A stretch of DNA of 36,076 nucleotides from Bacteroidales bacterium (GCA_016939365.1 JAFGHD010000151.1:1-36076); one strand, 5' to 3'; positions 1-36,076 are shown, counted from the first letter of the stretch. Program-made: numbers and translations. Notes: a model not told the origin generated them from the sequence alone.

Positions 1-128
1 CCTAAAAATCATAAATCCATTCCTGAAAGACTTGATACCGGCTAATTTTATGAACTACACCTGCAAGTTGGGTTAACAGCGGCAGGCTGCAACTCCTTCA
101 CCCGGATCTGCCGGGCAGGTGCCAGGCT

Positions 129-260
129 ATGTTTATAAATGAGGATCCTGAATTTCTCCTTGATCCCGGAGGGAAGGATGAACCAAAGGGAGTAACAAGA
201 GCGAAAATGAATGGGTTATGGTGGAAACAGAAAGAAAAAGAGGATGGTACACATCAGTAA
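129..260 (+). CDS. Possible small hypothetical protein, 43 aa
   Basis: A short open frame runs from an ATG at 129 to a TAA at 258-260, one base before the stop of the convergent sensor kinase. The predicted peptide is polar and charged, with a central LWWKQKEKE stretch, and shows no signal peptide or membrane segment. I recognise no family and see no convincing ribosome binding site or promoter. The frame is open back to about position 54 without another ATG, so it could also be the tail of a decayed gene. The rest of bases 1-128 holds no gene I can support. Low certainty. Confidence 0.25.
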   Translation: MFINEDPEFLLDPGGKDEPKGVTRAKMNGLWWKQKEKEDGTHQ

Positions 261-3047
261 CTATTTGCCGGTGCGTTCGAATGTCTCCTCGACCTTCCTG
301 AAGAACTCCTCCCTGCTGAAAGGCTTGGGAATATAATCGTCCATCCCTGCATTGATGCATTCATCCCTGTCGGATTTCATGGCATAAGCTGTCAACGCGA
401 TAATAGGCACATGCTTTCCGGTTTCGATTTCACGTTTCCTGATCAGCCGGGTGGCTTCATAGCCGTCCATAACCGGCATCTGTACGTCCATGAGGATCAG
501 GTGATACTTTCCGGTATCGAATTCGTGGAGGGCATCCTTTCCATTGGACACCACCTTCAGTTTCCATCCCCTGGATTTGGCGAGTGCCTCGATCAGGAAC
601 TGATTGGCTTCATTGTCTTCAGCCAGCAAAATACTCAAATCTGAGAGTTTGCCGGGTTGCAGGTTTTCGGATGATTTTTCAGAGGATTCCATGATTGTCA
701 CTTTGGATATTTCCAGGGGTAGCCGAACCATGAAGGTACTCCCCTTTCCTTTTTCGCTTTCAACATCAACCGTTCCATTCAAAATCGATACCAGTTTCCG
801 GACAATGGTCAGTCCAAGTCCGACTCCCTTTTCCTTTTTTGTAAGATAGTCATCAAGTTGCCGGAATTCGTCGAAAATGGTGCCCTGCATTTCCCTGTCG
901 ATCCCGATACCGGTATCCCTGACATGAATATTTACTATGCAGCGATGGCTGCCTTCTTTTTCAGCACTGATATTCAACCGGATACTCCCTTTCTCGGTAA
1001 ACTTGACCGCATTACTGATCAGGTTGACCATGATCTGCTTCACTTTGTAGGGATCACCAACCAATGTGACATCATCCAGGCCTTCTGTTTTCAGTTTAAT
1101 ATCCAGCCCTTTCTGGTCGGTCTGCTTGTGGAAGTAACTGATGGTTTCCCTGGCCAGTTGAACCAGGTTGAATTCTGCCCGGTAGACCTTCATCACTCCG
1201 GATTCGATCCGTGAAAGATCCAGCAGATCATTGATCAGGTGCAACAGCTGATCGCCGGAATCGATGATAGTGTGTATCATTTCGAGTTTGTTCCGGTCAG
1301 ATTCCTGAAGCAGCAATATCTCCGAAAAGCCCAGTATGGCATGCAGAGGAGTCCGGATCTCATGACTCATATTGGCCAGGAACTGTGTTTTGGCACGGGA
1401 AGCCTCTTCGGCCTCCGTTTTGGCTTTTTTCAAATTTTCCTCAAATTCTTTCAATCCTGTGCTGTCATAGATCACTCCTTCCACAAATTCTGGCTTACCG
1501 CTTCTTCCTGAAAGATTCCGGACGACCTGTTTGACCCAGCGTATTTCCCCGTCTGACCGGATGATCCTGTATTCCTTCTCCAGGCTGATATCGGGTTTGA
1601 GGTTGATATCTCTGGTTTCCTCAATGAGGTTCGGTAGATCATCAGGGTGTATTACATCGCGCCAGTTCAGTGTGCCGGAAATGAAATCACACTCGCGGTA
1701 ACCGGTAATGGTTTCGACATTGCCATGGAAAAAGAACGGCCTGAATTCAAGGTCTCCGCGAAAAGCGATTCCATGGAAATTCCTAACAAATGAACGGTAT
1801 TTCGATTCGCTTTCCTTGAGTTTCTTTTCTATCTGGTAGCGTTTTTGCTCCAGTGACAACGCCTTGGCCAAAGTGGAAAGGATGCTGGTCTCCGTTGAAG
1901 AATATCCTCTTTCATGACAGGAGCCCACACCGATCCAACCGATCTTTTTTCCTGTGATGAATACCGGTTGGGAAGCCATGGACCTGACACCTGAATTCCT
2001 GACCAGGGGATCTGCCGAAAATGTGTCCTTCGAGTGCTCCACAAACCTTGGATATTCCTGCGCTCCTTCCTGATCCAGGAGGTAATGCAATACCTCGGAT
2101 AATGGCTGACCCGAATAATGAAACGGGGTATTGTAGCCCGAAATGGTGAACACCCGGTTACCGTTTTCCAGCTCGTTGTACATGGCAAAATCGGCCCTGA
2201 GTATTTCACACGCCTTCCTGACAATAATTTCCGTATTATGCTGCGGATCAATTCCCAGTTCAAGGAAAATGTCGTTGAGTTCAGAAATCTGCATTTCCGC
2301 CACCTTGCGTTCGGTAATATCCTCGACGGTCCCTTCGTAGTAAATAACGTTTCCCTTCTCATCCTTTTCAGCGCGTGCGCTTTCACGAATATAAATCTTT
2401 CTTTGGTCACGGGTCATCCAGAGCGATTCAAGCCCCCTGATCTCACCATTCTTTTCAATAGCTTCCTTGAAAGCCTTTCGCGTGTATTCAGGATCAAATC
2501 CTTCCTCTTCCAGATTCCTCAGGGCAATTTCATCAAAACCGGAATAACCAAGTATCTTGACCAGTGCAGGATTTGCCATGATAATCTCACCGGATGGTGT
2601 GGTGCGGTAAAGACCTATGGTCGCATTTTCGTATAGCGATCTGAACCTTTTCTCACTGTTGGTGAATTCTTCTTCAGTCTTTTTCGTCCGGCTGATATCG
2701 GTCAGCACCATGACAATTTCATGTTGGTCATATGCAGTTATGGACAAATGGAACCATTTCTGAAACTCAGGCTGAAAAAATTCCATGGAGATCCGTTCGC
2801 GGTTCCTGTATTTCAAAGGATCACTGCCCGATTTCTGTATGATGGCCGGTGCAAATCCAGGGATCAATGAATTCATTGAACGGCCATGCCATGGAGTATC
2901 CTGAAGATCAGTCAATTCGAGGAATTTCCTGTTTGCATCCAGCAGGATCATATCCCCGACATGCCCGGTTGAATCCACTACCAGTTGCAGGTAAGAAAAC
3001 CCATAGGGCAAATCATCAATCAAATACCTGTAATCCAAATTCTTCAT
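261..3047 (-). CDS. Hybrid sensor histidine kinase (PAS-PAS-GAF-PAS-HisKA-HATPase-REC)
   Basis: This 928-residue protein has no clear signal peptide or transmembrane segment, so it is probably a cytoplasmic sensor. In order: a divergent PAS-like region (about 1-120), a canonical PAS/PAC (about 128-250, ending in EDITERK), a GAF-like domain (about 260-415), a third PAS (about 420-545), a HisKA dimerisation domain with the phosphoacceptor at H562 (MSHEIRTP), a HATPase_c domain with N (NLISNAVKF), G1 (DTGIGI) and G2 (GVGLGL) boxes, and a receiver domain (about 800-922) with phosphoacceptor D854 (LMDVQMPVMDG) and the conserved KPF lysine. It should autophosphorylate and relay to its own receiver. 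There is no HPt domain or separate response regulator in the window, so the output is unknown. The signal is also unknown. The gene stands alone; the nearest neighbour upstream is pepE, 183 bp away. The family call is secure. Confidence 0.95.
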   Translation of the reverse strand: MKNLDYRYLIDDLPYGFSYLQLVVDSTGHVGDMILLDANRKFLELTDLQDTPWHGRSMNSLIPGFAPAIIQKSGSDPLKYRNRERISMEFFQPEFQKWFHLSITAYDQHEIVMVLTDISRTKKTEEEFTNSEKRFRSLYENATIGLYRTTPSGEIIMANPALVKILGYSGFDEIALRNLEEEGFDPEYTRKAFKEAIEKNGEIRGLESLWMTRDQRKIYIRESARAEKDEKGNVIYYEGTVEDITERKVAEMQISELNDIFLELGIDPQHNTEIIVRKACEILRADFAMYNELENGNRVFTISGYNTPFHYSGQPLSEVLHYLLDQEGAQEYPRFVEHSKDTFSADPLVRNSGVRSMASQPVFITGKKIGWIGVGSCHERGYSSTETSILSTLAKALSLEQKRYQIEKKLKESESKYRSFVRNFHGIAFRGDLEFRPFFFHGNVETITGYRECDFISGTLNWRDVIHPDDLPNLIEETRDINLKPDISLEKEYRIIRSDGEIRWVKQVVRNLSGRSGKPEFVEGVIYDSTGLKEFEENLKKAKTEAEEASRAKTQFLANMSHEIRTPLHAILGFSEILLLQESDRNKLEMIHTIIDSGDQLLHLINDLLDLSRIESGVMKVYRAEFNLVQLARETISYFHKQTDQKGLDIKLKTEGLDDVTLVGDPYKVKQIMVNLISNAVKFTEKGSIRLNISAEKEGSHRCIVNIHVRDTGIGIDREMQGTIFDEFRQLDDYLTKKEKGVGLGLTIVRKLVSILNGTVDVESEKGKGSTFMVRLPLEISKVTIMESSEKSSENLQPGKLSDLSILLAEDNEANQFLIEALAKSRGWKLKVVSNGKDALHEFDTGKYHLILMDVQMPVMDGYEATRLIRKREIETGKHVPIIALTAYAMKSDRDECINAGMDDYIPKPFSREEFFRKVEETFERTGK

Positions 3048-3230
3048 ACAAATCCGTGTCTTCGTCCCGGGATGATTTATTTTAGGATGAAGTGATACTC
3101 CTCATTACTGCAAGGGTGATCCTTCAACCCAAAACAATGGCCATCACACGAAATAAAAAGACTGCCATTTTGTCAAACAATCTTTTTATAAGCCTATTTG
3201 CCAGTATATTAAGAGCTATTAAATCAACCT

Positions 3231-3971
3231 TTACTTTATCAAAAAACTGATGTCTTCACCCGGATTGAAATCCCTGGGATTTTGGCCGAACCTGAACAAA
3301 CGCATCGGATTTTTTCCAAGCAACTGGATCTGGTCATCCTCGATATACAGCAGAGAAGCCTCTCTCAGGCCTACCACCGTAACTGCATTGTTGATCACCA
3401 GGAATTCCTCTATTCGTTGTTCCCTGGTTTCTCCACCGTGCCCCTCAGGATGCGCATCCAGATAGTGTGGGTTGATTTGAAAAGGAATGAGATTGAGTGT
3501 ATTGAAGCTTTCAGGTTCTGAAATAGGCATATCATTGGTGGTTTTCATTGTGGGACATGCCACGTTGGCTCCGGCACTCCAGCCCATGTACGGCATCCCA
3601 TCCAGCACCATCTCCCGTATGACTTTCATGATCTTGGTCTGATACATCATTTGTACCAGATGGAAGGTGTTGCCTCCTCCAACGGCAATGGCCAGTGCAT
3701 CCCTGACTGCCTGCACGGGATCTCTTTCCCGGTGTACGGAATATATCTCATATCCCATCTCCTGAAAAACCCCGTTGACACGTTCCTCGTAGGCATTGAA
3801 TGACTGCTCCAGCCCCTCATCGTTCAGAGCTACTCCCGCATAGGGTATGAACAATATCCGCTTGGCTCCTGTCTTATCCAGAAAATCCTTCAGGTAGGTC
3901 CGGGGCCACTCAAGATAGCCTTCCCCCGGGTTGGTTGAATTGCTGACGAGCAATAATCTTATCTTCGCCAT
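3231..3971 (-). CDS. pepE: Dipeptidase E (alpha-aspartyl dipeptidase, peptidase family S51)
   Basis: At 246 residues this matches the usual size of PepE, a cytoplasmic serine peptidase that hydrolyses dipeptides with an N-terminal aspartate. The nucleophile elbow GWSAGAN carries the expected catalytic serine (S132). Upstream is the AVGGGNTFHLV segment characteristic of S51 enzymes, and the later NPHYLDAHPEGHGG stretch is also typical of the family. There is no signal peptide. The start codon at 3971 is supported by a perfect TATGTTTG -7 box about 37 bp upstream. It is probably monocistronic: the next gene upstream ends 138 bp away, with the promoter in between. Confidence 0.93.
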   Translation of the reverse strand: MAKIRLLLVSNSTNPGEGYLEWPRTYLKDFLDKTGAKRILFIPYAGVALNDEGLEQSFNAYEERVNGVFQEMGYEIYSVHRERDPVQAVRDALAIAVGGGNTFHLVQMMYQTKIMKVIREMVLDGMPYMGWSAGANVACPTMKTTNDMPISEPESFNTLNLIPFQINPHYLDAHPEGHGGETREQRIEEFLVINNAVTVVGLREASLLYIEDDQIQLLGKNPMRLFRFGQNPRDFNPGEDISFLIK

Positions 3972-4007
3972 GACCTGATTGTTTAACTATGAATTGTCAT
4001 ATCCATA

Positions 4008-4015
4008 CAAACATA
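4008..4015 (-). promoter_or_regulatory. Putative pepE promoter (-7 box TATGTTTG)
   Basis: Read on the minus strand, bases 4015-4008 give TATGTTTG, an exact match to the Bacteroidota TAnnTTTG -7 consensus. It would place transcription start near 4001, giving a leader of about 30 nt before the pepE start at 3971. I do not see a clean -33 TTTG at the expected spacing. Confidence 0.5.
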
Positions 4016-4109
4016 CATATTTTTTTCGGGCATCAAAAGATTTGGCAGCATTTCATCCAATGATTCAAACCCGGCCGGGATGAGCAAGACAGTCATGCAG
4101 AGCAACCCC

Positions 4110-6779
4110 TCAGGGGCCCTGCCTCCTGAACCTCTGGCAGGACCTCAGGAAGAAGGAATACCACTCCTCATCCAGGGAAGCTTCATCAGCCAGCAACTCA
4201 TCGGGCTGCAGTTCCACTGACTGGTTTGCCGCCTTCAGTATTTGTTCGGCAATTCTTTCCTGCAGATCCTGTGTCTGCCGGGCAGGCACCCCTGTTTTTC
4301 TCATTGTTTCGAGCAGCAACAGCGCAAACCTGGGATGCCCGCTAAAAGCGTAGTGTTTGGCAGTCTCCTGAAGTATCACTTCATTACCGGGTTCTTCAAA
4401 ATAGAGGATCAGCGGCCATTTTTCCTGATGTTCCCGGATCAGCAGAGTGGAGCGGGACAGGGAATCCATCTCCCGGTAGAGGTATTGAAACCGCACATAA
4501 TCTTCATCTTCAAGGGCAACGACCGCAGATTCCCTGAGTGAGTCATAGCGTACCGCTGGAAAATAATAATTCATCAAATCAGTAAATGCTGTATCCGCCA
4601 GTTCACAACATCTAAAACTCTCAGCAAGCTGCAATGCCTTAATAAAAAATTTGCCACCATGACTAAACTCTCCCTGTTCAAAACTATTCAATGCTTCAGA
4701 TCGGTACTGTTCAAAAACGATCTGGGCATACTGGCACTCCTTACCTTTGATTTCATCCAGAAGAACAGAAAGCTGTTGTTTCACTTCCTGATCTTCACAC
4801 AAACCATTGCCTTCACTCAGCGATATGGAATATTCATAGAATGTCCGGGCTTCTTCAAGGTTGTCGTTAATGATACGGATCCTTGCTTTTTCCGTGTTTT
4901 CCAGGATCAGCATCCTGGCGGCATCACGCATCAGAAGGGCCAGCTTAATGGAGGCAGGATAGTGCTGCTCGCTTTCCAGTTGCCTTGCAAATAAAAACTC
5001 TTCGTAAGCCTCTCCAGGTTTGGCATTCCTGAGAAGCGACTCACCCGATTCAATGTAATACCAATAGAGCCCCTGTAAGATAAGGGTCATGAGCTGCTCT
5101 TCGTGTTCATCCGGGTAAATCAGCAGGGAATGGTACTCCCTGAAGGATTTGGCCATCTGAAGATATTCCCAGGCTTCCAACGGCCGGTTCATTTTCTGGG
5201 ACTCCCCGGCCATCGTCAGTATTTCCAGATATCGTCCGTTTAAGGCATCCTTTCTGCCACGGGAGATATCATATTCAAAATTGTAGTACCCGATCGCCTG
5301 GCTGACACTGAAGGCCTGGTCGAAACAATGAATCGCCTCCGAATATCCGGCTCTGTCCAGTAATTCCTTCCCCCTGATAATGTACAGTTCAATAAGTGAA
5401 ATATAAATATCCGTGATCCCCTTCGATGATATGATAAGCGACGGATGATCCCGCCTGACTTTATCGGCTTTGCGGATATAGCTTTCTGCCATTTCATAAT
5501 TGCCCACATCGACAGCCTTTTCAGCAACATACATGTAAGCGTGGTAAATCCCATAGACCGATCTGGACAACAACATGTTGAACATGAGGGGAGCAGTCGT
5601 ATTGTTCCACCGCATGACTAACCGTGCATTATCCAGAAGGTCGCTGGCAGAGACGAAGTCCTCTTTGCCCAGGGCATTGAGAACAGCTGACTGGTAGGCA
5701 TTCCAAAGAGCCTGATAGAGATGGAAAGTGGAGATCACAGACTCAGGCACCCTGAAAATTTCTTTCCCGAGCCATTCCAAATCCCTGTCAATGATCCGGA
5801 ACCATCCGGCATCCGGTTCCATCCTGGACAGCTTCATGAAATAAAGTGAATGCTGATATCCTGCATGATATGAGAAATCCTGGTACCAGGTCTGTCTTGC
5901 AACAAAGTATCCGGCCAGTTCATGGATGCTCTGGGATGGGATGACCGGTACCTGATGGGTCAGCTGATCCTCAAGAGTAACACGGAACCTGGTCGCCACC
6001 TCCACTGCTTTTTTATACTTTACCCTGAAACCGGCAGGATCGTCATCAGGGTTTGGGGTTGCAAGCATTTCAAACTGCTCACGGTCCAGGAGCCGGAGGA
6101 GCCTCCCGGCGTCCCAGTACCTGATCAAATTCGGTATCAACGACTTGGCTGAGAATCTGCAAACCTTCATGCCCGCCAACATTGAGTCCAGAGCCAGTGA
6201 GGCACTGTAGCAATCATTTACCCGGCTGATCCTGTCAATGAGCTTTTTAGCATTGGATGTGTCGGCATGAAATGCATGAATGGTAAATTTCACGGAGCTC
6301 CGTTTGGATTCCGGAAGATGCTCAAAGCCGAAGGTCATCTGGTAGCGGCCATCTTCCCCGGCAGGCATATCGCAATATTCCATACCGTAAACCTCTTCAA
6401 CGCCGTTTTTCACCTGCATGGAGATCAGAACCGAAGATGGATGCCAGACATCACTTATCAGAAAACCCCGGTAGCTGACTGCCCCTTCGATGTCATAAAC
6501 CTTAACGCCCGCATCGACAGTATAATAGTTCAATTCCTCTTCCCTGAGGACACATTGGGTGACATATTTTACCCTGATCATCAGATCATCGATATCTTCA
6601 AGGGTGTATTCTGCATAATTCCTGAACATCCCGGCAAATGCCTGATCTGTCAGACCGGGATGATACCGGATATCAAGGTACCCGGTATCCATTGTTTGAA
6701 TTACCGTATCGGGAGGAAATCCGGCAACCCGGAATGCGGATATCAGTATTGATAACAAAAGCAATACCCTATGCATCAC
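4110..6779 (-). CDS. Exported hypothetical protein with helical (TPR-like) repeats, 889 aa
   Basis: I do not recognise a named family. The N-terminus (MMHRVLLLLSILISAF, then a probable cleavage site before FPPDT) is a good Sec signal peptide, so the protein is probably periplasmic or outer-membrane associated. Residues about 20-180 look beta-rich. The rest is mostly helical, with recurring tetratricopeptide-like patterns such as EMAESYIRKADKVRRD, EAIHCFDQAFSVSQAIGYYNFEYD cut short, and EAYEEFLFARQLE, consistent with a scaffold. There is no catalytic motif and no recognisable T9SS C-terminal domain. The start at 6779 is the only Met preceding the signal sequence. It is flanked by its own intergenic regions and appears monocistronic. 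Large exported repeat proteins of this kind are common and poorly annotated in Bacteroidota. Confidence 0.8.
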   Translation of the reverse strand: MMHRVLLLLSILISAFRVAGFPPDTVIQTMDTGYLDIRYHPGLTDQAFAGMFRNYAEYTLEDIDDLMIRVKYVTQCVLREEELNYYTVDAGVKVYDIEGAVSYRGFLISDVWHPSSVLISMQVKNGVEEVYGMEYCDMPAGEDGRYQMTFGFEHLPESKRSSVKFTIHAFHADTSNAKKLIDRISRVNDCYSASLALDSMLAGMKVCRFSAKSLIPNLIRYWDAGRLLRLLDREQFEMLATPNPDDDPAGFRVKYKKAVEVATRFRVTLEDQLTHQVPVIPSQSIHELAGYFVARQTWYQDFSYHAGYQHSLYFMKLSRMEPDAGWFRIIDRDLEWLGKEIFRVPESVISTFHLYQALWNAYQSAVLNALGKEDFVSASDLLDNARLVMRWNNTTAPLMFNMLLSRSVYGIYHAYMYVAEKAVDVGNYEMAESYIRKADKVRRDHPSLIISSKGITDIYISLIELYIIRGKELLDRAGYSEAIHCFDQAFSVSQAIGYYNFEYDISRGRKDALNGRYLEILTMAGESQKMNRPLEAWEYLQMAKSFREYHSLLIYPDEHEEQLMTLILQGLYWYYIESGESLLRNAKPGEAYEEFLFARQLESEQHYPASIKLALLMRDAARMLILENTEKARIRIINDNLEEARTFYEYSISLSEGNGLCEDQEVKQQLSVLLDEIKGKECQYAQIVFEQYRSEALNSFEQGEFSHGGKFFIKALQLAESFRCCELADTAFTDLMNYYFPAVRYDSLRESAVVALEDEDYVRFQYLYREMDSLSRSTLLIREHQEKWPLILYFEEPGNEVILQETAKHYAFSGHPRFALLLLETMRKTGVPARQTQDLQERIAEQILKAANQSVELQPDELLADEASLDEEWYSFFLRSCQRFRRQGP

Positions 6780-6871
6780 ATCAATTTTCGGGTTAAATTA
6801 TCCAATCGAACTCAACCGGAAGCATCCGGGAGAAAAGATTTTTGAACAACATGACGTTGATTTGCCGGAGG

Positions 6872-6907
6872 AAATAAAAAGGCGATGGGATTTATTCCAC
6901 ATCGCCT
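6872..6907 (-). terminator. Intrinsic terminator of the tRNA-Leu transcript
   Basis: On the minus strand a perfect GGCGATG / CATCGCC stem (6906-6900 with 6887-6881) with a 12-nt loop, plus a closing A-T pair, is followed by a TTTTTA tract. It begins four bases beyond the 3' end of tRNA-Leu(CAG), so it should end the two-tRNA transcript. Confidence 0.85.
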
Positions 6908-6910
6908 GGG

Positions 6911-6994
6911 TGCCCAGAACAGGACTCGAACCTGCACGACCTCGCGATCACTGGTCCCTGAAACCAGCGCGTCTACCAATTCCGCCATCTGGGC
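6911..6994 (-). tRNA. tRNA-Leu (anticodon CAG)
   Basis: The reverse complement folds as a class II tRNA of 84 nt with a 7-bp acceptor stem (GCCCAGA / TCTGGGC), an anticodon stem CTGGT/ACCAG around loop TTCAGGG (anticodon CAG), an extended variable arm, and a T arm containing GGTTCGAGTCC. The discriminator base is A. CCA is not encoded after the discriminator (the next bases are CCC). It reads CUG codons. It lies 35 bp downstream of a second tRNA-Leu and just upstream of a strong terminator. Confidence 0.95.
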
Positions 6995-7029
6995 TAAAAC
7001 CGGATTACAATGATCAATGAACAACGTGG

Positions 7030-7113
7030 TGCCCAGGACAAGATTCGAACTTGCACACCCTTGCGGGCGCCAGCCCCTCAAGCTGGTGTGTCTACCAATT
7101 CCACCACCTGGGC
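7030..7113 (-). tRNA. tRNA-Leu (anticodon GAG)
   Basis: The reverse complement folds as an 84-nt class II tRNA: acceptor GCCCAGG/CCTGGGC, anticodon stem CCAGC/GCTGG around loop TTGAGGG (anticodon GAG), a long variable arm, and T arm GTTCGAATC. The discriminator is A. The following genomic bases happen to be CCA (7029-7027), so the CCA end may be encoded here, unlike the downstream tRNA. It reads CUC/CUU codons. A perfect TATTTTTG promoter box lies 11-18 bases upstream of its 5' end. Confidence 0.95.
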
Positions 7114-7123
7114 AAACGGGCTG

Positions 7124-7131
7124 CAAAAATA
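7124..7131 (-). promoter_or_regulatory. Putative promoter of the tRNA-Leu pair (-7 box TATTTTTG)
   Basis: Minus-strand bases 7131-7124 read TATTTTTG, an exact TAnnTTTG match, placing transcription start a few bases before the tRNA 5' end at 7113. The short distance to a mature tRNA end is typical for tRNA promoters. Confidence 0.6.
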
Positions 7132-7366
7132 ATTCTTTTTCTGAAATTATCACCCTGTTTTCCTCTTATTTTGGATCAATGTTTTTTCCTGAAACTGAAA
7201 GGTTGTGTAAAAATATTATGCAGCATACATCTTGAGCAGGATGGGATCGGACAGGTGTTCAGGAACAATGCTAAAATGAAATACACATATTGAATACATT
7301 TTGCAATATCATTTCCAACACCCAGGAGATGACAGGAGTTTTCCGAATACACTAACTTTTTTTATC

Positions 7367-7374
7367 TAATTTTG
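7367..7374 (+). promoter_or_regulatory. Putative promoter of the sulfotransferase-like gene (-7 box TAATTTTG)
   Basis: TAATTTTG at 7367-7374 matches TAnnTTTG exactly and lies 31 bp before the ATG at 7405. It supports the ATG at 7405 rather than any more upstream start. The remaining sequence from 7132 to 7366 shows no gene I can support. Confidence 0.5.
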
Positions 7375-7404
7375 TATCACTATCCCAGCGTGATTCATTG
7401 CCAG

Positions 7405-8037
7405 ATGAAAAAGGTCAAGATATACGGAGAAAGGAACTCGGGAACCATTTACCTCGAATGGCTTATTAATAAAAATCTCGATGTCAGGATTGAAGAGGGA
7501 TTCGAATACGGATGGAAGCACAGGATGGCCCCGGACAAAGATGAATTGTCCGATGAATTGAAAAAAAACGTCGTTTTTTTATGCATCGTCAAAAATCCAT
7601 ATTCGTGGCTGCTTTCCATCCATAAAAGACCCTACCAGCACGAAGTGCTCAAGGAGTTGAGTTTTACCGAATTCATCAGGTATTCATACGGTGATTACCG
7701 CAATCCGGTAGTGATGTGGAACACCAAAAACCGGTCCTACCTGGCAATGGCTGATTATGTGGAACATCATGCGATGATTTGTTATGAGGACCTGCTTCGT
7801 GAACCCAAAGAGAGGCTGGAAGAGATCGCCGTGAAATTCGGGTTTGAAAAACCAGGGTTATTCAGGAATATTCAGAATATCCTGACCAATTCCCATGGGA
7901 TTAACAAGCAACGGTTTCACTCTGATTATTACCTCAAGGAGCGCTGGAGGGTCAAGCTCAACAATGACCATATCCGGTACATCAACAGTTTCCTGGACAC
8001 CGACCTGGTCAGGGAACTCAAATACACTATCCTGTAA
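7405..8037 (+). CDS. Sulfotransferase-like P-loop protein, 210 aa
   Basis: The N-terminus MKKVKIYGERNSGTIYLEWL is the 5'-phosphosulfate binding loop of a PAPS-dependent sulfotransferase family (GERxSGTxYL), and the later IVKNPYSWLLS stretch matches the 3'-phosphate binding region (KNPYxW). Residues such as CYEDLLREPKERLEEIAVKFGF fit the C-terminal part of the fold. By family it would transfer sulfate from PAPS to an unknown acceptor, perhaps a glycan or small molecule. Several proteins of this short type have no defined substrate. The start at 7405 is chosen because it directly precedes the P-loop and follows a promoter box. The gene stops 5 bp before the DUF4301 start, so the two may be co-transcribed, although the functional link is not obvious. 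There are no PAPS biosynthesis genes in the window. Confidence 0.75.
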   Translation: MKKVKIYGERNSGTIYLEWLINKNLDVRIEEGFEYGWKHRMAPDKDELSDELKKNVVFLCIVKNPYSWLLSIHKRPYQHEVLKELSFTEFIRYSYGDYRNPVVMWNTKNRSYLAMADYVEHHAMICYEDLLREPKERLEEIAVKFGFEKPGLFRNIQNILTNSHGINKQRFHSDYYLKERWRVKLNNDHIRYINSFLDTDLVRELKYTIL

Positions 8038-8042
8038 TCGTC

Positions 8043-9581
8043 ATGTTCACAGAAAAGGATCTTGCTGAGATTAGCGGGAAAGGGATGGATATTGCCACCA
8101 TCCGGAGGCAGATCGATCATTTCAAAACCGGTTTCCCGTTTGCCGGTCTGGTCAGGCCGGCAACCGTTAACGATGGCATCATTGAATTCTCCAGGGAAGA
8201 AGAGGACAGGTACGAGGAGATTTTCAACCAGGCTGCGCGGCAACACGAGATCGTCAAATTCGTGCCTGCTTCAGGCGCTGCGAGCCGGATGTTCAGCCAC
8301 CTGTTCACATTCCTCCAGCAGAATAATACTGTCCGGGATTTTCAAAAAGAACGCAACACACAGTCTGTTTCCGATTTTTATCAAAGGATCCGCGATTTCG
8401 CCTTTTTCGGAGACCTTGCCAAAGTGATGAACCGCGACGGATTGGATATTGAAAGCCACATCCGGTCAGGAGAACCCCGCACGATGATCGAATATCTGCT
8501 GACATCCACAGGATTGAATTATGGTAACCTTCCCAAGGGATTGATCAAATTCCACAGCTATCCCGGACAATCCAGGACATCTATGGAGGAACATCTGGTG
8601 GAGGCCGCACAATATGCCATATCTGCCGATGGCCGTGCCAGGGTTCATTTCACGGTCTCACCCGAACACATGGGATTGTTTCGCGAGAAGGCCAACCAGG
8701 CCATGGAATACCTGGAGAAGGAACTCCGGGTTTCCTTTGATATCACCTTCTCCGTGCAAAGTCCTTCCACCGACACCATTGCCGTGGAGATGGACAACAC
8801 ACCCTTCCGGGAGGAGGACGGCACATTGGTTTTCAGACCCGGAGGGCATGGCGCACTCCTGAAAAACCTCGGGGAGATCGGAGGAGATATCATATTCATC
8901 AAGAACATTGATAATGTGGTTCCCGACCGGCTGAAACCGGAAACCCGGAGGTATAAGAAGATACTGGGGGGCCTGCTGCTCTATCTCCGGAAACAGATCT
9001 TCGGCTATATCAGGGAATTGCGGGAAGGCAATCCCACGCAGGAATCCCTTGAAAGGACCGTACAATTTGCAACCGGACAAATGAATATCAGCTTGCCGGA
9101 TGATTTTTTGCATCTGGATATCAGGGAACAGCGCGCAATTCTTCTTGACCGGCTTGACCGGCCCATCCGGATCTGCGGAATGGTCCGAAACGAAGGGGAA
9201 CCGGGTGGGGGGCCATTCTGGGTCAGATCATCCACCGGGGAGATTACGCCGCAGATTGTCGAATCCTCTCAAATCAATCTGAAGGATCCCGTGCAGGCCG
9301 GTATCGTCAAGCGTTCCACCCATTTCAACCCGGTTGACCTCGTATGCGGCATCAGGGATCACCAGGGACGCCCCTTCGATCTCGAGCGATTCATCGATTC
9401 CGATACAGGGTTCATCTCCATCAAATCGAAAAACGGACGCAGCCTGAAGGCACTTGAGTTGCCGGGACTCTGGAACGGAGCCATGGCAGGCTGGATCACA
9501 GTCTTTGTCGAAGTCCCAATCATTACCTTCAATCCGGTCAAGACGGTGAATGACCTGCTGCGTCCCCAGCACCAGCCATGA
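8043..9581 (+). CDS. DUF4301 family protein, 512 aa
   Basis: Length and sequence fit DUF4301, a Bacteroidota family of unknown function. The N-terminal third contains KFVPASGAASRMF, a glycine/serine-rich phosphate-binding-like loop that resembles the signature loop of sugar nucleotidyltransferases. A later segment, VEMDNTPFREEDGTLVFRPGG cut short, together with FIKNIDNVVPD and CGMVRNEGEPGGGPFWV, is also characteristic. There is no signal peptide or membrane segment, so it should be cytoplasmic. Biochemical role: unknown; a nucleotidyltransferase-like activity is only an inference from the loop. It starts 5 bp after the sulfotransferase-like gene and stops 10 bp before the symporter start, so the three probably form one transcript. 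Confidence 0.8.
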   Translation: MFTEKDLAEISGKGMDIATIRRQIDHFKTGFPFAGLVRPATVNDGIIEFSREEEDRYEEIFNQAARQHEIVKFVPASGAASRMFSHLFTFLQQNNTVRDFQKERNTQSVSDFYQRIRDFAFFGDLAKVMNRDGLDIESHIRSGEPRTMIEYLLTSTGLNYGNLPKGLIKFHSYPGQSRTSMEEHLVEAAQYAISADGRARVHFTVSPEHMGLFREKANQAMEYLEKELRVSFDITFSVQSPSTDTIAVEMDNTPFREEDGTLVFRPGGHGALLKNLGEIGGDIIFIKNIDNVVPDRLKPETRRYKKILGGLLLYLRKQIFGYIRELREGNPTQESLERTVQFATGQMNISLPDDFLHLDIREQRAILLDRLDRPIRICGMVRNEGEPGGGPFWVRSSTGEITPQIVESSQINLKDPVQAGIVKRSTHFNPVDLVCGIRDHQGRPFDLERFIDSDTGFISIKSKNGRSLKALELPGLWNGAMAGWITVFVEVPIITFNPVKTVNDLLRPQHQP

Positions 9582-9591
9582 AAGACACGCA

Positions 9592-11271
9592 ATGGACGCG
9601 GACACACAGATACTTCTGGTCATGGCGGGCTACCTCGCCCTGTTGATAGCGTGGGGTTTATATCAGGGGAAAAAGGTGAAAACGGACATCGATTACTCGA
9701 TGGCCGGAAGAAACCTCCCGGGCTGGGTTGCCGGCCTCTCAGAGAGAGCTGCAGGCGAATCATCATGGGCACTCCTCGGATTACCCGGAGCTGCATACGC
9801 CACAGGGTTGATGGAGATATGGACAGCGGCCGGATGCGTCGCAGGAATCATTACGGCCTGGGCACTCCTCGCCTGGCGCCTGCGTGACGAAGCAGAAAAA
9901 TACGACATAGCGACCTTCTCAGACTACATCGCAAAGAGGCATTCCGAAACCGGCAGATGGATCCGGATCGCCGGCAGCATGACCATTGTCTTCTTCTTCT
10001 TCTTTTACATCGGAGCCCAGTTCCTTGGAGGTGGAAAGACACTCTTCACCCTCTTCGGCATCAAACCTGATCTCGGTATGCTCATCATTGCCGTGGTGGT
10101 GGTTCCTTACACAATATATGGAGGTTTCAGAAGTGTCGCATATACTGACGTGCTGCAAGCCCTGATCATGATCATTACCCTCGTGGCCGGACCCTTGGCA
10201 GGTATGATCTATCTGGCACAGCACGCCGGACAAGGCTTTTTCGCCGGTACCATTACCGGTGCAGTAACAGGAGCGGGTGATGTATACAAATCACTTACCG
10301 GAGCTGCCAAAGGATTCGGCGCAGGTGTAGTCATTCTCGGCGGATTTTCATGGTTTTTCGGATACCTCGGCGGCCAGCCCCAGCTGAGCCTCAGGTTCAT
10401 GGCCATCAAAGACAAACGGCAGGCCCGCCTTGCCAGAAATATCGGGATTATCTGGACTCTGCTGGCTTATCTCGGAGCCCTCTCCCTGGGCTGGATCGGT
10501 ATCGCCATGTTTGGTCCCGAAGGGCTGGAAGACCAGGAATATGTGATGCCGAAAGTCATCGCCACCGTGTTCCCTCCGGCGATCGCAGGCATCCTCATCA
10601 CAGGCGCCATAGCAGCCATCGTATCCACAGCCAATTCATTGCTCATTGTTTCCTCAACGGAACTCTCGGAAAACATCATCAAACCATTCCGAAAACGCGA
10701 AAGAAGAAAGACATCCGGACTCGCATATTCCCGGCTCATCACCGGATTCCTCGCCCTGATCGCACTGGTCTTCGCCTACCTCTCCTACGCCCCCCTGATG
10801 CTTACAGATAAATCAATTCAATACCTGGAAAAATCATCAGGTATCCCGGTGGAAGTGATCCGGCAACTCGAAACCATCAATGACGAAGAGTTCCTGAAAA
10901 AAGAGGATTTCAACGCAAAAATTTCAGATCTGATCGGTGAAAGCCATTTCAATTTATATGGCGGGCAGATATTTGAAAGTGCCAAAAAGGAAGGTACATT
11001 GATCTTTACCATGGTCAGCTATGTCTGGGCGGGTATCGGTGGCACCTTCTCCATTGTAATCCTGCTTACCCTTTTCTGGAGAAGGTACCATGGAAGGGCC
11101 GCACTGCTGACGATTCTATCCGGGCTGCTTTTCACAATTATCTGGATCGGTACAGGAATGGAGGAAGTGGTTACATCACGCATCCTCACCTTCCTGGTCG
11201 CAGGAGTAGTGGCTGTCCTGTCCACCCTCCTGATCCCATCCCACAGGCCTCAGCCGGAAGGTCCCGGATGA
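9592..11271 (+). CDS. Sodium:solute symporter, SSS/PutP (sodium/proline symporter-like) family
   Basis: This 559-residue polytopic membrane protein has the LeuT-fold SSS family pattern: GRNLPGWVAGLSERAAGESSW near the N-terminus (cut short), the YTIYGGFRSVAYTDVLQ segment, and the AAIVSTANSLLIVSSTE segment that carries Na+-site residues. It resembles PutP, which imports proline with Na+, but the substrate cannot be fixed from sequence. The start ATG at 9592 follows the DUF4301 stop by 10 bp; a longer frame beginning at 9550 would overlap DUF4301 and add no membrane helix. An unusual hydrophilic insertion of about 65 residues (about 400-465, rich in K, E and D) lies between two late helices. The 3' end overlaps the convergent glycosyltransferase by 22 bp. 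Confidence 0.9.
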   Translation: MDADTQILLVMAGYLALLIAWGLYQGKKVKTDIDYSMAGRNLPGWVAGLSERAAGESSWALLGLPGAAYATGLMEIWTAAGCVAGIITAWALLAWRLRDEAEKYDIATFSDYIAKRHSETGRWIRIAGSMTIVFFFFFYIGAQFLGGGKTLFTLFGIKPDLGMLIIAVVVVPYTIYGGFRSVAYTDVLQALIMIITLVAGPLAGMIYLAQHAGQGFFAGTITGAVTGAGDVYKSLTGAAKGFGAGVVILGGFSWFFGYLGGQPQLSLRFMAIKDKRQARLARNIGIIWTLLAYLGALSLGWIGIAMFGPEGLEDQEYVMPKVIATVFPPAIAGILITGAIAAIVSTANSLLIVSSTELSENIIKPFRKRERRKTSGLAYSRLITGFLALIALVFAYLSYAPLMLTDKSIQYLEKSSGIPVEVIRQLETINDEEFLKKEDFNAKISDLIGESHFNLYGGQIFESAKKEGTLIFTMVSYVWAGIGGTFSIVILLTLFWRRYHGRAALLTILSGLLFTIIWIGTGMEEVVTSRILTFLVAGVVAVLSTLLIPSHRPQPEGPG

Positions 11272-12884
11272 TCCCCTGCCCTCTCACGGAAAATCAGTAT
11301 GTCATAGGGAAAAAGATTGATGGGTATCTCCGATGTAACGGGTTGCAGGGATACCCAGATTTCCGAATGAAGATAGTGCTTCATCAGAACCCTGAGCAAC
11401 TCCTGGTTTTGGGGTTCGTTGTAATAGAATACGAACAAACGCTCATTTCCGGAAGGAAGCTGTTCCATGATCCTCCCGGCCTCCTCCCTGTAATCCTTCG
11501 TTGTCAGGTTTTCAAATCCCTTATACTTGATACCTTGATGTGTTCCAATGCCTGTGGGGAAGCTGAAAAGCCTGTATTCCGCATCAATGTTCCCGCTGCT
11601 GAGATAGTATTTCACTGTAGCATAGCTGAGGTTGGTGACAATCACTCCGTCACCATCACGCAACATGGAGCCGATCCTGCGAATTTCCCTTGCGGGATGG
11701 GAAGGATGACCGGAGAGGTATTGCCATTCGCTGTTCACCTGGTAAGCGGCGCCGGCCAACAATACTGCGAATCCCATGATCATCATCCACCGCCGGTTCA
11801 GGGCTGACCATATCCAACCCATCAGGATCAGGAATGCCGGCAAAACCATGATGGTATACCTGCCCGGGATGAATACGGGGTAAACCTCGGAGAACAGGTA
11901 TGCAGCGATCAGGGCAACTGCGAAATAGCTGATCAGGGCCAGCTTTGTAAAGCGATCCGGTAATTCCTGAAGGGTAAAGGTTTCCGGCTTCCCTCTTTTA
12001 CGGGCCGGAGATTTGAAAAAGAAAATCAGCAATATGCCGACAGCAGTAATCACGCCATAAGTAGCCACATGTCCCATGCTGTAATATCCGAGCGTTTCCA
12101 TAAGCATACCAGGCCTGACTTCCGGCATCCATCCGATATAGGTCTGCGACGATATGTTTTTGTAATAGAGAAAGGCAAATGCCGGCAGGGAAATGAGAAA
12201 ACCAGCCGAGAACCTTAAAAGGAAAGGTTTGGACTGTGGAATGAGCCTGTACCGGCGAAGCAACATATCGAGAGCCACTGCGAAAAATTGTGCGGCATAT
12301 ATGAAGAAACACCAGGGATGTGTCAAGCTCAGCAGGTTGATGACCGCGTATATCAGGAAATTACGGTTTCCGGGTTCATGATACATCCTGATCATGAAAA
12401 AATATGCCCAAAGAGAGAGCAGGGGCTCAAAAGTATAAGGCCTGGCCTGGTTCGAGTACAGGATCAGGAAAACGTTTGTCGCTGCAAGCATGAGTACCCA
12501 TATGGCCGAGACGGTGTTGATCAGACTTCGGGTGATCCAGAACAGCGACAATACCAGTGTAAGAGCCGACACTACTGAAAAAGCCCTCAGGGAAAGTTCC
12601 GAGACCCCCGTAACAAGACTCCACGCCTTCAGCAGCACAAAATAGACCGTATCCGGAAGATCACCGGTAAGCCTGGCGAGGAAGGTCTGCATATCAGAAA
12701 GAAGGATGTTCGCCACCAGGGCCTCATCCTGCCAGAAATGTCTTGCACCCGTATGATGGAACATCAGGAAGGCAGCGGCAAGAAAAGCGGCGGCTGCAAA
12801 AAAGAGCTCCGTTCTCTGAGTCTTTCCGGCCCGTATATGCCGCTGTATTTTTCTTGTGTCAGCCACAGCACGAATGTAATTCAA
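11250..12884 (-). CDS. Membrane glycosyltransferase of the GT-C / ArnT-PMT (GT39-like) type, 544 aa
   Basis: The protein has about ten to twelve hydrophobic segments and, after the first one, the HFWQDEALVANILL motif with an acidic pair in the first extracytoplasmic loop, as in GT-C polyprenyl-phosphate-sugar-dependent glycosyltransferases. The C-terminal region (about 400-535) is soluble and probably periplasmic. It would move a sugar from a lipid-linked donor onto an unknown acceptor on the outer face of the membrane. The first 25 residues are basic and cytoplasmic. The gene is isolated, with rpsP divergent 122 bp away, and its last 22 bp overlap the end of the symporter on the other strand. 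The exact sugar and acceptor are unknown. Confidence 0.78.
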   Translation of the reverse strand: MNYIRAVADTRKIQRHIRAGKTQRTELFFAAAAFLAAAFLMFHHTGARHFWQDEALVANILLSDMQTFLARLTGDLPDTVYFVLLKAWSLVTGVSELSLRAFSVVSALTLVLSLFWITRSLINTVSAIWVLMLAATNVFLILYSNQARPYTFEPLLSLWAYFFMIRMYHEPGNRNFLIYAVINLLSLTHPWCFFIYAAQFFAVALDMLLRRYRLIPQSKPFLLRFSAGFLISLPAFAFLYYKNISSQTYIGWMPEVRPGMLMETLGYYSMGHVATYGVITAVGILLIFFFKSPARKRGKPETFTLQELPDRFTKLALISYFAVALIAAYLFSEVYPVFIPGRYTIMVLPAFLILMGWIWSALNRRWMMIMGFAVLLAGAAYQVNSEWQYLSGHPSHPAREIRRIGSMLRDGDGVIVTNLSYATVKYYLSSGNIDAEYRLFSFPTGIGTHQGIKYKGFENLTTKDYREEAGRIMEQLPSGNERLFVFYYNEPQNQELLRVLMKHYLHSEIWVSLQPVTSEIPINLFPYDILIFRERAGDHPGPSG

Positions 12885-12941
12885 TTTTCAACCGTGCGGC
12901 ACTTTGCAGTAAACATGTTTTTTACGGTTCCGGTTTCATTA

Positions 12942-12964
12942 TTTGAAAAAAAACCGGATATTTG
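12942..12964 (+). promoter_or_regulatory. Possible rpsP promoter
   Basis: GATATTTG at 12957-12964 matches TAnnTTTG at seven of eight consensus-relevant or free positions and lies 42 bp before rpsP. A TTTG at 12942-12945 lies upstream but at 11 bp rather than the usual spacing near 19 bp, so the -33 assignment is weak. Confidence 0.35.
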
Positions 12965-13006
12965 CACCCCTGTTTAAAAACGAGCTGAAAAACTAAAAAA
13001 GTCATC

Positions 13007-13678
13007 ATGCCAACAAGAATGCGATTGCAGAGAAGGGGTAAGAAGGGACGTCCCTATTACCACGTTGTCATTGCGGATGGTCGTGCACCACGAGACGGAA
13101 GATTCATTGAAAAGATTGGCACTTACAATCCCATTTCAAAGCCTGCCGAAATCAACCTTGACTTCGACAGGGCGCTTTATTGGTTGCAGGCCGGGGCACA
13201 GCCAACCGACACGGTAAGGTCACTCCTGGCATTCAGGGGTGTCCTTTACAAAAATCACCTGCTGAAAGGTGTAAGAAAAGGAGCCCTCAGCGAGGAGATG
13301 GCCGAAGCCAGATTCCAGGAGTGGCTCAAGGATAAGGAGGCGCGGTCAACCGGCCTTAAGAAAGAGATCGATTCCGCAGAACGGGAAGAAAACAGGAAAC
13401 GGCTTGAGGCCGAGAAGAAGATCAACCAGGTTCGTGCGGATACTATTGCAGCCAAACAGGCTGCCGAACTGAAGAGACTCGAGAAGGAAAAAGCTACAGG
13501 AGAATCTCAGGAGCAACCCGTGGAGGCTGCTCCTGAACAGGTTGGGGATAGTACGGTCGTCGAAGCACCGGAAGTCGTTGCCGAAACACCGGCAGAGGCC
13601 CCTGCTGACAAGGCCCCGGAAGAAATCCCGGAAAACGCTCCTGAAGAAGAATCCCCCGAAGAAAAGCCGGGTGAATAA
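13007..13678 (+). CDS. rpsP: 30S ribosomal protein S16 with long acidic C-terminal extension
   Basis: Residues 1-85 or so are canonical bS16 (MPTRMRLQRRGKKGRPYYHV, VIADGRAPRDGRFIEKIGTYNP cut short), a structural protein of the 30S body. The remaining roughly 135 residues form a charged helical segment (about 95-165) followed by an Ala/Pro/Glu-rich acidic tail. Such tails on S16 are common in Bacteroidota and absent from the 80-90 residue forms of other phyla. The ATG at 13007 gives the conserved N-terminus. rimM follows with a 40-bp gap, the usual rpsP-rimM pairing linking ribosome protein and 30S maturation factor. Confidence 0.97.
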   Translation: MPTRMRLQRRGKKGRPYYHVVIADGRAPRDGRFIEKIGTYNPISKPAEINLDFDRALYWLQAGAQPTDTVRSLLAFRGVLYKNHLLKGVRKGALSEEMAEARFQEWLKDKEARSTGLKKEIDSAEREENRKRLEAEKKINQVRADTIAAKQAAELKRLEKEKATGESQEQPVEAAPEQVGDSTVVEAPEVVAETPAEAPADKAPEEIPENAPEEESPEEKPGE

Positions 13679-13718
13679 AGCTCCGGCAACCACCCGGTAA
13701 AGAAATACTTTGCCGGTC

Positions 13719-14243
13719 ATGAACAAAGACGATTGTTATCTCCTGGGAAGAATCATTAAAACATCAGGTTACCATGGTGACCTGGTGTTTTTTTTTGATG
13801 TTGATGATGTGGCACCCTATGAAGGAATTGAGACTGTCTTCATAGACATCGGGGGTGGTCTTGTCCCTTTCATGATTGAACATTTGCAATTCCGGCCCAA
13901 CCGGACAGCCACCGTGCATCTTGAAGATGTAGACGATCAGGAGACGGCCGTGGCACTCCTGCGGGCCTCGCTCTATCTGCCGCTGGATTGGCTCCCCCCG
14001 CTCAGTGGCAAAAAGTTCTATTTCCATGAAATCAAAGGATTCATTGTGATCGATCAGCAACTGGGAACGCTGGGGCCTGTCATTTCAGTCATCGATGTGA
14101 CCGCCCAACCCCTGCTGGAAATTAGCTACAGGGGAAAAAAAATACTGATTCCTGCGGTTGACGAGATCATCAGAAAAATAGACCGGAAAGCAAAAACGAT
14201 CCAGGTACTGATCCCGGAAGGCCTTCTGGAGATCAATGCATAA
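13719..14243 (+). CDS. rimM: Ribosome maturation factor RimM
   Basis: A 174-residue protein of the usual RimM length: an N-terminal beta-barrel (about 1-85, starting CYLLGRIIKTSGYHGDL) and a C-terminal PRC-barrel (about 90-170, with GTLGPVISVIDV and ILIPAVDEIIRKID). It assists late 30S head assembly by binding S19 and acts next to S16, whose gene precedes it. The ATG at 13719 gives the family-typical N-terminus; three additional upstream codons in frame start with TTG and are not needed. The two genes are probably co-transcribed. The 143 bp after it hold the rdgB promoter. Confidence 0.92.
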   Translation: MNKDDCYLLGRIIKTSGYHGDLVFFFDVDDVAPYEGIETVFIDIGGGLVPFMIEHLQFRPNRTATVHLEDVDDQETAVALLRASLYLPLDWLPPLSGKKFYFHEIKGFIVIDQQLGTLGPVISVIDVTAQPLLEISYRGKKILIPAVDEIIRKIDRKAKTIQVLIPEGLLEINA

Positions 14244-14360
14244 CCTTGGGAATGATGGCTGGTTCACACAAGCATTACAGGGAAAAAAATTCCGGCCTTT
14301 TCAACCTGATGCAGGGAAACTGGACAAAAAATGATGATCATTCCTAACTTCGTGATTGCA

Positions 14361-14368
14361 TATTTTTG
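14361..14368 (+). promoter_or_regulatory. Putative rdgB promoter (-7 box TATTTTTG)
   Basis: TATTTTTG at 14361-14368 is an exact TAnnTTTG match 18 bp before the ATG at 14387, implying a leader of only about ten bases. No clear -33 TTTG is present. Confidence 0.5.
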
Positions 14369-14386
14369 CCTGGATGAGAACATGTC

Positions 14387-14965
14387 ATGAAAGAATTTGT
14401 ATTTGCTTCCCACAATCATCATAAAGTAAACGAGATCCGCCAGATCGCCGGTCAGGGGATAACCATCCTCAGCCTTAAGGACATCGGGTTTACCGACCCC
14501 ATTCCGGAATCCATGCCCACCCTCGAGGGCAATGCCCTGCAGAAGGCCCGGACAGTATTTCATACTGCGAAAAAGGCTTGTTTTGCGGATGATACAGGAC
14601 TTGAGATTGAAGCACTCAACGGAATGCCGGGGGTGAAATCGGCACGGTATGCCGGAGAGGATCAAGACTTTATACGGAACATGAGAAAAGTGCTGAGTGA
14701 AATGAATGGCATTGCAAATCGAAGGGCAAGGTTCAGAACAGTCATAGCTCTGATCATCAATGACTCAGAGTATTTATTTGAAGGCATGATTGAAGGAACG
14801 ATCATGGAAGCGCCCCGTGGCCTTATGGGATTCGGCTATGATCCCATTTTCCAGCCTTCAGGCTATAGGATTTCTTTTGCAGAAATGGACGCACCGGTTA
14901 AAAACCGGATCAGCCACAGGGGCATAGCCTTCAGGAAACTCATGGATCATCTCAACTCCCTCTGA
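14387..14965 (+). CDS. rdgB: XTP/dITP diphosphatase (non-canonical purine NTP pyrophosphatase, RdgB/HAM1)
   Basis: At 192 residues this is the normal size of the HAM1 family, which hydrolyses XTP, dITP and dUTP-like nucleotides to monophosphates to keep damaged purines out of nucleic acids. Visible signatures are the N-terminal FASHNHHKVNEI substrate loop, FADDTGLEIEALNGMPGV with the metal-binding acidic pair, GVKSARYAGE, GFGYDPIFQP and the C-terminal ISHRGIAFRKL. It is cytoplasmic. The 3' end overlaps the convergent miaA by 19 bp. Confidence 0.96.
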   Translation: MKEFVFASHNHHKVNEIRQIAGQGITILSLKDIGFTDPIPESMPTLEGNALQKARTVFHTAKKACFADDTGLEIEALNGMPGVKSARYAGEDQDFIRNMRKVLSEMNGIANRRARFRTVIALIINDSEYLFEGMIEGTIMEAPRGLMGFGYDPIFQPSGYRISFAEMDAPVKNRISHRGIAFRKLMDHLNSL

Positions 14966-15948
14966 TCCATACCCTCCTGATCTCCGTTTATGCTCTGCTC
15001 CCTTATATACTCCATCGCTTCGGCCTCCTGATCCGGATTCAGCCATTTGATGTCCATATCCTTTCTGAACCAGGTCATCTGTCTCCGGGCATATCTTCTG
15101 GTATGTGTAATGATGTCGCTCACAGCCTGATCCAGGCTGCACTGCCCCTGGAGATAGCTGATGATCTCCCGGTAACCGACTGTTTTCAGCGCATTCTGCT
15201 TCCAATAGGGTTTCAGCCGGGCCACTTCATCCAACAACCCCATTTCCATCATCCTCTCCACCCTTTTTGCAATGCGTTCATTCAGTTCCTCCCTCGGCAA
15301 TACGAGACCGATCTTGATCACCCTGAAGAAGCGCCGGGCAGTCTGGTTCTTCCTGAATGATGAGTAGGGCCTGCCCGTAGATAGACATACCTCAAGGGCT
15401 CTCAGCAGACGACTGGGATTCTTTTTATCGACAGTCCTATGATAATCAGGATCCAATGCCTGGAGCATCGTCGCCAGTGCAGTCACTCCCTTCTCCTTCA
15501 GAATTTCATCCAGCTGATCCCTGACATGAAGAACGGGACCGGGCATCTCGTCGATACCGCTGCATACCGCATCGGCATACAATCCGGAGCCGCCCGTCAT
15601 GACTGCATAGCAGCATCGCTTATAGTAATCCTCAAGGAAACCGATGACATCCCTCTCATAAAGCCACGCATTGTAATAATCAGTGACTGAAAGATGCCCT
15701 GCGAAATGGTGTGCCACCGCACTGAGCTGGGTTTCCTCGGGAAAAGCAGTCCCGATCCGGAGTTCCCTGAAAAACTGCCTGGAGTCGGCTGAGATGATCT
15801 CAGCTCCGAGTGACCGGGCAATATGGATCGCGAATGATGTTTTTCCGACAGCGGTGGGACCCAGAATGACCACCAGAAACCGGCCCGTTGAAGAGGTTGC
15901 CAAGGAATACGGTGCGTGAATCTCAGGGGAATCCCACGTTCTGGTCAT
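14947..15948 (-). CDS. miaA: tRNA dimethylallyltransferase MiaA
   Basis: MiaA transfers a dimethylallyl group to N6 of A37 in tRNAs reading UNN codons. The 333-residue protein has the P-loop GPTAVGKTSFA (about residues 29-39), the IISADSRQFF segment, GGSGLYADAV, and the C-terminal TRRYARRQMTWFRKD tRNA-binding stretch. The N-terminus starting at 15948 is about 25 residues longer than needed and overlaps the upstream gene by 26 bp; a TTG at codon 17 is an alternative start. The overlap suggests co-transcription and possibly translational coupling with the TnpR/pRiA4b-like gene. The 3' end overlaps rdgB. The downstream neighbour on the other strand is unrelated in function. Confidence 0.96.
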   Translation of the reverse strand: MTRTWDSPEIHAPYSLATSSTGRFLVVILGPTAVGKTSFAIHIARSLGAEIISADSRQFFRELRIGTAFPEETQLSAVAHHFAGHLSVTDYYNAWLYERDVIGFLEDYYKRCCYAVMTGGSGLYADAVCSGIDEMPGPVLHVRDQLDEILKEKGVTALATMLQALDPDYHRTVDKKNPSRLLRALEVCLSTGRPYSSFRKNQTARRFFRVIKIGLVLPREELNERIAKRVERMMEMGLLDEVARLKPYWKQNALKTVGYREIISYLQGQCSLDQAVSDIITHTRRYARRQMTWFRKDMDIKWLNPDQEAEAMEYIREQSINGDQEGMDQRELR

Positions 15949-16480
15949 GGGGAAAATCCATGGAATCCTTCAGCAGGTCATTGAACTCGTCAAGAAGTTG
16001 CTGGCTCAGGCTGTCTTTCTCTGTCAGCAGGTAGTTTTCCTTCACGGCCTGCCGGTCTATTCGACCGGTTGAACGTGTACACCGCGGGTATTCCGCATCC
16101 TCATGAGCACGGGTCACTTTAACCAGTTCAATGAAAAAAGTGTACATGTTCAGGAAGTCGTATTCGTAGACAAGTCTTTGGCGGGGCTCCAGAATGAAGT
16201 CCCGGATCTTCGCATCCTTCATGATAAATATCTCACCCAGGCTGTTTTCGGCCTCCTTCCTTTCCAAACCATCCCCCATCATATCGATAAGGGTGATCTC
16301 ACGAAGCTTGGCCCATTCCTGGTCACAAATGTGAAAGGAAGCCAGCTCATTCCCGCTCAGGCCTGCTGATTCTGTGAGGATCAGATGGAAATCAAAGAAA
16401 GTCTGGTCTGCCCTGATTTCAATGTCCCTGATGAAATCTTCATTCAGATCCGATAAAATCCTGAATTTGTATGCATACAT
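15923..16480 (-). CDS. IS1096 passenger TnpR / plasmid pRiA4b ORF-3-like protein
   Basis: The 185-residue protein fits the pRiA4b ORF-3-like family (also named IS1096 passenger TnpR-like). Supporting features are the N-terminal strand-helix pattern (YKFRILSDLNEDFIRDIEI), the paired RADQTFFDFHLIL segment, and the central IRDFILEPRQRLVYEYDF stretch that resembles the family's YxYDFGDxW core. The usual downstream GDxW part reads LNMYTFF here, so the match is divergent. Despite the name, there is no transposase or terminal repeat nearby, and such genes are common chromosomal genes of unknown role in Bacteroidota. It overlaps miaA by 26 bp and appears to head that transcript. Confidence 0.7.
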   Translation of the reverse strand: MYAYKFRILSDLNEDFIRDIEIRADQTFFDFHLILTESAGLSGNELASFHICDQEWAKLREITLIDMMGDGLERKEAENSLGEIFIMKDAKIRDFILEPRQRLVYEYDFLNMYTFFIELVKVTRAHEDAEYPRCTRSTGRIDRQAVKENYLLTEKDSLSQQLLDEFNDLLKDSMDFPHDQNVGFP

Positions 16481-16505
16481 TGCAGTTAACCTGTTATTTG
16501 TACGA

Positions 16506-16513
16506 TAAAAATA
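16506..16513 (-). promoter_or_regulatory. Possible promoter of the TnpR-like/miaA transcript
   Basis: Minus-strand TATTTTTA (16513-16506) matches TAnnTTTG except for the last base and lies 25 bp before the start at 16480. The stretch up to 16640 otherwise shows only AT-rich intergenic sequence. Confidence 0.35.
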
Positions 16514-16640
16514 CTAAAAAAATCACATCAAGCTTCATTTTCATTGTCTGTATTCAAATTCCACAACCGGGAAGCCAGGCGGAATAAAATGGCAGTAATC
16601 AGGCGGGAATCAGATCAATTTTGTTTTTCCTGGAAGAACC

Positions 16641-18110
16641 CTACATTTCTTCACCATCTGCGGGATGTTCAGTGACGATGGGGATCAATCCCATCGATTT
16701 AGCCTTTTCGATCATAAACCGGTAGGCTTCATTGAAATCGTTCCGTACCACTCCATCGAGAATGGCTTCACGGATGGCATTCTTCAGGATTCCCACCTCT
16801 TTTCCGGGTTTTATCCCGAAGGTTTTCATGATGATCTCTCCGGTGATCGGAGGCTGCCAGTTCCTGACCCTGTCTTTCAGCTCAATTTCGACAAGTTTTT
16901 GCCTGACAATTTCGAAATTGCGGAGATGCTTCCTCACTTTACTGATATTCTTGGAAGTGATGTCTGCCTCGCAAAGGAGTATCAAATCCTCGATATCGTC
17001 CCCTGCCTCGAAGAGCAGTCTTCTCACGGCGCTGTCAGTGACGTGATCCTCTGACAGCGCGATGGGACGCAGGTGTAAAAGGATCATTTTCTGGACATAT
17101 TTCATTTTCTCGTGGAGGGGGAGCTTGAGCTTTTTAAAGATACCCGGCACCATTTTCGCACCCAGGAACTCATGCCCGTGAAATGTCCATCCCGTTCCCG
17201 GTTCAAAACGCCTTGTGGCCGGTTTGGCCACATCATGCAGCAATGCGGCCCACCGCAGCCAAAGATCATCCGAATGGGAGGCCACGTTGTCAAGCACCTG
17301 AAGTGTATGGCGGTAATTATCCTTATGCCCTTTGCCCTCAATGGTTTCAACCCCTTTCAGTTCCTCCAGCCAGGGAAGAATGACCGGGAGCAGTCCTGTT
17401 TCTTCCAAAAGTCTGAATCCGGCGGAAGGGATTGGAGCCATGATCATTTTATTCAACTCTTCGCTGACCCGTTCCATCGAAAGAATCTCCATCCGTTGTC
17501 TGTTGCGGAGTATAGACTCCCTGATTGACGGATGGATATCAAAACGAAGTTGCGAAGCAAACCTGATGGCTCGGAGCATCCGCAGCGGGTCATCGGAAAA
17601 GGTGATGTCGGGATCACGTGGCGTCCGTATAATCCGGGCATGAATATCATGTACACCGTCAAAAGGATCGATGAGTTTGCCCCGGTCGGTTGCGTTGAGA
17701 CTTACGGCCAGGGAATTAATGGTAAAGTCCCTCCTCAGCAGGTCATCAAGCAGGGTACCGGGCTTCACATCAGGTTTTCGGGAGTTGCTGCGGTACGATT
17801 CCTTCCGGGCTCCCACAAACTCAATCTGCATCGCCTCATCACCGGGAAGACGGATCATGGCGGTCCCGAAATTCCTGAAGACAGCCACCTTGCCCTGAAT
17901 GCCATACTTCTCGCCCACCCTTCTGGCCATGGCAATCCCATCACCGACAACTACGATATCGATATCCATACAAGGCCTGCCAAGGAAACTGTCCCTGACA
18001 TAACCACCCACCACATAGGCGTCCTCCCCCGACTCTGCTGCAATCTCTGAGATCACGTCAAAAACGGAATGTCGGATCATTTCCGGTACAGGATCCATCT
18101 CAGGATTCAT
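16641..18110 (-). CDS. CCA-adding enzyme / poly(A) polymerase family nucleotidyltransferase with HD domain
   Basis: The 489-residue protein begins with a class II nucleotidyltransferase head: YVVGGYVRDSFLGRPCMDID contains the GG-flexible loop and the DxD metal site, followed by the RRDFTINSLAVS motif and the RFASQLRFDIHPSI neck segment. From about 230 there is an HD phosphohydrolase domain (RWAALLHDVAKP; later LLHLRPIAL). This arrangement is typical of bacterial CCA tRNA nucleotidyltransferases that build or repair the tRNA 3' CCA end. Such an enzyme is needed here because the tRNA-Leu(CAG) gene in this window lacks encoded CCA. Starts at 18110, 18098 or 18080 are possible; only the first is annotated. 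CCA-adding versus poly(A)-adding specificity is not separable by eye. Confidence 0.92.
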   Translation of the reverse strand: MNPEMDPVPEMIRHSVFDVISEIAAESGEDAYVVGGYVRDSFLGRPCMDIDIVVVGDGIAMARRVGEKYGIQGKVAVFRNFGTAMIRLPGDEAMQIEFVGARKESYRSNSRKPDVKPGTLLDDLLRRDFTINSLAVSLNATDRGKLIDPFDGVHDIHARIIRTPRDPDITFSDDPLRMLRAIRFASQLRFDIHPSIRESILRNRQRMEILSMERVSEELNKMIMAPIPSAGFRLLEETGLLPVILPWLEELKGVETIEGKGHKDNYRHTLQVLDNVASHSDDLWLRWAALLHDVAKPATRRFEPGTGWTFHGHEFLGAKMVPGIFKKLKLPLHEKMKYVQKMILLHLRPIALSEDHVTDSAVRRLLFEAGDDIEDLILLCEADITSKNISKVRKHLRNFEIVRQKLVEIELKDRVRNWQPPITGEIIMKTFGIKPGKEVGILKNAIREAILDGVVRNDFNEAYRFMIEKAKSMGLIPIVTEHPADGEEM

Positions 18111-18217
18111 AGCTATGCCAAAGGAATTGTTGATGTGAGGGGATATCTGCCGGCCGGATTATGCCAGTCCGGTTCAAAAGGCAATAATGCATTTCAGCCG
18201 GAAGGATATCGCCGATC

Positions 18218-19012
18218 TCAATGGTTGATCTCACTGACCAGTTGATCGTCTTCGTATTTCTCCTCCCTGATGAGTCTTCCCTCCTCATCCCAGTAGTAAA
18301 ATGTTCCTTCCCGCTTACCCTCATTGTAAGAGCCTTCACGTTTCCTGGCGCCGTTGGGATGATATTTGGTTACCCGTCCATGGGCTTTCCCATCGAGCCA
18401 GTTCTCCGCTGATTCCGGAGTGCCGTCTTCAAAATACCATTTCCAAGGTCCTGTCTGTTTGCCGTTCTCAAACCGGCCTTCACTCCTGATATTTCCGTTG
18501 GGATGATATTTGATTTCAATGCCATGCTGGTTTCCCGCCCTCCAGTGGATTTCGGAATGTTGTTGCCCCGTCCTGTACCAGGCGCGCCAGATGCTGTCCT
18601 GAAGATCCTGTTCCCAGAAGCCCTCATATTCGAGTTGTCCGTTCGCATGCCAGTACCGCCACATGCCGTCCTTTTTGCCTCCTCTGAAGTTGCCCTCGAG
18701 ATGTATGGTGTCGTTGTCATGGTACTTCTTCCACAGTCCTTCCCTGAAGCCGTTACCGTACTGCCCGACGAATTCAATCTTGCTGTTGGTGTACCAGGAA
18801 CGGTAAGGCCCATCGGCCAACCCGTTCCGGAAAGTTGTCTCGGCCCTCCTGGTGGAGTCCTTGTGATACTCTATCGCTTTCCCTGAGAAAGGTTTGTCTT
18901 CCCCTTTAATATAGGTAATCCCATCACGCTCCTCAAGGCTCTCAAGGTTCACCTCCTGACTGCATGCAATAAGAAAAATGGCCGGCATAAAAAATAAAAG
19001 GGTCTTTTTCAT
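18218..19012 (-). CDS. MORN-repeat lipoprotein (YwqK-like toxin-antitoxin family fold)
   Basis: The N-terminus MKKTLLFFMPAIFLIACSQE has a signal peptide with lipobox LIAC, so the mature protein is probably lipid-anchored. The remainder is built of about nine MORN-type repeats of the form G-x-W-x-x-Y-x-x-G-x, such as GLWKKYHDND, GMWRYWHANGQLEYEG and GPWKWYFEDG. Databases often call this layout a YwqK antitoxin, but there is no toxin partner here, and MORN repeats of this sort are widespread structural modules in Bacteroidota. A perfect -7 box lies about 50 bp upstream of the start. Function unknown. Confidence 0.85.
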   Translation of the reverse strand: MKKTLLFFMPAIFLIACSQEVNLESLEERDGITYIKGEDKPFSGKAIEYHKDSTRRAETTFRNGLADGPYRSWYTNSKIEFVGQYGNGFREGLWKKYHDNDTIHLEGNFRGGKKDGMWRYWHANGQLEYEGFWEQDLQDSIWRAWYRTGQQHSEIHWRAGNQHGIEIKYHPNGNIRSEGRFENGKQTGPWKWYFEDGTPESAENWLDGKAHGRVTKYHPNGARKREGSYNEGKREGTFYYWDEEGRLIREEKYEDDQLVSEINH

Positions 19013-19060
19013 AAGTTGGTTTTGCTTAGAGAATAAGAGTTATAGGCACCGATTTCCATG

Positions 19061-19068
19061 CAAAAATA
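19061..19068 (-). promoter_or_regulatory. Putative promoter of the MORN lipoprotein gene (-7 box TATTTTTG)
   Basis: Minus-strand bases 19068-19061 read TATTTTTG, an exact TAnnTTTG match. Transcription would start near 19054, giving a leader of about 42 nt. The box directly follows the terminator-like hairpin of the preceding gene. Confidence 0.5.
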
Positions 19069-19088
19069 AGAAAATCCGGTCTCCGGAT
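19066..19088 (-). terminator. Probable terminator of the DUF5723 gene
   Basis: On the minus strand ATCCGG-AGA-CCGGAT (19088-19074) is followed by TTTTCTTATTTTT. The stem is short (6 bp) with a 3-nt loop, and its T tract overlaps the promoter box of the next gene, so termination and initiation signals are stacked. Confidence 0.45.
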
Positions 19089-19143
19089 CACCTCATTCCG
19101 GACTTCCGGCACATGGCCATCGAAGGATACCTTTAACCAGGTG

Positions 19144-20766
19144 TCAGAAGTTCCTGTAATCAAATGTTTCGATGTTGAAATACTTTCTCGGGCTGCAATC
19201 CCCTTTCAGATAGCTCATCCTGATATTCTTGCTGAGGTTAAGCTTGATACCGAAGTACAGGTCAAAACCGGTAATGTCGCTGAGGCCAAAGATCTCCCCG
19301 ATCTTATCCGTTCCGATAAAGAAATTGTGGTGTCTGAAAAACAGGCCGATCCTCGGGTGTTTCCAGTCGAACTCAAACATGGAGACCGGAACGCTGAATT
19401 CCAGCTTGGGTATCTCGTAACGTGGGGTAAATGCGAAGACGGTGGGTCTTTTCACGTAGGTATGGCCGATCGAGAAGCCAAAGAACACCATTCCGTTCAG
19501 GTACAGTTCCCTTCTGACCGCCCAATCGAACTGAAGGCTCACGACGGGAGGAAGATGCATGGTGAACTGGTCACCCCTGGCGGATTGACCGGGGAAATCG
19601 GAAAAGTAATGATCCAGCTTGGCAGTGATCTCGTTGACGCTTCCTTCAGGCACAGTATCTTCCCAATCCAGCCATACAGTATTTCTGTGAATGAACTCCC
19701 GGACATCTGCTTTTTTCCGGAAACGGATATAGCCCAGGTCAAGTATGGAGAGTCCCGCCCTGTAGCGGTAGTGTTCAAAGCGTTGCTCACAAAGCCTACC
19801 CATGACTACAGTGGAATGCCCCCTCTCTGTTTTCTGATAGATTACGCCGGCATCGGCAGAAATCCCAAAGCCCCGGGAAAGAGGCCCTTCAGGGTAATCA
19901 TTGTTGTCATAGTCAACAGGAAGACTATATCCGTAATCGAAGCTGACATCATAAACATATGCGACAGTATCGTTGTCCACATAATAATCCACATTGTGGA
20001 TGTTGACATAGATGGCCGACATGCCCAACAGAGGTTTGACCGAAATCCCGGCCGACCAGTATTCCCACTTGTTCCTGTGGAAATTCCATGCATAGCTCAG
20101 GCCGATCTCGCTCCACATCAGGCTGCCGGCCCTGGCATCCTTCAAATGAATGAACCTTAAGTCATGCTGGGGATAATAATCCAGGGCTTCATAGAGAAAT
20201 ACGGCCATGTCCACCGGCAGGTTCCGGAAAGAGGAGATGCTCCTGAAGGCGGTACTTATTCCGAAAGCATGCTTACCGTAAACAAGCATTGCTGAGGGTC
20301 CCTCCAGGTAAACTCCCACTATTCCCTCCTTGTCATCCAGGCTGCGGTTCACATCAGTCACAAAACCGGATTCACCATATGAAGGATAGGGTCCGCCTGT
20401 AATAAAACGGAAAGGGTTGTAGTCCCTCCGGTGTATAAACAGGTAGTCATTTTCCACGAAGCTGCCGAAGGTGAAAAGATGGAAATCCATGTAGTACCTT
20501 GATGTGACCATCAGTGCAGGATTCAGGTGCAGGGCACATGTACCTGCGTAATTGCTCTGCGATATGCCCAGCCTGTATTGACCGGCTGAAGGAGCGGGAA
20601 GCCACAGAAAAAAAAGAATGACCGGGATCAGAAATATGCCGGAATTGCCGGTCAGACAGCCGGTAAATCCGGAGGCTCCTCCACCCGGCGGGTCATCCTT
20701 CAACATCCGGCTTACGATGCAGTAAAACCTCCGGCATGACCGGTGCATGACAATATCACCCAACAC
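19144..20766 (-). CDS. DUF5723 family outer-membrane-type protein, about 540 aa
   Basis: After a hydrophobic stretch ending in PAPSAGQYRLGISQSNYAGT (probable signal peptide, cleaved near residue 64), the sequence has the alternating aromatic pattern of a beta-barrel, with the early NYAGTCALHLNPALM segment characteristic of DUF5723, a Bacteroidota family of predicted outer-membrane proteins. Function unknown. The N-terminus is uncertain: Met at 20766, 20748 and 20706 are all in frame, and all leave an unusually long polar region before the hydrophobic core. A TATATTTA box about 35 bp upstream of 20766 fits the first start. The C-terminus ends in an aromatic residue (YRNF), as in many outer-membrane barrels. 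Confidence 0.78.
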   Translation of the reverse strand: MLGDIVMHRSCRRFYCIVSRMLKDDPPGGGASGFTGCLTGNSGIFLIPVILFFLWLPAPSAGQYRLGISQSNYAGTCALHLNPALMVTSRYYMDFHLFTFGSFVENDYLFIHRRDYNPFRFITGGPYPSYGESGFVTDVNRSLDDKEGIVGVYLEGPSAMLVYGKHAFGISTAFRSISSFRNLPVDMAVFLYEALDYYPQHDLRFIHLKDARAGSLMWSEIGLSYAWNFHRNKWEYWSAGISVKPLLGMSAIYVNIHNVDYYVDNDTVAYVYDVSFDYGYSLPVDYDNNDYPEGPLSRGFGISADAGVIYQKTERGHSTVVMGRLCEQRFEHYRYRAGLSILDLGYIRFRKKADVREFIHRNTVWLDWEDTVPEGSVNEITAKLDHYFSDFPGQSARGDQFTMHLPPVVSLQFDWAVRRELYLNGMVFFGFSIGHTYVKRPTVFAFTPRYEIPKLEFSVPVSMFEFDWKHPRIGLFFRHHNFFIGTDKIGEIFGLSDITGFDLYFGIKLNLSKNIRMSYLKGDCSPRKYFNIETFDYRNF

Positions 20767-20799
20767 AAGGGAGGATTTTCGTGATCAGACTTGAAAACG

Positions 20800-20807
20800 T
20801 AAATATA
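20800..20807 (-). promoter_or_regulatory. Possible promoter of the DUF5723 gene
   Basis: Minus-strand TATATTTA (20807-20800) matches TAnnTTTG except for the last base and lies 33 bp before the start at 20766. Confidence 0.35.
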
Positions 20808-20848
20808 GCTGAATTCTTGTTCCGGAAATCAGAGTAGCCCCAAAAGCA

Positions 20849-20890
20849 GAAGCCAGAGCGCCTGAAAGGGTGGGACAGGCCTCTGGCTTC
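20849..20890. other. Long hairpin: leader structure or bidirectional terminator
   Basis: A near-perfect 15-bp stem is formed by GAAGCCAGAG (20849-20858) plus GCCTG (20860-20864) pairing with CAGGC (20876-20880) plus CTCTGGCTTC (20881-20890), with one bulged C and an 11-nt loop. On the plus strand it is followed by AT-rich AACCAACCAAAACC-type sequence and a short ORF, not by a T tract. On the minus strand it is followed by TGCTTTTGG, a poor terminator tail, and lies about 265 bp past the rimO stop. I favour a 5' leader element for the plus strand, but direction is not settled. Confidence 0.6.
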
Positions 20891-20931
20891 AATTAACCAA
20901 CCAAAACCAAATTAATCAGAAATTAACCACC

Positions 20932-21024
20932 ATGAAAAAATTCTCAGATTGTAATAAATCTGATGGTAAGCAAAGAACCGTATTATTGTTTGCAACATTT
21001 ATACCAAAACATTTATTACGCTGA
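20932..21024 (+). pseudogene. Orphan 30-codon ORF with a secretory-type start, possible truncated gene
   Basis: ATG at 20932 opens MKKFSDCNKSDGKQRTVLLF, continues through ATF and then leaves the hydrophobic pattern (IPKHLLR) before a TGA at 21022-21024. The basic start plus the onset of a hydrophobic core resembles the first half of a signal peptide. It is preceded by a long hairpin and an A/C-rich spacer ending AACCACC just before ATG, a layout I associate with leaders of TonB-dependent receptor genes in this phylum (recollection, not checked). No receptor follows; rimO ends 132 bp later on the other strand. It may be the decayed 5' end of a lost gene, or a leader peptide. The remainder of 21025-21155 shows nothing else. 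Confidence 0.4.
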
Positions 21025-21155
21025 TTTACAAATGTATAAATTGAAAAAGGCGGAAGTGGGAAAGCCTGGATAAATATGTGGGAAATAAATCCAGTCTGAT
21101 TTGCAAGTATTTACGATATATCCGTTTTCGTAAACACTTCCGTATTTGGAGAATC

Positions 21156-22502
21156 TCAACCGGAAGACTTTTCCGTCACCGGTTCTCCGAACAACTCAAA
21201 GGCTTCCGCTCCGGTTATTCTGACATCACAGAACATTCCCGGCATCAGCCCGCCATCCTTTGCAGAAATAATGACTTCATTATCCACTTCTGGTGAATCA
21301 TACTCTGTCCTTCCCGAATACAAACCGGGGGTTTCCATACGGTCCACTATGACCTTCAGGGTTTTGCCGATGAAGGAGATGTTTTTCTGAAGGGCAATCT
21401 CCTGTTGTATTTTCATGATCCGGTCGGCTCTCTGTTTTTTGACAGATCGGGGAACATGATCATCCAGTCGGAACGCAGCTGTTTGCTCCTCGTGAGAGTA
21501 TTGAAAAACCCCGAGGCGGTCAAACCGCGTTTCCCTGATGAATTGCAGCAGCTCACGGAAATGGAGTGCAGATTCCCCGGGATACCCGACAATAAGCGTA
21601 GTACGTATGGCAGCCCGGGGAAGTTTCTCCCTGATTTCCACCAGAAGCCTTTCGATTCCGGCCCTGGTATGCCCCCGGAGCATGGATTTGAGGATTTCGT
21701 TACTGATGTGCTGCAGGGGCAGGTCGATATAGTTGCAAATGTTTTCCCTTTCCCTCATCAGGTCGATAAGTTCCGGGGGAATGCCTCCCGGGTAGAGATA
21801 CTGGAGTCGCAGCCAGGGAATATCCGCAGATGCCGAAAGCCGATCCACCAGATGTACGAGCCTTCTCTGGCCGTAAAGTTCCATGCCGTAGGACGTAAGA
21901 TCCTGGGCAACCAGGATGATTTCCCTGGCACCGGCTGACACCAGCATCGAAGCCTCTTCAAGTATCTCCTCCTCGGACCTTGATCTCTGGGGGCCTCTGA
22001 TCAGGGGAATGGCACAGAAAGAGCACCTCCGGTTACAGCCTTCTGAAACTTTCAGATATGCATAATGGGGGGGGGTGATGAGTTTTCTGCTCAGCGGGTC
22101 CGGTGCAACCGGATGGCCGGTAAATCTTCCGAGGATAGCCCGGAGATCATCGACCCCGAAAATGGCATCCGCCTCCGGGATTTCACGGGCCAGATCATCG
22201 GGATACCTGCCCGAAAGGCAGCCCATAATGGCCAGCTCCCTTATTTTTCCCTGAGTTTTCAGGGCAGCATAATGGAGGATCGTATCAATGGATTCCACCC
22301 GTGCATCATGAATAAAGCCGCAGGTATTGATGATCACGATATCGGCCGGCAGCGGGTCGTCATCATGGATGACATCTAATCCCTCGCGACGCAGGTTTCC
22401 AGACAGCACTTCCGAATCTACGAGGTTTTTGGCACACCCGAGGGTAACAATCCGGATTCTTGCAGGGCGGAAAGGGCTGTTTTTTTTAACGGTGCTGGAC
22501 AA
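21156..22502 (-). CDS. rimO: Ribosomal protein S12 methylthiotransferase RimO
   Basis: RimO is a radical SAM enzyme that methylthiolates an aspartate of ribosomal protein S12. The 448-residue protein has the N-terminal UPF0004 domain (IVTLGCAKNLVDSE, then INTCGFIHDAR and GCLSGRY with its three cluster cysteines), the radical SAM core with CNRRCSFC (CxxxCxxC), and a C-terminal TRAM domain (about 380-445). The CAKNxVDSE signature separates RimO from MiaB. The start at 22502 lies 3 bp after the ftsY stop, so the two are co-transcribed. Confidence 0.96.
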   Translation of the reverse strand: MSSTVKKNSPFRPARIRIVTLGCAKNLVDSEVLSGNLRREGLDVIHDDDPLPADIVIINTCGFIHDARVESIDTILHYAALKTQGKIRELAIMGCLSGRYPDDLAREIPEADAIFGVDDLRAILGRFTGHPVAPDPLSRKLITPPHYAYLKVSEGCNRRCSFCAIPLIRGPQRSRSEEEILEEASMLVSAGAREIILVAQDLTSYGMELYGQRRLVHLVDRLSASADIPWLRLQYLYPGGIPPELIDLMRERENICNYIDLPLQHISNEILKSMLRGHTRAGIERLLVEIREKLPRAAIRTTLIVGYPGESALHFRELLQFIRETRFDRLGVFQYSHEEQTAAFRLDDHVPRSVKKQRADRIMKIQQEIALQKNISFIGKTLKVIVDRMETPGLYSGRTEYDSPEVDNEVIISAKDGGLMPGMFCDVRITGAEAFELFGEPVTEKSSG

Positions 22503-22504
22503 TT

Positions 22505-23461
22505 TTATTTAAACAGGCTGTCAATGAATTCATCCCGGTTAAAGATCTGGAGGTCGTCGATTTTCTCACCGATGCCTATATATTTCACCGGTATCCTGAA
22601 CTGGTCGGATATTCCGATGACGACCCCTCCCTTGGCGGTTCCGTCCAGCTTTGTCAGAGCCAGGGCATTCACTTCTGTGGCGCCGGTGAATTGCCTGGCC
22701 TGCTCATATGCATTCTGCCCGGTGGATGCATCCAGAATGAGCAGCACCTCCTGTGGTGCTTCAGGGATTACCTTTTGCATCACCCGTTTGATCTTGGAGA
22801 GTTCATTCATCAGGTTGACCTTATTGTGAAGTCTTCCGGCGGTATCAACGATTACAATGTCCGTACCCTTCTCCACAGCGGTTTTAACCGTATCGAAGGC
22901 GACAGAGGCAGGGTCAATGCCCATTCCCATGCTGACCATTGGCACCTGGGCTCGGTCGGCCCATATCCTGAGCTGATCAACGGCTGCAGCCCGGAAGGTA
23001 TCGGCGGCTCCCAGCAATACGGACTTGCCCTCTTTTCTGAAAAGATGGGCCAGCTTGCCGATCGTCGTGGTCTTCCCCACCCCATTGACACCCACAACCA
23101 TGATCACATAAGGAACCCCTTCCCGCGACGGCGCTTCCTCACCGGGAACAGGGACGGGATTCTCGCACAACAGGGCGGCCACCTCCTCCTTCAGGATGAC
23201 ATTCAACTCACCCGTTCCCAGGTATTTGTCACGTGCCACCCTTTTCTCCAGTCTTTCAATGATCCGGAGAGTTGTCTCAACTCCCACATCAGACGTAACC
23301 AGTACCTCCTCCAAATGATCCAGAACTTCATCATCCACCCGGGACTTACCGGCAACAGCCCGTGAAATCTTTGCAAAAACACTTTCCCGGGTCCTGGTAA
23401 GACCACGGTCCAGATCCTGTTTCTTTTCTTTTGTAAAGATGCCGAAGATACCCATCGTCAT
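22505..23461 (-). CDS. ftsY: Signal recognition particle receptor FtsY
   Basis: FtsY is the SRP GTPase receptor that docks ribosome-nascent chains at the membrane. The 318-residue protein consists of the helical N domain (about 15-95) and the GTPase G domain with GVNGVGKTTTIGKLA, DTFRAAAVDQL, DTAGRL and TKLDGTAKGG. The acidic A domain of E. coli FtsY is essentially absent, as is common in this phylum. Two Met codons (23461 and 23455) are possible starts; the second gives MGIFGIF, the more typical amphipathic N-terminus. It follows DUF4295 by 68 bp that are mostly taken up by a strong terminator hairpin ending almost at the start codon. Confidence 0.97.
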   Translation of the reverse strand: MTMGIFGIFTKEKKQDLDRGLTRTRESVFAKISRAVAGKSRVDDEVLDHLEEVLVTSDVGVETTLRIIERLEKRVARDKYLGTGELNVILKEEVAALLCENPVPVPGEEAPSREGVPYVIMVVGVNGVGKTTTIGKLAHLFRKEGKSVLLGAADTFRAAAVDQLRIWADRAQVPMVSMGMGIDPASVAFDTVKTAVEKGTDIVIVDTAGRLHNKVNLMNELSKIKRVMQKVIPEAPQEVLLILDASTGQNAYEQARQFTGATEVNALALTKLDGTAKGGVVIGISDQFRIPVKYIGIGEKIDDLQIFNRDEFIDSLFK

Positions 23462-23463
23462 GA

Positions 23464-23497
23464 GATTAAAAAAGCCTTTTCCTTCAGGAAAAAGCTT
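23464..23497 (-). terminator. Strong intrinsic terminator between DUF4295 and ftsY
   Basis: On the minus strand an 11-bp stem (AAGCTTTTTCC with GGAAAAGGCTT, one G-T wobble, loop TGAA) is followed by a TTTTAAT tract. It would end the rpmG-DUF4295 message. The T tract lies only a few bases before the ftsY ATG, so ftsY needs readthrough or a promoter overlapping the hairpin region. Confidence 0.8.
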
Positions 23498-23529
23498 TTC
23501 AGAACCGACAAATCATGTCAGGTGTTCGT

Positions 23530-23682
23530 TTATTTCTTGGCAAGGAATTCCTTTACACGATCCATGTGGACCACACTCTCCTTGAATGCATATGCTCCGG
23601 TCTTCGGTGATTTCACCATTTTGATCACCTTGGCATAATTCTTTGAACCGGTCTGCAGGGTTGCAACAACTTTCTTTGCCAT
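23530..23682 (-). CDS. DUF4295 family small basic protein, 50 aa
   Basis: The start at 23682 and stop at 23530-23532 define a 50-residue protein beginning MAKKVVATLQTGSKNYAKVI and ending EFLAKK. It is lysine-rich and matches DUF4295, a Bacteroidota family encoded between rpmG and ftsY and generally presumed to be ribosome-associated. The location 8 bp after rpmG and the shared MAKK start support that presumption, but the role is not established. It was below the length cut-off of simple ORF lists. Confidence 0.9.
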   Translation of the reverse strand: MAKKVVATLQTGSKNYAKVIKMVKSPKTGAYAFKESVVHMDRVKEFLAKK

Positions 23683-23690
23683 AACTGGAT

Positions 23691-23879
23691 TTATTTGATT
23701 TCCTTATGAATCGTCATTTTTTTCAAAATGGGATTGTATTTTTTGAGCTCCAGACGCTCAGGAGTATTTTTCTTGTTTTTGGTGGTGATGTAACGGGAGG
23801 TACCCGGTTTACCGCTGTCCTTGTGCTCGGTACACTCGAGAATCACCTGGATACGCGCGTCCTTGGTTTTCTTGGCCAT
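23691..23879 (-). CDS. rpmG: 50S ribosomal protein L33
   Basis: The 62-residue basic protein has the bL33 pattern ([35 protein letters not shown]), a small component of the 50S E-site region. It carries a single cysteine rather than the four-cysteine zinc set, so it is of the C-minus type. In many Bacteroidota rpmB precedes it; here the upstream neighbour is xerD on the other strand, so rpmB must lie elsewhere. A perfect -7 box lies 26 bp before the start. Confidence 0.95.
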
Positions 23880-23904
23880 AACCCAGATATTGAATTTCGG
23901 GGTG

Positions 23905-23912
23905 CAAAGATA
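23905..23912 (-). promoter_or_regulatory. Putative rpmG promoter (-7 box TATCTTTG)
   Basis: Minus-strand TATCTTTG (23912-23905) is an exact TAnnTTTG match; transcription would start near 23898, about 19 nt before the rpmG ATG. A TTTG pair further upstream is at short spacing. Confidence 0.55.
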
Positions 23913-23951
23913 TATATTTCAAACAAACTATCCTAACACGGTATAAAAATT

Positions 23952-23959
23952 TATCTTTG
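23952..23959 (+). promoter_or_regulatory. Putative xerD promoter (-7 box TATCTTTG)
   Basis: TATCTTTG at 23952-23959 is an exact TAnnTTTG match that ends only four bases before the GTG start at 23964. If used, the message would be leaderless or nearly so. The same octamer serves the divergent rpmG 40 bp away. Confidence 0.5.
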
Positions 23960-23963
23960 AAAT

Positions 23964-24896
23964 GTGAGTACATGGACAATACACCTGAACGGCTTCAGAT
24001 CCTACCTACTCCTGGAACGATCCCTGTCGGAGCATTCCATTGATGCATATATCCATGATATCGGCAGACTGATCCAATACCTTGACCTCAGTGGACTGGA
24101 CCTGCCCCCTGAAAAAATTACAGGTGAGCATCTGAAAGGATTCATTCAATGGATCAATGGACTGGGCATGGCACCCACATCGCAGTCACGGATCGTATCC
24201 GGGATCAGGACATTTTACAGGTACCTCCAGATGGATGACACGTCATTGTCGAATCCCGCTGAGCTTCTTGATCTCCCCAAAACGGGACGGAAGCTCCCGG
24301 ACACCCTGTCGGTGGAGGAAATTGACCGCATCATCAGAGCAATTGACCTGAGCAAACCGGAGGGGATACGAAACAAGGCAATGCTTGAAACGCTATATGG
24401 ATGCGGATTACGGGTTTCCGAACTCATCACCCTGAAGATCACGCATGTATTCTTCAGGGAGGGATTCATCAGGGTAGTCGGGAAGGGAGACAAGGAACGG
24501 ATGGTTCCGCTGGGTTCTGTAGCGGCCAAACACATACAACTTTACCTGCAGCATGTCCGTTCACATATGAACCCGGTCAGGGAACACTCCGACACCCTTT
24601 TCCTGAACCGGCGGGGCCGGGGGCTGACACGTGTGATGGTGTTCCTGATCATCAGGGATCTCTCAGGGTCCGCAGGGATACATAAAAGGATCAGTCCCCA
24701 TACATTCCGTCATTCATTTGCCACACACCTGATTGAAGGAGGAGCCGATCTCCGGGCAGTTCAGGAGATGCTGGGGCATGAATCCATCACCACCACTGAA
24801 ATCTACACCCATCTCGACAGGGAATACCTGAAAAGTGCGGTGCTTTTATGCCATCCCCGTTCCGGGGTAAAGAAGCAGGCATCACGTAAAAGGTGA
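23964..24896 (+). CDS. xerD: Site-specific tyrosine recombinase XerD (chromosome dimer resolution)
   Basis: The 310-residue protein has an N-terminal SAM-like core-binding domain (about 1-90) and a C-terminal catalytic domain carrying the tyrosine recombinase set R150 (GCGLRVSEL), K174 (VVGKGDKER), H246 and R249 (HTFRHSFATHL), H272 (LGHESITTTEIYTH) and nucleophile Y281. XerD acts with a second Xer protein at dif. The length and lack of neighbouring mobile genes favour the housekeeping recombinase over an integrase; XerC versus XerD is judged only by general similarity. GTG at 23964 is the only sensible in-frame start. The 3' end overlaps the convergent dehydrogenase by 15 bp. Confidence 0.9.
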   Translation: MSTWTIHLNGFRSYLLLERSLSEHSIDAYIHDIGRLIQYLDLSGLDLPPEKITGEHLKGFIQWINGLGMAPTSQSRIVSGIRTFYRYLQMDDTSLSNPAELLDLPKTGRKLPDTLSVEEIDRIIRAIDLSKPEGIRNKAMLETLYGCGLRVSELITLKITHVFFREGFIRVVGKGDKERMVPLGSVAAKHIQLYLQHVRSHMNPVREHSDTLFLNRRGRGLTRVMVFLIIRDLSGSAGIHKRISPHTFRHSFATHLIEGGADLRAVQEMLGHESITTTEIYTHLDREYLKSAVLLCHPRSGVKKQASRKR

Positions 24897-25688
24897 TCCG
24901 GGCTCGCGGGACATATGCCGGTATACCATATGATCCATCCAGTAAGGGAAAAACTTGTTCAGCCTTACCGTCCATTTGCCCTGTGAGGTGAGTATCAGCA
25001 TCCTTCTTCGTTGCTCGACGGAACGGATAATATGTGATGCCACTTGCTGCGGGCTCATCATTGAGGCCTCGTCTCTGGGTGATTCGCCCTGCAGGCCTCC
25101 GTCAGGACCCAGTGCAGTGAACCGGATGTTGGTGGCGGTGAATCCAGGGCAGGCGATCAAGACATGCAAACCTTTCTTCAGGTACTCAATACGCAAAACC
25201 TCGAGAAATCCCTGCAATGCGAACTTCGATGCCGAGTATCCGGATCGTCCGGGAAGGCCTTTGAATCCGGCAATCGATGAGACTCCAACCACGGAGCCCC
25301 GGGATTCCAGGAGGTGCGGCAAGGCATATTTCGTGCAGTAGACCGCCCCCCAGAAATTTACATCCATCAACCGGTGCAACACGGTCAGGTCTGTATCGCC
25401 GAACAGTGCCCTCATGGAGACACCCGCGTTGTTGATCAGCACATCGATCCTGCCAAACCGTTCCATTGTCTCTGCAATGACTACCCTGCAGTCTTCCTGG
25501 CGCGTCACGTCGGTGGTAACCGTCAGCGTTCCGGATGCACGAGCCCGGATGGACTCCTCCAGCGACGCCAGCTTATCTTCACTCCGGGCAGCCAGAACCA
25601 CTGTATCGCCCCGGGCGGCATAACCTTCCGCCAGTGCCCGGCCGATACCCGAAGAAGCCCCTGTAATGACGACCACCTTGTTGTTCAT
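24882..25688 (-). CDS. Short-chain dehydrogenase/reductase (SDR family), 268 aa
   Basis: The classical SDR pattern is clear: VVVITGASSGIGRALAEGYA (TGxxxGIG cofactor loop), the NNAG motif in DVLINNAGVSM, catalytic Ser in VVGVSSIAGFKG, and YSASK with the catalytic Tyr and Lys. The basic residue after the loop (AARSEDK) favours NADP(H). Substrate unknown; it resembles membrane-associated SDRs of the DHRS7 type. I place the start at 25688 because a TATTTTTA promoter box lies at 25715-25708, downstream of the longer alternative Met at 25721. It overlaps xerD by 15 bp at its 3' end. Confidence 0.9.
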   Translation of the reverse strand: MNNKVVVITGASSGIGRALAEGYAARGDTVVLAARSEDKLASLEESIRARASGTLTVTTDVTRQEDCRVVIAETMERFGRIDVLINNAGVSMRALFGDTDLTVLHRLMDVNFWGAVYCTKYALPHLLESRGSVVGVSSIAGFKGLPGRSGYSASKFALQGFLEVLRIEYLKKGLHVLIACPGFTATNIRFTALGPDGGLQGESPRDEASMMSPQQVASHIIRSVEQRRRMLILTSQGKWTVRLNKFFPYWMDHMVYRHMSREPGSPFT

Positions 25689-25707
25689 GATGTCTGATTT
25701 AAACCGG

Positions 25708-25738
25708 TAAAAATAATTCATTTTACCGCCCTGAACAA
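25708..25738 (-). promoter_or_regulatory. Possible promoter of the SDR gene
   Basis: On the minus strand a TTGT is followed after 19 bases by TATTTTTA (25715-25708), close to the TTTG-N19-TAnnTTTG arrangement. It lies 19 bp before the ATG at 25688 and decides that start over 25721. Confidence 0.45.
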
Positions 25739-25843
25739 GTCAGGCCAGCCTGGGGAAACAGCTTCCCAAACGAAAGTTTTATAATTTAGCTGTTTCAGGT
25801 CTGCAGTAAGAATACGGTCTGCTGCGGGGAATAATTTAAGAGC

Positions 25844-27034
25844 ATGCCTTTGACCGAGAGAGAGTTGTTTTTCCGTCATCTGGGCCTGCCCTCGGCTCAT
25901 CCGGTGGCCCTGGAGATCACGCATGCGGAAGGGATATATCTCTACACGGCCGATGGAAAAAGATATATTGATCTTGCGTCCGGGGTTTCGGTAAGCAATA
26001 CCGGTCACCGTCATCCCGCCGTCCTGCAACGGATCAGGGAACAGACGGACCGCTACCTTCATTTGATGGTTTACGGTGAATATGTGCAATCGCCGCAGGT
26101 CCGGCTGGCAGAACATTTATCCCGTCTCCTTCCGGATCGACTCAATGCCGTTTATTTTGTCAATTCCGGGAGTGAGGCCATCGAGGGTGCAATGAAGCTG
26201 GCCAAAAGGTTTACAGGGCGCCGTGAGATCATCGCATTCCGGAATGCATATCATGGCGGCACTCACGGCGCCCTGAGCATTCTGGGCAATGAGTCGCTGA
26301 AATACGCGTTCCGGCCGCTATTACCGGGAATCCGGTTCATCCGTTTCAACCATCCGGATGATCTTGAAATCATCAGCCAGTCAACGGCTTGTGTGGTGGC
26401 CGAAACCATCCAGGCTGAAGCGGGTATCATACTGCCGGAAGAGAACTTCCTGAAGCATCTCCGGAAGCGCTGCGATGAAACAGGAGCGTTACTGGTCATT
26501 GATGACATCCAGATGGGATTCGGCCGGACAGGCCATATGTTCAGCTTTGAGCCCTATGGTATCGCTCCTGACATTCTTACACTCGCCAAGGGTATGGGCG
26601 GCGGTATGCCAGTCGGCGCATTCATCTCATCCCGTCAGATTATGGATTCCCTCTCCTCGGATCCTGAACTGGGGCATATCACCACCTTCGGAGGCCATCC
26701 GGTCTCCTGCGCCGCCGCCCTCGGTAACCTGGAAGCGATCGTGGGCGAAAAGCTTTGTGAACAGGCACAGGCTTCGGGCAGGCTGATAAGACAATTGCTG
26801 GAAAACCATCCCGCCATCGTCCAGATACGCGGAAAGGGTCTGATGATGGCTGTTGAGCTCAGGGATGAACCTGCAGCCCAGGCCATGACCACCCAGATGA
26901 TCCGGAGAGGATTGGTGACAGACAGGTTTCTATTCAGACCCCAGGCATTCCGTATCGCACCACCCCTGATCATCAGCAAGGAGGAAATTCTGCAAACTTG
27001 TGGTATCATCCGTTCCTGTCTTGATTCCATCTGA
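25844..27034 (+). CDS. Class III (acetylornithine/4-aminobutyrate type) PLP aminotransferase
   Basis: The 396-residue protein shows the class III fold: DGKRYIDLASGVSVSNTGHRHP, YFVNSGSEAIEGAMKLAKRF, the AYHGGTHGALS segment, LLVIDDIQMGFGRTGHMF with the PLP-contacting Asp, and the Schiff-base lysine K249 in TLAKGMGGGMP. It moves an amino group between an omega- or alpha-amino donor and a keto acid. Acetylornithine, ornithine, GABA or other omega-amino substrates are all possible; there are no arginine-biosynthesis neighbours. The isolated position, between the SDR gene and the palindrome-rich stretch before hsp20, gives no pathway context. Confidence 0.9.
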   Translation: MPLTERELFFRHLGLPSAHPVALEITHAEGIYLYTADGKRYIDLASGVSVSNTGHRHPAVLQRIREQTDRYLHLMVYGEYVQSPQVRLAEHLSRLLPDRLNAVYFVNSGSEAIEGAMKLAKRFTGRREIIAFRNAYHGGTHGALSILGNESLKYAFRPLLPGIRFIRFNHPDDLEIISQSTACVVAETIQAEAGIILPEENFLKHLRKRCDETGALLVIDDIQMGFGRTGHMFSFEPYGIAPDILTLAKGMGGGMPVGAFISSRQIMDSLSSDPELGHITTFGGHPVSCAAALGNLEAIVGEKLCEQAQASGRLIRQLLENHPAIVQIRGKGLMMAVELRDEPAAQAMTTQMIRRGLVTDRFLFRPQAFRIAPPLIISKEEILQTCGIIRSCLDSI

Positions 27035-27161
27035 CTGCCCCCACTTTTTCATCCGCCTGCCAAAAAACGCCATATTGACAGACGCCTGATACTTTATCCA
27101 ATTATTTAGTGCCATTGTGTCATGCTTACTGTCTTTCCAGCGGCAGGAAAACATTATGTTT

Positions 27162-27215
27162 TATACTGACGGAAATCAGGTTTGCAAATTTAAACTGTCT
27201 GATTTCGTCAGTATA
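27162..27215. repeat. Long dyad symmetry upstream of the hsp20 pair
   Basis: TATACTGACGGAAATCAG (27162-27179) and CTGATTTCGTCAGTATA (27199-27215) are inverted copies of one another with a single extra G in the left arm, separated by 19 bp that themselves contain GTTT/AAAC. There is no T tract, so it is not a classical terminator. It could be an operator, a cruciform-forming repeat, or a remnant of a mobile repeat. It is not the CIRCE heat-shock operator. Confidence 0.75.
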
Positions 27216-27228
27216 TGCTGATCTGTAA

Positions 27229-27314
27229 GATTTTACTTCGCCTGCCTGTCATGCCTTCGACCTGTCTTCCTCCAGGAAGGCAGGTAAATCGTTGGACAGG
27301 CAGACAGGCAAAAT
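27229..27314. repeat. Palindromic repeat element (REP/MITE-like) with inner hairpin
   Basis: The left end GATTTTACTTCGCCTGCCTG and the right end GACAGGCAGACAGGCAAAAT (plus a final C) form imperfect terminal inverted repeats, with a second inner hairpin CCTGTCTTCCT / AGGAAGGCAGG (about 27261-27285). No ORF and no clear target duplication. The rest of the 356-bp gap 27035-27390 holds only AT-rich sequence, the dyad at 27162 and the hsp20 ribosome binding site. Confidence 0.65.
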
Positions 27315-27375
27315 CAAACAACATCAGTATAAATGGTATGTATTTTGACGATGAAAGGTCAACGAACCAAAAAGA

Positions 27376-27383
27376 AAGGAGGA
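27376..27383 (+). promoter_or_regulatory. Strong Shine-Dalgarno of the first hsp20 gene
   Basis: AAAGGAGG lies just upstream of the ATG at 27391. Most genes in this window lack any such match, so this marks an unusually strong initiation site, as does GGAGGG before the second hsp20 gene. Confidence 0.7.
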
Positions 27384-27390
27384 TCGAACC

Positions 27391-27822
27391 ATGTTACCAG
27401 TAATCAAGCAAGGCTGGAGATTTCCGCGACTGGCGGATGATTTTTTCGGGAGGGATTGGTTATCATCCTTTTTGGAAGACGAAGTCGGGATGACCACCCC
27501 TGCAGTCAACATCAACGAAGGCAAGGACCACTTCAGGATCGAACTGGCGGCACCCGGACTGGACAAGGAGGATTTCCGGATCTCGCTCGATCATAATGTA
27601 CTGACCATCTCTTCGGAGAAAAAAGAGGAGAAGACGCAGGACGATGACCAGATCACACGCCGCGAGTTCAGCTATTCTTCGTTCTCCCGCTCTTTCACTT
27701 TGCCGGAAGCTGTAAATCCGGAGAAAATCAAAGCGGAGCACAAGAACGGCATTCTCAGCATCGTCCTTCCGAAAAAGGATGAAGCCAAAGTAAAACCTGC
27801 CAGACAGATCAAAATTTCTTAA
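27391..27822 (+). CDS. Small heat shock protein, Hsp20/alpha-crystallin family (first copy)
   Basis: The 143-residue protein has the alpha-crystallin domain from about residue 35 to 135: PAVNINEGKDHFRIELAAPG, LDKEDFRISLDHNVLTISSE (EKKEEK follows), the REFSYSSFSRSFTLPEAVNP segment and the AEHKNGILSIVLPKK GxL motif. It should be an ATP-independent chaperone that holds unfolded proteins in the cytoplasm. It is preceded by a strong ribosome binding site and followed by a 13-bp terminator hairpin, then a second hsp20 gene. No CIRCE element or sigma-32 type promoter is evident by eye. Confidence 0.95.
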   Translation: MLPVIKQGWRFPRLADDFFGRDWLSSFLEDEVGMTTPAVNINEGKDHFRIELAAPGLDKEDFRISLDHNVLTISSEKKEEKTQDDDQITRREFSYSSFSRSFTLPEAVNPEKIKAEHKNGILSIVLPKKDEAKVKPARQIKIS

Positions 27823-27830
27823 AAAGGATA

Positions 27831-27866
27831 CGGGAGCAGTTGCCTGTGCAACTGCTCCCGTTTTAA
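27831..27866 (+). terminator. Strong intrinsic terminator between the two hsp20 genes
   Basis: CGGGAGCAGTTGC (27831-27843) pairs perfectly over 13 bp with GCAACTGCTCCCG (27848-27860) around a CTGT loop and is followed by TTTTAAT. It ends just 19 bp before the ATG of the second hsp20 gene. Confidence 0.9.
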
Positions 27867-27884
27867 TCAATGGAGGGAAAAGCC

Positions 27885-28301
27885 ATGTTGATCATCAGAA
27901 AACATTCCCTGGTCCCCGACTATGACACGGAGCGGGACGAGCTTTCGCGCTTTTTCGATGTACGGAAAACCATGTGCATGCCGGCCATCAATGTATATGA
28001 AAACGGTCAGGAGTACACCATTGAAGTAGCGGCACCAGGCCTTAAAAAGGAAGATTTCTCATTGGATATCGAGCGGGATATCATGGAAATTTCATCATCC
28101 CGTGAGATGGAGCAAACAGGGGACATGAAGGTGCTCAGGCAGGAGTTCTGTTACGAAGGATTCCGCAGGAAATTTGAAATTCCTGACAGTGTGGACCCCG
28201 ACCAGATCAATGCCACCTATGATGCAGGAATTCTCAGGATCATCCTGCCCAAGAAAGAAGAAGCCAGGGAAAAACCGCCCAGGACCATCGGGATATCCTG
28301 A
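27885..28301 (+). CDS. Small heat shock protein, Hsp20/alpha-crystallin family (second copy)
   Basis: The 138-residue protein has the same alpha-crystallin architecture as its upstream neighbour (PAINVYENGQEYTIEVAAPG, LKKEDFSLDIERDIMEISSS, QEFCYEGFRRKFEIPDSVDP, ATYDAGILRIILPKK), but with moderate identity, so it is a diverged paralogue. I choose ATG 27885, because GGAGGG at 27872-27877 is well placed as its Shine-Dalgarno; the alternative ATG at 27870 overlaps that site. Expression must read through the terminator upstream or use a promoter in or before it. A second terminator follows. Confidence 0.93.
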   Translation: MLIIRKHSLVPDYDTERDELSRFFDVRKTMCMPAINVYENGQEYTIEVAAPGLKKEDFSLDIERDIMEISSSREMEQTGDMKVLRQEFCYEGFRRKFEIPDSVDPDQINATYDAGILRIILPKKEEAREKPPRTIGIS

Positions 28302-28328
28302 GCCGGGTTTTAAAACATGATTTATCAG

Positions 28329-28354
28329 GGCAGGTCTGCACCTGCCTTTTTTAT
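28329..28354 (+). terminator. Intrinsic terminator after the second hsp20 gene
   Basis: GGCAGGT-CTGC-ACCTGCC (28329-28346) is followed by TTTTTT. The 7-bp perfect stem and T tract 28 bp after the stop codon make a standard terminator. Confidence 0.85.
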
Positions 28355-28445
28355 TTCCCTGTAAATTTAATCCTCCGGCAAGAAAAGACCCGGGATCACG
28401 TTATAGTTGAGCAGCATTGGATCATCTGAAAAGCAAAACGATTTC

Positions 28446-29426
28446 ATGGAAGGGAAACCAAACCCTTATCTTCCCTGCGATCACTGCGGACATCTGAACC
28501 CGCTTTCTGAATACCTCATTTTCTGCAACCGCTGCGGAAAAAAGCTCGGGATAAATTACCAGGCTTGGGTCAGGGATCATCCCGGAGGCAGTTTCGTGGA
28601 TTTTGCCGCAAGGTACGGAGTGCTGCCCGGGGAAGGGAAAAAGGAATCACCGGGGCAGGCGTGGTTCCGCAGGAAGCCATCCGGCATGGCCGGTCTGGCA
28701 ATCATTGCAGCCGCATTGTTGATCACTGTTATTCTCGTCATGGGAATGACCGATATCCCTGACATCCTCAGGAGGGCCCTGTATAAAGACCTCAGCCAAC
28801 TGACCAGCCAGGAATGGAACAGGGTCATGCTGGATGACTTCGGGATGTCCTTTAAATCACCGATCACACTGAAGACAAAAAAAACTTCGTGGTTCAGGAT
28901 ACCGCATGACGAGGGCAGTCCGTTGCTCAGAGAAAGTCAGATGACAGGAAAAATCGGTAACCGCTACAGGATGGAAATACATTGTGCGGTATTTAATCCC
29001 GAAACTGTTCTGGTACATCCGGAGATGATAAAACAACTGATCCTGGGACTCAGGCAAAAGAGAGGCATTACCAGCGTCAACTTCTACCCGGAAAAGATAC
29101 ACATGCCCGGTAAGACGGGACACCTCTGCAAAGGTTCCTATTTATACCGCGGCCGGTTGATGCGTTCGTACCTCCTTGTGATCACACAGATGAACAGCTT
29201 GTGGATTATGCATATCTCCGCGGTTTTCCGCGATCCCAGCGGTCCTGAGATCGCCGAAAGGGTGCTCAGCTCACTCAGGATCACCGATCAGGAATTTGCA
29301 GGTACTCCGGAACCGGGGAACAGAAACCCCAGTGAATCTACCTGTTCCTCCAAACGGGCCATCTCCTGTGAACAATACGGAAATTCACCTGTTTTACTGG
29401 CGGGAAACATTTCCATCCTGAGATGA
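28446..29426 (+). CDS. Zinc-ribbon, single-pass membrane protein of unknown function
   Basis: The N-terminus (MEGKPNPYLPCDHCGHLNP, then FCNRCGKKL) is a four-cysteine zinc ribbon (CxxC-N-CxxC). Around residue 80-105 there is one transmembrane segment (MAGLAIIAAALLITVILVMG). The roughly 220-residue remainder is a mixed alpha/beta domain, probably on the other side of the membrane, that I cannot assign. The last 40 residues look disordered. ATG 28446 is preferred; a longer TTG-initiated frame from 28407 exists. The stop overlaps the next start (ATGA at 29423-29426), so this gene heads a tightly coupled three-gene operon. Confidence 0.75.
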   Translation: MEGKPNPYLPCDHCGHLNPLSEYLIFCNRCGKKLGINYQAWVRDHPGGSFVDFAARYGVLPGEGKKESPGQAWFRRKPSGMAGLAIIAAALLITVILVMGMTDIPDILRRALYKDLSQLTSQEWNRVMLDDFGMSFKSPITLKTKKTSWFRIPHDEGSPLLRESQMTGKIGNRYRMEIHCAVFNPETVLVHPEMIKQLILGLRQKRGITSVNFYPEKIHMPGKTGHLCKGSYLYRGRLMRSYLLVITQMNSLWIMHISAVFRDPSGPEIAERVLSSLRITDQEFAGTPEPGNRNPSESTCSSKRAISCEQYGNSPVLLAGNISILR

Positions 29427-29608
29427 AAAAAACAGACAAACTCAAGAGACAGCGCTACGAAATCTCCATGCGGATCATCCATCTGGAACATAAACTTGAG
29501 GCAGGCAGGAAATTGACCCGTGATGAAGAGTCGCTTATGATCATTCTCCGGAAGAAGGAAGAGGAGCTTGACCGGCGCATCAGTGAAATAAAAAAAGCCA
29601 CTGAATGA
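29423..29608 (+). CDS. Small coiled-coil protein, 61 aa
   Basis: A highly charged helical peptide (KLKRQRYEISMRIIHLEHKL, EESLMIILRKKEEELDRRIS) with heptad-like spacing of hydrophobic residues, predicted to be a short coiled coil. No family recognised. It overlaps its neighbours by four bases on both sides (ATGA junctions at 29423 and 29605), which makes it a credible gene despite its size. Confidence 0.75.
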   Translation: MKKTDKLKRQRYEISMRIIHLEHKLEAGRKLTRDEESLMIILRKKEEELDRRISEIKKATE

Positions 29609-29994
29609 TGGAATACTATATCGGAAAAACCGTGGAGGCCGGCTTTGACCATACAGTGGAGCGGGTCAAAGGCTTGCTGAACGGGGAAGGATTTGGTGTT
29701 TTGACAGAAATTGATGTCAGCGACACCCTGAAGAAAAAATTGGATGTCGATTTCAAGAGATATCTGATCCTGGGTGCATGCAATCCTCATTTTGCCCACC
29801 AGGCTTTCCGGGCGGAGGATAAGATCGGGGTGCTCCTTCCGTGCAATGTGGTCATTATTGACCAGGGATCCGGACGAACAGAGGTGGCGCTGATGGACGC
29901 CATGTCGGTGATGAAACACACTGGCAATCCGAAGCTGGCCAGGATAGCAGATGAGATCAGCTGCAAACTGAGAAATGTCATTGACAAGCTTTAA
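29605..29994 (+). CDS. DUF302 family protein
   Basis: The 129-residue protein fits DUF302: VERVKGLLNGEGFGVLTEIDV, KRYLILGACNPHFAHQAFRA and GVLLPCNVVIIDQGSGRTEVA are the recognisable blocks, and the length is right for a single domain. DUF302 proteins are small cytoplasmic alpha/beta proteins of unsettled role, sometimes near sulfur or metal genes. It closes the overlapping operon with the zinc-ribbon and coiled-coil genes. The start at 29605 has a second Met next to it (MMEYY); either could be used. No clear terminator follows in the 63-bp convergent gap, only an imperfect palindrome around 30014-30036. Confidence 0.9.
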   Translation: MMEYYIGKTVEAGFDHTVERVKGLLNGEGFGVLTEIDVSDTLKKKLDVDFKRYLILGACNPHFAHQAFRAEDKIGVLLPCNVVIIDQGSGRTEVALMDAMSVMKHTGNPKLARIADEISCKLRNVIDKL

Positions 29995-30057
29995 CGGACG
30001 GTTCGGAGCTGTGCCGTTGAGGCTGAGCCCCGACGGTTGCGATGCCACCGCTTGCTT

Positions 30058-31584
30058 TCAGTGTTCGCCTGATCCGGTCTCGCTGAATACCAGGGCCTCA
30101 TAAATAAACAATTCTGCTTCCTTCCATCCGTCCCAACCCAGGCCTGCCTTATCGCGAGCGCAATGCCCCAGAAATTCCTCCAGATTCCAGCCTGTTTCCG
30201 TTGCCACCTGGGGAAGGAATGTGCCTGATTGGTTTCCCTTACGGATGTATATACCATGCTTTCCGAGGATGATCCCGTCAACGGATGTGATCTTTCGCAA
30301 AGGTGTCAGAACGGATACTTCCACCACGATCTCGTCGAGTTCTTCGGGCATAACGGGATGAAAACGCATATCCTGTGTGGCTGCTGCAACAGATATCTGG
30401 CGAACCACCTGGTAAAGGGGCATCTCTGCATCAAAACGGCCAATGCAACCTCTCAGCTGCCCGTTCTTGTTCAGGGTAACGAAGGCCCCGCAGGGCTGTT
30501 TTATGGATTCTGAAAAATCATGATCCTTCACTTCGCTCAGATTTCCGGTTTTGACGACCTCCTCCACCGCCTGCCTGGCCAGTGCAAGAAGCTGCTCCTT
30601 ATCATCAGGTTCCAGGTGAAATCCGGTATCCTCCTGATCTCCCGCACCTGTAAGCACGATTGACCAATAACCTACCACACGACCCTTATCGCCCATCGGA
30701 ATATCGCCGGAGTTCCGGTACCGGACAGTCTGAAACCTCGTCCCCGGATCGTTTTCAAACATATACATCAGTGTGGCGATGGAACTCCAACCACATGCCC
30801 GTGTCGCCAGTCCCGGCACCTTCCGGTTGGAAGGATCGCTGATGACTTCAAGAAATTGCAAAGGATTGCCGGATTCAATGGCACGTGCGGTGGCCTTATC
30901 AAGCGCAGCAGCATCCTGATGCTCCGGGTAGTGCGAAAAATCAGAGCTGATCACAAAAAAATTCTCCTCTTTCACGAAAGGAAGCAGTGCATCTGCTATC
31001 TCACTGCACATCTCCGGCGACTGACTTCCGATCACCACGGGGATGATCTGTAAGTCTTCTCCCAGCCGGTACTGCAGAAAGGGTAGCTGAACCTCAATGC
31101 TGTGCTCCCGTAAATGGACTTCCGGCCGGAAGGTGAAACAACTGTTCTTCTCAATAAGCTCCCTGCAGAGATTCAGATTGACCTTCACCGTTCCCAGAGG
31201 AGTTTCATAATGACCCGCACAATAGATGGATGCTCCTTCGAACAGGGTTGTATGGCTTGAGGCAATGATGAACACGTTCTCATATTTTCGCTGCGGATCC
31301 ATCTGGTTGAAGCTGGAAGCCGCGATGACTCCGGAATAGACATATCCGGCGTGCGGTGAGATGACAGCCCTGACATCCTTAAAGCGGGCTTCATCTGCCT
31401 GTGAAAACAAATTCCTAAGCTCTTCCTTCAACTGATCAGCCGAACCGGGATAAAACTGACCGGCAACGGCGGGCTTCCGGTTGGCCAGTTCCACATCACC
31501 CTGCTGTCCGGCACGGTCCTGTGCAGAACAACCGCACGACAACAGAAAACCCACAAACAGCATGACACCTTTCCTGAAGCTCAT
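30058..31584 (-). CDS. AmmeMemoRadiSam system protein B-A fusion (Memo + AMMECR1), predicted lipoprotein
   Basis: The 508-residue protein joins two normally separate or fused families. Residues about 36-312 are a Memo domain with all expected metal/active-site residues: H78 (SPHAGYVYSG), H111 (ASSHT), H161 (REHSIEVQ), H218 (SDFSHY) and C264 (TRACG). Residues about 322-505 are an AMMECR1 domain with the invariant LRGCIG motif at 377-382. The N-terminus MSFRKGVMLFVGFLLSCGCS is a signal peptide with a plausible lipobox Cys (C17 or C19), implying export. Memo proteins are related to extradiol dioxygenases; the biochemical role of this system is unresolved. It is divergent from the membrane SpeE-like gene and close to the radical SAM member. 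Confidence 0.93.
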   Translation of the reverse strand: MSFRKGVMLFVGFLLSCGCSAQDRAGQQGDVELANRKPAVAGQFYPGSADQLKEELRNLFSQADEARFKDVRAVISPHAGYVYSGVIAASSFNQMDPQRKYENVFIIASSHTTLFEGASIYCAGHYETPLGTVKVNLNLCRELIEKNSCFTFRPEVHLREHSIEVQLPFLQYRLGEDLQIIPVVIGSQSPEMCSEIADALLPFVKEENFFVISSDFSHYPEHQDAAALDKATARAIESGNPLQFLEVISDPSNRKVPGLATRACGWSSIATLMYMFENDPGTRFQTVRYRNSGDIPMGDKGRVVGYWSIVLTGAGDQEDTGFHLEPDDKEQLLALARQAVEEVVKTGNLSEVKDHDFSESIKQPCGAFVTLNKNGQLRGCIGRFDAEMPLYQVVRQISVAAATQDMRFHPVMPEELDEIVVEVSVLTPLRKITSVDGIILGKHGIYIRKGNQSGTFLPQVATETGWNLEEFLGHCARDKAGLGWDGWKEAELFIYEALVFSETGSGEH

Positions 31585-31590
31585 TTTTAC

Positions 31591-31620
31591 TATTTTTAGT
31601 GATCCGTTACTTCAAAAATA
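31591..31620. promoter_or_regulatory. Divergent promoters between the Memo-AMMECR1 and SpeE-like genes
   Basis: In the 40-bp gap, TATTTTTA (31591-31598, plus strand, one mismatch to TAnnTTTG) and TATTTTTG (31620-31613, minus strand, exact) face opposite directions. Each lies 27-29 bp before its gene's start (31625 and 31584). The overlap suggests coordinated or mutually exclusive firing. Confidence 0.5.
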
Positions 31621-31624
31621 ATAA

Positions 31625-33745
31625 ATGTTATCCAAATCCCTCACCTTCAGAACAACCGCATTTTTTCTGGGATTCTCAACCATGATCACCCAGGTGGTCA
31701 TGCTCAGGGAGTTCCTGACCGTTTTCCTGGGGAATGAGCTGGTCATCGGGGTGGTGATGGCTGTGTGGATGTTGCTGACCGGACTGGGGGCCCAGGCAGG
31801 CCGTTTGATCAGAACAGGCCGGCCGGACAGAATCATTTCATGGTATTTCCTTTTGACCGGGCTGCTGCCCCTGCCTATCTATGCTTCGTTGCATCTGATC
31901 CAGCACAGGATGTTTCCTTCGGGGGTCATGACAGGTCTGACAGAGGCACTGCTGCTGTCGGTGATCCTGCTGCTGCCCTTTTGCCTGATGAGCGGCGCCT
32001 TTTTTACATGGCTGAGCGCGCGCTGGTCAGAAGGAAGCGATGATAACCGCATCTCCAGCACATATGGGCTGGAATCCGCCGGTGCCGTCGCAGGAGGGTT
32101 CATCCTCTCCATTTTCCTTTTCATCATGAAGGGAACCTTCCCTCTGCTGGTCATGCTGGCCATGATCAACCTGGCAATGCTTTTTATCCTGTCGGGACTT
32201 CCATGGAAAATCGCAGCTGCCATTCTCACCGCGGGTTTACTCGCAACTGCAATGCAGGTGCCTCTGGATCTGCTCATTAAAAAAAACAAGTACCCCGGGC
32301 AGGAGATACTCAGAATGGATTATTCCCCTTACGGGGATATCATCGCGACCGGATATCTTGGACAGATCAATTTCTACGAAAACGGCACCCCACTGTTTTC
32401 AACGGCCGATATAGTATCGGCGGAAGAGAGTGTTCACTATGCCCTTTCCCAGCATCCCCATCCCTCCAGTGTGCTCCTGATCTCAGGCGGCACGGCAGGA
32501 TTAATGAACGAAATCCTGAAATATCCGGTCACCCGGATCGATTATGCTGAAACAAACCCTGTCCTCATCGAGACCATGTTGTCGTTGGGGATCATTGACG
32601 AAAAGGATGAAAGGCTGAACCTGATCGGATCTGACCCCCGTCTGCATATAAAAAAAACATCCACCCGATATGATGCCGTTCTTGTTCAGGCCTCTGAGCC
32701 CTCCAACGCACAGGCCAACCGTTTTTACACATCCGAGTTCTTTTCAGGGCTGAAGGAGAAGATGAACAATGAGGCCGTAGTATCTGTGGGATTCATGCCC
32801 ACATCCAACTACATCAGCAGGGAAACCATTGAAATTCATTCCCGCCTCTACAGCACGCTGGCACCATACTTCCGGCATATACTCATTGTGCCGGGCCACA
32901 AATTCTATTACCTGGCTTCAGATGCGCCACTCCGGATCAATGTTCCGCAACTGCTGAATGAAAAAGGCATCGCCACGGTTTACCTGAATTCCGATTACAT
33001 CGATACACTGGACCTGAGTCGCCGTTCGGAAGAGATCCATTCATCGCTGAAAAGGGATGTTGACGCGAACAGGGATTTCAGGCCCATCGGCTATTACCTG
33101 CAGCTGCAATACTGGCTCTCATTGTTCAGTGCCTCCGGCCAGATATGGATATGGATACTGCTGATATTGCTGGTTTATTACCTGGTCAGGATGAGAGCAC
33201 CTGATCACAGTCTGTTCGTCTCGGGTTTCACCGCTTCTTCACTGGAAATCATGCTGCTGATCGCTTTCCAGATGATTTACGGGGTGGTATACCAGGCTAC
33301 AGGTTTCATCGTCATGCTTTTCATGACCGGATTGGCCCTGGGCTCTCTGGTTCTTGCGAAAAAAATGAAAAGTGACAAATCCTCTCTGGCCCGGACACAG
33401 TATCTTTTCGGTGCATTTTCCATTACCGCAGCCATGCTGATGGTTGTGCTTCAAAGCATTTCCGTGCATACGGGAATGGTCTATTCCGTCATATTCGTCC
33501 TTGCAGTAATGTCCGGAGTGTTCACCGGGATCATTTTTTCATTGACCACCCGTTTGAAAAAAGGCACATATAAGACAACAGCGGCAGCCCTGTATGAATC
33601 GGACCTGGCCGGATCGGCTGCCGGTGCCCTGGTCACGACTGTCTACCTGATCCCGCTGCTGGGATTCATCAGGGTGGGATTCTTCCTGATGCTGGTGAAT
33701 ATCCTTGTGGCGGCGGGTGTCTCCTTCGTATTGAAAAAAACTTAA
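31625..33745 (+). CDS. Polytopic membrane protein with degenerate spermidine synthase-like domain
   Basis: The 706-residue protein has about six membrane helices (residues 5-220), a soluble SpeE/methyltransferase-like domain (about 235-490) and about six more helices (500-705). Fused membrane spermidine-synthase-like proteins of this plan are known but uncharacterised. The soluble domain keeps the fold pattern (LLISGGTAGLMNEIL, DYAETNPVLIE, DAVLVQASEPSNAQANRFYT) yet lacks the signature residues: the GGGDGG loop reads SGGTAG (287-292) and the catalytic DxxDP region reads QASEP (355-359). Polyamine aminopropyl transfer is therefore doubtful. It lies between the two AmmeMemoRadiSam genes and is 26 bp upstream of the radical SAM gene, so it is probably part of that system. 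Confidence 0.8.
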   Translation: MLSKSLTFRTTAFFLGFSTMITQVVMLREFLTVFLGNELVIGVVMAVWMLLTGLGAQAGRLIRTGRPDRIISWYFLLTGLLPLPIYASLHLIQHRMFPSGVMTGLTEALLLSVILLLPFCLMSGAFFTWLSARWSEGSDDNRISSTYGLESAGAVAGGFILSIFLFIMKGTFPLLVMLAMINLAMLFILSGLPWKIAAAILTAGLLATAMQVPLDLLIKKNKYPGQEILRMDYSPYGDIIATGYLGQINFYENGTPLFSTADIVSAEESVHYALSQHPHPSSVLLISGGTAGLMNEILKYPVTRIDYAETNPVLIETMLSLGIIDEKDERLNLIGSDPRLHIKKTSTRYDAVLVQASEPSNAQANRFYTSEFFSGLKEKMNNEAVVSVGFMPTSNYISRETIEIHSRLYSTLAPYFRHILIVPGHKFYYLASDAPLRINVPQLLNEKGIATVYLNSDYIDTLDLSRRSEEIHSSLKRDVDANRDFRPIGYYLQLQYWLSLFSASGQIWIWILLILLVYYLVRMRAPDHSLFVSGFTASSLEIMLLIAFQMIYGVVYQATGFIVMLFMTGLALGSLVLAKKMKSDKSSLARTQYLFGAFSITAAMLMVVLQSISVHTGMVYSVIFVLAVMSGVFTGIIFSLTTRLKKGTYKTTAAALYESDLAGSAAGALVTTVYLIPLLGFIRVGFFLMLVNILVAAGVSFVLKKT

Positions 33746-33771
33746 TTTTACAGGGTACTCATACCGTAACG

Positions 33772-34938
33772 ATGACATCCGGATTTTCCAAACGGAAATT
33801 TATCAAAACGACCCTTGCAGGGATCGGTGGGTTGGGGTATCTGCTGAACAGCCCGTTTACGTCAAGAGCTTCGGAATGGCTCCTTGGAGACCCAACAGGC
33901 GCAGGTCAGACCGGAGGCCTGTGGAAATGGAGCCGGGAAGCCATGTTCTACGTACAGACACCCAAAGGCATCAAATGCCAGATATGTCCGAACAACTGTG
34001 TGCTCAAACCGGGAGAAACAGGTGATTGCCGCACCAGGAAATTCATTGATTCGAAACTTTACACCATTGCGTACGGAAACCCATGTGCCGTTCATGAGGA
34101 TCCCATCGAAAAAAAACCACTTTATCATTTCCTGCCGGGCAGCCGGGCATTCAGCATCGCCACAGCAGGATGCAACCTGTCATGTCTCAATTGCCAGAAC
34201 TGGGATATTTCCCAGTCCAGTCCGGAGCAGACCCGGAACTTCGACCTCATGCCCGAAGCAGTCGTAGAACAATGCCTTGCCAGCCATTGCGAATCAATAG
34301 CCTACACGTACTCTGATCCGGTGGCTTTTTATGAGTATACACATGACACAGCTGCGCTGGCCAGAGAGAAAGGCATTTTCAACATCCTGGTCTCTGCCGG
34401 TTATATCCATGAAGGACCCCTTCGCGAATGGTGCAGGTACATTGACGCAGCCAATATCGACCTGAAATCGTTCAGAAATGAAATATATGAAATGCTGAAC
34501 GCCGGGACACTGGAACCTGTGCTGAACACATTGAAAATACTGAAAGAAGAAGGTATATGGCTTGAAATCACGAATCTGATCGTGCCAGGCTGGACCGATG
34601 ATCTGGATATGATCCGCGAAATGTGTGAATGGCTTTTCCGGAACGGTTTTTCGGATTCCCCCCTGCATTTCAGCAGGTTTTATCCACAGTATAAGCTTAC
34701 CAACCTGCCGGCCACACCCACCCCGGTGCTCGAAAAAGCAAGGGATATTGCCATATCCGAAGGAATAAAATATGTATATATAGGAAATGTTCCCGGGAAT
34801 GATGCAGAGAACACATTCTGCCCGGAATGCAACAGGATGATTGTCGAGAGAAAAGGATTCCGCATCCTTTCGAACCATATTTCCCAAGGGAGGTGTTCTT
34901 TCTGCGGCGCAGAGATCGCCGGAAGATGGAATAAATAA
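33772..34938 (+). CDS. AmmeMemoRadiSam system radical SAM enzyme with Tat-like signal
   Basis: The 388-residue protein has the radical SAM CxxxCxxC motif at C134-C138-C141 (AGCNLSCLNCQNWD), preceded by a cysteine-rich N-terminal block (C69, C72, C76, C86) and followed by a C-terminal CPEC/CSFC pair (C350, C353, C375, C378) that could bind zinc or a further cluster. Together with PLYHFLPGS and the YTYSDPVAFYEYT stretch this is the PflA-related third member of the AmmeMemoRadiSam system. The N-terminus reads FSKRKFIKT followed by a glycine-rich hydrophobic core and an SRA cleavage-like site, i.e. a KR-type Tat signal. Start at 33772 is required for it. Substrate unknown. Confidence 0.93.
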   Translation: MTSGFSKRKFIKTTLAGIGGLGYLLNSPFTSRASEWLLGDPTGAGQTGGLWKWSREAMFYVQTPKGIKCQICPNNCVLKPGETGDCRTRKFIDSKLYTIAYGNPCAVHEDPIEKKPLYHFLPGSRAFSIATAGCNLSCLNCQNWDISQSSPEQTRNFDLMPEAVVEQCLASHCESIAYTYSDPVAFYEYTHDTAALAREKGIFNILVSAGYIHEGPLREWCRYIDAANIDLKSFRNEIYEMLNAGTLEPVLNTLKILKEEGIWLEITNLIVPGWTDDLDMIREMCEWLFRNGFSDSPLHFSRFYPQYKLTNLPATPTPVLEKARDIAISEGIKYVYIGNVPGNDAENTFCPECNRMIVERKGFRILSNHISQGRCSFCGAEIAGRWNK

Positions 34939-34978
34939 TACCATTAAATATGCATAATGCATGAAACGAAAATATTTT

Positions 34979-34986
34979 TATTTTTG
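34979..34986 (+). promoter_or_regulatory. Putative promoter of the PKD-like secreted gene (-7 box TATTTTTG)
   Basis: TATTTTTG at 34979-34986 is an exact TAnnTTTG match. It lies after an ATG at 34961 but before the ATG at 35057, so it supports the latter as start, with a leader of about 64 nt. Confidence 0.5.
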
Positions 34987-35056
34987 CTGTTTGATCCGCT
35001 CTTCTAATGCCAAAAAAACAAAGATGTATTACCAGTCAATAAAAACAAGGAGACAT

Positions 35057-35701
35057 ATGAAAACAACGGGTATTATTGTTTTCCAGATGACATTCCTGAT
35101 CTTATACAGTGGGGTCGCGATCCTCAGGGCACAGGATTTCCCGACTGATACGGTATGTGCCGGGGCCAACGAGTATTACAAGGTGCTGCCCACCCCCGGG
35201 TCCACTTACACATGGAGGATAAGCAGCGGTGGCACACCTACTTACGGGGTTGACATCAAGAATGACAGCATACGGATTGCATGGGCCAACACCAACACGA
35301 TGGTTGAAGACTTCGTAAAAGTTGTAGAAACAAACAAATACGGGCGTTCCGGTGATACCATCACGCTCCGGATACTGCGTTTTCCTGCCCCCACAGCAAC
35401 CATCAGCGGTTCGGACACCCTGTACGACGGCAACAATGGCACCGATAAAATTCTGGTGACCCTGACCGGTACCCCGCCATGGGATATCGTTTACAATGAT
35501 GGACGCAATAACATCCCGGTTGAAAATATCGAGTCGAGCCCATACTCCATTCAGACCCGGCCACTCAGCAACCCCCCGGAAGTCCACAGCTTTACACTGA
35601 TCTCTGTGAAGAACAAGAGCGGGTGCGCAGGCTCGGTTTCAGGCGCGGCGAACATTGTGGTTTCACCACCTATCAAAACAAGCAATATCATTCATAATTA
35701 A
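35057..35701 (+). CDS. Secreted PKD/Ig-like protein, 214 aa
   Basis: I start at ATG 35057, which has AAGGAG six bases upstream and gives a signal peptide (MKTTGIIVFQMTFLILYSGV, cleaved after RAQ). The mature part has a PKD-like domain of the type common in Bacteroidota surface proteins: DTVCAGANEYYKVLPTPGST followed by YTWRISSGG, and a second beta-sandwich (about 115-200) with DTLYDGNNGTDKILVTLTG. Such domains usually sit in large adhesins; here the protein stops after about two domains without a T9SS sorting domain. Function unknown. It is followed by a strong terminator. It may be co-expressed with the radical SAM gene by readthrough, but it has its own promoter box. Confidence 0.8.
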   Translation: MKTTGIIVFQMTFLILYSGVAILRAQDFPTDTVCAGANEYYKVLPTPGSTYTWRISSGGTPTYGVDIKNDSIRIAWANTNTMVEDFVKVVETNKYGRSGDTITLRILRFPAPTATISGSDTLYDGNNGTDKILVTLTGTPPWDIVYNDGRNNIPVENIESSPYSIQTRPLSNPPEVHSFTLISVKNKSGCAGSVSGAANIVVSPPIKTSNIIHN

Positions 35702-35722
35702 GCCTTCAGCCACCGGCAATAC

Positions 35723-35763
35723 AAAAAGGGCATGCCGTTCCACATCGGCCTGTCCTTTTTTGT
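35723..35763 (+). terminator. Intrinsic terminator after the PKD-like gene
   Basis: AAAAAGGGCATGCCG (35723-35737) pairs with CGGCCTGTCCTTTTT (35746-35760) over 15 positions with one mismatch and one wobble, loop of 8, with T tract. The A-rich left flank makes it potentially bidirectional. Confidence 0.85.
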
Positions 35764-35768
35764 TTCTA

Positions 35769-35948
35769 TTGCTGTATGACCCCAAAAACACCTGCTTCCC
35801 AGCGATCCATTATCCTTCGGAACTGATCGCCACCATAGAGGAGCAGATGCCCGGGACAACAATTGGATTCAGACACCGGGGTAAAAAATTCCTGAAGAAG
35901 CTTTATTGCATGGATAAAGGAAGAAAACAGGATGTGTACAGCCTGTGA
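35769..35948 (+). CDS. Possible short orphan ORF, 59 aa
   Basis: The frame from a TTG at 35769 to a TGA at 35946-35948 translates to a protein-like sequence (HYPSELIATIEEQMPGTTIG, FLKKLYCMDKGRKQDVYSL) whose codon choice (ATC, CTG, GAG, AAG) matches neighbouring genes. There is no ATG at the start, no ribosome binding site, and it begins right after a terminator, so it may be the tail of a decayed gene rather than a functional one. No family recognised. Confidence 0.25.
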   Translation: MLYDPKNTCFPAIHYPSELIATIEEQMPGTTIGFRHRGKKFLKKLYCMDKGRKQDVYSL

Positions 35949-35962
35949 ACCGGGCCTTCATG

Positions 35963-36076
35963 TCATACCAGGTTCGCGAATCCCATGAAGGCAAGGGCCA
36001 GGATCCCCGCGGTGATGAGCGCAATGGGAACACCCCGCATGCCCTTCGGCACATCCATCAGGTCGAGATGTTCACG
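35963..36076 (-). CDS. rnfA: Electron transport complex subunit RnfA, C-terminal fragment (cut by window edge)
   Basis: The minus strand from 36076 to the TGA at 35965-35963 encodes 37 residues: [20 protein letters not shown] then [17 protein letters not shown]. The xxVPKxxRGxPIxLITAGxLxLAFMGF pattern is the C-terminal end of RnfA/RsxA, an integral membrane subunit of the Rnf ferredoxin:NAD+ oxidoreductase; NqrE is related but ends differently. The 5' part and the other Rnf genes should lie beyond the right edge. No terminator is visible in the 14 bases to the preceding ORF. Confidence 0.85.

Follow-up and report, generated by a model that had tools for sequence, protein, structure and literature searches.

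Three neighbouring genes of a Bacteroidales genome (GCA_016939365.1) probably encode an AmmeMemoRadiSam system that acts outside the cytoplasm, with a membrane protein as its supply or docking unit. They lie in the window, that is, the whole 36,076-nucleotide stretch of DNA that was analysed (contig C178), and their features are collected in Table 1. Export of the module proteins is well supported by comparison with their homologues, and we infer how the exported enzyme might be supplied. For its chemistry a radical SAM enzyme requires SAM and a strong reductant, and both are found in the cytoplasm; we know of no established extracytoplasmic radical SAM enzyme, and none was found in a literature search. 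The locus raises the question of how exported radical SAM chemistry would get its SAM and electrons. Memo and AMMECR1 are conserved as far as humans, to our knowledge without a known reaction, and the literature search returned no activity for the AmmeMemoRadiSam system. An exported branch, which would limit the substrate to the cell envelope, may give a fresh handle on their function.

Table 1. Predicted features of the exported AmmeMemoRadiSam locus (positions counted from the first nucleotide of the window).
Feature	Position	Strand	Source
Memo-AMMECR1 fusion, 508 aa, predicted lipoprotein (AmmeMemoRadiSam proteins B + A)	30058..31584	-	TIGR04336, TIGR04335
AMMECR1 domain, residues 334-500, with LRGCIG (377-382)	30085..30585	-	PF01871
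Memo domain, residues 37-309, with H78, H111, C264	30658..31476	-	PF01875
Predicted signal peptide of the fusion, residues 1-19; h-region VMLFVGFLL, lipobox-like SCG followed by C19	31528..31584	-	
14-TM membrane protein with inserted SpeE-fold domain, 706 aa	31625..33745	+	PF01564, hydropathy, AlphaFold2
N-terminal membrane half: 6-TM repeat A + linker TM7, residues 1-214	31625..32266	+	
SpeE-like domain, residues 215-504, predicted outside the membrane	32267..33136	+	PF01564, Foldseek
C-terminal membrane half: linker TM8 + 6-TM repeat B, residues 505-706	33137..33745	+	
AmmeMemoRadiSam radical-SAM enzyme, 388 aa, predicted Tat substrate	33772..34938	+	TIGR04337
Tat-type motif S-K-R-K-F-I-K, residues 6-12, then hydrophobic stretch	33787..33807	+	
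CxxxCxxC cluster motif, residues 134-141	34171..34194	+	

All three open reading frames are present where a sequence-only reading of the window had placed them. The fusion and membrane-protein genes are divergent, with start codons 40 bp apart, and the radical-SAM gene begins 26 bp after the membrane-protein gene. As that reading had it, Memo and AMMECR1 are joined in one protein (PF01875, 203 bits; PF01871, 173 bits), which matches TIGR04336 at 251 bits (cut-off 26) and TIGR04335 at 162 bits (cut-off 99); the enzyme matches TIGR04337 at 363.6 bits (cut-off 220). With all three models above cut-off and the motifs conserved, the locus belongs to the known AmmeMemoRadiSam system. It differs from the ordinary form in that proteins A and B are fused into a predicted exported lipoprotein, that the enzyme bears a Tat-type signal, and that a 14-TM SpeE-like partner is present. 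The ordinary form is represented by cytoplasmic paralogues in the same genome, namely a Memo protein of 284 aa and a second radical-SAM enzyme, both of which begin at the domain without any extension. These signal-less paralogues serve as an internal control for the signals.

The N-terminus of the enzyme reads MTSGFSKRKFIKTTLAGIGGLGYLL. The Tat-like signal noticed earlier in it is indeed there, and equivalent signals were found in dozens of homologues. Of the matched homologue ORFs (near-duplicate loci counted), 53 have KR and 33 have RR at the motif position; KR is typical of Bacteroidota, and outside this phylum the pair is mostly the canonical RR. The curated Tat model TIGR01409 did not match the window's enzyme, a KR variant; homologue L122 passes it with 21.4 bits against a cut-off of 16.7, and L111, L134 and L150 fall just short. 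A search for tat genes in the host genome, as had been proposed, found TatC encoded on contig C8 (E 2.9e-66). In L111 the module itself adjoins tatC (PF00902, E 2e-55) and a TatA-like ORF, the latter judged by eye.

It might be argued that the enzyme is only tethered by an uncleaved N-terminal helix, its catalytic domain staying in the cytoplasm close to SAM and ferredoxin. The KR rather than RR motif of most Bacteroidota would fit such an arrangement, as would the cytoplasmic location of SAM and of low-potential reductant. However, the Tat pathway tolerates lysine at the first motif position, TtrB being an example (PMC1182353), and the other phyla mostly carry the canonical RR, with L122 matching TIGR01409. 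The position of tatC beside the module in L111, the signal peptides of the partners and the predicted outside location of the SpeE domain also speak against tethering. In addition, the enzyme of L046 has a positively charged N-terminus followed by a single hydrophobic helix, which predicts a C-out anchor. It therefore seems quite unlikely that the catalytic domain is held on the cytoplasmic side.

Several loci vary in their enzyme genes. In L045 a signal-less radical-SAM copy (321-1346, minus strand) stands directly beside a Tat-type copy, which suggests cytoplasmic and exported versions of the enzyme in one locus. L053 (7952-11775, minus strand) has three radical-SAM genes in a row, all with RR-type Tat signals, beside one membrane SpeE-like gene. 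In L137-L152 (Planctomycetota and relatives) the segment between Tat signal and core is often longer than in Bacteroidota.

The fusion also carries the signal peptide with lipobox-like end that had been proposed for it, at a position repeated in dozens of homologues; C19 is kept in 22 of 37 aligned fusions. At loci with the membrane gene, a hydrophobic signal segment is found on every intact Memo N-terminus (L095 and L108, in which the ORF runs past the contig end, were left out of this judgement). The segment is absent from 13 Memo proteins at loci without the membrane gene. L126, L127 and L157 depart from this pattern: their Memo carries a signal, their enzyme does not, and no membrane gene was seen in the fetched stretch. 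A search for the same locus without signals, suggested with the original claim, came out in favour of export: where the membrane gene is present, the two soluble partners both bear signals, and at loci without it such signals are nearly always absent. Shared by dozens of homologues at one and the same position and missing from the cytoplasmic paralogues, the predicted export signals appear to go far beyond what chance would give.

The same genome encodes a third, divergent Memo protein of 369 aa (G000:C88:1533-2234, minus strand; locus L003), which starts MKNRDLGKTGIRIIIIFMITSCQE and has a lipoprotein-like signal. Memo matches comparable to it in length and score were seen in at least eight relatives, and L119 has a 375-aa ORF similar to it 4.5 kb from the module.

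The association of the signals with the SpeE-like gene, which the sequence-only reading had proposed to check, was followed across 60 order-level genomes over 59 genera, of which 32 (the window's own included) have a TIGR04337 protein above cut-off. Enzyme N-termini were read from the fetched loci; for G004 and G033, the lack of an N-terminal extension was taken from open-frame length. A phylum-wide search, in which N-termini were not inspected, was left out of the statistics. An export-type N-terminus is present on the enzyme in 19 of the 32 genomes, 18 being Tat-like and one (L046, which had carried a Tat label from the motif script) a simple membrane anchor. The full-length membrane protein was found in all 19 of these genomes vs none of the 13 without the signal (Fisher p 2.9e-9 over the 32 genomes, shared ancestry being ignored). 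In G007, G044, G047 and G058 the membrane gene is not adjacent to the Tat enzyme and was located at another site of that genome. In the tree of the radical-SAM enzymes, 7 changes of the Tat label are needed, vs 34 in shuffles; the phylogenetically independent pairs were concordant in most random pairings and, numbering 4, are too few for significance. Counted by locus, with contig-edge loci lacking the membrane gene set aside, 66 have both Tat signal and membrane gene, 26 neither, 6 the Tat signal only and 1 the membrane gene only. The last is the second, signal-less enzyme copy of L045 beside its Tat copy.

The membrane protein had been described as having 12 helices. Hydropathy and the AlphaFold2 model (mean pLDDT 90.3, pTM 0.90) instead give seven TM segments, the SpeE-like domain and seven more, hence 14. 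When the two repeats were compared by hhalign, they matched over 181 columns with 98% probability (E 3e-13), which indicates that the core is a duplicated 6-TM unit; the two extra helices, TM7 and TM8, would have moved the inserted domain to the other side of the membrane. With the N-terminus taken as inside, K and R average 16.6 in predicted inside loops vs 3.5 outside, and the positive-inside excess is seen in 49 of 49 homologues. From the 7+7 parity and this charge bias the SpeE-like domain is predicted to lie outside; on the same two features, twelve helices with a cytoplasmic SpeE domain were rejected.

In fold, the inserted domain matches SpeE (Foldseek, 1uir, E 4.1e-11), and its Foldseek matches are aminopropyltransferases. 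The membrane protein could accordingly be imagined as an outward-facing aminopropyltransferase of polyamine synthesis that merely shares the locus, since it has the fold and sequence similarity and since 47 of 49 homologues retain E309 and D337, which are aligned with residues at the adenosyl site of SpeE. However, it falls well short of all the SpeE equivalog cut-offs, scoring 56 bits where TIGR00417 requires 249.55. The acidic residue of the GGGDG-type motif is replaced at position 291 by S in 33 and by A in 8 of the 49 (the window protein reads GGTAG), and position 355, that of the catalytic Asp of SpeE, is Q in the window protein; 26 of the 49 have N there, and only 11 have D. A classical spermidine synthase was rejected on these scores and residues, and we consider it very improbable that polyamine synthesis of any outward-facing kind is the role of the protein. 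With adenosyl positions kept and acidic residues of the aminopropyl side changed, the domain probably binds an adenosyl-type ligand outside the cell membrane instead. The membrane-bound spermidine synthase-like proteins PRK03612 / NF002956 share TM segments and a SpeE-fold domain with it (partial match, 103 bits); in contrast to them, the window protein is far under the equivalog cut-off of 472, has TM repeats flanking the domain and has changed acidic residues in the active site. A shorter membrane SpeE-like protein is encoded elsewhere in the genome (G000:C63:16106-17260, plus strand); its open frame spans 522 aa and scores 87 bits against the profile of the module's protein, and it has no adjacent radical-SAM gene of the TIGR04337 family.

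As a source of electrons, Rnf had been considered because rnfA was thought to lie 1 kb downstream. No PF02508 match is present in the window, which is the whole contig; the Rnf-Nqr genes of the genome are on contigs C28 and C101 only. The idea is thus left without positional support, and Rnf was rejected as a nearby donor. A better lead is given by electron-transfer domains fused to homologues of the membrane protein. In L133 (labelled proteobacterium) and L134 (labelled Deltaproteobacteria) a Fer4_5 domain is fused to it (E 9e-9 and 3.5e-12), continuing past its end, and in L143 the next gene after the module encodes a Fer4_5 polyferredoxin. This recalls the NapH/NosR-type iron-sulfur proteins of membranes (PF12801, Fer4_5), from which the window's membrane protein differs in having no Fer4_5; it carries no electron-transfer extension. 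In 21 Bacteroidales homologues the membrane protein begins with a three-TM domain bearing three invariant His, possibly a haem domain. Against Pfam and PDB folds this domain gave no significant match (DUF4405, E 0.5), and cytochrome b was not established as its identity. Among genes adjoining the module, electron-transfer genes were found only in L143 and, weakly, in L129, where a small preceding gene resembles cytochrome b subunits. From these recurrent fusions and neighbours with Fe-S or haem-like domains, electron supply across the membrane is proposed.

The arrangement that we consider probable is as follows. The radical-SAM enzyme would fold and gain its iron-sulfur cluster in the cytoplasm and then be exported folded via Tat, as its homologous signals predict, and the Memo-AMMECR1 fusion would leave by Sec and be anchored as a lipoprotein. 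The membrane protein would consist of a 12-TM, two-repeat transporter-like core and two extra helices that set the SpeE-fold domain, probably binding an adenosyl ligand, on the same outer face; it would most likely supply and dock the exported enzyme. Reducing equivalents may be brought across by the membrane protein, certain lineages using Fe-S or haem-like domains that are fused to it or encoded next to it and others a separate partner, and/or the protein may move SAM or its nucleoside products across the membrane. The substrate should then be an envelope molecule, such as a lipid, a glycan precursor or an exported protein. The earlier proposal of chemistry located at the membrane or outside it has strong comparative support, export being a prediction from sequence.

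Whether the enzyme would perform true radical SAM catalysis outside the membrane is a further point. The Memo site residues, LRGCIG and the CxxxCxxC cysteines are all intact, as had been claimed. None of the homologues compared, 84 of the exported and 39 of the cytoplasmic class, lacks C134, C138 or C141; retention of CxxxCxxC in all exported enzymes argues for a working radical-SAM core. An N-terminal Cys group (69, 72, 76, 86) and two C-terminal CxxC pairs (350/353, 375/378) are also nearly always present, and C105 (93%), C285 (94%) and C173 (82%) characterise the exported class but not the cytoplasmic one. The closest radical-SAM relatives of known function and structure are pyruvate formate-lyase activating enzyme and other glycyl-radical activases (TIGR02493, 54.7 bits; PDB 3c8f). 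The activases are cytoplasmic; unlike them, the window enzyme is far under their cut-offs and has a Tat-type N-terminus and extra Cys groups. Catalysis outside, with the membrane protein supplying SAM, exchanging nucleoside products and giving low-potential electrons, either itself or by way of fused Fe-S or haem domains, for an envelope substrate, is put forward tentatively, as a real possibility.

Among 37 aligned sequences of the fusion, none lacks H78 or H111, 35 keep C264, and in the AMMECR1 part R378 and C380 are invariant (37 of 37). The three Memo residues match H49, H81 and C244, the iron ligands of human MEMO1, which binds iron and for which dioxygenase activity was not found (PMC11081632). 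In an oxygen-prediction study, AMMECR1 was the highest-weighted anaerobe-associated Pfam listed, occurring in 50.7% of anaerobes and 3.4% of aerobes (PMC13386939); for most prokaryotes this speaks against a role as an O2-dependent dioxygenase. Another reading is that the exported enzyme does no radical SAM chemistry, its cluster serving structure, metal or redox sensing and Memo being an extracytoplasmic iron-binding protein. The iron binding of MEMO1 without a dioxygenase activity would agree with this, as would the lack of any SAM source that we know of outside the cytoplasm. The invariance of CxxxCxxC across the exported members, from which a catalytic core is argued to be retained, and the other family residues conserved in both exported and cytoplasmic classes make it unlikely.

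In a scan of a genome collection, the module was found in MAGs of Bacteroidales, Deltaproteobacteria, Planctomycetota, Sumerlaeota and Verrucomicrobia, and in MAGs labelled DPANN archaea (label as given). The order Memo-membrane-enzyme, co-directional, occurs 30 times, the divergent order of the window 17 times, membrane-enzyme-Memo twice and Memo-enzyme-membrane once, plus two variants, so the association of the three genes outlasts rearrangement. No conserved fourth gene was found in the module, and recurrent flanking genes track lineage. All parts belong to known families; no description of the exported form with a membrane partner was found in a literature search largely limited to papers outside subscription. 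Conservation of the predicted exported module in several phyla, together with the signal-less paralogues, makes the question of extracytoplasmic radical SAM chemistry testable.

Other ORFs were noted near the module. A methionine sulfoxide reductase B-like ORF, judged by eye, occurs in the same stretch in L058, L103, L109, L121 and L125; that of L121 starts 14 bp past the module, with an N-terminus that resembles a signal. In the window, a 339-aa ORF at 28407-29426 (plus strand) opens like a zinc ribbon (PCDHCGHLNPLSEYLIFCNRCGKK), seems to have a single TM helix, and gave no match in Pfam or NCBIfam. Two adjoining ORFs at 27391-27822 and 27870-28301 (plus strand) resemble Hsp20-type small heat-shock proteins by eye.
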